From Oxalobacteraceae bacterium (GTDB lineage: Bacteria > Pseudomonadota > Gammaproteobacteria > Burkholderiales > Burkholderiaceae_D): a stretch of DNA of 64,000 bases. The stretch covers positions 1-64,000 of the forward strand of contig JABTBR010000023.1 of NCBI GenBank assembly GCA_013284265.1, given 5' to 3'. Below the pieces are notes generated by a model, which did no database searches, was not told where the DNA came from, and was given only the letters and a program-made list of their open reading frames with translations. Of this stretch, positions 1-64,000 are shown in pieces (within the stretch, counting starts at the first letter, position 1; each line of letters begins with the position of its first letter). The translations under genes were made by a program, and so were the position numbers.

Positions 1-10
1 GGGGGCCCCC

Positions 11-100
11 CCCCGGCTCTTTGCCATGGGTTCTAAAAAGCACGGCGGCACGCTTAACTTAGCGGTATTAGGGTCAGACCCCGGCTCTTTGCCTTGGGTT
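11..100. repeat. Dispersed palindromic repeat, copy A (two half elements)
   Basis: Two copies of the constant end of the dispersed repeat lie in tandem in the same direction. One ends at 32 (GGCTCTTTGCC then ATGGGTT). The other runs from 71 to 100 and joins the GGGTCAGACCCC core to GGCTCTTTGCC and TTGGGTT. No matching left ends are visible, because the first half starts at the window edge and the second is preceded by unrelated sequence. It lies just beyond the 3' end of the DUF4259 gene. The run of G and C at the very start of the window may be part of a hairpin core. There is no T tract, so it is not an ordinary terminator. Confidence 0.6.
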
Positions 101-126
101 TAAAATGAAGGAACTGGCCTGCTAAC

Positions 127-537
127 TTAGACCGTTACGCGCGCTTTCAGTTCTTCCACCGAAGCGCGCCAGTCGGCATAATGCTCGCTCTCTTCCCACA
201 GATCGCGCAGTTCCGATTGCTCGGACAAGATCCGCTCGATCACGCGACGCGCCTTCAGCGCCAGGTCCGGACGCGGTTTCTGCGGCTTCTGCTCCACCCA
301 CTGATCGACGCTGGCGCTGTCTTCGCTACGCTCGCCCCAATGGCCCTGCACCCGCGCCACCACTTCGATGGCGACCAGCGCCTCGGCCGCGAACGGCGCT
401 TCCAACTCCTCGCCGGCGTTACCGAGCGCGGTATCGAGGGTGTTTTCGACCGCGTCCATATTCTTGATCTCGTGCAGATCGGCGGCCCAATCCTGCGCGT
501 AATCATTGCCAAACGCTCCTACTGCCCATGTACCCAT
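127..537 (-). CDS. DUF4259 domain protein
   Basis: A 136-residue protein that opens with MGTWAVGAFGNDYAQDW, the N-terminal signature of the DUF4259 family (MGTWG.G.F.ND.A.DW). The remainder is acidic and predicted helical, with no signal peptide or membrane segment, so it should be cytoplasmic. The family has no established function. The frame is open further upstream, but this ATG is preceded by an AAGGAGG ribosome binding site about 9 bases away, which fixes the start. It is the last gene of a four-gene minus-strand cluster after nfeD, the SPFH gene and a small membrane protein gene. The 13-base gap to the gene upstream suggests one transcript. Confidence 0.8.
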   Translation of the reverse strand: MGTWAVGAFGNDYAQDWAADLHEIKNMDAVENTLDTALGNAGEELEAPFAAEALVAIEVVARVQGHWGERSEDSASVDQWVEQKPQKPRPDLALKARRVIERILSEQSELRDLWEESEHYADWRASVEELKARVTV

Positions 538-550
538 ATAAAACTCCTCC

Positions 551-826
551 TTATTTTTTGCCCCAGCGCCAGCGCGTCGGTTCGCCTTTCCACCAGCACA
601 CCAGCAGGAACAAGACCGCCAGCGCAGTGACGTAGGCCACATACAGCGCCGGGTTGCGGTCGACCGGCACGATCAGCGAGCCTGCCGACAAGCCGGCCAG
701 AAACAGGATGAATACGATCCAGCCCTGCCAGGTGGCGGGCAGCCCCCAGCCCCAGCCATAGCTCTTGGCCGGGAACCAGTAGGGTTTCGCCGGCGCCGTT
801 GGCGCGCTTTGATTTGCTTCGTCCAT
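551..826 (-). CDS. Small two-span membrane protein
   Basis: A 91-residue protein of unknown function. It has a hydrophilic N-terminus, a Trp/Gly-rich stretch at about residues 17-32 (YWFPAKSYGWGWG), two hydrophobic segments at about 34-54 and 60-80, and a short basic C-terminus (WRWGKK). This predicts an inner-membrane hairpin. It starts 14 bases after the stop of the SPFH gene, with GGGAAA upstream of the ATG, and is followed closely by the DUF4259 gene. The position suggests co-expression with the nfeD/SPFH pair, but no direct link to their function can be read from the sequence. Confidence 0.75.
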   Translation of the reverse strand: MDEANQSAPTAPAKPYWFPAKSYGWGWGLPATWQGWIVFILFLAGLSAGSLIVPVDRNPALYVAYVTALAVLFLLVCWWKGEPTRWRWGKK

Positions 827-840
827 GGTGTTTTCCCTGC

Positions 841-1797
841 TTAGCTGCTCAGGGTGGACGACCGCACCACGGCGGACTTGTCCTGCGCTTTGACGACCTG
901 CATCGCGGTGGCGATCAGTCCGCTCATCTCGCCCAGATTGGCCGGGATGATGATGGAATTATTCGTCTTGGCCAGCTGCGCGAAGGCGCCCACATATTGC
1001 TCGGCCACTTTCAGGTTGACCGCGTCCGCGCCACCCGGCGACTGGATCGCCGAACCGACCTGGCGCAGCGCATCGGCGGTGGCCTCGGCCAGCGCCACGA
1101 TGGCGGCGGCCTGGCCTTCGGCGCGGTTGATGGCGGCGCGCTTGTCGCCTTCGGAGCGGGCGATCTGCGCCTCGCGCTCGCCGTTGGCGATATTGATCTG
1201 CTCCTGCTGGCGCCCTTCCGAGGCGGCGATCAGGGCGCGCTTCTCGCGCTCGGCCGTGATCTGGGCCTGCATCGCGTGCAGGATTTCCTTGGGCGGCGTC
1301 AGATCCTTGATTTCATAGCGCAGCACCTTCACGCCCCAGTTGGCGGCCGATTCATCGATCGCGTTGACGATGGTGGTGTTGATGTGGTCGCGCTCTTCGA
1401 AGGTCTTGTCCAGCTCCATGCGTCCGATCACCGAGCGCAGCGTGGTCTGGGCCAGCTGGGTGATGGCCGAGATGTAGTTCGAGGAACCATAGGAGGCGCG
1501 CATCGCGTCGGTGATCTGGAAATACAGGATACCGTCCACCTGCAGCTGGGTATTGTCGCGCGTGATGCAGACCTGGGGCGGCACGTCCAAGGGGATTTCC
1601 TTGAGGATGTGCTTGTAGGCGATCCGGTCCACGAAGGGCACGACGATGTTCAGGCCCGGCCCGAGGGTGGCGTGGTACTTGCCCAGCCGCTCCACCACCC
1701 AGGCATGCTGCTGCGGCACCACGTTGATCGTCTTGAACACGAACACCAGCGCCATGATGAACAGGATAAAGCTCACGCTACCTAAACTAAATTCCAT
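841..1797 (-). CDS. qmcA: SPFH/Band 7 (stomatin-like, QmcA type) membrane protein
   Basis: A 318-residue SPFH-domain protein. An N-terminal hydrophobic anchor lies at about residues 8-27. The Band 7 domain follows with the paraslipin-like segment VVPQQHAWVVERLGKYHATL and the typical GLNIVVPFVDRI. A long Ala/Glu/Arg-rich coiled coil at about 175-260 (AEREKRALIAASEGRQQEQI onward) should drive oligomerisation. Family members form large rings on the membrane and often pair with NfeD proteins, as here: nfeD lies 36 bases upstream on the same strand. Suggested roles are membrane microdomain organisation and quality control with FtsH-type proteases. The ATG has a strong AAAGGAG site. Family assignment is sure; the symbol is less certain. 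Confidence 0.9.
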   Translation of the reverse strand: MEFSLGSVSFILFIMALVFVFKTINVVPQQHAWVVERLGKYHATLGPGLNIVVPFVDRIAYKHILKEIPLDVPPQVCITRDNTQLQVDGILYFQITDAMRASYGSSNYISAITQLAQTTLRSVIGRMELDKTFEERDHINTTIVNAIDESAANWGVKVLRYEIKDLTPPKEILHAMQAQITAEREKRALIAASEGRQQEQINIANGEREAQIARSEGDKRAAINRAEGQAAAIVALAEATADALRQVGSAIQSPGGADAVNLKVAEQYVGAFAQLAKTNNSIIIPANLGEMSGLIATAMQVVKAQDKSAVVRSSTLSS

Positions 1798-1833
1798 CGC
1801 CTACTCCTTTGGTTGACTTCCACATTGCATCGC

Positions 1834-2253
1834 TTACAGTCCGACGATCAGGCGGCTGCCCTGCACCGCGCGGATAATAAAAGTGCCCGGCGCCGGCGTG
1901 GCGCCGGCCGCCAGTTCCACATCCCACAGCGCGCCCCGGTACATCACGCGCGCCGCGCCGTCCTGCCAGGCGGGCACATGCACGCTCTGGCCGATATCCA
2001 TATTCACGTTCGGGTCGCTGGCCGGATCGCTGCGGTTGGGGCGGCCATACTTGCTGCGCCACAGCAGGCCGGTGGCCAGCACGCCCACCAGCGCCGCCGT
2101 GATGGTCTGCATGGGCCCGCTCGCGCCCAGCCAGGCCGCCAAGCCGCCACAGGCCACGCCAATAGCGATCATCAGCAGGTAAAAAGTGCCGCTGAACAGT
2201 TCCAGAATTACGATGACGCCAGCCGCTGCCAGCCAGCCTATCCAGTCCGCCAT
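1834..2253 (-). CDS. NfeD-family membrane protein
   Basis: A 139-residue short-type NfeD protein. Hydrophobic segments at about residues 4-25, 28-45 and 49-66 form a membrane domain (VIVILELFSGTFYLLMIAIG). The C-terminal half (about 80-139) is a small beta-rich OB-fold-like domain including WDVELAAGATPAPGTFIIRAVQGSRLIV. The long form with an N-terminal serine protease domain is absent. Such proteins bind SPFH partners, and the downstream SPFH gene is the expected partner. GGGAGG precedes the ATG. It is the first gene of the cluster; its own promoter should lie between 2254 and the ppsA terminator. Confidence 0.88.
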   Translation of the reverse strand: MADWIGWLAAAGVIVILELFSGTFYLLMIAIGVACGGLAAWLGASGPMQTITAALVGVLATGLLWRSKYGRPNRSDPASDPNVNMDIGQSVHVPAWQDGAARVMYRGALWDVELAAGATPAPGTFIIRAVQGSRLIVGL

Positions 2254-2280
2254 GATGCCTCCCGGTGCACGGTTTTAAAA

Positions 2281-2325
2281 AGCAAAAACCCCCGCTGCCC
2301 GCTAAGGGCGACGAGGGTTTTTGCT
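2281..2325 (-). terminator. Rho-independent terminator of ppsA
   Basis: A perfect 11-base inverted repeat, AGCAAAAACCC at 2281-2291 with GGGTTTTTGCT at 2315-2325, encloses a second short stem (GCCC/GGGC). Read on the minus strand the hairpin is followed by a T-rich stretch. It lies about 130 bases past the ppsA stop and before nfeD, so it separates the two transcripts. Confidence 0.75.
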
Positions 2326-2457
2326 GCAATGTGTTGAGTATTAATGGTGTTTTTATCAATCGCCGCTATACCAGCAGTCTAACGCAAATCCCGCCTGCGT
2401 CAAATCCAATTGCATCATTTCACCATTAACTGCCAAACAATATTGCTTTTTACTGAA

Positions 2458-4908
2458 TTACTTCTGCAGCGCTGCCAGTTTCTGCCAGGTGTCGATCACC
2501 GAGTCGGGATTCAACGACATCGATTCGATGCCCTGCTCCATCAGCCAGACCGCGAAGTCCGGATGGTCGGAAGGGCCCTGGCCGCAGATACCGATGTACT
2601 TGCCCTGCGCGCGGCAAGCCTTGATGGCCATCGACAGCAGTGCCTTGACGGCCGGATCGCGCTCGTCGAAGTCGGCCGCCAGCAATGCCATGCCGGAGTC
2701 GCGGTCCAGGCCCAGGGTCAGCTGGGTCAGATCGTTGGAGCCGATCGAGAAGCCGTCGAAGTGTTCCAGGAACTGGTCGGCCAGGATCGCGTTCGAAGGC
2801 ACTTCGCACATCATGATCAGGCGCAGGCCGTTTTCGCCGCGCTTGAGGCCGTTCTTGGCCAGCAGCTGGACCACTTTTTCCGCCTGGCCCAGGGTACGCA
2901 CGAAGGGCACCATGATCTCGACGTTGGTCAGGCCCATGTCGTTACGCACGCGCTTCATGGCCGCGCATTCCATTTCGAAGGACTCGGCGAAGTCCGGCGA
3001 CAGGTAACGCGCCGCGCCGCGGAAGCCCAGCATCGGGTTTTCTTCGTCCGGCTCGTAGCGCGAACCGCCGATCAGCTTCTTGTACTCGTTCGACTTGAAG
3101 TCGGACAGGCGCACGATCACCGGTTTTGGCCAGAAGGCCGCGCCGATGGTGGCGATCCCTTCGGCCAGCTTGTCGATGTAGAAGGCTTTCGGCGAAGCGT
3201 GGCCGCGGGCCACCGATTCCACGGCCTTTTTCAGGTCGGCATCGATGTTCGGGTATTCCAGGATCGCTTTCGGGTGCACACCAATATTGTTATTGATGAT
3301 GAACTCCAGGCGCGCCAGGCCCACGCCACCGTTCGGCACCGACTGGAAGTCGAAGGCCAGCTGCGGGTTACCCACGTTGAGCATGATCTTGGTTGGCAGT
3401 TTTGGCAGTTCGCCGCGCGCCACTTCCGACACTTCCGTTTCCAGCAGGCCGTCGTAGATCTTGCCCTCGTCGCCTTCGGCGCAGGACACGGTCACGAAGG
3501 TGCCGTCTTTCAGGATCTCGGTCGCGTCGCCGCAGCCGACGACCGCCGGCACGCCCAGTTCACGCGCGATGATCGCCGCGTGGCAGGTACGGCCGCCGCG
3601 GTTGGTGACGATCGCCGATGCGCGCTTCATGACCGGTTCCCAGTTCGGGTCGGTCATGTCGGCCACCAGCACGTCGCCTGGCTGCACGCGTTCCATGTCG
3701 GCCGGGTCGTGAATCACGCGCACTGGACCGGCGCCGATCTTCTGGCCGATGGCGCGGCCCGAGGTCAGCACGGTGCCGCTCGATTTCAGTTTGAAGCGCT
3801 GCTGCACGTCGGTCGCCTTCTGCTGCGATTTGACGGTTTCAGGACGCGCCTGCAGGATGTACAGTTTGCCGTCGCGGCCATCCTTGCCCCACTCGATGTC
3901 CATAGGACGGCCGTAGTGGTTCTCGATGATGACGGCGTACTTGGCCAGTTCCACCACTTCGGCGTCGTCCAGCGAGTAGCGGTTGCGCAGTTCCACCGGC
4001 ACGTCCACGGTCTTGACCGAACGGCCAGCCTTGGCTTCGTTGGTGAATTCCATTTTCAGCAGCTTGGAGCCGATGTTGCGGCGGATCACAGGCGATTTGC
4101 CTTTTTCCAGCATCGGCTTGTGCACATAGAATTCGTCCGGATTGACGGCGCCCTGCACCACGGTCTCGCCCAGGCCATAGCTGGAGGTGACGAAGACCAC
4201 ATCCTTGAAGCCCGATTCGGTGTCGATGGTAAACATCACGCCGGCCGCGCCCAGATCGGAACGGACCATGCGCTGCACGCCGGCCGACAGCGCGACCTCG
4301 GCGTGGGTGAAGCCCTTGTGGACGCGGTAGGAGATGGCGCGGTCGTTGTACAGCGAAGCGAACACATGCTTCATCGCGTCGAGCACATTGTCGATGCCGA
4401 CCACGTTCAGGAAGGTTTCTTGCTGGCCAGCGAAGGACGCATCCGGCAGATCTTCCGCGGTGGCGGAGGAGCGCACGGCGAAGGACATTTCGGTGGACGA
4501 GTCGGCCACCAGCTTCTCGTAGAAGGTCTGGATTTCGGCCGACAGGCGTGGCTGGAACGGGGTTTCGACGATCCATTGACGGATCTCGGCGCCGGCCTGG
4601 GCCAGTGCGCGCACGTCGTCGATGTTCAGGTCGGCCAGACGGTTGGCGATGCGCTCGTCCAGCGGCTTGCCGCCGTCGACGCTGTGCGACAGGAAGTCGC
4701 GGAAGGCTTGCGCGGTGGTGGCGAAGCCGCCCGGTACGCGCACGCCTGCCTCGGCCAGCTGGCTGATCATCTCGCCCAGCGAGGCGTTCTTGCCGCCCAC
4801 CGATTCGACGTCCGTCATGCGGAGGGTTTCGAACGAAGCGACGTAGACCGCGTCACCTGTTGCGCCTTGCTGTTGCTCCTTCAATGCTGCGTTGGACAAA
4901 CTGGTCAT
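2458..4908 (-). CDS. ppsA: Phosphoenolpyruvate synthase (pyruvate, water dikinase)
   Basis: An 816-residue enzyme converting pyruvate and ATP to PEP, AMP and phosphate, the entry to gluconeogenesis. The ATP-grasp domain spans about residues 15-360 ([25 protein letters not shown]). The swivelling phosphohistidine domain carries [15 protein letters not shown], with the phosphorylated His at 443. The C-terminal PEP/pyruvate TIM barrel ends with [11 protein letters not shown], whose catalytic Cys is residue 775. Length matches the family. It is transcribed divergently from ppsR, its regulatory kinase/phosphorylase, across 159 bases. AAGGGTG precedes the ATG. The function is firm. Confidence 0.97.
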
Positions 4909-5067
4909 AATGACACCCTTACTTTAGATAGAAATCTTCCTGCGGTGAGCACAACAAGCGTTCTTGTTATTCTTGGCGCTGTGCATCACAATCTAGCAAT
5001 GGCAGTCATTTTACAGCCTGTAGCGCAAATTGACGATTCACAATATATATTTTTCGGCTCCCCCTCC

Positions 5068-5916
5068 ATGACACAAGAACAACGTCCAACGCTACCCGCC
5101 GCCGCCCGCACGGTCTTTTTTGTCTCCGACGGCACCGGCATCACCGCCGAAACCTTTGGCCACTCGGTGCTGACCCAGTTCGAGCTGCGCTTCCGCCAGG
5201 TGCGTTTGCCCTTTATCGACACGCTCGACAAGGCCCACGACGCGGCGCGCAAGATCAACGAAGCCTTCACCACCGACGGCCAGCGGCCCATCATCTTCTC
5301 GACCCTGGTCAAGACCGAGCTGTCGAATGTGATACGCAATTGCAAGGGTCTGCATATGGACCTGATTCAAACTTTTGTTGCGCCATTGGAACAAGAACTG
5401 GGCGTCAAGTCCACCCACACCATCGGCCGCTCGCACAATATCGTCGACAGCGAGGAATACAAGAACCGTATCGAGGCGATCAATTTCTCGCTGGCGCATG
5501 ATGACGGCCAGTCGCACAAGAACCTGTCCTCGGCCGACGTGATCCTGGTGGGCGTGTCGCGCTCGGGCAAGACCCCGACCAGCCTCTACCTGGCGATGCA
5601 GTACGGCATCAAGGCCGCCAACTACCCGCTGATCCCGGACGACTTCGAGCGCGGCAAGCTGCCCTCCTCGCTGTACGCCTACCAGTCCAAGATTTTCGGC
5701 CTGAGCATCACGCCGGAACGGCTGGCCGAGATCCGCAACGAGCGCCGCGCCGGCAGCAAATACGCCTCGCTGGAGAATTGCCGCTATGAAGTCAACGAGG
5801 CGGAACAGATGATGAAGCGCGAAGGCATACGCTGGCTGTCGTCGACCACCAAGTCGATCGAGGAGATCGCGACGACGATCTTGCAGGAAATCAAGCCGAA
5901 CCGGCGCGAGTACTAG
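5068..5916 (+). CDS. ppsR: PEP synthase regulatory protein (PSRP, DUF299)
   Basis: A 282-residue bifunctional ADP-dependent kinase and Pi-dependent pyrophosphorylase that switches PEP synthase off and on by acting near its catalytic His. The N-terminal [19 protein letters not shown] is the family signature and [11 protein letters not shown] (about 162-172) is the P-loop. The frame is open far upstream, antisense to ppsA, but homology begins at this ATG; an in-frame ATG at 4999 is a less likely start. Divergence from ppsA fits joint control of pyruvate/PEP flux. The 3' end is followed by repeat copy B. Confidence 0.95.
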
Positions 5917-5985
5917 ACCTAAGCAGGTAGCAAGAGCCGGTACTGGCCGCGCAAACAAAGTTGGCGGGCCGCCGGCACAATCCAA

Positions 5986-6045
5986 AACCCAAGGCCTACC
6001 CCCGGGGTCTGACCCGGCGGGGACCCCGGCGCTTTGCCGTGGGTT
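5986..6045. repeat. Dispersed palindromic repeat, copy B
   Basis: A 60-base element between the convergent ppsR and REC-EAL genes. The left end is AACCCAAGGCCTACCCC, the core is GGGGTCTGACCC followed by GGGGACCCC, and the right end is GGCGCTTTGCCGTGGGTT. The constant CTTTGCC end is therefore on the right. No T tract follows the palindrome on either strand. Confidence 0.7.
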
Positions 6046-6097
6046 GGAGCTGCCGCCGGCGGCCAGCCAGCCAGCCAGACTGATTCCATATGGGGAA

Positions 6098-7300
6098 TCA
6101 AAAGAACTCGTGCCACTCCTTCAGCCAGCCGGGGATGTCTTCCACCGGCATCGGCTTGGCGATGTAATAGCCTTGGGCGTAGGTGCAGCCCAGGCCCTGC
6201 AGGAATTCCCAGTCCTGCTTGGTTTCCACCCCCACTGCCACCGAGCGGCGGTCCAGGCTGCTGGCCAGGTTCAGGCAGGAGCGTAGCACCACGCCGATGG
6301 CCTGCTTCTTGAACGCGCCATCGACGAAGCTGCGGTCGATCTTCAGTTCCGAAAAGGGGATGCGCGCCAGCAGCTGCAGGTTGGAGCGGCCGGTACCGTA
6401 GTCGTCGATCGCCAGCCCGAAACCCTGCATGCGCAGGCGCAGCAGGCGTTCGAGGAAGTGCGGGTCGGTCGTCAGCACCGCCGATTCGGTCATCTCGAAG
6501 GTGATGTAGTCGGCCAGGATGCGGTGGCGCGCGAGGCAGGCGTTGATCTGTTCCATGAACTGGGGATGGGCCAGCGTGCCCTGGTCGACATTGATCGATA
6601 CCGCCAGCGGAATACCCTGGTCGTGCAGCGCACGGCAGGCGGCGGCCGATTTTTCGATCATGCTCCAGTCGAGGAAGTCGATGCGCTGATGGTCGTCCAG
6701 GGCCTTGATGAAGGAGCCCGGCCCCAGCACGCCATAGCGCGGGTGGCGCCAGCGGGCGAACATTTCCAGCCCCTTGACGTCGCCCGTGGCCAGTTCGATC
6801 TTGGGCTGGAAGAAGGGGTCGAATTCGCGCGCCTGCAGGCCGCGCCCCACTTCGGCGAAGGAATACACGGGGCCGGCGGCGGCCGAGTGCGGCGGCGTGT
6901 TCACCGGCGCCAGGTAGTTGGAAATCAGCGCTTCCAGGCGCGGGGCGCTGACCGGCTTGCCGATCGCCCCCAGCATATTGACGCCATACGCCACGGCCAT
7001 GGTTTCCACCGACAGCAGCACGGCGCTGGTCTGGGCGCCGACGATGACGATGGCGGCGTTGCAGCGTTCCTCGGACAGGCGCCGGATCAGCTCCAGCCCA
7101 TCCATTCCCTCCAGCGCCAGATCGATCACGGCGATGTCCACCGGCGGCTCCATGCCGTTGTCGAAGTGGCGCAGCGCGGTATGCCCGTCAGGCACCTTGG
7201 TGATGACGGTCGCGCCGAGCTGCCCCAATATGCCGGCCAGCGTGTCGCTCAGGACCGGGTCCCCTTCGGCTACCAGAAAGTGCAACTGTCCGATGTCCAT
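6098..7300 (-). CDS. RocR-like response regulator with EAL domain
   Basis: A 400-residue protein with a receiver domain (about 1-125) and an EAL domain (about 150-398). The receiver has acidic residues E12 and D14, the phosphoacceptor D60 (AVIDLALEGMDG) and K115. EAL residues align with RocR of Pseudomonas at a constant offset of four: E179, N237, E269, D299, D300, K320, E359 and Q376 are present. The position of the general base (E in the usual AEGVET) is V356 (AVGVET). The EAL motif itself reads EMF. So c-di-GMP hydrolysis may be lost or weak while binding could remain. No histidine kinase lies next to it. The gene is monocistronic, between repeat B and a 131-base gap. Confidence 0.9.
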   Translation of the reverse strand: MDIGQLHFLVAEGDPVLSDTLAGILGQLGATVITKVPDGHTALRHFDNGMEPPVDIAVIDLALEGMDGLELIRRLSEERCNAAIVIVGAQTSAVLLSVETMAVAYGVNMLGAIGKPVSAPRLEALISNYLAPVNTPPHSAAAGPVYSFAEVGRGLQAREFDPFFQPKIELATGDVKGLEMFARWRHPRYGVLGPGSFIKALDDHQRIDFLDWSMIEKSAAACRALHDQGIPLAVSINVDQGTLAHPQFMEQINACLARHRILADYITFEMTESAVLTTDPHFLERLLRLRMQGFGLAIDDYGTGRSNLQLLARIPFSELKIDRSFVDGAFKKQAIGVVLRSCLNLASSLDRRSVAVGVETKQDWEFLQGLGCTYAQGYYIAKPMPVEDIPGWLKEWHEFF

Positions 7301-7431
7301 GCCTGCTCCAGTGAGGTACCAGATAAGCCGTCGTAGTCACCCGGCCGCAGTAGCGCGCTAGCATCCCGCCTGCAGCCTTACCGTCGCCGGCGCCGCTTGC
7401 GCGAAGCCGGTACAGCTAGTAGATAAGTCAA

Positions 7432-8217
7432 TTAGCTATGATTCTGCCTGACTTGTTCGAAAAAGCAAACAGCCGCGCACGCGGCGACGTTGAGCGACTC
7501 GACCTGGCCGAGGTGGGGAATGACCACCTGGTGGCGCGCGGCCGACAGCAGATCGTCGGCCACGCCCTGCCCTTCATGCCCGAACAGCCAGGCCACAGGC
7601 TGGCGCAGGTCCAGATCGTAGAGGCGCTCGGTGGCGTAGCCGCTGGTGGCCACGGTGGCGATCGTGGCGCCGGAGACCAGTGGCGCCAAATCCACGTTTT
7701 CGAAAATATCGAGCACAAAGTGCGCACCCATGGCCGCGCGCAGCACCTTGGGCGACCAGCAGAAGGCCGTGCCGGCGCTGCAATAGACCTGTTTGATGCC
7801 GGCGGCGGCGGCGCTGCGCAGGATGGAGCCGACATTGCCGGGGTCCTGCACATTGTCGAGCAGGACCGCCGACACGCTCAGCGCGCCCTGCACCACCCGT
7901 TCCGGGGTATCGACCAGGAACATCACGCCGACGCCATGTTCGACCTGGCTGACGGCGTTGTAGAGCGCATCGGGCAGGCCGATCACATGGGCGTGGCGCG
8001 CCTCGAGCTGGCCGATGATGTCGGCCACTTCCGGATTGCGCAGCGCCGTCTCGCTGACGATGCACTGCTCAGGCAGGCCGCGCAGCTGCAGATAGGACTG
8101 GCACAGGTGCACGCCGTCGAGCAGGGTGCGGCCGGCCTTCTTGCGCGCCTGCGAGCTGCCCGCCAGGTGCTTGAGTTCCTTGTATTGCGCGTTGTCGCGC
8201 GAGCTGATGGTCTTCAC
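7432..8217 (-). CDS. TrmH/SpoU-family RNA 2'-O-methyltransferase
   Basis: A 261-residue SPOUT methyltransferase. An N-terminal substrate-binding domain (about 1-100; [18 protein letters not shown]) precedes the knotted catalytic domain with all three motifs: [28 protein letters not shown] and [16 protein letters not shown]. It should methylate a ribose in rRNA or tRNA using SAM; the exact target (RlmB-like or another) cannot be fixed. Its ATG overlaps the rnhB stop by four bases, indicating translational coupling. It is the last gene of the long lipid A block. Confidence 0.9.
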
Positions 8218-8882
8218 AGCAGTTCTCCCTGTACGGCGGCCAGCGTCTGTACGACTGCGACCACGGGCGGCGCTTCCAGCGCCGCGCGCACCGGCCCGAA
8301 CGAGCGGCGGTGCACCGGCGAGGCGCCGAATTCGCGCAGGCGCGCCAGGTGCAGCGCGGTCGGATAGCCCTTGTGCTGGTCGAAGCAGTATTGCGGATAG
8401 CGCGCGTGCAGTTCCACCAGCGCCGCGTCGCGCGCGGTCTTGGCCAGGATGGAGGCGGCCGAAATCGAATCGACCTTGTCGTCGCCACCGACGATGGCCA
8501 TCGCATTGATCGTCATCTTGGGGCAGCGGTTGCCGTCGATCAGGGCCAGCGTGGGCACGGTGGACAGCATTTCCACCGCGCGGCGCATCGCCAGCATGGA
8601 CGCGTGCAGGATATTGAGTTCGTCGATTTCCGCTTCCGACGCCTCGGCGATGGCCCAGGCCAGCGCGTTCTGCTTGATCAGCGGCGCGAGCAGGTCGCGC
8701 TTGGCCTCATTGAGTTTCTTGGAGTCGCGCAGGCCGTCGATGGGACGGTCCGGGTGCAGGATCACGGCGGCCGCGAAGACCGGGCCGGCCAGCGGGCCGC
8801 GGCCGGCTTCGTCAACGCCGCAGATGATCTCGTCGAGCGAGAACGGCAGTTCGTCGAACAGGCCGGGATAGATGTTTTTCAC
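8214..8882 (-). CDS. rnhB: Ribonuclease HII
   Basis: A 222-residue type 2 RNase H that cuts the RNA strand of RNA-DNA hybrids and single ribonucleotides in DNA. The N-terminal [16 protein letters not shown] carries the catalytic Asp-Glu pair, DGNRCP follows in the middle, and [14 protein letters not shown] supplies further catalytic Asp residues. Length is normal. It sits nine bases after lpxB and overlaps the methyltransferase gene by four bases. The lpxB-rnhB order is widespread in proteobacteria. Confidence 0.96.
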
Positions 8883-8891
8883 TTTACTGCT

Positions 8892-10049
8892 TCACTTTGC
8901 ATTGATAACTTGGAGGACCGCCGCCGCACTCTCCTGCGCGCTGTTGCGCAGCAGGCTGTGGTGCATCTCGGTGAAACGCTGCGCCAGCCGCAGCCGGTGC
9001 GGCGCGTCGCTGAGCTGCTTCCACATGGCCTCGGCCAGCGCTTCCGGGCTGGCGTCGTTCTGCAGCAGCTCGGGCACCAGGAATTCGCGCGCCAGGATAT
9101 TCGGCAGGCCGATCCAGGGTTGATAGCCGAAGTGGCGCAGGATCTGCCACTCCGCCGCCATCATCTTGTAGGCGATGACCATCGGCTTCTTGAACAGCGC
9201 CACCTCCAGCGAGGCCGTGCCGGACGCGACCAGCACCGCGTCGGCGGCGGCGATGGCCGTATGCGACTGGCCGTCGAGCAGCTGGATGTCCACGTCCTGC
9301 AGGCCGGCCTGGGCCACCAGTTCCAGGAAATACTGGCGCTGGCGCTCGCCCGCCATCGGCGCGACGAACTTGAGCGAACGGTCGCGCTGCAGCAGCAGGC
9401 GCGCCGCGCCGACAAAGGCGACGGTGTTGTACTTCAGTTCGGACATGCGGCTGCCGGGCATGATGGCCACCACATTCGCGTCCTGCGGCAGACCCAGCGC
9501 GCTGCGCGCGAGCGCCTCGTCCGGCGCCAGCGGCACCAGCTCGGCCAGCGGATGGCCCACATAGCTGACCGGCACGCCGGCGCGGCGGTAGATCTCCTCC
9601 TCGAAGGGGAACACCACCAGCATGTGCGACACCGCCTTGATGATTTTCTTGATCCGGCCGCCGCGCCAGGCCCAGATCTGCGGCCCGATGTAGTGCACGG
9701 TGGGGATGCCGGCATCCTTGAGCTGCATTTCCAGGCCGAGGTTAAAGCCGGGATAGTCGGCGCCGATGAACACCGACGGCCGTTCGGCCAGCAGCTGGTC
9801 GCGCAGCGCGTTCTGGATGCCCTTGATCTCGCGGTAGCGCGGAATCACGGCCAGCAGGCCGCGCACGGTCAGCTTGTCCATAGGCCAGTGCGATTCGAAG
9901 CCCTGCGCCATCATGGCCGGTCCGCCGATGCCGTGGAAGCGCGCCTCCGGCAACTGCGGACGCAGGCCGGACAACAGGCGCGCTGCCAGCACGTCGCCGG
10001 ACGGTTCGCCGGCGACGACGGCGACCGAGACCTTAGCGGACGATGCCAC
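8892..10049 (-). CDS. lpxB: Lipid-A-disaccharide synthase
   Basis: A 385-residue peripheral membrane glycosyltransferase (GT19) that joins UDP-2,3-diacylglucosamine and lipid X to form the lipid A disaccharide. Family segments seen include AGEPSGDVLAARLL near the N-terminus, IGADYPGFNLGLE, HYIGPQIWAWRGGRI and GTASLEVALFKKPMVIAYK. The start overlaps the lpxA end by 17 bases, so the genes are translationally coupled. Together with lpxA and lpxD it gives most of the early Raetz pathway in one transcript. Confidence 0.96.
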   Translation of the reverse strand: MASSAKVSVAVVAGEPSGDVLAARLLSGLRPQLPEARFHGIGGPAMMAQGFESHWPMDKLTVRGLLAVIPRYREIKGIQNALRDQLLAERPSVFIGADYPGFNLGLEMQLKDAGIPTVHYIGPQIWAWRGGRIKKIIKAVSHMLVVFPFEEEIYRRAGVPVSYVGHPLAELVPLAPDEALARSALGLPQDANVVAIMPGSRMSELKYNTVAFVGAARLLLQRDRSLKFVAPMAGERQRQYFLELVAQAGLQDVDIQLLDGQSHTAIAAADAVLVASGTASLEVALFKKPMVIAYKMMAAEWQILRHFGYQPWIGLPNILAREFLVPELLQNDASPEALAEAMWKQLSDAPHRLRLAQRFTEMHHSLLRNSAQESAAAVLQVINAK

Positions 10050-10821
10050 GGGTCGCCGTATCGAGGAAAGACCGCATGTGGGCGATCTGCACGGCCGCGG
10101 CCGGGGTGGCCTGCTCTTCGGCCAGCAGCGCGGCCTTGGCCTCTTCCAGCGTCAGGCCGGAGCGGTAGATCAGCTTGTAGGCGGTACGGATGCCGTTGAT
10201 CTGCTCGCGCGTGAAGCCGCGCCGTTTCAGGCCTTCGATGTTGACGCCGTGGGCCTGGGCCGGATTGCCGTTCAGGAGCACATACGGCGGCACGTCCTGG
10301 GTCAGGCTGGTGCTCATGCCGACGAAGGCGTGGTCGCCGATCTTGCAGAACTGGTGGACATTGGCGAAGCCGCTCATGATGACCCAGTCGCCGATCTGTA
10401 CGTGGCCGGCGATCTGCGCATTGTTCGAGAAGATCGTGTTGCTGCCCACCTGGCAGTCGTGCGCCAGGTGTACATAGGCCGAAATCCAGTTGTCGTTACC
10501 CAGGCTGGTGACGCCCTTGTCCTGCACCGTGCCGGTGTTGAAGGTGCAGAATTCGCGGATGGTGTTGCGGTCGCCGATGGTCAGGCGGGTCGGTTCGCCG
10601 GCCCACTTCTTGTCCTGCGGCGCCGCGCCTATCGACGAGAACTGGAAGAACTTGTTGTCGCTGCCGATGCTGGTATGGCCTTCGATGACCACATGCGGGC
10701 CGATCACCGTGCCCGAACCGATGGATACATCCGGTCCGATGATCGAATACGGGCCCACCTCGACACTGCTGTCGAGTTGCGCCTTCGGGTCGACGACTGC
10801 GGTGGAATGGATCTTGGACAT
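10033..10821 (-). CDS. lpxA: UDP-N-acetylglucosamine acyltransferase
   Basis: A 262-residue cytosolic enzyme, trimeric in the family, that transfers a 3-hydroxyacyl chain from ACP to O3 of UDP-GlcNAc, the first step of lipid A synthesis. A left-handed beta helix of hexapeptide repeats (IGPDVSIGSGTVIGPHVVIE) fills the first 190 residues, with the catalytic His in YVHLAHDCQVG. The C-terminal helical part includes EGLKRRGFT. It starts three bases after the fabZ stop and overlaps lpxB, as in most proteobacteria. Confidence 0.97.
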   Translation of the reverse strand: MSKIHSTAVVDPKAQLDSSVEVGPYSIIGPDVSIGSGTVIGPHVVIEGHTSIGSDNKFFQFSSIGAAPQDKKWAGEPTRLTIGDRNTIREFCTFNTGTVQDKGVTSLGNDNWISAYVHLAHDCQVGSNTIFSNNAQIAGHVQIGDWVIMSGFANVHQFCKIGDHAFVGMSTSLTQDVPPYVLLNGNPAQAHGVNIEGLKRRGFTREQINGIRTAYKLIYRSGLTLEEAKAALLAEEQATPAAAVQIAHMRSFLDTATRGIVR

Positions 10822-10824
10822 GGC

Positions 10825-11334
10825 TTACTTCCCTGCTGGCTGGCTGGCGTCGTCGGCGCTGCGGATGGTGCACATCAATTCGGCTTCCACCGCGACTTTG
10901 CCGTCGACGCTGCCGACTGCCTTGTACTTCCAGATGCCGCGCGAGACGCGCAGGATTTCCACGTTCATCACCAGCTGGTCGCCCGGCTCGACCGGACGCT
11001 TGAAGCGCGCGTTGTCGATGCCGACGAAGTAGACCACCGAGTTCTCGTCCGGCTTGATGTCCATCGTCAGGAAGGACAGGATGGCCGCGGTCTGGGCCAT
11101 CGCTTCGATCATCAGCACGCCCGGCATGACCGGCTTGTGCGGGAAGTGGCCATTGAAGAATTCTTCGTTGACGGTGACGTTCTTGATGGCGGTGATGGTC
11201 TTGCCCGACTCCCAGTCCAGCACGCGGTCGACCAGCAGCAGCGGGTAGCGGTGCGGCAGGTACTGCTTGATCTGGTGGATGTCCAGGCATTTCTTCACGC
11301 TGCTTGGAGTGTCTTGGGTAGGAGTAGTAGTCAT
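10825..11334 (-). CDS. fabZ: 3-hydroxyacyl-ACP dehydratase FabZ
   Basis: A 169-residue hot-dog-fold dehydratase of fatty acid elongation, competing with LpxA/LpxD for hydroxyacyl-ACP. The signature [11 protein letters not shown] and the active site [20 protein letters not shown] (catalytic His and Glu) are intact. There is a short extra N-terminus of about 14 residues ([14 protein letters not shown]) relative to the core family. It overlaps the lpxD end by four bases and is followed by lpxA after three bases, so it is tightly coupled within the lipid A operon. Confidence 0.96.
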
Positions 11335-12386
11335 TTTTCGTCTTGATTCGTCAGTGTTTTAATGGTTTTTTCCAGTGCGCGTATCTTCTCGCGCATGGAC
11401 GACAGATTACGTACAATCGCTGCCGATTTTTCCCACTCGGCGTTTTTGGCCAGCGGATAGAAGCCGGTGTACTGGCCCGCTTCCGCGATCGAGCGGGACA
11501 CCATGCTGCCCGAACCGATGTGCACTCGGTCGGCGATGGTCAGGTGGCCCAGCACCATGGCGGCGCCGCCAAAGGTGCAGTACTTGCCGATCTTGGCGCT
11601 ACCGGCCACGCCCACGCAGCCGGCCATGGCCGTATGTGCGCCGATGTGGCAGTTGTGCCCGATCTGGATCTGGTTATCGAGCTTGACGCCGTCCTCGATG
11701 ATGGTGTCGGCCAGCGCGCCGCGGTCGATGGTGGTGTTGGCGCCGATGTCCACATCGTCGCCGATCAGTACCCTGCCCGTTTGCGGAATCTTGATGTAGA
11801 CCCCGCCCTCGTTGGCGAAACCGAAGCCGTCGGTGCCGATCACGGCGCCCGAATGGATGATGCCGCGCGCGCCGATCTGGCAATAGGCGTGGAAGGTCAC
11901 GTTGGCGAACAGCTGCGTGCCCTCGCCGATCAGCGCCTCGCGGCCGATGAAGCAGCCGGCCCCGATTACGGCGCCCGCGGCGATGATGGCACCGGCCTCG
12001 ATCGTCGCCTGCGGGCCGATATGGGCGCTGGCGTCGATCTGGGCGGAGGCGTCCACGCAGGCGCTGGCATGGATGCCGGGCGCCGGCACGATGGCCGTCA
12101 GCGCGGCGAAGTACTGGGCCGCGCGCGCGAAGTAGACATAGGGGTTGGGGGTGACGATGCGCGCGCCGCCATAACCGGCGGCGACGAAATCGTCGTCGGC
12201 GGGCGAGACGATCAGCGCCGCCGCGTGGCTGTGCGCGGTCTGCGCGCGCAGTTTGCTATTGCTGAGAAAGCTGATGTGCGAAACGCCGGCGTCCGTCAGT
12301 GGCGCGATCCCGATCACTTCCAGGTTCGGGTCGCCCACCAACTGCCCGCCCAAGCGTTCGACCAATTCTCCTAGTCGAGTGCCCAT
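11331..12386 (-). CDS. lpxD: UDP-3-O-(3-hydroxyacyl)glucosamine N-acyltransferase
   Basis: A 351-residue enzyme adding the second hydroxyacyl chain (N-linked) in lipid A synthesis. The N-terminal uridine-binding domain (about 1-100; [15 protein letters not shown]) is followed by the hexapeptide-repeat beta helix ([20 protein letters not shown]), the catalytic stretch [17 protein letters not shown], and a C-terminal helix that binds ACP. Length is typical. It follows skp after 75 bases and overlaps fabZ by four. Confidence 0.96.
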
Positions 12387-12461
12387 CGGGGGATTCCAAT
12401 CTTTGTATGAAGCTGTATGAAGTCGCTGCGGGGTGAAGCTTGTTGATCTCTTATTTATCTT

Positions 12462-12980
12462 TTATTTGTCTTTATCCAGCGCGGCCAGCACCTTGTCGGT
12501 GATGTCGATGCGCGGGCTGGCCCAGACCGCATCCTGCAGCACGATGTCGAAACCTTCGACCTGCGCCAGCTGCTTGATGATCTTGGTGGCCTTGTCCGAA
12601 ATCGCGGCCCGTTCCTCATTGGTGCGCTGGTTCAGATCTTCGCGGAATTCGCGCTGGCGGCGCTGGAATTCCTTGTCCAGCTCGAAGTACTCGCGCTGGC
12701 GTTTGCCGCGCTCGGCCTCGCCCAGCGAAGGCAATTCCTTCTCCAGCTTTTCGGACGAGGACTTGAGGCGGCTGGCCAGTTCCTGTACGGCCTTCTCGCG
12801 CTTGGAGAATTCTTCGGCCAGCTTTTCGCCGGCCAGTTTGGCCAGCTTCGATTCATTGTAGATGCGCTCGGTGCTGAGCCAGGCGATCTTGGAGCTTTGC
12901 GCCTGCGCCGAGGCCAAGGCGCAGCAGCCCAGCAACAGCACGGCCAGCGATTTGCTCAAGGTAGCGGATACCGTTTTCAA
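12462..12980 (-). CDS. skp: Periplasmic chaperone Skp/OmpH
   Basis: A 172-residue periplasmic chaperone that shields unfolded outer-membrane proteins and delivers them to BamA. The signal peptide (MKTVSATLSKSLAVLLLG, Ala-rich cleavage site AQA) precedes SKIAWLSTERIYNESKL and a long charged coiled coil (about 55-140) forming the tentacles. A TTG start at 12980 is chosen because GGAGA lies six bases before it; an upstream TTG at 12998 would add six basic residues and is less likely. It follows bamA directly, the usual bamA-skp-lpxD order. Confidence 0.92.
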   Translation of the reverse strand: MKTVSATLSKSLAVLLLGCCALASAQAQSSKIAWLSTERIYNESKLAKLAGEKLAEEFSKREKAVQELASRLKSSSEKLEKELPSLGEAERGKRQREYFELDKEFQRRQREFREDLNQRTNEERAAISDKATKIIKQLAQVEGFDIVLQDAVWASPRIDITDKVLAALDKDK

Positions 12981-13017
12981 CTTATTTCTCCGTAGCAATT
13001 ATTCGACCCCATCCGGC

Positions 13018-15354
13018 TTAGAAACCCGTGCCCATCTGGAACTGGAAGCGTTCCAGGCGGTCGCCCGTCTTGGCGTTCAGGGGCTTAGCATAACTCAACT
13101 TGAGCGGACCGACCGGGGAAATCCAGCTGATCCCCAGACCGGCCGAGTAGCGCAGCTCGGAGAAGCGCATTTTCGCGCCTTCCTGGTAGACCTGGCCGCC
13201 GTCGAGGAAGCCGAACCAGCGCAGGCTGCGGTCCTGGCCGGAGCCCGGGAACGGCATCTGCAGTTCGGCATTGCCGATCAGGCGAGACGAGCCGCCCAGC
13301 GCATCGCCGTAGTTGGTGTCGACCGCGCCCAGCGAGGAACTGAGGTAGCCGCGCACCGAACCGATACCGCCGCCGTAGAAGTTCTTGAACACTGGATAAG
13401 CCTTGCCGCCGATGCCGTGGCCGTAATCGATCTCGCCTTTCAGGGCCAGTGTGACTTTCGGATGCAGCGGCTTGTACCACTGCTGCTCGTACACGGCGCG
13501 GTAGTACTTGGAATTGCCGATCAGGTCCAGCTCCAGGTTGACGCGCTGGTAGCGGCCGATGGTCGGGGTGATGGCGCTATCGCGCGAATCGCGCGCCCAC
13601 GATGCCGTCAGCGGCACCGCGTTGGTGCTGGCGCTGCCGATACCATTGGCGATGCCGGTCACATTGGTCACATAGGTCTTGAAGCGCGTCGGGCTGGTCG
13701 AATCGGTGTCGATGCGCGAACGCTCCAGGCCCAGGCCGAAGAACACGGTGTCGACTTCCGAGAACGGCACGCCCCAGCTGATGCGGCCACCCTGCTGCTT
13801 GATGGTGTAGCTGCCGACGTTCAATGCCGGCGGCTGCTGGGTACGCAGATAGATCTCGAAGGAGCGCGACACGCCTTCATCCGTGTAGTACGGATTGGTC
13901 TGCGAGAACGAGATCGTGCGGCTGTACTTGCTGGTATTGAGCTCGATGCCGACAGTGTTGCCCGAACCGGCGAAGTTGGCCTGCTGGATCGCGGCCGACA
14001 GCGTGAATTTCTCCGACTGCGAGAAGGCGCCGCCGATCTGGAAGTTACCGGTCGGACGCTCGACCACGGTCAGGTTGACGTCGACCTGGTCGGAGGTGCC
14101 CTGGGCTTCCGGCGTGTCGATGGTCACGTCCTTGAAGTAGCCGAGGCGGTCGACGCGGTCGCGCGACAGTTTAATTTTGTTGGCGTCGTACCAGGACGAT
14201 TCGAACTGGCGGAACTCGCGGCGGATCACTTCGTCGCGGGTGGTGGTGTTGCCGGCGATGTTCATATGGCGCACATAGGCGCGCTTGCCCGGATCGATGA
14301 AGAAGGTAAATGCCACTTCGCGCTTATCGCGGTCGATGTCCGGATTGGCGTTGACGTTGGCAAAGGCGTAGCCGAAGGTGCCCAGGCGGTCCGAGATGCG
14401 CTTGTTGGTGGCGGTCAGGCGCTCGCCCGAGTACACGTCGCCGCGGTTGAGCAGCACCAACGAACGCAGTTCCTCCTCGCGGCCGAACATCTCGCCTTCG
14501 AACTTGATGTCGGCGACCTTGTACTTCTCGCCTTCGGTGATGTTGATCGTGATGTAGATGTCCTTCTTGTCGGGCGTGATCGAGACCTGGGTCGATTCGA
14601 CCTGCATCTCGATATAGCCGCGGTTCAGATAGTAGGACTTGATCGACTCGATGTCGCCGGTCAGCTTGGTCTTGGAGTACTGGTCGGCCTTGGTGTACCA
14701 GCTGAACCAGCCGCCGGTGTTCAGGGCGATCTGTTCCTTCAGCTCTTTGTCGCTGAAGGTCTTGTTGCCGACGATGTTGATCTGCTTGATCTTGGCGACG
14801 TCGCCCTCGTCCACCGCGAACACGATGTTGACGCGGTTACGCTCGATCGGGGTGACGGTGGTGGTGATCTTCACGCCATACAGGCCATGCGACAGGTACT
14901 GGCGCTTGAGTTCCTGCTCGGCGCGGTCGACCGAGGCCTTGTCGAAAATCTTGGTCTCGCCCACGCCGATGTCCTTCAGCGCCTTGACCAGGGTGTCTTT
15001 CTCGAATTCCTTGGTGCCGGTGAATTCCACCTTGGCGATGGCCGGACGTTCCTCGACCAGCACCACCAGCACGTCGCCGTCGGCTTCCAGGCGCACGTCC
15101 TTGAAGAAGCCGGTGGCATACAGCGCCTTGATGGCCGCTACGCTTTTCTCATCGCTGAAGGTTTCGCCAACCCGCACCGGCAGGTAGCTGAAGACCGTAC
15201 CGGCCTCGGTGCGCTGGATGCCTTCGACGCGGATATCTTTGACTTTGAACGGTTCAATGGCGAACGCGGGGCTGGCGCACAGGGCCAGCACGGCGGCGCC
15301 GATCACACTGCGGCGGAAGGTGGGCGAGGCAAAACGGTCAGAATATAATTTCAT
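13018..15354 (-). CDS. bamA: Outer membrane protein assembly factor BamA
   Basis: A 778-residue Omp85 protein, the core of the BAM complex that inserts beta-barrel proteins into the outer membrane. A signal peptide ends at about residue 32 (ALCASPAFA then IEPFKVKDI). Five POTRA domains span about 33-355 and the C-terminal barrel ends with the usual terminal Phe (RFQFQMGTGF). The start MKLYSDRFASP is chosen because it gives a normal signal peptide; the frame extends 14 codons upstream without a better ribosome site. It lies between rseP and skp. Confidence 0.95.
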   Translation of the reverse strand: MKLYSDRFASPTFRRSVIGAAVLALCASPAFAIEPFKVKDIRVEGIQRTEAGTVFSYLPVRVGETFSDEKSVAAIKALYATGFFKDVRLEADGDVLVVLVEERPAIAKVEFTGTKEFEKDTLVKALKDIGVGETKIFDKASVDRAEQELKRQYLSHGLYGVKITTTVTPIERNRVNIVFAVDEGDVAKIKQINIVGNKTFSDKELKEQIALNTGGWFSWYTKADQYSKTKLTGDIESIKSYYLNRGYIEMQVESTQVSITPDKKDIYITINITEGEKYKVADIKFEGEMFGREEELRSLVLLNRGDVYSGERLTATNKRISDRLGTFGYAFANVNANPDIDRDKREVAFTFFIDPGKRAYVRHMNIAGNTTTRDEVIRREFRQFESSWYDANKIKLSRDRVDRLGYFKDVTIDTPEAQGTSDQVDVNLTVVERPTGNFQIGGAFSQSEKFTLSAAIQQANFAGSGNTVGIELNTSKYSRTISFSQTNPYYTDEGVSRSFEIYLRTQQPPALNVGSYTIKQQGGRISWGVPFSEVDTVFFGLGLERSRIDTDSTSPTRFKTYVTNVTGIANGIGSASTNAVPLTASWARDSRDSAITPTIGRYQRVNLELDLIGNSKYYRAVYEQQWYKPLHPKVTLALKGEIDYGHGIGGKAYPVFKNFYGGGIGSVRGYLSSSLGAVDTNYGDALGGSSRLIGNAELQMPFPGSGQDRSLRWFGFLDGGQVYQEGAKMRFSELRYSAGLGISWISPVGPLKLSYAKPLNAKTGDRLERFQFQMGTGF

Positions 15355-15473
15355 TGGCAAAATCAATGGCTCAATCATGGGACTACATACACGCAACGAT
15401 GCGAAACAGATGCCGCCGAATCCATGCCAGCGCGCGCCTGCGTATTACCTGCGTATTACGTCAGACGCGCCAA

Positions 15474-16826
15474 TTACAGCAAGCGCACCACATCGTTGAA
15501 CACGGCCAGCAACATCAAGCTCACCAGCAATCCAACGCCGAGGCGCTGCGCAATCTCGCCGACACGCTCCGGCACCGGGCGCCCAGTCAAAACTTCCAGC
15601 GAATAATACAGCAAAAGGCCACCATCTAGAACCGGAATGGGTAGCAAATTCATCACCCCCAAACTGACGCTGATGAAGGCCATGAAGCTCAGATAGCTGA
15701 CCGCGCCGATGCGCGCGGTTTGCCCGGCGTAGTCGGCGATGGTGATGGGACCGGTCACGTTCTTCCACGAGACCTCGCCGACGATCATCTTGCCGATCAT
15801 GCGCAGGGTCAGCACGCTGGCATCCCAGACCTTGACACTGGCCTTGCCGACCGCCTGCAGCGGCGAGGAAGACAGGATGATCATATCCGGCGTCTGCGCG
15901 ACGTAGGCGTTGATCTTACCGACTGTTACAGATCGCTTGGCGTCGCGTTCGGCGTCCGGCGTGACCGCCAGCGCGAAGGGAGCGCCGGCGCGGCGCCCTT
16001 CGACCGTGACCGTGCGGCCGCCGGAGGCGCGGATCTCGTCGATGAAGGCGATGCCGTCGGCGACCGGTTTGCCGTCCACGCTGAGTATCAAATCGCCCGT
16101 GCGCAGGCCGGCGCGGGCAGCGGCGCCGCCCTCCACCACCTGCTCGAGCACCGCCGGCGGACGCGCCACCACGATGCCAAGCTTGCCCAGTACGTCGCCT
16201 TCCAGATCGAGTTTCGCCAGATCGGCGGCCTGCAGCTGCACGCTGGCGCGGCCGTAACCGGGCCGCTCGACATCGAGGCGCGCGCCGCTCTTGTCGATCG
16301 CCGCCTGGATGATCTGCCAGCGCAGATCGGACCAGCCCTGGATGGCCTGGCCATTGATGGCGACAATCCGGTCTTCCTTATGCAGGCCGGCCAGCTGGCC
16401 CGGCGTGTCGGCGGCCACCGTGCCTATCCTGCTGGACGGTTCGGCGATGCCATACATGAACAGGCCGGCGAACAACGCGATGGCCATCAGGAAGTTGGCG
16501 ATCGGGCCGGCCGCCACGATGGCGATGCGGCGCCATACGCTCTGGCCGGTGAATTCGCGCGCCCGGTCTTCCGGCGACATGGCGCCGAGGTCCTGTTCGC
16601 GCGCGTCCAGCATCTTGACGTAGCCGCCCAGCGGCAGCACCGAGACGGCCCATTCGGTCTGGTCCGGACCGAACTTGCGCGACCAGACCACCTTGCCCAT
16701 GCCCAGCGAGAAGCGCAGCACCTTCACGCCGCACCAGCGCGCCACCCAGTAGTGGCCCAGTTCGTGGATGGCGATCAGGGTCCCGAGGACGACCAGAAAC
16801 GCCAGTATCGTCTGGATCAGACTCAT
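15474..16826 (-). CDS. rseP: Site-2 zinc metalloprotease RseP
   Basis: A 450-residue intramembrane protease of the sigma-E envelope stress pathway, which cuts the anti-sigma factor after DegS. The first membrane helix holds HELGH with zinc ligands H21 and H25 and catalytic E22. Two tandem PDZ domains fill the periplasmic part (about 120-310). The third ligand is D401 in [11 protein letters not shown], in the C-terminal membrane helices. Length matches the family. Its start overlaps the dxr stop by four bases. Confidence 0.95.
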
Positions 16827-18016
16827 TGTGACTCTCCTGGCGCAATCTCCGCGATGCAGCGGCGGGCGGCGTCGCGCGCCAGCCGGTCGTGTTCCATCAA
16901 GGCTTCGATACTACCCACCTCGCCTTGCGGCAAGGCCTGCATCACCTGGTCGATCACGCGGTCGATCTGGCGGAAGCCGATCCGCAGATCGAGGAAGGAT
17001 TGCACCGCGATCTCGTTGGCCGCGTTCAGCACGGCCGGGGCGCTGCCGCCGGCGCGCAGCGCGGCAAAGGCCAGCGCCAGGCAGGGGAAACGCTGGAAGT
17101 CGGGTTTTTCGAACTGCAGCGTGGCAATGGCCGTCAGGTCCAGCGCAGCCACGCCGGAGGCGATGCGCTCCGGGTAGGCCAGCGCGTGCGCGATCGGGGT
17201 GCGCATGTCCGGGTTGCCCAGCTGGGCCAGCACCGAACCGTCGGCATAGGACACCATCGAATGGATCACCGACTGCGGATGGATCACCACCTCGATCAGA
17301 TCGGGCGCGGCGCCGAACAGCCAGTGCGCCTCGATCACCTCCAGGCCCTTGTTCATCATGGTGGCCGAGTCGACCGAGATCTTGCGGCCCATCGACCAGT
17401 TCGGGTGCAAACAGGCTTGTTCCGGCGTCACCGCGTCGAGGGTCTCGACGGCGCGCTTGAGGAAGGGACCGCCGGAAGCGGTCAGCAAGATCCTGGCCAC
17501 GCCGCTGGCGGCGGGCTGGCGGCCGTAGTTATGCGGCAGGCACTGGAAGATGGCATTGTGCTCGCTGTCGATCGGCAGCAGCACGGCCCCGCTCTCGGCC
17601 ACCGCGTCCATGAACAGCTGGCCGGACATGACCAGCGCTTCCTTGTTCGCCAGCAGCACCTTCTTGCCGGCGCGGGCCGCGGCCAGCGTCGGCGCCAGGC
17701 CGGCGGCGCCGACGATGGCGGCCATCACGGCATCAACTTCCTGGGCGCTGGCGATGGCGCACAGGGCCGCCTCGCCGTATTCGACTTCGGTGCGCAAGCC
17801 TTTCGCCTGCAGCAGCGCGCTCAGTTGGGCGGCGGCGGCGGCGCTGCCGACGACGGCGCGGGCCGGCTTGAACCGTTCGCACTGGGCCGCCAGCTCATCG
17901 ACCTTGCTGTGGGCCGACAGAGCGTAGACCGAATAGCGCTCGGGGTGGCGCGCCAGTACGTCGAGGGTGGAGACACCGATCGATCCGGTGGCGCCGAGGA
18001 TGGTAACGCTTTGCAT
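16823..18016 (-). CDS. dxr: 1-deoxy-D-xylulose 5-phosphate reductoisomerase
   Basis: A 397-residue cytosolic NADPH enzyme making 2-C-methylerythritol 4-phosphate, the committed step of the MEP isoprenoid pathway. The Rossmann motif [14 protein letters not shown] is at the N-terminus, the metal/substrate site lies in [14 protein letters not shown], and [20 protein letters not shown] is the catalytic-loop region. It precedes rseP (four-base overlap) and follows cdsA by ten bases, a conserved order linking isoprenoid, phospholipid and envelope functions. Confidence 0.97.
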
Positions 18017-18026
18017 GGGGTGTCCT

Positions 18027-18857
18027 TCAGAGCCAGGTGGCGATCAGCGCTGCCAGCGGCAGCACGGGAATCAGGGCATCGATGCGATCGAGCACGCCGC
18101 CGTGGCCAGGCAGCAGACTGCTGCTGTCCTTCATGGCGGCGCGGCGTTTGAGCTGGGATTCGAACAGGTCGCCGATCACGCTGAAGGCAACGATCAGCAG
18201 CAGCACGGCGAGCGCGCCGAACCAGCCGAAACTGGCCTGCAGGCGTACCGCGAAGGTGGCGCCCAGCCAGTGCGCCGCGGGCGCGGCCAGGATGGTGATG
18301 GAGGAAATGGCCAGCACGGCGATGCCGCCGCCGATGGCGCCCTCCCAGGATTTACCGGGCGAGATGGTGGGGGCCAGCTTGCGCTTGCCGAAGGCCTTGC
18401 CGGAGAAGTAGGCGCCGATATCGGCGATCCACACCAGCGCCATGGCCGACAGCAGGAAGATGGCCGATTGCTGGAACAGCGCCAGCATGGCGAAGAAGCA
18501 GGCGAACATGGCGAAGGCGAAGGTGAAGCCCAGGGTCCAGTTGCCGGTGCTCTTGAGCGGCGGCAGGCCCAGGCCCAGGGTCGGCGTGAAGCGGATCGCC
18601 CACAGCAGCACGGCCACGCCGAACAGCGAGTGGACCGCGCCCGGGCTGGCGCGGTACAGGCCCAGCACGAACAGCAGCGCGCAGCCCAGGCCGAACCACT
18701 GGGGCGCTTTCAGGCCGAACAGGCGCGCCGCTTCCCACATGGCGGCGCCGAAGAACAGCGTGGCCAGGACGGCGAACGCGGGGAAGGATTGCGAGAACAG
18801 AACCGGCAGCAGTACCGCCAGCAGGACCAGGGCGGTCAGTATCCGTGTTTTGAGCAT
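18027..18857 (-). CDS. cdsA: Phosphatidate cytidylyltransferase
   Basis: A 276-residue integral membrane enzyme that converts phosphatidic acid and CTP to CDP-diacylglycerol for all phospholipid synthesis. It has about eight hydrophobic helices. The family signature is at the C-terminus: [19 protein letters not shown], with the metal-binding Asp residues. [10 protein letters not shown] is also typical. Its ATG shares one base with the uppS stop (TGATG type), indicating coupling. Confidence 0.95.
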
Positions 18858-19609
18858 CAGGTAGTCTTTTCAGCCAATTGTGCGCCGGTGCGGCCGAAGC
18901 GCCGCTCGCGGTGCTGGTAGGACGCGATGGCGGCGTCGAGCGACTCGATCGCGAAATCGGGCCAGTAGGTGTCGGTGAAGAACAGTTCGGTGTAGGCCAG
19001 CTGCCAGAGCAGGAAGTTGGAGATGCGCTGCTCGCCGCCGGTGCGGATGAACAGGTCCGGCTCGGGCGCGTAGGCCATCGCCAGATGGGGCGCCAGCTGC
19101 TCTTCGGAGAAGTCGCTGCTGCCCGGATGGGCCGCGACCATCTTGCCGACGGCCTGCATGATGTCCCAGCGTCCGCCATAGTTGGCGCAGACGGTGACGG
19201 TCATGCGGGTGTTGCCGGCGGTGCGGCGTTCGGCCGAGGCGATCATGCTGCGCAGCTTGTCGTCGAAGCGGCTCAAATCGCCGACGACCTTGAGGCGGAT
19301 ATTGTTCGCGTGCAGCTTGGAGACCTCACGGTCGAGCGCGGTGACGAACAGGCGCATCAGCAGTGACACTTCTTCCTCGGGACGGCGCCAGTTTTCGGAA
19401 CTGAAGGCGAACAGGGTCAGGTATTCCACGCCGCGGCGGACGCAGGCCTCGACCACGCTGCGCACCGCGTCGACGCCCTTGACGTGGCCGGCGACGCGCG
19501 GCAGGAAGCGCTTGGTCGCCCAGCGGCCATTGCCATCCATGATGATGGCTACGTGGCGCGGTACAGCCGGAGCATCCGGTACCGCGGTGGTCGAACTTGT
19601 ATATTTCAT
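18857..19609 (-). CDS. uppS: Undecaprenyl diphosphate synthase (cis-prenyltransferase)
   Basis: A 250-residue enzyme extending farnesyl-PP with isopentenyl-PP to the C55 carrier lipid for peptidoglycan and O-antigen. The signature [13 protein letters not shown] carries the catalytic Asp (D25). [11 protein letters not shown] and the C-terminal [20 protein letters not shown] with the family's substrate-binding Arg/Glu residues are present. The N-terminus carries about 17 extra residues before the core. It is followed without gap by cdsA and preceded by a strong hairpin after frr. Confidence 0.96.
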
Positions 19610-19661
19610 GAAAACACGCGTGCCAGAAAATGAGGGTGGTACTTTGTTCTACCAACGTGTG

Positions 19662-19710
19662 GCCGGCGCCGCGGCGGCCTCGCATCGCTGCAAGGCCACG
19701 CGGCGCCGGC
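19662..19710. other. Strong intercistronic stem-loop between frr and uppS
   Basis: A perfect 12-base inverted repeat (GCCGGCGCCGCG at 19662-19673 and CGCGGCGCCGGC at 19699-19710) encloses a second 5-base stem (GGCCT/AGGCC). There is no T tract on either side, so it is not a classical terminator. In the frr-uppS mRNA it could act as a stability or processing element; this is inference. Confidence 0.5.
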
Positions 19711-19717
19711 GCCAACC

Positions 19718-20278
19718 CTATACGGTCAGCACTTCTTTTTCTTTATCGGCGACCATCTTGTCGATGTCGACGATGAACTTGTCGGTCAGCTTCTGCACTT
19801 CGTCGGACGAGCGGCGCTCGTCGTCTTCCGAGCAGGACTTGTCCTTGACCATCTTCTTGAACGATTCGTTGGCGTCGCGGCGGATGTTGCGCACCGCGAT
19901 TTTCGCGTCTTCGGCTTCGCTCTTGACCAGCTTGACCATTTCCTTGCGGCGTTCTTCGGTCAGCGCCGGCGTCGGCACGCGGATCATGTCGCCCTGGCTC
20001 GACGGGTTCAGGCCCAGGTCGGCGTCGCGGATGGCTTTTTCGATGGTGGTGGCCATCTTCTTTTCAAACGGCTGCACGCCGATGGTGCGCGCGTCGATCA
20101 GATTGATGCTGGCCACCTGGGACAGCGCCGTCGGGGAACCGTAGTACTCGACCATCACATGGTCGAGGATGCCGGTGTGGGCGCGGCCGGTACGGACCTT
20201 GGCCAGATCGGCACGCAGGGTTTCCAGCGACTTGACCATGCGGTCTTGGGCGTTCTTTTTAACGTCAGCTAAGGACAT
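19718..20278 (-). CDS. frr: Ribosome recycling factor
   Basis: A 186-residue translation factor that, with EF-G, splits post-termination ribosomes. The sequence spans the full family length, with [21 protein letters not shown] and the end region [10 protein letters not shown]. The two-domain L shape is implied by the helical ends and the central beta domain. GGAGAG precedes the ATG. It follows pyrH by 26 bases, the standard pyrH-frr order. Confidence 0.97.
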
Positions 20279-20304
20279 TGCTGCTCTCCTGTATGGGATA
20301 AATA

Positions 20305-21021
20305 TTAAACGTGAACCAGTGTACCTTCATCCTCGCCCATGATGACACGCATCAGCGCGCCCGGCTTGGTGATGGAAAACACTTTGATCGGCAGTTTCTG
20401 GTCGCGGCACAGCGCGAAGGCGGTCGCGTCCATCACCTGCAGGTGCTTGGCGATGGCTTCGTCGAAGGTGATCGACTGGTACAGCGTGGCGTTCGGGTCT
20501 TTCTTTGGATCGGCGGTGTAGACGCCATCGACCTTGGTGGCCTTGAGCACGATTTCGGCGCTCATTTCCGAACCGCGCAGTGCGGCCGCGGTGTCGGTGG
20601 TGAAGAAAGGATTGCCGGTACCGGCGGCAAACACGACCACTTTGCCCTCTTCCAGGTACTGCAGCGCTTTCGGGCGCACATACGGCTCGACGACCTGCTC
20701 GATGCCGATGGCCGACATGACGCGGGCGGTGATGCCGACGTGGCGCATGGCATCGGCCAGCGCCAGGGCGTTCATCACGGTGGCCAGCATACCCATATAG
20801 TCGGCGGTGGCGCGGTCCATGCCCTGGGCGCCCGGGGCGACTCCACGGAAGATGTTGCCGCCGCCAATGACGATCGCCAGTTCCACGCCCAGTTTCGCCA
20901 CCTCGGCAACGTCGGCGACCATGCGTTCGATGGTGCCGCGGTTGATGCCGTAGGGATCGTCACCCATCAGGGCCTCGCCGGATAATTTGAGGAGGACGCG
21001 CTTGTAGGCTGGTTTTGACAT
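20305..21021 (-). CDS. pyrH: UMP kinase
   Basis: A 238-residue amino acid kinase-fold enzyme, hexameric in the family, that phosphorylates UMP to UDP for RNA, DNA and sugar nucleotide synthesis. [13 protein letters not shown] is the N-terminal phosphate-binding region, [11 protein letters not shown] the nucleotide site and [19 protein letters not shown] the UMP-binding loop. It begins the transcript downstream of the tsf terminator, with a 170-base gap that should hold its promoter. Confidence 0.97.
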
Positions 21022-21161
21022 GAGCTGGGGCTCCTAAGTGTGTGATTAATTCGGGTGGTGCTGCCGGCGGCATCATGATACCTTGATACGGGCCGGCGGG
21101 ACTTGCTGTGCGTCCGGTGCGCGCCCTGCTGCGGCGCTGCTGACGCGGACGGGGTCGGACT

Positions 21162-21187
21162 AAAAAAACGGGCCTCTCGGCCCGTTT
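21162..21187 (-). terminator. Rho-independent terminator of tsf
   Basis: AAACGGGCC at 21166-21174, a TCTC loop, and GGCCCGTTT at 21179-21187 form a perfect 9-base stem. On the minus strand it is followed by seven T. It begins five bases past the tsf stop and separates rpsB-tsf from pyrH. Confidence 0.9.
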
Positions 21188-21191
21188 CAAA

Positions 21192-22103
21192 TTACGCTCC
21201 TTTGGAAGCAGCCACTTGCGCGGCTACTTCGGCGGCGAAATCGTCTTGTTTCTTCTCGATCCCTTCGCCCACCACATACATCGTGAATGCTTTCACGGTG
21301 GTGGCTTTTTCTTTCAGCATCTGCTCGATCGTTTGCTTGTCGTTTTTCACGAAAGCCTGGTTCAGCAGCGATACTTCTTTCAGGTACTTCTGCACCGAAC
21401 CGTCCAGGCGCTTGGCCAGGATTTCCGGCGATTGCGCTGGCTTGCCTTCGGCGGCCGCTTTGGCTGCATCTTCTTCGGCTTTCAGTTTTGCCACCGAACG
21501 CTCTTTTTCGATCAGTTCGGCTGGAACCTGGTCCGACGACAGCGACACTGGCTTCATCGCGGCGATGTGCATGGCCACGTCTTTACCGACTTGCTCTTCG
21601 GCGCCTTCGAACTCGACCATCACGCCGATGCGGGTGCCGTGCAGGTAGGCGGCCAGTTTGCCGGTGGTTTCGAAACGCTGGAAGCGGCGGATCGCCATGT
21701 TTTCGCCGATTTTACCGATCAGGGCAGCGCGCACTTCGTCCAGGGTCTTGCCATCGAGTGGCAGGGCCAGCAGGGCGGCGACATCGGCCGGGTTGTGCTC
21801 GGCAACCAGACGGGCAGCGTTGTTGGCCAGGGCCAGGAAATCGTCGTTTTTGGCGACGAAGTCGGTTTCGGAGTTTACTTCGACCAGCGCGCCAACGCCG
21901 CCGCTGATGAAGGTCGCGACCACGCCTTCGGCGGTGATACGTGCCGACGCTTTCGATGCCTTGCCGCCCAGCTTGACGCGCAGGATCTCTTCCGCACGGG
22001 CCATATCGCCTTCGGCTTCGGTCAGTGCTTTTTTGCATTCCATCATTGGTGCGTCGGTCTTGCCGCGCAGTTCGCCTACCATCGCTGCTGTAATCGCTGC
22101 CAT
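21192..22103 (-). CDS. tsf: Translation elongation factor Ts
   Basis: A 303-residue guanine nucleotide exchange factor for EF-Tu. The start [21 protein letters not shown] is chosen over an ORF start 23 codons upstream because AGGAGA lies six bases before it and homology begins here. The UBA-like N-terminus includes [14 protein letters not shown] and the core holds [12 protein letters not shown], the EF-Tu contact. It is slightly longer than E. coli EF-Ts. It lies downstream of rpsB with an attenuator-like hairpin between them. Confidence 0.96.
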
Positions 22104-22183
22104 GTGTTTCTCCTGTATTCGGTGGGGTGTGGTATGGGGCGGCTCAGGGCATGCCGAGCGCGCAGCGCCCATCCAATTTTCTT

Positions 22184-22216
22184 AAAAAAAAGGGGGAGCT
22201 GCTGCCACCCCTTTTT
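22184..22216 (-). terminator. Hairpin with T tract between rpsB and tsf
   Basis: AAAAAGGGG (22187-22195) pairs with CCCCTTTTT (22208-22216). On the minus strand the stem is followed by eight T. A partial terminator between rpsB and tsf is known in E. coli and would lower tsf relative to rpsB; that role is inferred here. Confidence 0.75.
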
Positions 22217-22262
22217 CCATTACTTTTTGCCTGTCTTGCGACAGACCAGCAATTGACGGCGA

Positions 22263-23015
22263 TTAAGCCTGTTCGTTGACTTCGACGAACTCGTCGCCAG
22301 CTGCGGCTTTGATCATTTCAACAACGTCGTTACCAGCTGCCGCACGGCCTTCGATGATTGCATCAGCAACACCGCGAGCGTACAGAGTGATGGCTTTCGA
22401 GGAGTCATCGTTACCTGGGATCACGAACTGCACGCCTTCTGGCGAGTGGTTGGTATCGACAACGCCGATGACCGGGATGCCCAGTTTTGCTGCTTCGGTG
22501 ATCGCACCTTTGTGGTAGCCGACGTCAACGACGAAGATTGCGTCAGGAACGCCGCCCATGTCTTTGATGCCGCCGATCGATTTTTGCAGCTTGATCATTT
22601 CGCGTTGGAACATCAGCGCTTCTTTTTTCGACAGCTTCTCAACGGAACCGTCTTCGATCGTCGCTTCCATGTCTTTCAGGCGCTTGATCGAGGTTTTGAT
22701 CGTTTTGAAGTTGGTCAACATGCCGCCCAACCAACGTTGGTCGACGAAAGGAACGCCAGCGCGTGCCGCTTCAGCAGCGATAATTTCGCGAGCTTGACGC
22801 TTGGTGCCGACCATCAGGATGGTGCCGCGGTTGGCAGCGACCTGTTTCACGTGTTTCATCGCTTCTTGATACATACCCATCGTCTTTTCCAAGTTGATGA
22901 TATGGATCTTGTTACGGTGACCGAAGATGAACGGTGCCATCTTTGGGTTCCAGAAACGGGTTTGGTGACCAAAGTGGACACCGGCTTCCAGCATTTCGCG
23001 CATTGTTACGGACAT
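22263..23015 (-). CDS. rpsB: 30S ribosomal protein S2
   Basis: A 250-residue small-subunit protein. It begins [26 protein letters not shown], the family N-terminus, and ends acidic. The frame extends 17 codons upstream, but GGAG eight bases before this ATG fixes the start. Codon use is biased toward highly expressed codons compared with neighbours. A promoter-like pair at 23150-23179 would give a leader of about 130 bases. That leader includes a CCC-TTCG-GGG hairpin near 23055 (minus-strand reading), a possible site for S2 autoregulation, which is inference. Confidence 0.97.
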
Positions 23016-23149
23016 AGCTAACTCCAGGGTTGGGTCTGGAATCCGATCAGTCACCCCGAAGGGCACCCTTGTCGACCGGATTCGCGTTTATATATATTTA
23101 CACAAAGAAATTTACAACATTGCTCGAAACCGAATCCAAGCAACCTGCG

Positions 23150-23179
23150 ATTGTACTCCATAAGTTGCGGGCAGAGCAA
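23150..23179 (-). promoter_or_regulatory. Candidate sigma-70 promoter of rpsB-tsf
   Basis: Read on the minus strand, TTGCTC (23174-23179) and TACAAT (23150-23155) are separated by 18 bases. The -10 box matches five of six consensus bases. It lies 135 bases before the rpsB start and is the best promoter-like pair in the gap. Confidence 0.5.
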
Positions 23180-23229
23180 GCGTTCGGGACGTTTTTGGAA
23201 TGCGGCAAAGAAGGTTACGGACGCGAATT

Positions 23230-24786
23230 TCAAGCCGCCGGGGTGTTGATGGGCAGGTTGAAGGTGAAGCGCACGCCTTGCCCCGGCGCACTGTCGAGGC
23301 GCAGGCGGCCGCCGAGGGCGCCGTAGACCAGGTTGTGGACGATGAACAGCCCCAGTCCGGAACCACCCTGCCCCATGCGCGAGGTATAAAACGGCTCGAA
23401 GATCTTGGCCTGGGCCTCGGCGGCGATGCCGTTGCCGTCGTCCTGATAGACGATTTCCAGCCAGTCGCCCTTGCTGTTGAGCGCGGCGCTGACGTGGATG
23501 GTGCCGCCATCGCGCCCCTCGAAGCCATGCAGCAGGGAATTGCTGACCAGATTGCTGAATACCTGCTCGAAATGACCGGGAATGCTGTCGACCAGGATGC
23601 CGGCCGGGATATCGATGGCGATGTCGGCCCTGGCACGCTGGATCGGCCCATTCAGCGCCTTGAGCAGTTCGCCCGCCATCTCGCGCAGATCGAACTGGCG
23701 GCGGCGCTGCAGCGACTGGTCCACCGTGATGCGCTTGAAACTTTCGATCAGCGAACCGGCGCGCTGGGCGCTGCGCCGCACAATCAGCAACTCCTCCTGC
23801 AGGATGGCGATCTGGCGCAGCAGCTGCGAGCGCGACACGGTACTGCCCTGCACATTGTTCAGCAGCTCGGCCATCATGTCTTCCATGGTCGAGGTCATCA
23901 GGATCACATTGCCGATCGGGGTGTTCATTTCATGGGCCACGCCGGCCACGATGCGGCCCAGCGAGGCCAGTTTCTCCGTTTCGGCCAGCTGGTCCATCGC
24001 CTCCTGCAAGGCGGCGGTGCGCTGTTCGACCCGGGTTTCCAGCTGCTCGTTCAAGTCCCGGTAGCGCTGTTCGCTGGCGCGCAACTGGCCCACGGTCTGC
24101 TCCACGGCCACGCTCATGCGGTTGAAATTGCGGGCCAGCTTGCCCACCTCGTCGCGCCCGCGCTCGGCCAGGCGCAAATCGTAGCGGCCATCGGCGATGG
24201 CGCGGCTGCCTTCGACGAAGGCATGCAGATTGCGGGTCAGCCAGAAGCCCAGCGCACCCAGCAGCACGGTGGTCAGCAGGATCTCGCCGACCGCGATCAG
24301 CAGGCTCTGGCGCAGCACGGTCTGGCGCGCCAGCACCACGATGCGGGTCGACAGGCCGAAGCGCAGCTTGCCCACATGCTGCCCGGCCAGGCTGAGCGGC
24401 CGCTCCACGTGCAGCACGCCCTTGTCCAGCGCCTCGTGCATGTCCGCGCTGGGCGGCGGCAATTTGGCCGCGTCGATGGCGCCGGCCTTGGCCACCACCT
24501 GGTCGGCGCCGTCGCGCACCACCACATAGATCACGCCCTGGTCGGGGCTGCCCATGATTTCATTTAAATTGTCCTGCAGGGTGGCGTAGTCGCCCTGCAC
24601 CAGATAGGGTGCGGTGGCCACGTTGAGCATCGGCACGGCCTGGCGCAAGGCCGCCTCGGTGCTGGCCAGCGTGGACTGGTCGATCAGGCGCATGGCGTTC
24701 AGCATCAGCATGCTGAGCATCAACACCTCGACCAGGGTGCTGGCCAGCATGATCTTGAAACGCAGGGAATGGAGTCGTATCAGCAT
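23230..24786 (-). CDS. Membrane sensor histidine kinase
   Basis: A 518-residue kinase. The N-terminal membrane helix is at about 12-32, a periplasmic sensor region at about 33-155, a second helix at about 165-185, and a HAMP linker follows (LTRNLHAFVEGSRAIADGRY). A coiled coil leads to the H-box GRIVAGVAHEMNTPIGN. The ATPase has N (FSNLVSNSLLHG), G1 (DDGNGI), F (FEPFYTS) and G2 (GGSGLGLFIVHNL) boxes. No response regulator gene adjoins it. The gene for a PhnD-like binding protein ends three bases upstream, so the pair is surely co-transcribed and the binding protein may present a ligand to this kinase. Confidence 0.9.
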   Translation of the reverse strand: MLIRLHSLRFKIMLASTLVEVLMLSMLMLNAMRLIDQSTLASTEAALRQAVPMLNVATAPYLVQGDYATLQDNLNEIMGSPDQGVIYVVVRDGADQVVAKAGAIDAAKLPPPSADMHEALDKGVLHVERPLSLAGQHVGKLRFGLSTRIVVLARQTVLRQSLLIAVGEILLTTVLLGALGFWLTRNLHAFVEGSRAIADGRYDLRLAERGRDEVGKLARNFNRMSVAVEQTVGQLRASEQRYRDLNEQLETRVEQRTAALQEAMDQLAETEKLASLGRIVAGVAHEMNTPIGNVILMTSTMEDMMAELLNNVQGSTVSRSQLLRQIAILQEELLIVRRSAQRAGSLIESFKRITVDQSLQRRRQFDLREMAGELLKALNGPIQRARADIAIDIPAGILVDSIPGHFEQVFSNLVSNSLLHGFEGRDGGTIHVSAALNSKGDWLEIVYQDDGNGIAAEAQAKIFEPFYTSRMGQGGSGLGLFIVHNLVYGALGGRLRLDSAPGQGVRFTFNLPINTPAA

Positions 24787-24789
24787 GGT

Positions 24790-25614
24790 TTAGCGCTTTT
24801 CGCTCAAACGCATTTCAAGGCGCTCCTGGGACGCGTCGAGCTGCTCCATCGTGGCCGCGTCGGCCGGAACGAATTCGGCATGGCTGCGTTGGAAGAAGGC
24901 CAGCCCCTGTTCGGTGTAGGGAAAGCGCGCCAGCGCCTCGCGCAACTGCCGCAGCTGCGGCCCGGTGCTGCGCGGATGGGCCAGCACGATCAGGCTCAGG
25001 GCGCCCTGGGTGCTGCCCAGAATGCGCAGGCGCGCGCTGATCTCGGCCGGCATGTGGTCGAACACGGTGCGCTGGGCGGCGGCGGCGCCATTGCCGCTGC
25101 GGGCCAGCGCCAGGATGGCGTTGTTGTCGGTGCTGTAGTAGTAGGGGCGCAGATCGTAGCGCACGTCGATGCCGCGCTGGAGCAGGAAGTCCTCGACCTT
25201 GAGCGAGACATAGGACAGGCGGTTGGGCAGGTGCAGCGCCTGGCCGCGCAGCTCGCGCAGATTCTGGGCCGGCGCGTCGCGCGGGACCAGCAGCAGCGCA
25301 TAGAAATCGGCGCGGATGGCGATCAGCGGCAGGAAGCCATGTTCGCGCTGGGCCATGCGCGCAAAGTGCGGCGCGGTGATCACCAGATCGAAGTCGCCGT
25401 TGTGGGTGCGCGCGAGGAAGCGCGCCAGCGTCGGCGCCGTATGTATCTGCACGTCGCGCTGCAAGGCCTGCTGCAGGAATTCGCGCACCGGGGCGAACTC
25501 CAGCAGCAGCGTGCGCGGGCTCAGATAGGGCAGCACGCCCACGCGCAAGGGCGGCTGCGCCGCCTGTAACGCGCCGCAGCAAGCCAGCAGCCAGATCGCG
25601 ATCCACACCCGCAT
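24790..25614 (-). CDS. PhnD/SsuA-type periplasmic binding protein
   Basis: A 274-residue secreted protein with an N-terminal signal (IAIWLLACCGALQA, then AQPPLRVGVLPYLSPR). The PLRVGVLPYLSPRTLLLEFAP start and DFDLVITAPHFARMAQ are typical of the phosphate/phosphonate-binding PhnD family. No permease or ATPase genes lie nearby. The next gene, three bases downstream, is a membrane histidine kinase, so a sensory role is more likely than transport. The ligand is unknown. LLAC could be read as a weak lipobox, so a lipoprotein form is possible. Confidence 0.82.
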   Translation of the reverse strand: MRVWIAIWLLACCGALQAAQPPLRVGVLPYLSPRTLLLEFAPVREFLQQALQRDVQIHTAPTLARFLARTHNGDFDLVITAPHFARMAQREHGFLPLIAIRADFYALLLVPRDAPAQNLRELRGQALHLPNRLSYVSLKVEDFLLQRGIDVRYDLRPYYYSTDNNAILALARSGNGAAAAQRTVFDHMPAEISARLRILGSTQGALSLIVLAHPRSTGPQLRQLREALARFPYTEQGLAFFQRSHAEFVPADAATMEQLDASQERLEMRLSEKR

Positions 25615-25663
25615 CGTTCTCTCCCATCTGTACGCTGTTAAGTCAGCGTGCCGCCAAGCGTTT

Positions 25664-25730
25664 AAAACCTACGGCAAAGAGCCGGGGTCTGACCCGGCGG
25701 GTCAGACCCCAGGGGTAAGCCGTGGGTTTT
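25664..25730. repeat. Dispersed palindromic repeat, copy C
   Basis: The clearest copy, about 67 bases. The left end AACCTACGGCAAAGAGCC is followed by GGGGTCTGACCC, then GGCG, then GGGTCAGACCCC, and the right end is AGGGGTAAGCCGTGGGTTTT. The constant AAAGAGCC end is on the left, so it is inverted relative to copies B, E and F. It lies between the start of the PhnD-like gene and the stop of the GlpV-like gene. Confidence 0.75.
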
Positions 25731-25779
25731 GGACGGCAGCCAGCGGCCCGCCAGCGATAAACACCAGCCATCCAAAACC

Positions 25780-27528
25780 TTAACGCACCCGCCCATCCTG
25801 CCACGCTTCCAGCAGTTTGCGGTACTCGATCGTCTTGCCGGGTGGTTTTTCGTTCACCAGCCGCAAATGCGGCGCGCGCTCCGAGCGCAACCAGCTGGCC
25901 GGCTCCAGGCGCGGATCGAGCTTGGGCGCGCAGCGCACCATGCGCCCTTCCTTGCCTATCGTCTCCATGGTCTGCTCCATCTGCCCGGCCAACTGGTCCA
26001 TCGCCTGCTGCGGCGTTTTTTCGCCCGACAAGGCCAGGCTGACGTTCTGCCACCACAAGGGTGCCAGCCGCGGATAGTCGGGCACGTTGATGCCGGTCGG
26101 GGTCCACGATATGCGCGCCGGGCTGCGGTAGAACTCCACCAGCCCGCCCAGCCGCGGCGCGGCGGCCGTCATCGCGGCCGAGTTGATGTCGGACTCGCGG
26201 ATCGGCGTCAATCCCACCAGGGTCTTTTTCAGCGAGGTGCTCTTGGCCACCACGAACTGGGCATACAGCCAGGCCGCCTTGCGCCGCTCCAGCGGCACCG
26301 TCTTCAGCATGGTCCAGGAACCGGCATCCTGATAACCGAGCTTGACGCCTTCCCGCCAGTAGGCGCCGTAGGGCGACGGCGCCATGCGCCACTTGGGCGT
26401 GCCGTCGCGGTTCATCACCGCGAAGCCGGGCTTGGAGATGGCCGAGGCGAACGAGGAATACCAGAAAATCTGCTGGGCGATCTGGCCCTTGCCGGCCACC
26501 GGGCCGGCTTCGGTGAAGTCCATATTGCGCGCCTCGGGCGGCGCGAAGCGCTTGAGCCAGTCCAGGTATTTGCTCAGGGCGTAGACGCTGGCCGGGCCAT
26601 TGACCTCGCCGCCGCGCGCCACCGAGGCACCCACCGGCACGCAGCCGCGCACGCGGATGCCCCATTCGTCGACCGGCTTGCCGTTCGGCAGACCGGTGTC
26701 GCCAGTGCCGGCCATCGACAGCCAGGCATCGGTGAAGCGCCAGCCCAGCGAGGGGTCCTTCTTGCCATAATCCATATGGCCGTAGACGCGCACGCCGTCG
26801 ATCTCGCGCACATCCTCGCTGAAGAATTCGGCGATGTCCTCATAGGCCGACCAGTTCAGCGGCACCGCCAGTTCGTAGCCGTATTTTTCGCGGAAGCGTT
26901 TTTGCAGATCGGGCCGGGCGAACCAGTCGGCGCGGAACCAGTACAGATTGGTAAATTGCTGGTCCGGCAGCTGATACAGCTTGCCATCGAGGCCGGTGCC
27001 GAAGCTGCGGCCGATGAAGTCGTGCACGTCCAAGGTGGGCAGGGTCACGTCGCGCCCCTCGCCGAGCATGAAGTCCGACAGCGCCACCGTCACGCCGTAG
27101 CGGTAATGGGCGCCTATCGAATCGGAATCGTTGACCCACATATCGTAGCCGCTGAGGGCGCCGCCGGCCATCTCGGCCTGGATCTTCATCACCAGGTCGC
27201 CCTCGGGTATGGTGTCGTGGACCACCTTGATGCCGGTGATGTCCTGAAAGGCGCGGCTCATCACGGTCGCTTCGTAGCGGTGGGTATCGATCTGCTCTGA
27301 CACCACCTTCACCGTCATGCCGCGAAACGGCTGGGCGGCGGAGATGAACCAGCGCATCTCGTCCATTTGCTGGGCATAGCTGAGGGTGCTGGGCTGGAAT
27401 TCACCCTTGATCCAGCGCTGGGCGGCGGCCAGATCGGCCATGGCGGGCGGGCTGAGCAGCAAACCGCAGGCCAGCGCGCCTACCCAGTGCGCAGCGGAGC
27501 AGCGGCGGCCAAACACGCGCACAGCCAT
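25780..27528 (-). CDS. GlpV-like ABC transporter solute-binding protein (family 1)
   Basis: A 582-residue extracellular solute-binding protein with a signal peptide (ACGLLLSPPAMA then DLAAAQRW). The long form with a DEMRWFISAAQPFRGM N-terminal region and the block YDMWVNDSDSIGAHYRYG resembles GlpV-type binding proteins of glycerol/polyol ABC transporters. It has no adjacent permease or ATPase genes, so it is an orphan here; the transporter may be encoded elsewhere. The ligand is not determined by sequence. A 361-base gap separates it from the divergent chemoreceptor gene. Confidence 0.82.
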   Translation of the reverse strand: MAVRVFGRRCSAAHWVGALACGLLLSPPAMADLAAAQRWIKGEFQPSTLSYAQQMDEMRWFISAAQPFRGMTVKVVSEQIDTHRYEATVMSRAFQDITGIKVVHDTIPEGDLVMKIQAEMAGGALSGYDMWVNDSDSIGAHYRYGVTVALSDFMLGEGRDVTLPTLDVHDFIGRSFGTGLDGKLYQLPDQQFTNLYWFRADWFARPDLQKRFREKYGYELAVPLNWSAYEDIAEFFSEDVREIDGVRVYGHMDYGKKDPSLGWRFTDAWLSMAGTGDTGLPNGKPVDEWGIRVRGCVPVGASVARGGEVNGPASVYALSKYLDWLKRFAPPEARNMDFTEAGPVAGKGQIAQQIFWYSSFASAISKPGFAVMNRDGTPKWRMAPSPYGAYWREGVKLGYQDAGSWTMLKTVPLERRKAAWLYAQFVVAKSTSLKKTLVGLTPIRESDINSAAMTAAAPRLGGLVEFYRSPARISWTPTGINVPDYPRLAPLWWQNVSLALSGEKTPQQAMDQLAGQMEQTMETIGKEGRMVRCAPKLDPRLEPASWLRSERAPHLRLVNEKPPGKTIEYRKLLEAWQDGRVR

Positions 27529-27889
27529 GAATCACCTCCCCCAGTCGCCATCCATATGGCCGGCAGCAACAGCCAAACCCTTCGTGAGCGCAATTCATGA
27601 GCGCAATACAAGTTTCCACGAGAAAGCAGTTTCTTACGATTAATTATAGGGCCCTTGCGCACAAATAGCGATGGATAGTCCCAGGATTGGCTCCTTCAGC
27701 ACGATGCGGCATGGTCGCGCAGACACAATCTGTTGTGTATTGGGCAGAAGCACGAAGTGCCGTTTGACAATAGTTGCTTGCAAGAATAACCTGCTTGAGC
27801 ACCTATGCCCGCGCAAAGGGAGCTCGCACAAACAAACCCAGGCGCCGGCAGCACCCAAATCAAGCTTTGAATAATTTAGGGGATCCCAA
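27529..27889 (+). promoter_or_regulatory. Divergent control region with candidate promoter
   Basis: There is no convincing gene in these 361 bases. A good sigma-70 pair faces the chemoreceptor: TTGACA at 27764-27769, a 17-base spacer and TAACCT at 27787-27792. Just upstream, ACACAA-TCTG-TTGTGT (27723-27738) is a perfect 6-base dyad that could be an operator. No clear sigma-28 chemotaxis promoter was seen. The short ORFs here lack ribosome sites and family features. Confidence 0.5.
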
Positions 27890-29896
27890 TTGAAAGACTA
27901 TTTTCGCTCCAGCCAGTCGCGCTTCACCCTGCTGTTTTCAGCAATTTTCGCGGCCCTGCTGGTCATTACCCTGATCGCCATCGCCCTGTTCATCACGCCG
28001 GAACTGAAGCGCGCCGAAGGCGAACTGATTGGCAATGACGTCAACGGCATCGCCATCAAGATCACCCAGCAACTGAAACAGGTCGAGGCGCAGCAACGCG
28101 CCATTACCCAGACCGTGGCCCTGATGGATAGCGCCCAGATCGACGCCCAACTGCCCGGCCTGGTCGACCAGTATGGCGACCTGAATGTGTTCGGCGGCGG
28201 GATCTGGCCATTGCCCAAGAAACGCGATCCGGAAAAGGAAAAGTTCAGCACCTTCTTCGCCCGCGACGCCTCCGGCAAGCTGCAGGTCAATACCCACTGG
28301 AATTCTCCCGAATCGCTGAAGTACTTCGAGCAGCCCTGGTGGCTGGGCGGCTCCAAGGCCCCGAAAGGCAATTGCGCCTGGGCCAAGGCCTACAAGGACG
28401 ATGCCAGCCCGCAGCCGCGCACCAACTGCGCGATGGCGATCTACAAGGACAATGAGCTGTTCGGCGTGTCGACCATCGACGTCACGCTGGGCTTCTTCAA
28501 CCGCCTGGTGGCCGACATGGAAACGGCCATCCACGGCCAGATCCTGATCCTGGAACACGACGGCAAGATCGTCAGCAACAGCACTTATATCAAGAGCGAG
28601 ATCGTGCTGAAGAATATCAGCGAGCTGGCCGGCAGTTCGCCGCTGGCGGCGCAGCTGGTCAAGGTGCTGCCTGAGCTGGGCGACAAGGCCACTCTGGAAT
28701 CGGAATACCGCAGCGACGGCACCCACCACACCCTGTTCATCGCCACCATTCCCGGCAGCCCATGGCTGATGGCCACCGGCCTGCCGACCAGCCTGCTGAG
28801 CCAGCAGAGCGACCGCATCCTGCACACCCTGGGCATGGTGCAGATTCCGATCGCCATCGCCATGCTGGTGCTGATCATCTTGGGCATCCGCATGTTCATG
28901 AAGCGTTTGAATGTCCTGAAGGGCAATATCGATGACCTCTCGGCCGGCGATGCCGACCTGACCCGCCGCCTGCCGGCCGGCGGCGGCATGGAGTTCGATG
29001 CGGTCTCGAGCAGCTTCAATGTATTCATCGAACGCCTGCAGCACATGCTGCAGCAGATCGGCAACAGCACCCAGTCGATCGCGCTGGCCTCGCGGGAAAT
29101 CGCGGCCGGCAACCAGGACCTGTCCTCGCGCACCGAGGCCCAGGCCAGCTCGCTGGAGGAAACCGCGGCCTCGATGGAAGAGCTGACCAGCACCGTCAAG
29201 AACAACGAGGACAATGCCAACCAGGCCAACCGCCTGGCGCTGGAAGCGTCCACCGTGGCCGAGCAAGGCGGCAGCATCGTCTCCAGCGTGGTCGATACCA
29301 TGGGCTCGATCGAACAGTCGTCGAAGAAAATCGTCGACATCATCAGCGTCATCGACGGCATCGCCTTCCAGACCAATATCCTGGCGCTGAACGCGGCGGT
29401 GGAAGCGGCGCGGGCCGGCGAACAGGGCCGCGGCTTCGCGGTGGTGGCGTCCGAAGTGCGCAATCTGGCCCAGCGCTCGGCGGCGGCGGCCAAGGAAATC
29501 AATGCCCTGATCGGCGAATCGGTTGTCAGCGTCGACAAGGGCGCGGCCCTGGTGGCCCAGGCCGGTACGACGATGCAGCAGATCGTGGCCAGCACCAATA
29601 AGGTGGCCAGCATCATCGGCGCCATCATGGGCGCCAGCGCCGAGCAGAACCTGGGCATCGGCCAGGTCAACCAGGCGATCACCGAACTGGACGACACCAC
29701 CCAGCAAAATGCCGCCCTGGTGGAAGAAGCGGCGGCGGCGGCCCAGTCGATGCAGCAGCAGGCGGCCAATCTGGAGCAGATCGTCGGCGGCTTCAAGCTG
29801 TATGAGGGCGATCAGGGCGGCAAGCCGGCCGCCGCCCCGGCCGCGCCAGCGCGTGCCGCCAAGGCCCGTCCGGCGCTGGGCATGCGCCGCAACTAA
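27890..29896 (+). CDS. Methyl-accepting chemotaxis protein with periplasmic Cache-type domain
   Basis: A 668-residue transmembrane chemoreceptor. The first helix is at about 13-34. A large periplasmic domain of dCache type (about 35-310) includes [20 protein letters not shown] and the repeated strand pattern. A second helix lies at about 318-340, a HAMP at about 340-395, and the signalling domain carries the conserved hairpin tip [20 protein letters not shown] and [16 protein letters not shown]. The C-terminus is Ala/Pro-rich with no NWETF-type pentapeptide. The start is TTG with AGGGG seven bases before it. The ligand is unknown. No che genes lie nearby. Confidence 0.92.
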
Positions 29897-30255
29897 GTTC
29901 CCGTCACACCCCGCCCGGCCTCGGCGCCGGGCGGCCCGCCTTGCACACCCGCTTTCCCTCCCTCCCGCGACCCATCGATCGAATTGATGCGGAATCCCCC
30001 GTCAGTTCCGCGCCTGCCCGGCCCGGACCGAGCCTTACACTCCCGCTTGTTTTGCATCAAAGACATTAAATTTACCAAGAAGACAATATAGATTCCGATT
30101 GGCACTCACGGCGCCGGCGGCAAAAGTCGGTGCGCTTTCACGCCTGGCCCATCATATATTTTTACAAATAATTACAATGCAACTAGTGCAATTAGTATAT
30201 GATTCGCCTTCCGAAAAATTCTTATCATTAATTTAATTTGTATTAAAGAAATATT
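29897..30255 (+). promoter_or_regulatory. Intergenic region with hairpin and sigma-54-like site
   Basis: No gene is seen. CCGCCCGGC (29911-29919) and GCCGGGCGG (29926-29934) form a perfect 9-base stem just after the chemoreceptor stop; there is no T tract, so termination is uncertain. The second half is AT-rich. TGGCAC at 30100 with GC twelve bases after the GG gives a partial sigma-54 (-24/-12) pattern 155 bases before the PEP-CTERM gene. PEP-CTERM genes are known to be RpoN/PrsR dependent in some betaproteobacteria, but the -12 box here is poor. Confidence 0.3.
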
Positions 30256-31062
30256 ATGTCTATCGCCCTCGCCTTGACGCTCGCCACCGTCACTACTGTC
30301 CAACCCGTCTGCTCCTGGGATCGTCCGGGCGCCAACCGCTATACCGGCAGCGCGGCGGCGGCATTGGACCGTTACGTCGACATGCCCGCGGCCGTGCGCG
30401 CCACGCTCAAGCAGCGTATCGACGAGGGCAAGTTCGACGACAAGGTCAGCATCACGCGCGACGCCATCGCCGGCAAGCATGACTACGACCCCGCCATCCG
30501 CGACATGCACTTCGGCGCCGCTTCGGTGTGCGCCAGCGTGACGCGCAGCAAATGGGCCGAGGCGCGCAAGGAACCGGGCGTGGTCTACTGCGTGGAACAG
30601 CATTGCATTCTGGTGCCCCGCATCTGCGGCAACGTGAGCCGGATCAGCCGCAAGCCGGCCCCGGCGCCTGCGCCGCCGCCCGTAGCCAGCACGCTCAATG
30701 AGCCCAAGCCGCGCGACCTGATCGACGAGTTGCGCAATACCGACCTGGGACTGGCCGAGCCGGAGCCGGCCAACGAAGACATCGACGAGGAAAAACTGGC
30801 CAAGGCCGACACCCGGGCCCGCAAGGCGCTGCGCGCCCCGGGACCGGAGCGCGATGCCGGGGGCTACGCGCTCGACGATCCCGACTCCCCTTACCTGCCG
30901 TTCCCGCCACCGACTTTCGATTACACCGGCGAACCAGGAGTAGTTCCGATGCCCGTGCCGGAAGCCGACACCTGGGCCATGCTGCTGGCCGGCCTGGGCG
31001 TGATCGGCTTCGGCATGCGCCGTGCGCGGCGTGCGCACCATGGCGTGCCGCAGCGCCCTTAG
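30256..31062 (+). CDS. MHFG-type PEP-CTERM protein
   Basis: A 268-residue exported protein. A short N-terminal hydrophobic signal (MSIALALTLATVTTVQPV) is followed by CSWDRPGANRYTGSAAAALD and the family motif YDPAIRDMHFGAASVC. A Pro/Ala-rich and acidic low-complexity middle follows. The C-terminus is an exosortase sorting signal: VPEADTWAMLLAGLGVIGF, then MRRARRAHH. The motif reads PEAD rather than PEP. Such proteins are processed by exosortase and linked to extracellular polysaccharide or floc formation; the exosortase is not in this window. The stop codon abuts repeat copy D. Confidence 0.85.
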   Translation: MSIALALTLATVTTVQPVCSWDRPGANRYTGSAAAALDRYVDMPAAVRATLKQRIDEGKFDDKVSITRDAIAGKHDYDPAIRDMHFGAASVCASVTRSKWAEARKEPGVVYCVEQHCILVPRICGNVSRISRKPAPAPAPPPVASTLNEPKPRDLIDELRNTDLGLAEPEPANEDIDEEKLAKADTRARKALRAPGPERDAGGYALDDPDSPYLPFPPPTFDYTGEPGVVPMPVPEADTWAMLLAGLGVIGFGMRRARRAHHGVPQRP

Positions 31063-31163
31063 AACCCACGGCAAAGAGCCGGGGGCCTGTTCCCTCGGGG
31101 ACAGGCGGGGCTCAGCCCCTCCCCGGACCCTGGGTCTGACCCCAGGGGTAGGCCGTGGGTTTT
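31063..31163. repeat. Dispersed palindromic repeat, copy D (compound)
   Basis: A 101-base copy. The left end is AACCCACGGCAAAGAGCC and the right end AGGGGTAGGCCGTGGGTTTT. The middle is expanded with nested hairpins: CCTGT/ACAGG, GGGGCTCAGCCCC, and CCCTGGGTC against GACCCCAGGG. It starts one base after the PEP-CTERM stop codon. Orientation is as in copy C. Confidence 0.7.
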
Positions 31164-31339
31164 AAGCCCCGGCCGGCGCCCCGCGCCGAGCCAGACGGCA
31201 ATTCTCCCGCCCCGGCGGCACGCTTTGCGCGCTGCGTCGTTTATAATTTCAAACATATTGCACGCCGCGTTCCCGCCTGACTCCCGGCCGGACCGCCGCC
31301 TGCGTTCTTTACCGTTTACTTTCCAGATTGCGATCCGCC

Positions 31340-32161
31340 ATGTCCATTAACATCAAAACCCCTGAAGATATCGAAGGCATGCGCATCGCCGGCCGCCTCG
31401 GTTCCGAAGTGCTGGACTACATCACCCCCTTCATCAAACCAGGCGTCACCACCGGCGAACTGGACCGTCTGTGCCATGAATACATGGTCAACGTCCAGGA
31501 CACCATCCCGGCGCCGCTGAACTACTGCCCGCCCGGCTATACCCCCTACCCGAAAGCCATCTGCACTTCCGTCAACGACGTGATCTGCCACGGCATTCCG
31601 GGCGACAAGGTGCTCAAGAACGGCGATGTCGTCAATCTGGACATCACCGTCATCAAGAATGGCTACCACGGCGACAACAGCCGCATGTTCCTGGTCGGCG
31701 AAGCGTCGATCCTGGCCAAACGCCTGTCCGAGATCACCTTCGAATGCATGTGGCTGGGCATTTCCAAGGTCAAGCAGGGTGCCCACCTGGGCGACATCGG
31801 CCACGTGATCCAGCAGCACGCCGAAAAATCCGGCTACAGCGTGGTGCGCGAGTTCTGCGGCCACGGCATCGGCAAGGTCTTCCACGAAGAGCCGCAGGTG
31901 CTCCATTACGGCCGCCCCGGCACGCTGGAAGAGCTGAAAGCGGGCATGATCATCACCATCGAGCCGATGATCAACGCCGGCCGCCGCGAAATCCGCGAAA
32001 TGGGCGACGGCTGGACCATCAAAACCAAGGACCGCAGCCTGTCGGCCCAATGGGAACACACGGTGCTGGTGACCGAGACCGGCTATGAAGTGCTGACCCT
32101 GTCGGCCGGCAGCCCGCCGCCGCCCGCCTTCATCAGCAACGCCAGCGCCGTCGCGGCCTGA
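31340..32161 (+). CDS. map: Methionine aminopeptidase, type I
   Basis: A 273-residue metalloenzyme that removes the N-terminal Met from new proteins. Metal ligands sit in NLDITVIKNGYHGDNSRMF, in CGHGIGKVFHEEPQV (His) and in IEPMI (Glu), with the last Glu in SAQWEHTVLVTETG. The ATG at 31340 (MSINIKTPEDIEGM) is chosen over an upstream in-frame TTG. Unlike the usual rpsB-map pairing, it is here beside glnD, which follows after five bases, so the two are one transcript. Confidence 0.95.
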   Translation: MSINIKTPEDIEGMRIAGRLGSEVLDYITPFIKPGVTTGELDRLCHEYMVNVQDTIPAPLNYCPPGYTPYPKAICTSVNDVICHGIPGDKVLKNGDVVNLDITVIKNGYHGDNSRMFLVGEASILAKRLSEITFECMWLGISKVKQGAHLGDIGHVIQQHAEKSGYSVVREFCGHGIGKVFHEEPQVLHYGRPGTLEELKAGMIITIEPMINAGRREIREMGDGWTIKTKDRSLSAQWEHTVLVTETGYEVLTLSAGSPPPPAFISNASAVAA

Positions 32162-32166
32162 TCGCG

Positions 32167-34749
32167 ATGCCGGCTGCCGCGATGAAGAAAGAACTGCGCG
32201 AACAACTGAAACGCCAGCTCAAAGCCGAGCGCCAGCTGGTCATCGCAGGCTTTCACGAAGACGGCAAGCCGGAAAAATTGCTGCGCGGCCTGCGTCAGAG
32301 CGTCGACGGCATCCTGGCGCAGGCCTGGCAGGCCGCCGGGCTGCCCGCCAACACCGCCCTGGTGGGCGTGGGCGGCTACGGCCGCGGCGAACTGTTCCCC
32401 CATTCCGACGTCGACCTGCTGATCCTGCTGGGCCAGGCGCCCGACAAGGATACCCGCGGCAAGCTGGAAGAACTGGTCCAGCTACTGTGGGACCTGGGAC
32501 TGGAAATTGGCAGCAGCATTCGCACCGTCGATGAATGCATGACGGAGTCGAAGGCCGACATCACGGTGCAAACCAGCCTGCTCGAAGCGCGCCTGGTGTG
32601 CGGCCAGCAGGAACTGTTCAACGAGCTGCAATACCGCTACGACGCGGCCATGGACCCGCAGGCCTTCTTCCACGCCAAGGTGCTGGAAATGCGCCAGCGC
32701 CACGCCAAATACGAAGACACCGCCTTCAGCCTGGAGCCGAACTGCAAGGAAAGCCCGGGCGGCATGCGCGACCTGCAGGTGATACTGTGGGTGGCCAAGG
32801 CGGCCGGCCTGGCCAGTTCCTGGCGCACCCTGGCCACCAGCAATCTGATCACCCAGACCGAAGCGAAGCAGCTGATGGAAAAGGAGCGCGCCTTCAAGGA
32901 CATCCGCGTGCGCCTGCACCTGCATGCGGGCCGGCGCGAAGACCGGCTGGTGTTCGACGTGCAGACCGCGCTGGCCGATTCGCTGGGCCTGCAGGCCACC
33001 GGCAGCGGCGCCCACATGCGCCGCGCCAGCGAATACCTGATGCAGCGCTACTACTGGGCCGCCAAGACCGTCACCCAGCTCAACACCATCCTGTTGCAAA
33101 ATATCGAGGAACGCCTGTTCCCGAAATCGGGCCAGGCGCTGCCGATCAACGAACGCTTCAACGATCTGAACGGCTTCATCGACATCAGCGCCGACGATGT
33201 GTTCGAAAAGACCCCGTCGGCGATGCTGGAAATTTTCCTGCTGATGACCGAGCATCCGGCCCTGATCGGCATGACGGCGCGCACCACGCGCGCGCTGTGG
33301 CACGAGCGCTTCAAGATCGACTCGGCCTTCCGCCACGATCCGCTCAACCGCATGCTGTTCATGCGCATCCTGCAGGCGCCGGTGGGCATCATCCACGCGC
33401 TGCGGCGCATGAACGACTTGAGCGTGCTGGGACGCTATCTGCCCAACTTCCGCAAGATCGTCGGCCAGATGCAGCACGACCTGTTCCACGTCTACACGGT
33501 GGACCAGCATATCCTGATGGTGGTGCGCAATATGCGCCGCTTCACCATGCCGGAGCACGCCCACGAATACCCCTTCTGCAGCCAGCTGATGGCCAACTTC
33601 CCGCAGCCCTGGGTGCTCTACCTGGGCGCGCTGTTCCACGACATCGCCAAGGGCCGCGGCGGCGACCACTCCAAGCTCGGTACGGTGGACGCGGCCAACT
33701 TCTGCCACGACCACGGCGTCAGCGCCGAGGACACCGAGCTGGTGGTGTTCCTGGTCGAGAACCACCTGTGCATGTCGCAGGTGGCGCAGAAGCAGGACCT
33801 GTCCGATCCGGACGTGATCGAAGCCTTCGCCAAGGTGGTCAAGGACGAGCGCCACCTGACCGCGCTCTACCTGCTGACGGTGGCCGACATCCGCGGCACC
33901 AGCCCGAAAGTGTGGAACGCCTGGAAGGGCAAGCTGCTCGAAGACCTGTACCGCATCACCCTGCGCGTGCTGGGCGGCGAGCCCCATTCGGCCGACCGCG
34001 AACTGAAGAACCGCCAGCAGGAGGCGCTGGCCACGCTGCGCCTGTATGGCTTGCCATCGGACGCGCACGAGGCGCTGTGGCAGCAGCTCGACGTGGCCTA
34101 CTTCCTGCGCCATGACGCCTCCGACATCGCCTGGCAGACGCGCGCGCTGTACGACCGCCTCAATAGCGACAAGCCGGTGGTCAAGTGCCGCCTGGCGCCG
34201 ATCGGCGAAGGCTTGCAGATCGCCGTCTACATCCGCGACCAGCCCGACCTGTTCGCGCGCATCTGCGGCTATTTCGACCGCAAGAATTTCAGCATCCTCG
34301 ACGCCAAGATCCACACCACCCGCCACGGCTATGCGCTCGATACCTTCCTGGTCACGGAGCAGAGCTTCGCCAAGAGCTACCGCGACATCATCAGCCTGAT
34401 CGAACACGAACTGGGCGAGCTGCTGCTGTCGCAGACGGCGCTGCAGGCGCCGGCCAAGGGCCGCCTGTCGCGCCTGTCGCGCAGCTTCCCGATCCAGCCG
34501 ACGGTCGACTTGCGCCCGGACGAACGGGGCCAGTACTATCTGCTGTCGGTGGCGGCCAATGACCGCACCGGCCTGCTGTATGCGATTGCCAACGTGCTCA
34601 CCAAGTATAAAATCAATCTGCACACCGCCAAGATCATGACCCTGGGCGAGCGCGTCGAGGACGTCTTCCTCGTCGATGGCTCCGCCCTGAACAATGCCCG
34701 TCTCCAGCTCCAGCTGGAAACCGATTTACTCGAAGCGCTCACCGTCTGA
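32167..34749 (+). CDS. glnD: Bifunctional PII uridylyltransferase/uridylyl-removing enzyme
   Basis: An 860-residue nitrogen sensor that adds UMP to PII proteins when glutamine is low and removes it when glutamine is high. The nucleotidyltransferase domain carries GGYGRGELFPHSDVDLLIL (catalytic Asp pair). The HD hydrolase domain includes LFHDIAKGRGGDHS. Two C-terminal ACT domains bind glutamine (about 690-770 and 795-860; SVAANDRTGLLYAIANVLTK). Length and order match the family. It is co-transcribed with map and followed after 23 bases by a pseudouridine synthase gene. Confidence 0.97.
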   Translation: MPAAAMKKELREQLKRQLKAERQLVIAGFHEDGKPEKLLRGLRQSVDGILAQAWQAAGLPANTALVGVGGYGRGELFPHSDVDLLILLGQAPDKDTRGKLEELVQLLWDLGLEIGSSIRTVDECMTESKADITVQTSLLEARLVCGQQELFNELQYRYDAAMDPQAFFHAKVLEMRQRHAKYEDTAFSLEPNCKESPGGMRDLQVILWVAKAAGLASSWRTLATSNLITQTEAKQLMEKERAFKDIRVRLHLHAGRREDRLVFDVQTALADSLGLQATGSGAHMRRASEYLMQRYYWAAKTVTQLNTILLQNIEERLFPKSGQALPINERFNDLNGFIDISADDVFEKTPSAMLEIFLLMTEHPALIGMTARTTRALWHERFKIDSAFRHDPLNRMLFMRILQAPVGIIHALRRMNDLSVLGRYLPNFRKIVGQMQHDLFHVYTVDQHILMVVRNMRRFTMPEHAHEYPFCSQLMANFPQPWVLYLGALFHDIAKGRGGDHSKLGTVDAANFCHDHGVSAEDTELVVFLVENHLCMSQVAQKQDLSDPDVIEAFAKVVKDERHLTALYLLTVADIRGTSPKVWNAWKGKLLEDLYRITLRVLGGEPHSADRELKNRQQEALATLRLYGLPSDAHEALWQQLDVAYFLRHDASDIAWQTRALYDRLNSDKPVVKCRLAPIGEGLQIAVYIRDQPDLFARICGYFDRKNFSILDAKIHTTRHGYALDTFLVTEQSFAKSYRDIISLIEHELGELLLSQTALQAPAKGRLSRLSRSFPIQPTVDLRPDERGQYYLLSVAANDRTGLLYAIANVLTKYKINLHTAKIMTLGERVEDVFLVDGSALNNARLQLQLETDLLEALTV

Positions 34750-34772
34750 GCGCCTCACACTGAAACAAGATC

Positions 34773-35522
34773 ATGACTGAAGAACTCTTACGCCTGTCCA
34801 AACGCATGTCCGAACTCGGGCTGTGCTCACGCCGCGAGGCCGACGAATGGATCGCGCGCGGCTGGGTGCGGGTCGATGGCGAAGTCATCTCCGAACTGGG
34901 CACCAAGATCTACCCGAGCCAGCGCGTGACGGTGGAACGCCAGGCCGCGGCCGAGCAATCGAAGCGCGTGACCGTGCTGATCAACAAGCCCATGGGTTAT
35001 GTCAGCGGCCAGGCCGAGGATGGCTACCAGCCCGCCGTGGCCCTGATCAAGCCGGAAAACCGCTGGCCCGACGATCCCTCGCCGGAACAGTTCCACCCTA
35101 CCCAGCTGCGTTCGCTGGTGCCGGCCGGCCGCCTCGACATCGATTCCGTCGGCCTGCTGGTGCTGACCCAGGATGGCCGCGTGGCCAAGCACCTGATCGG
35201 CGAGACCACCAGCGTCGACAAGGAATACCTGGTGCGGGTCGAATACAGCAAGGAAGGCCGGCTGCCCGATAGTGACCTGAAAAAGCTCTGCCATGGCCTG
35301 TGGATGGACGGCAAGCCGCTGCTGCCGGCCAAGGTGCGCTGGCAAAACGACGATCAGCTCAGTTTTACGCTGCAGGAAGGAAAAAAACGCCAAATCCGCC
35401 GAATGTGCGATATGGTAGGCTTGAAGGTGGTGGGGTTGAAACGTGTGCGCATCGGCAAGGTCAAACTGGGCGACTTGCCAGTCGGACAATGGCGTTATTT
35501 GCGTCCGGATGAGCAGTTTTAA
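34773..35522 (+). CDS. RsuA/RluF-type rRNA pseudouridine synthase
   Basis: A 249-residue enzyme. An S4 RNA-binding domain (about 7-55; LSKRMSELGLCSRREADEWI) is followed by the catalytic domain with PAGRLDIDSVGLLVLTQDG, whose first Asp is the nucleophile. EGKKRQIRRMCDMVGLKVVG is the conserved C-terminal motif. The insert AEDGYQPAVALIKPENRW and overall length resemble RluF (23S rRNA U2604), but the RsuA subfamily cannot be excluded. It lies directly after glnD. Confidence 0.9.
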   Translation: MTEELLRLSKRMSELGLCSRREADEWIARGWVRVDGEVISELGTKIYPSQRVTVERQAAAEQSKRVTVLINKPMGYVSGQAEDGYQPAVALIKPENRWPDDPSPEQFHPTQLRSLVPAGRLDIDSVGLLVLTQDGRVAKHLIGETTSVDKEYLVRVEYSKEGRLPDSDLKKLCHGLWMDGKPLLPAKVRWQNDDQLSFTLQEGKKRQIRRMCDMVGLKVVGLKRVRIGKVKLGDLPVGQWRYLRPDEQF

Positions 35523-35673
35523 CTGCGGGACAATAAATAGCACGCGCTCGGTGTTTGATCGTCCACATTTACCGCAAATTTCTTGCTCTTTTGCAAGCCA
35601 AAGCGTCGAATAAAATGTAAACTATTTGCAGCGCCTCGGCCCCCATAAGAACTTATCAAAGAGACATGCAGTC

Positions 35674-36441
35674 GTGAACGATCCCATACCAAACGAATTC
35701 CGCAGAGGACCGCCGCGCATGGCTGACGCGGTGGAACCGATCGCCGCCGGCTCGCGCCCGCACGACATGACCGGCGAAGCCGATATCGGCGACGCCCTGA
35801 CCATCCTGGCCGAGAATGGCGACCCCGTGTCGATCTACCCGTCCAGCAGCACCAATGTGGTGATGGCCAGGATCGCCTCGGTCGACCCTGAAAATCCCCA
35901 TTTTGTCATTGAACTCAATGAAGGCGAATACCTGCCGCCGGGCGACTGCATCTTCGTCGCCTGGCTGCGCAGCGCCAAGCTGCAGTTCAAGCTCAGCTAC
36001 CCGCTGTGGGTACCGCTGCCGGACCAGCCGACCCTGGTGCCGGCCGACTTCCCGGAAAAATGCCAGGTCTTGAACCGGCGCAGCGCGGCGCGCCTGGAGA
36101 CTCCGCTGGGCGTGTATTACATGGCGTCCTTCGTGCTCAACGGCAAGCCTTACGAGATGCAGCTCTACGATTTTTCGGCCGGCGGCGTCGGCATGCGCGC
36201 GGCCCCGCGCGATGCCCAGGGCTTGCATGTGGGCCGCAAGCTGCAGCGCGTGCGGCTGGAGCTGGGCCCGGATTCGGTGATGATCGCCGACCTGGAAATC
36301 CGCCTGTCGCGCACCTTCCGCTCCTTCCTGCTGGGCGACCAGGTGCAGATCGGCTGCCAGTTCGTCAACCTCAGCCCGATGATGCAGGAAGAGTTGCACC
36401 GTCTGCTAGACAATCTCAAGGACGGCCGCGGCAACCGCTAG
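35674..36441 (+). CDS. YcgR-type flagellar brake protein with PilZ domain
   Basis: A 255-residue cytoplasmic c-di-GMP receptor. The N-terminal YcgR domain (about 30-120) is followed by a PilZ domain with both ligand motifs: RRSAAR (R-x3-R) and DFSAGGVGM (D-x-S-x-x-G). The family binds the flagellar motor and slows or biases rotation at high c-di-GMP. The start is a GTG (VNDPIPNEF) with AGAGA upstream; an ATG at 35719 (MADAVEP) is an alternative. No flagellar genes adjoin it. Confidence 0.85.
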   Translation: MNDPIPNEFRRGPPRMADAVEPIAAGSRPHDMTGEADIGDALTILAENGDPVSIYPSSSTNVVMARIASVDPENPHFVIELNEGEYLPPGDCIFVAWLRSAKLQFKLSYPLWVPLPDQPTLVPADFPEKCQVLNRRSAARLETPLGVYYMASFVLNGKPYEMQLYDFSAGGVGMRAAPRDAQGLHVGRKLQRVRLELGPDSVMIADLEIRLSRTFRSFLLGDQVQIGCQFVNLSPMMQEELHRLLDNLKDGRGNR

Positions 36442-36507
36442 CCGCCGCGGGGCGCGTGGCCGGCGGCCATGCCCCCCTGCGCCTGCGCGCCGCCAGGGCC
36501 CGCTTCC

Positions 36508-37284
36508 CTACTTCAGCACAATGGCCTTGTTCAGCCGCTCGATGATCGCATCGGGCACCGTGCGCCCGCACATGATGCGGCGGTCGGCGCCGCGCGGCAT
36601 CTCGCGCAGGCGCAGCAGGCGCACCTGCTTGTGCTGCCCGGCCGCGCCGGCCATCAGGTAGAGCCCCTCGTCCTCCGACACAAACATCAGGTCCACGCTA
36701 CCCAGGTTCACCGATTGCAGCATCTGCAAGGTGCTGCCGGTCGATACGGCGATGGTGGGCTGGTAGCGCGCCAGCAGCGCATCGATTTGCGGACCGTAGG
36801 AATATTTATCCTTGACCAGCACGCGCGTACCCTTGCGCTGCAGCACCGCCTCCAGCGTCAGCTCGGGCGTCGCCTCGAAGCCGGCGTTGACCAGCAGCAC
36901 CCAGTCGCGGTCGCGGTAGATCGGCTTGGTGAACTTGGCGTATTTTTCGCGCTCCGGCGTATGAAACCAGCCGACCGCGCAGTTCTGGCCGATCGCCTCC
37001 TTGACCAGGGCCAGTTGGCGGTTGGTGGGCAGGCGCAGCCAGTTGACGGCAATGCCGGCGCTGCGGAAAGCGGCGGCGGCCGGCGTGCCGGTCAGCCCGC
37101 CGGGCGGGCCGCCGGGCGGGCTGCCGTTCACCGGCGGCAGCAGATAGGGCGGCCGGTCGCTATAGGTGACCGTGATGGCCTCATCCGCGTGGCTGGGGCC
37201 CGACAGCAGCAGCGGCAGTAGTAGCCGCCAGAGCGCGAGGGGAAGCGGGGACGACCCCGGCCGGACAGCAAAGAGAGTCGTCAT
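36508..37284 (-). CDS. Family 3 (amino-acid-type) solute-binding protein
   Basis: A 258-residue exported protein with a signal peptide (LALWRLLLPLLLSGPSHA then DEAITVTYSDRPPYL). It keeps the SBP_bac_3 fold pattern (VGWFHTPEREKYAKFTKPIY; VSTGSTLQMLQSVNLG; VDLMFVSEDEG). A Pro/Gly-rich insert (NGSPPGGPPGGLTG) replaces part of the first lobe. No transporter genes lie nearby. In this lineage such orphan proteins are common and their ligands are unknown. The ribosome site is weak, so the exact start is uncertain. Confidence 0.8.
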   Translation of the reverse strand: MTTLFAVRPGSSPLPLALWRLLLPLLLSGPSHADEAITVTYSDRPPYLLPPVNGSPPGGPPGGLTGTPAAAAFRSAGIAVNWLRLPTNRQLALVKEAIGQNCAVGWFHTPEREKYAKFTKPIYRDRDWVLLVNAGFEATPELTLEAVLQRKGTRVLVKDKYSYGPQIDALLARYQPTIAVSTGSTLQMLQSVNLGSVDLMFVSEDEGLYLMAGAAGQHKQVRLLRLREMPRGADRRIMCGRTVPDAIIERLNKAIVLK

Positions 37285-37369
37285 AGGCGTCCACGGATTC
37301 CCGCATGAATGTCTCGAAGCACACTGTTATTTAAAAGCTTACTCCTGTTGCCACGCCAGCAGGGGGAAT

Positions 37370-37717
37370 TTACGCGCCGCCCGGCGCATCCGCGCAACGC
37401 CGGCCGGTACCGGCATAGCCCGCCGCCGCGCCGGCCAAGGCGACGAACTGGTCGCTGGCGCTGAGCGGCACGGCCACCCATTCGGGCATCGGCTGGCCGA
37501 GACCGGACGGGTCCCACAGCGCGGCACCGGCGACGGCCAGGGCCTTCTCCAGATAGGCGCCGTTCAGCTTGAACACCACGTGCTCGGCGTGGCGGGCCAC
37601 GAAGGCCTGGCCATGCACGGTGATGCAGGCGCTGCCGAACAGCCTGCCCTCGCCGACATCCTCGCCGGCCGCCAGCGCGGCCCGCAGCTTGTTGTATTCC
37701 GTCTGTGCGTCCGCCAT
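37370..37717 (-). CDS. TfoX N-terminal-like small protein
   Basis: A 115-residue cytoplasmic protein. The segment GRLFGSACITVHGQAFVARH followed by VVFKLNGAYLEKAL resembles the N-terminal domain of TfoX/Sxy-like proteins, but the match is by eye and weak. The C-terminal TfoX domain is absent. The start MADAQTEYNKL has GGGAGG five bases upstream and is preferred to an ATG six codons earlier. Function unknown. It stands alone between the solute-binding protein gene and a divergent hypothetical gene. Confidence 0.6.
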   Translation of the reverse strand: MADAQTEYNKLRAALAAGEDVGEGRLFGSACITVHGQAFVARHAEHVVFKLNGAYLEKALAVAGAALWDPSGLGQPMPEWVAVPLSASDQFVALAGAAAGYAGTGRRCADAPGGA

Positions 37718-37947
37718 GGCCGCCTCCCTGAACATACCCCGGCAAGGCCGGTAGTAACTATTAAAACAAGATTCCGAAAAGAATAACTATACCTGAATTC
37801 CCGCCTTGAATAGGCGCACTTTGTCACACCGGCCGGCACCGTCCCACGCCGCCGCGGCCACAAGGACAAGGAATTTATCGGCGGCGGGCGGGCATGCGGG
37901 TCTGAACGCGGTAGAATTTATCTCCCGCAGCTCTCCCGCCGCCCACC

Positions 37948-38367
37948 ATGTCGCCTGCGTTACCGTTCCCCATCCGCAAAGAATGTCCGCCCGGCGCCTG
38001 TGTCTGCGGGCGCGCGGACTTGCTCGACACCTGGGAACTGGCGCCCGACACCGATATCGCCATCCTGCGCCTGACGCGCGATCAGGAGCTGCGGCTGATC
38101 GCAAGAATCGAGACGATCAGCAGCTACGACGAACTGGGCCGGATAGCCCGCAAGCTGGAGGAGCAGTTGGGCGTCTCGCTGAACATCTGGCCCGGTCCGA
38201 ACGAGGTACGCACCGTGCGCGGCCTGGTGATACAACTGGGCGAGCGCCCCGGCCTGTGCAAGAAAACCCGCCAGGAAATTCCCGCCGCGATCCGGCGCTG
38301 CCTGGACCGCCATCCCGAGATCGTGTTCGCCATCCTGAACGCGCACGATCTACTGGGCTCGGCCTGA
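37948..38367 (+). CDS. Conserved hypothetical protein with N-terminal Cys cluster
   Basis: A 139-residue protein not assigned to a named family. It opens with PFPIRKECPPGACVCGRADLL, whose three Cys could bind a metal. A helical middle (LTRDQELRLIARIETISSYD) and a basic end (CKKTRQEIPAAIRRCLDRHP) follow, closing with EIVFAILNAHDLL. There is no signal peptide or membrane helix. The sequence looks like a compact real domain rather than a shadow frame. The ribosome site is weak. It precedes the monooxygenase fusion gene by 100 AT-rich bases. Confidence 0.65.
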   Translation: MSPALPFPIRKECPPGACVCGRADLLDTWELAPDTDIAILRLTRDQELRLIARIETISSYDELGRIARKLEEQLGVSLNIWPGPNEVRTVRGLVIQLGERPGLCKKTRQEIPAAIRRCLDRHPEIVFAILNAHDLLGSA

Positions 38368-38408
38368 ATGCCATTTCATTACAAATGTCCAAATTAATAA
38401 TTAATTAG

Positions 38409-38437
38409 TTGCAAAATCATTAATCAATTGCTATTGT
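38409..38437 (+). promoter_or_regulatory. Candidate promoter of the monooxygenase-NagB fusion gene
   Basis: TTGCAA (38409-38414), a 17-base spacer and TATTGT (38432-38437) match four of six consensus bases each. They lie in a markedly AT-rich stretch in an otherwise GC-rich window. The dyad TTAAT-A-ATTAA (38394-38404) sits just upstream and could be an operator. Confidence 0.45.
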
Positions 38438-38467
38438 CACAAAGTTAATGCCAATAGCTATGGAGTA

Positions 38468-40621
38468 ATGATGAAGAAACTGACAGGAAAGCCCCGCCGC
38501 GCAGGCGTCCTTGCGACCCTGATTGTCGGCGCGGGTCCGGGCGGCATCGGCCCCTTGATCGCCGCGCGTGGCAACGGCCGGCTGGACGAATTGATGGCGG
38601 GCGGACTGGGCATCATCGACCAGGGCGAGCGCGCCGGCGTCGGCGAACTGGGGCATTACGCGATCCGCTCCGACAGCTTCGCCGACAGCTTCCTGGCTCC
38701 GCTGGGCGTGGCCGCCCAACCCTCGTTCGCCGGACTGCTCCAGCACGGCCCGGGCGCACAGCTCGAGCGCCAGCGCGGCGGTCCGGCGGCACTGGCCACC
38801 GTGGCCGATTTCATGGGCGAGCTGAGCGCCTCCCTGCGGCAATGGCTGAGCACACACAGCTACGATCCCTTCATCGGCGCCACGCGCGCGCTGCGCGCGC
38901 ATCGCCAGCACGACGGTAGCTGGCTGACCGACTGCAGGCATACCGACGGCAGCAGCCTGTCCTTCCGCAGCAAGACGCTGGTGCTGGCCACCGGCGCGGC
39001 GCAGTCGCGCGCGGCGCTGGCGCAATTGCCGGTGGCCGGACAGCCGCTGCTGCCGCGCTTTGCCGGCAAGACCATGCTGTCGGGCGAACTGCTGGGCCAG
39101 GGCGGCGCGGCCCTGCTGGCGGCGCGGCTGCGGGGCATCCAGCGGCCACGCATCGTCATCGTCGGCGGTTCGCACAGCGCGATGTCGAGCGCGCTATTTT
39201 GCCTGCAACACAATGACGGCGCCGGCCAGGGCGCGGCCGCCGTGACCATCCTGCACCGCAAGCCCTTCCGCATTACCTACCGCACGCCGGACGAAGCGCT
39301 GGCCGAAGGCTACACCGACTTCGGCGCGCAGGACATCTGCCCGCGCACCGGCCGGGTGTTCCCGCTGGCGGGTATGCGCAGCGATTCGCGCGAGCTGCTG
39401 CGGCGCTGCTGGGGACTGGGCGGCAGCGTGCGCGAAGCGCGCCTGCGCCTGCACCAGTTGGCGGTGGAACGCGACGACGAAGCCAGCACGCTGCTGGAAC
39501 AGGCCGACCTGATCGTGGCGGCACTGGGCTACCGGCCGCGCGCGCTGCCGCTGTTCGACGCCGCCGGCCAGGCCATCGCACTGCAGGCGCACAGCGGCGA
39601 CGCCGCGCTGGTCGATGACCGTAGCCGGGTACTCGATGGCGGCCGCAGTCCGGTGCCGGGGGTGTTCGCGCTGGGCCTGTCGGCCGGCTTCCCGCTGGCC
39701 GGCGTGTATGGCGAGCCGAGTTTTTCCGGCCAGGCGAATGGCCTGTCGCTATGGCATGGCGACGTCGGCGCCGGCATCGTCGACCAGGTGCTCGAACAAC
39801 TGCGCACACCGGCAGCGCCCCGCGCGTCCGGCCCCGAAGCCGCTGCCGCGCCCTTATCGGGCCAGGCCGCCACCGGCCTGCCCTGGTTCCACGGCGCCAG
39901 CCACCGCCTGCTGGTGGCAGACACCGACAGCGTGGCGCGCCAGGTGGCGGCGCTGCTGGTGAGCCAGTTGCGCGAGGTACTGGAACACAAGGTACAGGTG
40001 GTGCTGGTCCCTTCGGTCGGCCGCACCTTGCAGCGCGCCTACGAAATCCTGCGCGGCGAGTACCGCGAAGCGCTCGACTGGGGCCGGGTGGTATGCGTGC
40101 AGATGGACGAGTATGACGGGCTGGCCCCGGGCGATCCGCGCAGCTTCGCGTTTGCCTTGCGGCGCGACCTGGTCGCGCCGCTCGGGATCGGCAGCTTCCT
40201 GCATTTTTACGACGCCGCCGGCCGGCCCGCGGGCACCCCGCTGGACTATGAGGAACGCTTGCGCGCCCTGGGCGGGATCGACTGCGCGCTGCATGGCGTG
40301 GGCCGCAATGGCCACATCGGCTTCAATGAGCCGCGCAAGCGCGCCCAGTCCGGCAGCGCCGTGGTGCGCCTGCGCGCCACCACCCGGGCCGCCAACGGCG
40401 TGGCGTTTCAGTACGGCGTCAGTCTGGGACTGGGGCTGTTCCGCGAAGCGCGGCGCTCTATCGTGGTGATGCTGGGCGCGGAAAAGCGCGAGGCCGCCCA
40501 CGCCCTGCTGTTCGGCGCGCCGGGGCCGCACAATCCGGTGGCCGAGCTGCGTCATTGCCCCCAGCTGCATGTGTTCCTGGACCATGCGGCGGTGCCGCTC
40601 GGCCTGGACTCGGCGCGCTAG
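38468..40621 (+). CDS. Fusion of flavin monooxygenase-like and NagB-like domains
   Basis: A 717-residue two-part protein. Residues 1-445 form an FAD/NAD(P)-binding module like SidA/IucD-type N-hydroxylases: LIVGAGPGGIG (FAD, 18-28), LVLATGAA (171-178) and VIVGGSHSAMSS for NADPH (230-241). After a Pro/Ala linker, residues 475-717 resemble glucosamine-6-phosphate deaminase: VQMDEYDGL (544-552, catalytic D547) and VGRNGHIGFNEP (611-622). The residue matching D141 of E. coli NagB is N614; H616 and E621 remain. The usual TGGTP phosphate loop reads SVGRTL. An amino-sugar or sugar-phosphate oxidation is conceivable but not shown. Of two adjacent ATGs the second (38471) has better spacing from GGAG. 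Its stop overlaps the convergent channel gene. Confidence 0.8.
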   Translation: MMKKLTGKPRRAGVLATLIVGAGPGGIGPLIAARGNGRLDELMAGGLGIIDQGERAGVGELGHYAIRSDSFADSFLAPLGVAAQPSFAGLLQHGPGAQLERQRGGPAALATVADFMGELSASLRQWLSTHSYDPFIGATRALRAHRQHDGSWLTDCRHTDGSSLSFRSKTLVLATGAAQSRAALAQLPVAGQPLLPRFAGKTMLSGELLGQGGAALLAARLRGIQRPRIVIVGGSHSAMSSALFCLQHNDGAGQGAAAVTILHRKPFRITYRTPDEALAEGYTDFGAQDICPRTGRVFPLAGMRSDSRELLRRCWGLGGSVREARLRLHQLAVERDDEASTLLEQADLIVAALGYRPRALPLFDAAGQAIALQAHSGDAALVDDRSRVLDGGRSPVPGVFALGLSAGFPLAGVYGEPSFSGQANGLSLWHGDVGAGIVDQVLEQLRTPAAPRASGPEAAAAPLSGQAATGLPWFHGASHRLLVADTDSVARQVAALLVSQLREVLEHKVQVVLVPSVGRTLQRAYEILRGEYREALDWGRVVCVQMDEYDGLAPGDPRSFAFALRRDLVAPLGIGSFLHFYDAAGRPAGTPLDYEERLRALGGIDCALHGVGRNGHIGFNEPRKRAQSGSAVVRLRATTRAANGVAFQYGVSLGLGLFREARRSIVVMLGAEKREAAHALLFGAPGPHNPVAELRHCPQLHVFLDHAAVPLGLDSAR

Positions 40622-41583
40622 CCCGGATGGGCGACGGCGCCGGGAACGCCGGTGGCGTCGCTGCCGTCGGGGATGATGTCGTGGAATTTGCCGAAGTCGA
40701 GGATGCGCACATCGCCTTCGACCTTGTCGGACAGGATGTCGGCGAAGTGATGCGCAAAGAAGATATGCTCGGCGGCGTAGCTCTGGCGCGCATGCACGAA
40801 ATCGTTGAGCGTATCGTCCATGCCGGAGATGGCCACCGACAGCGTCACGCCGTCGTCATGCAGATCCTGCTGGGTCTTGCCCCACAGCGGGCTGGCCTGG
40901 TCGATCGGGTGCATGATGGTCCAGCTCAGGGCGAACACGCCGGTCTGGTCGCGCTCCAGCGTCAGATCGTAGAAGCGGGTAAACAACTGGCCTTCGAGCG
41001 TGGTCTCGCGGCGCACCAGCGAGGCGCGCACCGAGGCTTCGATGATCAGGTTACTGCGCTCGTTACCGGCGCGCAGCATCAGCGTGGGCACGCCGTTGAA
41101 GGGGGTGATCACGGCAAAATCGGAAAACAGGATGCGCGAGGTGGGGCGCGAAAACCGCGCGAACAGCAAGCCGGTGACCGCGGCCACTTCGACCATGCCG
41201 AGCAGGATCTCGGCCGAGGCGACCAGGTGCCCATAGGTCGAGCCGGGATTCATATACCCGTAGCCGACCGTGGCCAGCGTCTCGATCGAAAAGAACACCA
41301 CGTCGAGGAAGGAATCGGGACGCGCGTTGGCGACCGAACCGGGCACCGCATAGAAGGCGGCGGCGAACAGCAGATTGGTAAACAGATACAGCGCGCCGAC
41401 CAGGGCGAAGAAGCGCGGCCAGCTCAGCGTGAGCATCCAGTGGTAGGCATCGCTCCAGTACCAGCCGCCGGTGCCGACGCGGCGGATGCGCGAGTTGCCC
41501 ATCCTGAAAGTGCCCCGTTCGGCACCCACGCGCGGACGCGGCGCCATCGGCTGGGCGGCTGCCGCACGCTTGCGCTGGCTCAT
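40618..41583 (-). CDS. Inward rectifier potassium channel (KirBac type)
   Basis: A 321-residue inner-membrane channel. Two membrane helices (about 60-82 and 118-142) flank the pore loop with the selectivity filter TLATVGYGYMN. The C-terminal cytoplasmic immunoglobulin-like domain (about 155-300; SNLIIEASVRASLVRRETTL) has the Kir pattern SWTIMHPIDQASPL. Bacterial Kir channels pass K+ and are gated by lipids and ligands. It starts seven bases after the def stop, so it may be the last gene of galU-def-kir. Its stop codon shares the palindrome CTAG with the stop of the convergent fusion gene. Confidence 0.93.
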   Translation of the reverse strand: MSQRKRAAAAQPMAPRPRVGAERGTFRMGNSRIRRVGTGGWYWSDAYHWMLTLSWPRFFALVGALYLFTNLLFAAAFYAVPGSVANARPDSFLDVVFFSIETLATVGYGYMNPGSTYGHLVASAEILLGMVEVAAVTGLLFARFSRPTSRILFSDFAVITPFNGVPTLMLRAGNERSNLIIEASVRASLVRRETTLEGQLFTRFYDLTLERDQTGVFALSWTIMHPIDQASPLWGKTQQDLHDDGVTLSVAISGMDDTLNDFVHARQSYAAEHIFFAHHFADILSDKVEGDVRILDFGKFHDIIPDGSDATGVPGAVAHPG

Positions 41584-41590
41584 GGATGCA

Positions 41591-42123
41591 TCAGTCGTCG
41601 TCGTTCGGATCGAGGTCCGGGAACATCACCGAAGTGAAGCCGAACTGGCTGAAGTCCTTGATGCGCATCGGGTACAGCACCCCATGCAGGTGGTCGACCT
41701 CGTGCTGCACCACGCGCGCATGGAAGCCGTCGGCGTCGCGGCGGATGGCCTGGCCGTGCTGGTCCACGCCCTCGTAGTGCAGGCGGGTGTAGCGCGGCAC
41801 GCTGCCGCGCAGGCCGGGCACCGACAAACAGCCCTCGAAGCCCTCTTCCTGCTCATCCGACAGCGGCGTGAGCACGGGATTGATCAACACCGTTTCCGGC
41901 ACCTGGGGCGCGTCCGGGTAGCGCGGGTTCTGCTTGAAGCCGTAGATCACCAGCTGCAGATTGACGCCGATCTGCGGCGCGGCCAGGCCGGCGCCGTTGG
42001 CCGCGTGCATGGTGTCGAACATATCGGCGATCAGGGTGTCCATTTCCGGCGTGCCGAATTCGCGCACCGGTTCGGCCACGCGCAGCAGGCGCGGGTCGCC
42101 CATCTTGAGGATCTCGCGGACGG

Positions 42124-42127
<4 letters not shown>
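41591..42127 (-). CDS. def: Peptide deformylase
   Basis: A 178-residue metalloprotease that removes the formyl group from new proteins. All three motifs are present: [20 protein letters not shown] (metal ligand C100) and QHEVDHLHG (H142, E143, H146). It starts [21 protein letters not shown]. The ATG overlaps the galU stop by four bases, so the two are coupled. A second def-like gene is not in this window; the usual def-fmt pairing is absent. Confidence 0.96.
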
Positions 42128-43020
<893 letters not shown>

Positions 43021-43097
43021 AGTGTGCTCGATTCGGTCTCATTGTCCGCGCGCGGCCAGCCGGCCGGCGCTTATTCTAGTGATGCTGGCGCGCCGGC

Positions 43098-46595
<3,498 letters not shown>

Positions 46596-46599
<4 letters not shown>

Positions 46600-49500
46600 G
46601 CTGCTTGTGCCTCGGAAGCAAAGTTGGCGGCGGATTCCATATCCACCGCCACGATGCGCGATACGCCCTGCTCTTGCATCGTCACACCGATCAGTTGATT
46701 GGCCATCTCCATCGCAATCTTGTTGTGCGAGATGAAGAGGAATTGGGTATGTTCGGACATGCGCTTGACCATGCGGCAGAAGCGCTCCGTGTTGGCGTCA
46801 TCGAGCGGTGCGTCGACTTCGTCGAGCAGGCAGAATGGCGCCGGATTCAGGCGGAACATGGAAAACACCAGCGCCGTGGCGGTCAGTGCCTTCTCGCCGC
46901 CCGACAGCAGGTGAATGGTGGCGTTCTTCTTGCCCGGCGGCTGGGCCATCACCTGCACGCCGGAGTCGAGAATCTCGTCGCCGGTCATGATCAGCTTGGC
47001 CTGGCCGCCGCCGAACAGGATAGGGAATAGTTCGGCGAAGTGGCCGTTGACGCGGTCGAAGGTATCCTGCAGCAGTTCGCGGGTTTCCTTGTCGATCTTT
47101 TGGATCGCGTCTTCCAGCGTGTTGATCGCTTCGTTCAGGTCGGCGTTTTGCGCGTCCAGGAAGTTCTTGCGTTCAGACGCCTGGGCCAGTTCGTCCAGCG
47201 CCGCCAGGTTGACGGCGCCCAGGCCGGCGATCGCATTGCCCAGGCGCGTGACCTCGCCCTGCAGATACGAAGCCTTCAGATCCGGGTGCAGTTTCTCGGC
47301 CAGCGCCGCCTCGTCGGCCTGGGCCTCGATCAGCTGGGCCGCGAACTGTTCCTGGTTCAGGCGCGCGGCCTGTTCCTTCAGCTGCATTTCCATGATCTTG
47401 TCGCGCTGCGGCTGCAGGCTGCGCTCGGACCCCATGCGCGCCTCTTCCGATGAGCGCAGCTGCTGGCTGATCTGGTCCAGCTCATGGCGCGCGTCCGACA
47501 GCGCTTTTTCCTGCTCGGTGCGGCGCTGCAGCAGGTCTTGCAGGCCCTCGTTGGCCGCGCCCGATTCCAGGCTGCCCAGTTCCTGCTGGCCCGCCTCCAG
47601 GCTGGCCGTCACCTGGGCCGCCTGGGTGCTGGCGGTGACGATGCTGCGGCGCAGTTCCTCGATTTTGCTGCGCTGGGATTTTTCGGCGAACTGCGCTTCC
47701 TGCGCGGCCCGTTCCAGCTCGCGCAGCGCTGCGCGCGCGTCCGTCAGGCGCTGCTCGCGCTGCATGAAATCGGTCTGGCCGTCTTCATGCTCGCCCTGCA
47801 GATTGCCCAACTCCATATCGAGCTGTTCGAATTTTTCTTCCGACTCCATCTTGACCTGCATCTGCTCGGCTTCCTGGGCGGCGATTTCGGCCAGGTCGGC
47901 CTGGATCTGATTGCTGCGCTGGTTGAAGCGCGCCTCGATCTCGGACAGCTTGACCACATCGATCTGCAAGCTGTGCACGGCCTGCGTCAGACTCTGGCTT
48001 TTGGCGCGCTGCTCGCTCAACTGGCGGCCCAGGTTGGCCACGGCCGCATCGGCGCGCACCGAGCGGGCGCGCGCCTCGTCGGCCAGCATCTGCTGGGCGC
48101 GCAACTGCTTGCTGATGTTCTCGATGTCCTGCTGGCGTCCCAGCATGCCGTCCTGTTCGGAATCGGCCGCGTAGAAACGCACGCTGGACTGGGTGATCAC
48201 ATGGCCCTGGCGCGTGACGAAGCATCCGCCCGCAGGCAGGCGGCCGCGCTCGGCGAAGGCTTCGGCCGTGTCGTCGGCCAGGTAGATATGGTGCAACCAG
48301 TCTTGCAGCAGGCCGCGCAGACCGGGATCGTTCAACTTGAGCAGATTCAGGAAAGGCTTCAGGCCCGCCACTTCCTGCGGTGCCGGCGGCACGGCGCTCG
48401 ACGGCGCGTACAGCGCCAGCTTGGCCGGCGGTGCATCGCTGAAGAAGGCCTTGGCCCAGTCGATATTCGACATCTGCAGCGCGCTGGTGCGCTCGCGCAG
48501 GATCGCTTCGAGCGCCATCTCCCAGCCGTTCTCGATATGCAGCTTTTGCCACAGGCGCGGCAAGGCATCGAGTTCATGCTTTTGCAGCCAGGGCTGGACC
48601 TTGCCCTGGGTCTGCACCCGCTCCTGCAACTGGCGCAGCGCGTTCAGGCGCGCTTCGAGCTGGGCGTTGGCGGCCGTTTCCGTGTTGACCTGGGTCTGGG
48701 CGGCGGCGCGTTCCTCTTCCATGCGCGGCTGCTGCTCCAGCGCTTCTTCCAGGTGGTAGCCGATTTCTTCCAGCGCCTGCTGCTTCTCTTCCAGTTGCAG
48801 CTTCAGATTGGCCAGGTGGCTGCTGTCGGGCAGATTCAGGCCATTCTTTTCCTGCTGCAGGCGCTCGCGCCGCGTGGCCAGTCCGTTCAGGATGTTGGAG
48901 GCGTTGCGCTGGTGCGCAGACTCCAGCTCCAGCTGCTGCTGCGCCTGCATGATGCGGGCGCGCGATTCGGTGCTTTTGGTTTGCGCCTCGCGCCAGGACG
49001 CGTCCAGCGCGGGCAGCGATTCACTCTTCTGCTCGGCCATCATCTGCGACTGTTCCACCTTGGCCGACAGCTCTTCCAGATTGAATTCGGCTTCCTCGAT
49101 CTGCTCGCCGAATTCCTGGGCCTGAGATTGCCACTGGTCGCGCTGGGCGGCGAGCGTTGCCAGCTGGTTTTGCAGGCGGCTGCGCGACTCGATGACGAAT
49201 TTGATCTGGGCTTCCAGGCTGCCGATTTCGGCATTGGTCTGGTACAGATGGCCTTGCGCCTGGTGCAGGCGGTCGCCGACGGCGAAGTGGGCCTGGCGCA
49301 TCTGCTCCAGGCTCAGTTCCACATGGCGCAGCTTGGCCGTCTGCTCTTCCAGATCGGTCTGGGCCTGCTCCACCTCGCGGAAATAGCGCTTTTGTTCGGT
49401 CTCGGCCTCGGTCTTGCGCAGCAGCCAGAGCAGCTTCTGCTTTTCTTCCTGGTCCGCTTGCAGCGCATGGAATTTGTTCGCCACCACGGCCTGGGCTTCG

Positions 49501-50123
49501 AGCTTTTCCAGATTCGCGTTCAGCTCGCGCAGGATATCGTCGACGCGCAGCAGGTTTTCGCGGGTGTCGTGCAGGCGGTTTTCGGTCTCGCGGCGGCGTT
49601 CCTTGTACTTGGAGACGCCGGCCGCCTCTTCCAGGAACACCCGCAGCTCTTCCGGGCGCGACTCGATGATGCGCGAGATCATGCCCTGGCCGATGATGGC
49701 GTAGGCGCGCGGCCCCAGGCCGGTGCCGAGGAAGATGTCCTGGATGTCGCGCCGGCGTACCGGCTGGCCATTGATGTAATAGGTGGAGGTGCCGTCGCGC
49801 GTCAGCGTGCGCTTGACCGCGATCTCGGCGTACTGCCCCCATTGACCCGAAGCCTTGCCATCGTTGTTGTCGAACACCAGCTCGACGGATGCGCGGCCGG
49901 CCGGCTTGCGGTGGGTGGAACCGTTGAAGATGACGTCCTGCATCGATTCGCCGCGCAACTCCGACGCTTTCGATTCGCCCAGCACCCAGCGCACGGCGTC
50001 GATGATGTTGGATTTTCCGCAACCGTTCGGTCCGACCACGCCAACCAGCTGACCCGGCACCTGGAAATTGGTGGGATCGACGAAAGACTTAAATCCCGAC
50101 AATTTAATGGAAGATAGACGCAC
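46596..50123 (-). CDS. smc: Chromosome segregation protein SMC
   Basis: A 1175-residue condensin ATPase. The N-terminal head has Walker A GPNGCGKSNIIDAVRWVLGE (31-50). Two long coiled coils flank a hinge at about 510-650. The C-terminal head carries the signature LLSGGEKALTATALVFSMF and Walker B FCLLDEVDAPLDD. Full length with intact motifs. It dimerises at the hinge and, with ScpA/ScpB (not in this window), organises the chromosome. It leads the smc-zipA-ligA operon; the 278-base gap upstream holds no recognisable gene. Confidence 0.97.
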
Positions 50124-50401
50124 GTTGTGAACTGTTCTTCGCCTGGACTGGCATTAAGCAAACATTGACCGAGACCGCAACAAACCGGCTGCATGTCACG
50201 TCAGGCGTCGGGCGCGGACCACAGCGCGCGCGGAAGCAGACGTGGAGCGTGCCGATTTGCATCATTGCTCCCATGGTTACTCCCATGAAAAGTGGCTTAT
50301 CATACCATTTTGCGCTGCTAAACTGGCCAAAAACACGTAGGGGAAATGTGTGCCGCGCCCGCGGTGTGGCAATCGGCACAGCGGCAGAATCCGCAGCGGG
50401 C

Positions 50402-51157
50402 TTAACGCAATACCTGCTGCGGATCGGGCGTGCGCCATGGCGGCCGCGGACCGGGCTGTACCACGCCGCGCTGCATGCGCTGGCGCATCTGCTGCTCCAT
50501 CTGACGCGCACGCAGTTGCTGCATGAAGCGCAGCTGCACCGACTGGCGCGAATTCGGCCACTCCAGGCGGGTGAAGGGGCGCTCGTGGCCGGACAGGGTC
50601 AAGGCCAGGTCTTCCATCCATTGCTCGGTCGGAATCGGCTCCACATGGGGCAGTACCAGCAGCACGGGAATACACAGAACCACCAGCACCCGGCTCATGG
50701 CCAGATGGTCGGCGTCGCTGGCCAGCCACAGGAATGCAGCTGCCACGAGCAGGCCGAGCGGCGCGCCGCTGAGCACTTCGGACACCGAATGGGCATGCAC
50801 CACGATGCGGGAATAGCTGATCAGCAGCGCCAGCACCACACCCAGGGCGACGGCGATCCAGTGCAGCCGTTTGCCGGTATGGCGGAAGGCCAGGAAGGCG
50901 GCCACCGGGAACACGGCGCAGGCGCGCATCGCGTGGCCGCTGATGCCGGCGAATTCGACCGACTCGATCCCGATGCCCCAGCCGATGAAGGCGACCTTGG
51001 TGGCCACCACCAGCGCCATGGCGCCGCCGAACAGCAAACACCACTGGGCCGCCAGGCGCCAGGACTTGCCCATCATCAGCCAGACCGCAATAGCGATCCC
51101 CACCGGGCCAGTTACCGCCAGGCTCCCCAACAAGGTTAGTCCGTGCCACCAGTTCAT
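50402..51157 (-). CDS. PAP2-superfamily membrane protein
   Basis: A 251-residue membrane protein with about six hydrophobic helices. It has the PAP2 motif 2 core GISGHAMRAC and a motif 3 SRIVVHAHSVSEVLSG. The usual Asp of motif 3 (SR-x5-H-x3-D) is Glu, and motif 1 (K-x6-RP) reads KVAFIGWGI, so phosphatase activity is not assured. The C-terminus is a soluble Gln/Arg/Met-rich tail (RARQMEQQMRQRMQRG). The start at MNWWHGL is supported by GGAG four bases upstream; the frame extends ten codons further. The substrate may be a lipid phosphate such as undecaprenyl-PP, as inference. Confidence 0.8.
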   Translation of the reverse strand: MNWWHGLTLLGSLAVTGPVGIAIAVWLMMGKSWRLAAQWCLLFGGAMALVVATKVAFIGWGIGIESVEFAGISGHAMRACAVFPVAAFLAFRHTGKRLHWIAVALGVVLALLISYSRIVVHAHSVSEVLSGAPLGLLVAAAFLWLASDADHLAMSRVLVVLCIPVLLVLPHVEPIPTEQWMEDLALTLSGHERPFTRLEWPNSRQSVQLRFMQQLRARQMEQQMRQRMQRGVVQPGPRPPWRTPDPQQVLR

Positions 51158-51350
51158 GCGACTCCATTCATACTTAATAAAACACAAGTCCAGGTATTCT
51201 AGCGGATATTACCGCAAAGAAACATAGCCAACAATGCACCGCTCCCTGAGCTTGACTCAGACCAGTGCCACTGTAGCGCGCGAGACTTACGAAACTATTA
51301 ATTAATCGCGAAGGATGCGTTCAGATACCAAGGATGCGCGCGAAACGCGA

Positions 51351-53777
51351 TCAGCCGCAAGCCGATTGCGGCGCATCGATGCTGTCGTCGTTGACGGCCG
51401 CCTGCGCCATCGCCTGCGACAGGGCCAGGCTGACCACGCCGTCGGCCCGGTGCAGCTTGGCGCTGCCTTCGCGGAAGCGCTCGGCCAGTTGTTCGCCGGA
51501 CATCGAGAAGGCTTCCTGGCGCGCGGCGGTGGAGAAGATGAACAGGGTGCGCAATGGGCTGATCCATGCGAGCTTGACCTTGCGGGTGGCGCCGTCTTCC
51601 TGCATGAATTCCAGCCACATGCCGCGCGTCAGGCCGTCGACCTCGATGACGGCGTCGTCGTCCTCGGCTTCCGGCGCGGGCGGCGGCGCCATTTGTTCCA
51701 GTTGCTGGCGCCGTTCGGCGGCCTGCTGGGCGGCCTGGACGGCGATCTCCAGCTGGCGCTCGGCGGAAATTTCCAGCGGCGCCCGCACGATGGAGGCATG
51801 GCATTCGGCCAGCTCGGCAAAGAATTGCAGGCGCTCGCCATCCTGCCACTTGATGATGTCCAGCCATTTGTTCAGGGTCGACAGCAGGCCCGGCAGCTTG
51901 CTGATCAGCTGCTTGCGCTCTTCCGCGCTGAGCTTGGGCTTGACGCTCCAGATCAGGTCATCCATGGTGCGGGTGGCGTTGCCGACGGCGCCGGGCTTGT
52001 CGTCCTCGATGCTGTAGGCGATCGTCAGGACCGAGGTCCAGCGCTGCTCCAGGAAGGCTTCGACCACGGCCACCACCTCGCCGGTGCCGATGCGCAGCTG
52101 CACGGCATTGCGGGCGGACTTGCTGGCCTCGGCCATTTTTTCCTGCTTGAGGGCGGCGGCGATCGGCTCGGCGATCGCGGTGGCGGCCGCGCTTTCCTCG
52201 GCCTTGATGCTCGCTTCAAGCTCATTGACGGCATCGGTAAACACCGACAACTCATGTTCGTAGTCGCGTCCGACCCGGTCGACGCTGCGCTGCATGGCGT
52301 GGAACAGGGGATCGTCCGGCCCCTTGCGCTGCTCCCAGCCCATGCGCGAGAGCAGATCGATCAGGCGGCGCGCTGGGTGGGCTTCCTGGAAGAAGAAGTC
52401 CTTGTCGACCAGCGCGGCCTTCAGTACGGGGATTTGCAGGAAACGGATCAGGTCGCGGATTTCCTGCGAAATATTCTGGTCGCGGAACACCGTGTCGAAA
52501 ATGGCCGACAGCAGGTCGATCGTGCTTTCATCGGCGCGCGACAGGCTGCCCTGGGGCATGCTTTCCTTGATATTCGGCAGGTAGAACACCTTGGCCGACT
52601 GCGCCGCGCCGCCGGCCATGACGCCACCTGGCGCCAGTCCGGCGGCGGGGGCGCCGCCGCCCTGCCCGGCCGCGCCAGCCATCCATGCTCCGCCACCCTG
52701 TGCGCCCGCGCCGCCGCCCGCAGCGGCGAAGCTGGCGGCGGCGGCAAAGCCGGGCACGCCGCTACCGAGCACGCCCTGCTGCCATTGAGCCAACAGGCTG
52801 AGCAAAGGCATCTTGGCGCCCACCTGGGACATGCGCTGGGCCACCTGATTGTCGACCTGGCCGCCAAAACCCTGGGCCGCGCCCTTGGTCCAGGCACTGG
52901 CCGGGGCGATCGGCATCATCGGCAGGTCGGGAATCGTCAGATCGAAATCTTCGGCCGGCTCGCTGGCGGCGAAGAACTGGCGCAGCTGCTGGGCCAGCGC
53001 GGCCTGGCCGGGCTGCACGCGCGGCTTGGCCGCGACGGCCGGCGCCGCGTTATGGGTATCGGCCTTGCGGCCCTTGTAGCCTTCCACCGAGCCAGGCAGT
53101 ACACCCTTGCGCTGCAGCGCCAGGTTCAGCGCATCGAGCATGGGCCCCAGTTCGAGGAACAGGCTGGGCTTGAGCATGGCTTGCAGCAGCGGGATGGCGT
53201 CGGCGTCGTCCTGGAAATCGTTCCACGCCAGCTGCAGCGCACTCAGGAACACTTCCGGGCGGAAGGGATTCTGGCTGGCACGCAGGATATCGCGGTCCAG
53301 CAGGAAGGCCAGCCGCACATTCAGGGTCTGCAACTGGTCGGCGTACTTGACTTCAAATGGACGGCTGACGCCGCCGAGGGCCACCTTGTTGTCCATTTCC
53401 TCATAGGGCACCAGGGTCAGCGACTGGCTATCCTTGCGCACGCCGGCCTTGGCCGCCGGGGCGAGCTGGGCGATTTCGAAGCGGACCGATTTCTCCACCG
53501 CCTTGGTGGCCAGGTGCAGGAAGGCGTAATTGGCGTTGCGCAGCATATTGCCGGCCTTGATGCGCGTATGCATGGTGCGCGTATCGCCGTCGGTGGCATC
53601 GATCAGGGCGCCGGCCAGGCGGGTGATCAGATCGAGCATCTGATCGTTGACGTGGCTGGTGACGATGCCGATCAACTCCTCCAGCACGGCATGCCGCGGC
53701 GAGACCGTCTTCTTCGGCGCCGTGGCAGTGGTGGATGGAGTGGAAAGCATGGTAGACCCGTTTGCGATGTTTGACAT
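51351..53777 (-). CDS. DUF1631 domain protein
   Basis: An 808-residue cytoplasmic protein of the DUF1631 family, common in beta- and gammaproteobacteria and of unsettled function. The N-terminal helical half begins SPRHAVLEELIGIVTSHVND. A Gly/Ala-rich linker lies at about 340-400. The central family block (LIRFLQIPVLKAALVDKDFF) follows. The C-terminal 100 residues form a small beta domain (LTRGMWLEFMQEDGATRKVK, then LAWISPLRTLFIFS) that resembles PilZ-like folds but lacks the RxxxR motif. It is monocistronic and has AT-rich upstream sequence. Confidence 0.85.
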   Translation of the reverse strand: MSNIANGSTMLSTPSTTATAPKKTVSPRHAVLEELIGIVTSHVNDQMLDLITRLAGALIDATDGDTRTMHTRIKAGNMLRNANYAFLHLATKAVEKSVRFEIAQLAPAAKAGVRKDSQSLTLVPYEEMDNKVALGGVSRPFEVKYADQLQTLNVRLAFLLDRDILRASQNPFRPEVFLSALQLAWNDFQDDADAIPLLQAMLKPSLFLELGPMLDALNLALQRKGVLPGSVEGYKGRKADTHNAAPAVAAKPRVQPGQAALAQQLRQFFAASEPAEDFDLTIPDLPMMPIAPASAWTKGAAQGFGGQVDNQVAQRMSQVGAKMPLLSLLAQWQQGVLGSGVPGFAAAASFAAAGGGAGAQGGGAWMAGAAGQGGGAPAAGLAPGGVMAGGAAQSAKVFYLPNIKESMPQGSLSRADESTIDLLSAIFDTVFRDQNISQEIRDLIRFLQIPVLKAALVDKDFFFQEAHPARRLIDLLSRMGWEQRKGPDDPLFHAMQRSVDRVGRDYEHELSVFTDAVNELEASIKAEESAAATAIAEPIAAALKQEKMAEASKSARNAVQLRIGTGEVVAVVEAFLEQRWTSVLTIAYSIEDDKPGAVGNATRTMDDLIWSVKPKLSAEERKQLISKLPGLLSTLNKWLDIIKWQDGERLQFFAELAECHASIVRAPLEISAERQLEIAVQAAQQAAERRQQLEQMAPPPAPEAEDDDAVIEVDGLTRGMWLEFMQEDGATRKVKLAWISPLRTLFIFSTAARQEAFSMSGEQLAERFREGSAKLHRADGVVSLALSQAMAQAAVNDDSIDAPQSACG

Positions 53778-53999
53778 GACAGCCCGGCGCGGCTAGCCAG
53801 ACTGGACAAATTTGAACAGGAGCCGCATATGCCCATTCTGGCACAAAATTGCCACATGGCAATAGGAAAGATGAAATAAATGGAGAGAATTCACCGTTTT
53901 TTGGGCCCGTGGCGCTGCAAGCTTGCCGCTCCAACCATTTTAACTGCATTGCCGGAAAGATTGTTAAATAATTATGCAAACACTGTGACACAAGAATCA

Positions 54000-54154
54000 G
54001 GGCGCAAGGCCTGCTCCTACAAGGCCATGCGCCCGATTCCGATAGCGAAAGCGTGGCCGGAATCGCATCATGGCCACACCGCTAACGCGGCAGTTGGGGC
54101 CTGTCCCGCCAGGGAGCAGCCCGGACCGCCGCCGCAACGGCGTATGCTTTTTTT
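54000..54154 (+). ncRNA. Candidate structured RNA or attenuator leader
   Basis: A 397-base gap (53778-54174) has an AT-rich first half and then a dense series of stems. Stem 1: GGGCGCA (54000-54006) with TGCGCCC (54028-54034), continuing inward as GGCCT/AGGCC across matching single-A bulges. Stem 2: CGATTCCG (54034-54041) with CGGAATCG (54058-54065), closed by GC-GAAA-GC. Stem 3: CCGC/GCGG (54079-54090). Stem 4: GGG-CTG-TCCC with GGGA-CAG-CCC (54097-54122) with two bulges. Stem 5: CGCCG/CGGCG (54130-54142), followed by TATGC and seven T. It ends 20 bases before the ATG of the small gene. It is either a separate small RNA or a 5' leader with an attenuator. No Rfam family is recognised. Confidence 0.45.
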
Positions 54155-54174
54155 AATTTCATAAAGGAATCAAA

Positions 54175-54387
54175 ATGAAATCGAATCAAAAAGGCAGTAG
54201 CAGCAAACAGAGCCAGGACAAGGACAGCGCCAGCAAGCAGTCGGGCTCGCAAGGCTCCAGCGGCAGTTCCAGCGGCTCGCGCAGCGGCACCCAGGGCGGC
54301 ACCCATGAGCAGCACGTGGAAGCCGGCCGTCAAAGCCACAAGAACGATACCAGCAAACAGTCCGGCTCCAGCGACAAGGAGCGCTAA
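54175..54387 (+). CDS. Small Ser/Gly/Lys-rich hydrophilic protein
   Basis: A 70-residue protein made almost entirely of Ser, Gly, Gln, Lys, Asp and Thr. It lacks hydrophobic segments and is probably disordered. The segment GTHEQHVEAGRQSHKN weakly resembles the KGG repeat of stress-induced proteins. AAAGGA six bases before the ATG supports translation, and the frame has no competing gene. Its function is unknown; a desiccation or stress role is only suggested by composition. It follows a strongly structured leader and ends before a bidirectional terminator. Confidence 0.65.
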   Translation: MKSNQKGSSSKQSQDKDSASKQSGSQGSSGSSSGSRSGTQGGTHEQHVEAGRQSHKNDTSKQSGSSDKER

Positions 54388-54467
54388 GCCCACCCGGCAG
54401 GGCCAGTCGCGGCGCGCAGGGCAAGTCCCGCCATCGCGCCGCCGGCCTAGCCTGGCCGGTGATGGCA

Positions 54468-54503
54468 AAGGGCCTGCCCCGGCATTGCCGCGGGCAGGCC
54501 CTT
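54468..54503. terminator. Bidirectional terminator between convergent genes
   Basis: AAGGGCCTGCCC (54468-54479) and GGGCAGGCCCTT (54492-54503) form a perfect 12-base stem. Short T runs occur on both strands. It lies between the small hydrophilic protein gene (plus) and the ClpP-like gene (minus). Confidence 0.75.
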
Positions 54504-54530
54504 ATCACGATCGAGGCGGCGCGGCGGCGC

Positions 54531-55091
54531 TCAGATATTGGTGACGCGGCGCCCCTTGGGCGGGCTGAAGTCGCGGATTTCCTGCACCATGCCCACGCCC
54601 AGCGCCTCGGTGGCCTTCAGGTGCAGGTCGGAATAGGCGTGGATATTCCAGTGCTCTTCCGTCAGTTGCACATGCTCGCGCAGGATCTGCTCGGTGCGGG
54701 CGTCATCGGCCTGCAGGCCCTCGACAATGATGCGGAGCGCATCGGGCCGGGCGCCGTGGGGCGCGCTGGCATGGGACTTGTGGATCATGAAGCGGGCCGT
54801 GTCGCTGGCATAGCGCCGCTCGCCGCACAGGAACAGGATCACCGCGATCGACGCCACCGCGCCGGCGTTATAGGTGACGAACTTGATCGGCAGCTTGCTC
54901 AGGTAGTTGTACAGGCAGATGCCGTCGCTGACATAGCCGCCGTTGGACTGGATCAGGATGTGGGCGGTGCTGATCCGGTCTTCGGTCATATCGGCCACGG
55001 CGTCGAACACGCGCCGCACCATGTCGCTGTTGACGTCGCCGGACAGGGTAAACCACGCTTGCCCATCGAAAGTATCGTTTTCTTGGCTCAT
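54531..55091 (-). CDS. ClpP-like serine protease (S14 family)
   Basis: A 186-residue ClpP-fold protein. The catalytic Ser is S81 in NAGAVASIAVILFLCGERRY, the His is H104 in RFMIHKSHAS, and an Asp in AYSDLHLKATEALGVG fits the triad. ILIQSNGGYVSDGICLYNYL is the usual oxyanion-side segment. It lacks the clpX/lon neighbours of housekeeping clpP and diverges in the loop after the His, so it is probably a second, specialised ClpP-type peptidase, perhaps self-standing. It is divergent from the gcv operon. Confidence 0.85.
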   Translation of the reverse strand: MSQENDTFDGQAWFTLSGDVNSDMVRRVFDAVADMTEDRISTAHILIQSNGGYVSDGICLYNYLSKLPIKFVTYNAGAVASIAVILFLCGERRYASDTARFMIHKSHASAPHGARPDALRIIVEGLQADDARTEQILREHVQLTEEHWNIHAYSDLHLKATEALGVGMVQEIRDFSPPKGRRVTNI

Positions 55092-55188
55092 GGCAGACTC
55101 GCAAAATCAGATGATTCATTCTAACAAATTGTTCCCGGCAGGGCCGCGCGCCTGCGGCAGGCGTGCGCCCGGCGGTAACGGCTGTTGA

Positions 55189-55217
55189 TTGACATAAATG
55201 CCCTTCTGGCATATATT
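55189..55217 (+). promoter_or_regulatory. Sigma-70 promoter of the gcv operon
   Basis: A perfect -35 TTGACA (55189-55194), a 17-base spacer and TATATT (55212-55217). The predicted start near 55224 coincides with the first base of the P1 stem of the glycine riboswitch, which supports both calls. Confidence 0.85.
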
Positions 55218-55224
55218 CCCGAGT

Positions 55225-55442
55225 CTTGATCGGGAGAGGGCCGCCACTGCGCTGCCGCCGAAGGGGCACTACCCAAAAACTCTCAGGCAAAAGGACCGAT
55301 CAAGGGACCGATACGTTGCAGCGGCTTGCCGCTGGGGCGTCATTGGCTCAACTCTGGAGAGCTGCCGCGGCGTCACGCCAGCGGCACACCGAAGGGGCGC
55401 GCGGGATATCTTCCCGTAATCTCTCAGGTACCAAGGACAGAG
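55225..55442 (+). promoter_or_regulatory. Tandem glycine riboswitch
   Basis: Two glycine-binding aptamers lie upstream of gcvT. Aptamer 1 (55225-55304) is closed by a perfect 9-base P1 (CTTGATCGG with CCGATCAAG) and contains CGGGAGAG, GCCGAAGGGGCA and CTCTCAGGCAAAAGGACCG. Aptamer 2 (about 55352-55442) is closed by CTCTG/CAGAG and contains CTGGAGAG, ACCGAAGGGGCG and CTCTCAGGTACCAAGGACAG. The family turns on glycine cleavage genes when glycine binds. The linker is about 47 bases and can form its own hairpin (AGCGGC-TTG-CCGCT). After aptamer 2, AGGGGT (55441-55446) can pair with ACCCCT (55499-55504), a possible expression platform; no T tract is seen. Confidence 0.95.
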
Positions 55443-55526
55443 GGGTCTGCGATCATTGTGGAAAAGGCTGGGTCAGCTCTTCCTTGTATGTTCTGTTAAC
55501 CCCTATTTCATTTGGACCGAGGAATC

Positions 55527-56654
55527 ATGACGCTCAAAGCTACCCCACTCAATCAAGCCCATCGCGCCGCCGGCGCCCGCATGGTCGATTTCGGCGGTTG
55601 GGACATGCCTGTCAACTACGGTTCGCAGATCGAAGAACACCACGCGGTGCGCAGCGATGTCGGCATGTTCGACGTCTCCCACATGTGCGTGGTCGACCTG
55701 ACCGGCACCAATGTGCGCTCCTTCCTGCGCGGCCTGCTGGCCAATAACGTCGACAAGCTGCAGGCCAGCGGCAAGGCCCTGTATTCCTGCATGCTCAATC
55801 CGCAAGGCTTCGTCATCGACGACCTGATCGTCTACTTCATCAACGAAGAATGGTTCCGCCTGGTGGTCAACGCCGGCACCGCCGAAAAAGACATCGCCTG
55901 GATCAGCGCACAAAATGCCGCCACGAACAGCGGCGTGAGCATCACCCAGCGCCGCGACGGCGCCCCTGCCGATACGATGGCGCTGATCGCCGTGCAAGGC
56001 CCGAACGCGCGCGCCAAGGTATGGGAAGTGCTGCCAACGACACAAGCCGCATCGGCCGAGATCAAGCCCTTCAACGCCGTCATCGTCAAAGACACCGCCT
56101 TCGGCGAAGTGATGGTGGCGCGCACCGGCTACACCGGCGAAGACGGCTTCGAGCTGGCCTTCCCCGCTTCGCAGGCCGAAGCGCTGTGGAACGCGCTGGT
56201 GGCCGCCGGCGTCAAACCGGCCGGCCTGGGCGCACGCGACACGCTGCGCCTGGAAGCGGGCATGAATCTGTACGGCCAGGACATGGACGAAACCGTCAAT
56301 CCGCTCGACGCTGGCCTGGCCTGGACCATCGACCTGGTGTCGCCACGCGACTTCATCGGCAAGGCGGCATTGCAGGCGATGGGCCAGAACGCCCAGTTCG
56401 TCGGCCTGATCCTGCGCGAAAAAGGCGGCGTGCTGCGCGCCCACCAGAAAGTGCTGGTCGCAGCTTCCGACAACGCTGGCGAAATCACCAGCGGCACCTT
56501 CAGCCCGACCATGCAGCAGGCGATCGCGCTGGCACGCGTGCCGATGGGCGTGGCCGTGGGCGATACCGTGCAAGTGGAAATCCGCGACAAGAAGCTGGCC
56601 GCCTCGGTAGTCAAGCTGCCCTTCGTCCGCAACGGCAAGATCCTGGCCGCCTGA
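55527..56654 (+). CDS. gcvT: Glycine cleavage system T protein (aminomethyltransferase)
   Basis: A 375-residue enzyme that moves the methylene carbon of glycine from lipoyl-GcvH to tetrahydrofolate, releasing ammonia. [21 protein letters not shown] is the N-terminal signature, [11 protein letters not shown] and [14 protein letters not shown] are conserved, and the catalytic Asp lies in [28 protein letters not shown] precedes the chosen ATG, five codons inside the longest frame. It is the first gene after the glycine riboswitch. Confidence 0.97.
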
Positions 56655-56738
56655 TATGCAGGCGCTGCGAATGTGCCGCATCAGCGGCACTTCGCGCTAC
56701 ACTAATCAATCAACACGAACACTTAACTGGAGACCCAT

Positions 56739-57119
56739 ATGAATATTCCTGCAGACCTGAAATACACCGAATCCCACGAATGGGTACGTCTGGAAGCTGA
56801 CGGCAGCATTACCGTCGGCATCACCGAATTCGCACAAGACGCGCTGGGCGATATCGTCTTCGTGGAACTGCCAAAAGTCGGCACCACCTACGGCGCCGGC
56901 GACGACGCGGCAGTGGTGGAATCGGTCAAGGCGGCGAGCGACATCTACGCGCCGCTGGCTGGCGAAGTGATCGCCGTCAACGACGAAGTGGTCAACGCGC
57001 CGGAATCGATCAACACCGACGCTTACGCGAACTGGCTGTTCAAGATCAAGCCTAGCGATGTGGGTGCGCTGGCCGGCCTGCTCGACGCCGCCGCCTACGG
57101 CAAGACCACCGCGGCGTAA
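56739..57119 (+). CDS. gcvH: Glycine cleavage system H protein
   Basis: A 126-residue lipoyl carrier that shuttles the aminomethyl group between GcvP, GcvT and the L protein. The lipoylated Lys is K64 in [19 protein letters not shown], and the start [16 protein letters not shown] is typical. GGAG precedes the ATG. It follows gcvT by 84 bases. The 230 bases to gcvP contain a perfect hairpin and a copy of the dispersed repeat. Confidence 0.97.
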
Positions 57120-57131
57120 TTGCTGCCGCGT

Positions 57132-57154
57132 GCGCGCTGGAAAAACCAGCGCGC
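57132..57154. other. Perfect stem-loop after gcvH
   Basis: GCGCGCTGG (57132-57140), a loop of five A, and CCAGCGCGC (57146-57154) form a 9-base perfect stem 12 bases past the gcvH stop. There is no T tract. It could protect the gcvTH mRNA 3' end or cause partial termination before gcvP. Confidence 0.6.
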
Positions 57155-57170
57155 CGCTTACCTCATCTTG

Positions 57171-57269
57171 AACCCACGGCTGAGATCTGGGGTCTGACCT
57201 TAGGGTCCGGATAGTGGCTACGCCCCGCCGGCCCCGTTGGGACCGGCCCCCGGCTCTTTGCCTTGGGTT
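57171..57269. repeat. Dispersed palindromic repeat, copy E
   Basis: A 99-base copy between gcvH and gcvP. The left end is AACCCACGGC followed by a variant arm (TGAGATCTGG), then GGGTCTGACC. The right part is GGCCCCCGGCTCTTTGCC ending TTGGGTT. The middle is expanded with GC-rich dyads. The constant end is on the right, as in copies B and F. Confidence 0.7.
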
Positions 57270-57349
57270 CAAACAGCGCCGCAGTCGCGCACCCGGCAAT
57301 ACCCGGTAGCACCCGCAAGTCCCCTTTCATTACTTGGCCCTGACAAATC

Positions 57350-60244
<2,895 letters not shown>

Positions 60245-60272
60245 GCCGGCTTCGGCGGGCCACGGTGCTGTT

Positions 60273-60337
60273 AACACCCACGGCGTAAATCCGGGGTCTG
60301 ACCCGCCGGGTCAGACCCCAGCTCTTTGCCTTGGGTT
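60273..60337. repeat. Dispersed palindromic repeat, copy F
   Basis: A 65-base copy between the convergent gcvP and chemoreceptor genes. The left end is AACACCCACGGCGTAAATCC, the core is GGGGTCTGACCC, GCC, GGGTCAGACCCC, and the right end is AGCTCTTTGCCTTGGGTT. The core is nearly identical to that of copy C. Confidence 0.75.
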
Positions 60338-60371
60338 CAAGAAGCCGTCGCCGGCACGCTGGCGTTGACCG

Positions 60372-62033
60372 CTAGCTGCGGTTGGAAGCAAGGCGCAGGC
60401 GAGCCACCCGGCTCGCTCCTGCGCTTTTTTTCGTCCCGTCATCTTCCAGCAGCGGCCCCATGTCGCCGGCGCGCGCGTCGAGCTGGAACATCTGCACCGC
60501 GTTCGACAGGCTCAGGGCCTGGCCCTGCAAGCCCTGGGCGGCCAGCGCGGCCTGCTCCACCAGCGCCAGGTTCTGCTGGGTCATCTGGTCCATCTGGACG
60601 ATGGCCTGATGCACCCCGTGCAGGCTGTCGGCCTGCTCTGCACTGGCCAGGCTGATCTGGCTGATCACTTCCCCCACCTGCTGCACCGAGGCGACGATGT
60701 CGGCCATGCTGTTGCCCGCCTCTTCCACCGAACGGCTGCCCCCTTCGATATCGGACACCGACTGCGCGATCAGGCTCTTGATCTCGCGCGCGGCCGCCGC
60801 CGAGCGCAGCGCCAGCGCATGCACCTCGGTGGCGACCACGCCGAAATTGGTCCCATGCATGCCGGCGCGCGCCGCTTCCACCGCCGCGTTCAGCGCCAGC
60901 AGATTGGTCTGCACGGCGATGCTGTCGATTACGCCGACGATCTCGCCGACCTTGCGCGAGCTGCCGCGGATCGAGGCCATCGTCACGGCCAGGCGCTGCA
61001 CCACGCCGCCGCCGCGCACGGCGAAGTTGCTGGCGCACTGGGCCAGCTGGGTGGCCAGCTGGGCATTGCTGGCGGTCTGCGCCACCGTCAGGCTCAGTTC
61101 CTGCATGCTGTGGCTGGTCTGCTCCATCGAGCTGGCGGCGCGCTCGCTGCGCTCGGACAGGTCGGCGTTGCCGCTGGCGATCTGGCGGGTCGCTTCGTCG
61201 ATCGCCTGCGAGGACGTCAGGATGCCCTTCAGCGTCGCGTTCAGGTTGCGGATGCTGGTGTCGAGGGCGCGCGAGGTTTCGGCGATTTCATCGTTGCCAT
61301 ACACGCGCTGGCGCACCGTCAGATTGCCTTCGGCCAGGTCGCTGGCGGCCGCGCCGATTTCACGCACCTCGCGCAGCAGCGCATTGCGCACCGCCATCGT
61401 CACCAGCAGTGACAGCACGATCGACAGCAGCACCACCACCGGCAGCGCCGTGGCGAAGCCGGCAAACTCGCTCTCGGCCTTGCTATAGGCGCTCTCGCTC
61501 AGGCTCTGTTCCAGCCTGGCCAGTTCCTGCAGGCGCTGGGCCACGACGTCGAAGGCCCGCTCGGCCTTGGACATGGCATTGGCCGCCATCGACTGGTCCA
61601 CCATGCTCAGTTCAATCACATCGGTGATGGCCTTGATGTACTGGACGTGGGCCGCCTGCGACTGCACCACGAAGCGCCGCTCGGCGGGGCTGGCCTGGGT
61701 TTCCAGTTCCAGCTGGGCGTACTGGCGGTCCAGCGCGGCGTGGCGCGCGTGGATGTCGCGGATCAGCGCATCGACGCGCGCCGGCGAGAAGCTGGCGCTG
61801 ATCCAGGCCAGCAGCTGGTAGATCTCGGCGTGGGCGCGGTTGGCGTCGGCCACCAGGGTGCTGGCCGCCTTCAGGCGCACGGCGCGCTGCTGCATCATAT
61901 TGTCGAGCGACTGGTTCTGGCGCACCAGCCCGAGATAGGCGCCGGCCGACAGCATGATCAACAGCAGCAGCACCAGCGCCGGCGCCAGCAGCAGCTTGGG
62001 TCCGATTTTCAGTTTGCTCAGCATGCTCATCAT
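60372..62033 (-). CDS. Methyl-accepting chemotaxis protein, four-helix-bundle sensor type
   Basis: A 553-residue chemoreceptor. Membrane helices lie at about 11-33 and 190-212 of the chosen start. The periplasmic part is all-helical (NQSLDNMMQQRAVRLKAAST), a four-helix-bundle type rather than Cache. HAMP and the signalling domain follow, with the hairpin tip [20 protein letters not shown]. The ATG is preceded by GGGG. An in-frame GTG at 62114 overlaps the stop of the upstream sCache gene (GTGA) and would add 27 residues; translation could start there by coupling. The tip reads HGTNFGVVATEV where E/Q-G-R-GF is usual. Confidence 0.88.
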   Translation of the reverse strand: MMSMLSKLKIGPKLLLAPALVLLLLIMLSAGAYLGLVRQNQSLDNMMQQRAVRLKAASTLVADANRAHAEIYQLLAWISASFSPARVDALIRDIHARHAALDRQYAQLELETQASPAERRFVVQSQAAHVQYIKAITDVIELSMVDQSMAANAMSKAERAFDVVAQRLQELARLEQSLSESAYSKAESEFAGFATALPVVVLLSIVLSLLVTMAVRNALLREVREIGAAASDLAEGNLTVRQRVYGNDEIAETSRALDTSIRNLNATLKGILTSSQAIDEATRQIASGNADLSERSERAASSMEQTSHSMQELSLTVAQTASNAQLATQLAQCASNFAVRGGGVVQRLAVTMASIRGSSRKVGEIVGVIDSIAVQTNLLALNAAVEAARAGMHGTNFGVVATEVHALALRSAAAAREIKSLIAQSVSDIEGGSRSVEEAGNSMADIVASVQQVGEVISQISLASAEQADSLHGVHQAIVQMDQMTQQNLALVEQAALAAQGLQGQALSLSNAVQMFQLDARAGDMGPLLEDDGTKKSAGASRVARLRLASNRS

Positions 62034-62110
62034 GATGTGGCCCCGGTAGTAGCGTGGCAGCCAGCCACGGGAATACAGGCGTAGGCGTTCCAGCCGGGCG
62101 CGGATGTTGC

Positions 62111-62557
62111 TCACGGTTTGTAGATCCCCGCTTCCAGCGCCACGTCCTCCACCCGCAGCACATAGGTGGTCTTGGCTTCGACCTTGCCCGTGGCGGGATT
62201 GCGAAACTTGTAGTCGACCCAGCCACTGCCCTTGCCGCGCGCCAGCGCCACCATTTCGTGGCGAAACAGCTTGCCGTCGGCGTCGGGCACGTCCATCAAG
62301 TCCTTGCCGATCAGGGCCGTGGTCGGGTGGGCCACGGTAATGCCGTTCAAATCCCGCATGGCCAGATACAGCGCGCCCTGATTGAATTCCGGGTCTTTGC
62401 TGTTGATCTTGCTGATCATTTCACTCTTGCCATGGGCGCGCAGGAAGCGCGCGCCCCGTTCGGCCAGCGCGACCGCGTCCTTTTCGCTGGGCGCTGCGGC
62501 CCCGGCCAATGGCCAGCACAGCGCCAGCAGCAGGCCTGCCAACGTGGTTTTCATCAT
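62111..62557 (-). CDS. Secreted single-Cache domain protein
   Basis: A 148-residue periplasmic protein. A signal peptide (LAGLLLALCWPLAGAAA) precedes a small Cache-type sensor fold (DPEFNQGALYLAMRDLNGIT, PTTALIGKDLMDVPDADGK, GWVDYKFRNPATGKVEAKTT). It has no membrane anchor or output domain. The stop overlaps a possible GTG start of the chemoreceptor gene, so the two are co-transcribed. A ligand-binding partner for that receptor, whose own sensor is not Cache, is a reasonable inference. Confidence 0.82.
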   Translation of the reverse strand: MMKTTLAGLLLALCWPLAGAAAPSEKDAVALAERGARFLRAHGKSEMISKINSKDPEFNQGALYLAMRDLNGITVAHPTTALIGKDLMDVPDADGKLFRHEMVALARGKGSGWVDYKFRNPATGKVEAKTTYVLRVEDVALEAGIYKP

Positions 62558-62809
62558 GTTTTCTCCCTGGTCGGCTACGCGGCGGCGCGGCAGCCTGTTG
62601 TACGGGTATCATGCGGATCGGATCACGACTGCCTGGCCGGCGCCGGGCGGCGAACGCGGCTCCTGCCAGGGTTGCGGTATGCTTTAATGCAATCTTGCCT
62701 ACGCGCATGACGTAATCTACGCCTGCGCCGGCTTGCCGCGTTTGCGCACGCGCAAACGCCCTGCTCACCGTTGTTCAACCCACCATTTTCGACCACTACG
62801 AAGGCTGAC

Positions 62810-63145
62810 ATGAAACCATCAAGCAAGGCGGCGCTGATCTCGGCGCTGGTATTTCCCGGACTCGGACAACTGCTGGTACTCAAGCGCGCCGCACGCGGCT
62901 GCCTGTTCCTGCTGCCCTGCCTGCTGGCGCTGGGAACGCTGCTGCGCCAGGCCACCATCACGGCCGAAAATGTGATGAACCAGGTCAGCAGCGGCGCCTT
63001 GCCGCTCGACCCGGTCCTGATCGCCGCACGGGTCAGCGCCGACGGCGGCGGCGCGGGCAGCACGCTGGCCTCGCTGGTATGTCTGCTGTGCTGGCTGGGC
63101 AGCATCGCCGACGCGCTGTGGCTGGGACGGAACGTTCCGCGCTGA
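62810..63145 (+). CDS. Small membrane protein with FPGLGQL motif
   Basis: A 111-residue protein with three hydrophobic segments (about 8-22, 27-48 and 83-102). The motif ALVFPGLGQLLVLKRAARGC near the N-terminus resembles small membrane proteins of the DUF5683/TM2 type. Function unknown. AAGG six bases before the ATG supports this start; the frame extends 13 codons upstream. It precedes the cupin gene by 96 bases. Confidence 0.7.
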   Translation: MKPSSKAALISALVFPGLGQLLVLKRAARGCLFLLPCLLALGTLLRQATITAENVMNQVSSGALPLDPVLIAARVSADGGGAGSTLASLVCLLCWLGSIADALWLGRNVPR

Positions 63146-63241
63146 CACCCCGCACGGCAAGCAATACTGTTACAGCGCAGGCCGGGAAGGGCGCTACAAT
63201 TGCCTGGCAGCTCCCTCTCCCCGCCCTCGAAAGGACTTGCC

Positions 63242-63673
63242 ATGCCCGGTTTCCGCCCTTCCCCCCTTCTCTCCGATGCCGCGCCCCTCTGCCGCCGCGC
63301 CGGCGCCGTGCTGCTGCTGGCCCTGTGCGCCGGGGCCGCGCTGGCCCAGGCACCCGGCTTGCGCCGTACCGTGCTGCAAAAAGCCGATGTCGCCGCACCC
63401 GGCCGCGAAGCGGTGGTTGCGCGGGTCGAACTCGATCCCGGCGCGGTGGCCGCACGCCACACCCATCCCGGCGATGAAATCAGCTATGTGCTCGAAGGCG
63501 AGGGCGAACTGATGATCGATGGCGAGGACCCGCACCGGGTCAAGGTGGGCGAAGCCTTCGTGATCCCGGCCGGCAAGATCCACGCGGCGCGCAATAGCGG
63601 CACCGTACCGCTCAGGCTGGTGGGCGTGTATGTCGTGGACAAGGACAAGCCGCTGGCCACGCCAGCCAAATAA
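63242..63673 (+). CDS. Secreted cupin-domain protein
   Basis: A 143-residue protein with a signal peptide (AGAVLLLALCAGAALA then QAPGLRRTVLQ). The cupin core follows: ARHTHPGDEISYVLEGEGEL (metal-binding His and Glu of motif 1) and GEAFVIPAGKIHAARNSG (motif 2 His). It is a small single-domain periplasmic cupin, with the reaction unknown. AAAGGA six bases before the ATG sets the start over an ATG-equivalent 14 codons upstream. Confidence 0.85.
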   Translation: MPGFRPSPLLSDAAPLCRRAGAVLLLALCAGAALAQAPGLRRTVLQKADVAAPGREAVVARVELDPGAVAARHTHPGDEISYVLEGEGELMIDGEDPHRVKVGEAFVIPAGKIHAARNSGTVPLRLVGVYVVDKDKPLATPAK

Positions 63674-63826
63674 ACTGCGGCGCGCTGTTGCAAACACGCC
63701 ATATCTGCCGGACTCGGGCATCGTACACTGTACTTTTATCGTGCGGGGTGCCAACATATTGGTCATAAGTAACATTCTTTCCACGGGAGACATGGGCTTC
63801 CTGCGTCCTGCGCCGGGCCTGACAAT

Positions 63827-64000
63827 ATGGCTACACTTCTCTGGCCCGACGGCCGGCCCGCCGGCGCTGCCGCTGCGGCAGTCCTGGCCGCCCTGCTGGC
63901 CGCCCTCCTCCCCGCCGGCGCCCATGCCGACAACGCCGGCGCGGCCGCTTCCGACCTGACTACGCTGCCGTTCGAACAGCTGCTGGCGCTCGATGTCTAC
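63827..64000 (+). CDS. TonB-dependent receptor, N-terminal fragment (runs off window)
   Basis: The first 58 codons of a gene cut by the window end. A signal-like Ala/Leu-rich stretch (AAAAVLAALLAALLPAGAHA) is followed by DLTTLPFEQLLALDVY, a motif found just before the plug domain of many TonB-dependent outer-membrane receptors. It is the only ATG in this frame after the stop at 63770, and it lacks a clear ribosome site. A good site (GGGAGA) precedes an ATG at 63792 in another frame. The substrate cannot be told from this fragment. Confidence 0.65.
   Translation, partial: MATLLWPDGRPAGAAAAAVLAALLAALLPAGAHADNAGAAASDLTTLPFEQLLALDVY

Follow-up and report, generated by a model that had tools for sequence, protein, structure and literature searches.

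Two groups of described enzymes resemble the two halves of the gene reported here: the flavin-dependent amine N-hydroxylases of the SidA/PvdA/IucD type (PF13434) and glucosamine-6-phosphate deaminase (NagB). To our knowledge, the flavin N-hydroxylases that act on amino sugars belong to another fold class, that of the acyl-CoA-dehydrogenase-like nitrososugar synthases. A search of PMC papers found no description of a flavin N-oxygenase family such as the one outlined below, or of the fusion architecture.

We analysed a stretch of 64,000 nucleotides from an Oxalobacteraceae bacterium (assembly GCA_013284265.1, contig JABTBR010000023.1, positions 1 to 64,000), here called the window. It carries a gene in which a flavoprotein half is fused to a NagB-like half. 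The flavin half has the fold and the FAD and NAD(P)H motifs in common with the SidA/PvdA/IucD enzymes, but it is only 12–18% identical to N-hydroxylases in Foldseek alignments, has no PF13434 match and reads ALGY at the site of the ATGY motif, which we take to be an N-hydroxylase hallmark. Its substrate is expected to differ from theirs. The second half shares the fold and the catalytic motifs of NagB, but differs from it in low identity (20–27% in structural matches), in missing the equivalog cut-offs, in a phosphate loop that reads VGRT and in its fusion to a flavoprotein.

A single reading frame joins the two halves

The first-pass annotation had described an FAD/NADPH module joined through a Pro/Ala linker to a NagB-like module in a single frame. 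This was borne out: the frame encodes 717 amino acids without an internal stop, and the motifs could all be located (Table 1), with MDEYDGL at residues 546–552 in the C-terminal half. PF07992 matched residues 18–280 (E 8.2e-8; 32.4 bits, just above the cut-off of 26.1), and PF01182 matched residues 485–695 (E 2.2e-15; 57.6 bits, cut-off 27). Since each half has homologues at 57–65% identity in two genomes of the same genus, the fusion is not a chance open reading frame. Compared with Duganella rivi, the differences per first, second and third codon position were 0.247, 0.226 and 0.435 in the flavin half and 0.306, 0.227 and 0.463 in the NagB half. In both, second positions differ least and third positions most, a pattern as expected under purifying selection. 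Because no in-frame ATG, GTG or TTG occurs between residues 442 and 482, a start of its own just before the NagB domain is not evident. Full-length alignments put the separate NagB rows in the wrong place, so the two halves were modelled apart.

Table 1. Position of the fusion gene, its parts and its upstream region in the window
Feature	Position	Strand	Basis
Whole fusion gene, 717 aa	38468..40621	+	ATG start, one frame without internal stop
FAD/NAD(P)H half, residues ~1–450, N-hydroxylase-like fold	38468..39817	+	PF07992, AlphaFold, Foldseek
GAGPGGIG, FAD dinucleotide motif, residues 21–28	38528..38551	+	Sequence and 93-row alignment
GGSHSA, NAD(P)H dinucleotide motif, residues 233–238	39164..39181	+	Sequence and 93-row alignment
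Pro/Ala linker, residues ~451–474	39818..39889	+	Stop and start codons here in both relatives
NagB-like half, residues ~475–717	39890..40618	+	PF01182, AlphaFold, VIA
VGRT loop, residues 517–520	40016..40027	+	Alignment; same in both Duganella relatives
DEY, residues 547–549	40106..40114	+	Alignment to 2bkv/2ri1; invariant in 4 aligned rows
GRNGHIGFNEP, residues 612–622	40301..40333	+	Same in 2bkv; GRNAHIGFNEP in 2ri1
AT-rich region upstream of the fusion gene	38368..38467	+	27% GC

An AT-rich promoter region had also been proposed. The composition stands, with the 100 bases upstream well below the 64% GC of the window, but a scan of 38300–40750 found no sigma-70-like site. The small gene further upstream (37948–38367) has a Cys-rich start, ECPPGACVCGR, and no Pfam match above cut-off. 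A search of 40 genomes of the same genus found a match to it in every one, so its presence is not tied to the fusion. On the other side, a gene for an inward-rectifier (Kir-type) potassium channel (40618–41583, minus strand) lies tail to tail with the fusion, its stop codon overlapping the fusion's end.

The two genes are separate and adjacent in Duganella relatives

The same two genes were found separate and adjacent in D. rivi, where they overlap by ATGA, and in D. sacchari, where four bases separate the TAG from the presumed ATG start. At this boundary the window gene lacks the stop codon, and the Pro/Ala linker bridges the halves. Separate adjacent genes of unrelated roles had been named beforehand as the finding that would speak against a joint function; the genes are indeed separate, but because they are so tightly spaced we argue for linked roles.

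The arrangement is rare. Among 60 genomes searched, the flavin half matched in three, the window's own and two others, all of the same genus, and a fourth matched the NagB half only, at 30% identity. Within the family, the pair of FAD and NagB-like genes occurred in 3 of 392 genomes (E ≤ 1e-20), namely those of the window, D. rivi and D. sacchari, and a class-wide search of 369 genomes with the three Duganella flavin halves matched the window alone. With the two others being of the window's genus, the window is probably a Duganella as well. The fused form was seen in one genome only, both relatives having two genes, and the fusion event looks recent. In the two relatives the pair lies near, but not at, the window's genomic place. 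Four relatives without the pair were inspected; in two of them (L148 and L151) that area still contains genes which, judged by eye, are topoisomerase-like, porin-like and transporter-like. Inspection of the surroundings of the Duganella copies showed no sugar-pathway or glycan genes, nor did the fusion have any visible pathway neighbours within the window.

The flavin half resembles N-hydroxylases in fold

The annotation had assigned the first half to the SidA/IucD type, which holds for the fold only. PF07992 was the only Pfam family to match the flavin half of the window gene; neither PF13434 nor PF13454 did so at E ≤ 1. PF13434 matched none of the 46 rows of the flavin-half alignment at E ≤ 0.001 and 3 of the 11 rows of a diverse homologue set at E ≤ 0.01; some distant homologues exceed its cut-off.

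The AlphaFold model of this half, built from the 46-row alignment, had a mean pLDDT of 87.2. A Foldseek comparison with the PDB listed first the amine N-hydroxylases EtcB, putrescine N-hydroxylase, SidA and PvdA together with DiatB, a flavin monooxygenase (E 2.8e-13 to 1e-12). Rows 1–34 were all N-hydroxylases or DiatB, with TM scores by query of 0.41–0.55, and the superpositions were loose (rmsd 8–12.6 Å across the N-hydroxylase rows among these). The first rows of VIA-align were other flavin monooxygenases and bacillithiol disulfide reductase (Z 25.1–24.1), and the N-hydroxylases followed at Z of about 20–21, among them PvdA with Z 21.2 and an rmsd of 4.8 over 347, below the other flavin monooxygenases. 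By both programs the flavin half has the two-nucleotide-binding-domain fold of the N-hydroxylases.

In the alignment of 93 flavin rows, G21, G23 and P24 occur in 91, the remaining two being gapped there. Identical in all 93 are G57, G176, G233, S237, A238, R264, D289, C291, G302, G354, Y355, G403, L404, G407 and E416; R264 lies downstream of GGSHSA. At the ATGY site, all three Frb/NRPS rows have T, compared with 5 of the 79 core rows. A thioredoxin-reductase-type enzyme was ruled out by the absence of CxxC from the flavin half, and a match to an FMO-type pattern (FAGLLQH) was discounted, as its position differs from where the FMO fingerprint presumably lies. Taken by fold and context the flavin half looks like an N-hydroxylase, yet by sequence it falls outside the SidA/IucD/PvdA family.

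The NagB-like half keeps the catalytic sites of the deaminase

That the second half is of the NagB type, as first annotated, was confirmed by the PF01182 match, by alignment with 2bkv and 2ri1 and by VIA, which superimposed it on glucosamine-6-phosphate deaminase 3hn6 with Z 30.2 and an rmsd of 2.2 over 239 residues. The best AlphaFold model had a mean pLDDT of 88.0, the five models ranging from this value down to 41.1 with an alignment of only 4 rows. A 6-phosphogluconolactonase was ruled out, NagB folds ranking first and the best lactonase reaching Z 25.6 and the pgl model 33 bits against a cut-off of 124.45. The TIGR00502 equivalog gave 76.3 bits against 236.9, and the other listed NagB models likewise stayed below their cut-offs.

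In alignments with 2bkv, 2ri1 and the two Duganella relatives, the catalytic DEY, HxxFNEP, Arg and Lys sites are kept, although the Arg aligned in 2bkv only, 2ri1 having no Arg there. We take DEY to be the catalytic-base motif of NagB, and the roles of the other sites and the E. coli numbering are likewise assumed from NagB. An Asn stands at what is presumably an Asp position in E. coli NagB, and it is found in the solved deaminases 2bkv and 2ri1 too. A TGGTP-type phosphate loop is lacking: at the position that we take to be equivalent, each of the three Duganella proteins has VGRT, and a NagB row from a viral contig (L095) has ATGSTP. Because of the altered loop, the substrate may be something other than glucosamine-6-phosphate itself.

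When 398 genomes were searched with a profile of the three NagB halves, the matches elsewhere, in 5 genomes, were only of ordinary strength for NagB (E 6e-26 to 6e-28). Viral contigs held two NagB relatives and no relative of the flavin half that we could find. In each of the three Duganella genomes the only PF01182 protein is the fusion or the NagB-like partner. Both the window's genome and D. rivi have a GlcNAc operon in which NagA (by TIGR00221) adjoins a SIS-type deaminase candidate, with a kinase and a regulator (the last three labelled by reading their translations). Because this operon has its own deaminase candidate, the fusion is probably not a catabolic NagB and probably not needed for GlcNAc use, and we set that role aside.

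The flavin family is partnered with sugar aminotransferases

To survey the flavin family, one genome per species was scanned for 84,980 species, which gave 139 pattern matches and from these 130 relatives, of which the best 80 were kept. In 78 of these best 80 loci the flavin protein is paired with a DegT/StrS sugar aminotransferase, mostly by fusion: 72 are DegT-FAD and one FAD-DegT fusions, three were scored as separate neighbouring genes in the order DegT, FAD and two in the order FAD, DegT. The other two loci, with FAD and NagB-like genes, are the Duganella pair. One of these five (L022) is probably a fusion as well, since a different count places its DegT and FAD within a single frame. 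Of the 78 DegT copies, 77 have the lysine motif in the form SxHATK and one has it as SMQATK. The best model for the DegT halves was DesI, the dTDP-4-dehydro-6-deoxyglucose aminotransferase, at 142 and 160 bits against a cut-off of 650.

A GT2 glycosyltransferase lies directly next in 73 of the 80 kept loci, within 400 nt in 71 and overlapping the match end in 2; a weaker GT2 match stands about 1.75 kb further on in another two, and none was found in five. GT2 aside, the most frequent cluster of neighbours was shared by no more than 18 loci out of 80. The compact unit of DegT-FAD and GT2 is common in Sphingomonas and its kin, in varied surroundings (L010, 12762–16330; L015–L094). Like the window gene, the DegT-FAD fusions of Sphingomonadaceae join the flavin half (38–45% identical) to a sugar-amine enzyme. 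They differ in that this partner is a PLP aminotransferase, usually followed by a GT2, whereas the window has a NagB-like partner and no glycosyltransferase after it.

A plasmid search found two homologues at 40–43% identity, each joined to a DegT/StrS aminotransferase, with the order of the halves differing between the two. One is a single FAD-DegT protein on a Granulicella plasmid, and the annotation of both names an aminotransferase only. With a broader profile, 398 genomes of the phylum yielded 12 matches at E ≤ 1e-12, the window included. Among the other 11 genomes, three encode DegT and FAD in a single open frame adjoined by GT2, six have an adjacent DegT (four by Pfam, two by near-identical translations) and in two no nearby DegT was found, so that a DegT partner occurs in 9 of 11 genomes, some of which may share species with the 80 kept loci. 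In four genomes of the same class, the genes for FAD, DegT, a polysaccharide-flippase-type protein and GT2 are consecutive, the last two being called by Pfam in one genome and by look-alike translations in the other three. Some loci of the family are surrounded by polysaccharide genes. This, together with the GT2 next to so many of them, indicates activated amino sugars. In a tree of 35 rows, those from Duganella group together (100/99) next to the DegT clade, but the join between the two has no more than 80/59 support, and the distant rows are long branches.

Proposed function and alternatives

We propose that the fusion is a two-module sugar-amine enzyme, in which the NagB-like half would handle the amine of a phosphorylated amino sugar and the flavin half would N-oxygenate that amine; we hold this reading with about as much trust as doubt. 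The NagB-like half would interconvert a ketose phosphate and ammonia with a 2-amino sugar phosphate, or catalyse a close analogue of this reaction. The flavin half would be an NADPH/O2-dependent class B monooxygenase that converts the amine to a hydroxylamine or a more oxidised product. In favour of this reading are the Foldseek ranking, the absence of CxxC, the DegT and GT2 partnership of the family, the context of distant homologues and the kept NagB sites. Against it stand the missing PF13434 match, the loose superpositions, the order of the VIA-align rows, ALGY at the ATGY site, the altered phosphate loop, the surroundings of the Duganella copies, the two phylum genomes in which no DegT was found nearby and the probable difference in substrate between the two types of pairs. 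In the wider family the partner would make a sugar amine with PLP, and the adjacent flavin half would oxygenate it. Because the flavin half is usually kept next to a PLP enzyme that makes an amine, amine oxygenation would be the simplest common step. In Duganella the NagB-like half would replace the aminotransferase, using ammonia instead of an amino donor, or would run the opposite way. DegT enzymes use nucleotide sugars and the substrates of NagB are sugar phosphates, so the two types of pairs probably differ in substrate.

Computation shows the two halves, their folds, the kept catalytic motifs, the occurrence of two separate adjacent genes in the nearest relatives and the flavin family's partnership with sugar enzymes that make amines. 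We infer that the oxidation takes place on nitrogen and not elsewhere, and likewise infer which way the NagB step runs, what the substrate is and what the product is used for. A single pathway acting on an amino sugar, as the annotation had suggested, agrees with the partnership, while its substrate, direction and product belong to the inferred part. For the family as a whole, our tentative view, held with somewhat less trust than doubt, is that the flavin proteins and sugar aminotransferases, or in Duganella a repurposed NagB, make N-oxygenated amino sugars, mostly for glycans.

The flavin half could also act on carbon, as a dehydrogenase or oxidase that converts a ring alcohol, or an amine to an imine or ketone, with the partner adding or removing the amine and no N–O bond being formed. 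Ketone formation followed by transamination would explain the DegT partner equally well, and both the sole Pfam match to PF07992 and the disulfide reductase among the top VIA-align rows are in line with this. We nevertheless consider carbon oxidation rather unlikely, as N-hydroxylases are the best Foldseek rows, some distant homologues reach past the PF13434 cut-off and the two-domain FAD and NAD(P)H layout suits a monooxygenase, as does the invariant Arg264 in the role that we would assign to it.

Glycosyltransferases next to most of the kept, DegT-partnered loci, some of them within polysaccharide clusters, argue against a catabolic or detoxifying pair. In such a pair the flavin half would oxidise an amino sugar phosphate that the cell does not want, after which the NagB half would strip off the nitrogen as ammonia or hydroxylamine. 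The deaminase candidate next to NagA also argues against it. We judge such a pair improbable, even though NagB in cells normally runs in the deaminating direction, the fusion is its genome's only PF01182 protein and the Duganella copies have no glycan genes in sight beside them. Still less probable, to the point of being very doubtful, is an accidental fusion of neighbouring genes with unrelated roles. It would account for a fused form confined to one genome with two genes in both relatives, but the tight pair is kept in both of these, the two halves show the pattern of purifying selection and the flavin family joins sugar aminotransferases in both orders.

The DegT-linked family occurs in many Sphingomonas species and also in acidobacteria and further proteobacteria. 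If the proposed N-oxygenation is true, it would extend the chemistry of bacterial sugars by N–O bonds, which could be tested on a single protein in the form of the Duganella fusion. This little-noticed flavin family, usually partnered with enzymes that make sugar amines, hints at unusual N-oxidised sugars.

The surroundings of some distant homologues recall the FR-900098 pathway

The distant flavin homologue in Shinella lies within an NRPS cluster, those in Rahnella and Priestia lie near aminotransferase/nucleotidyltransferase fusions, and acetyltransferases also occur near distant homologues. Together with the DXP reductoisomerase in Priestia this recalls the FR-900098 pathway, the likeness being one of gene context. 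According to PMC7347517, FrbG of that pathway hydroxylates the amine of aminopropylphosphonate within a CMP conjugate, and a figure legend there names the N-acetyl compound for FrbG; two further papers describe FrbH as a cytidylyltransferase/decarboxylase (PMC8976061; PMC6697681).

On Priestia megaterium plasmid pBM700 (L014, 7503–15607), two ATP-grasp genes, a flavin N-hydroxylase-like gene, an AAC(3)-type acetyltransferase, a nucleotidyltransferase-aminotransferase and the DXP reductoisomerase form what looks like an FR-900098/fosmidomycin-type phosphonate cluster. On a Rahnella sikkimica plasmid (L013, 11914–21561) the flavin gene stands beside a nucleotidyltransferase-aminotransferase and a CDP-alcohol phosphatidyltransferase, a possible phosphonolipid-like cluster. 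Tistrella mobilis pTM3 (L107, 4430–10418) carries a 34% identical flavin homologue in an unannotated cluster, whose neighbours, judged by eye, are cysteine-synthase-like, HMGL-like and ATP-grasp-like genes and adjoining MFS-like genes.
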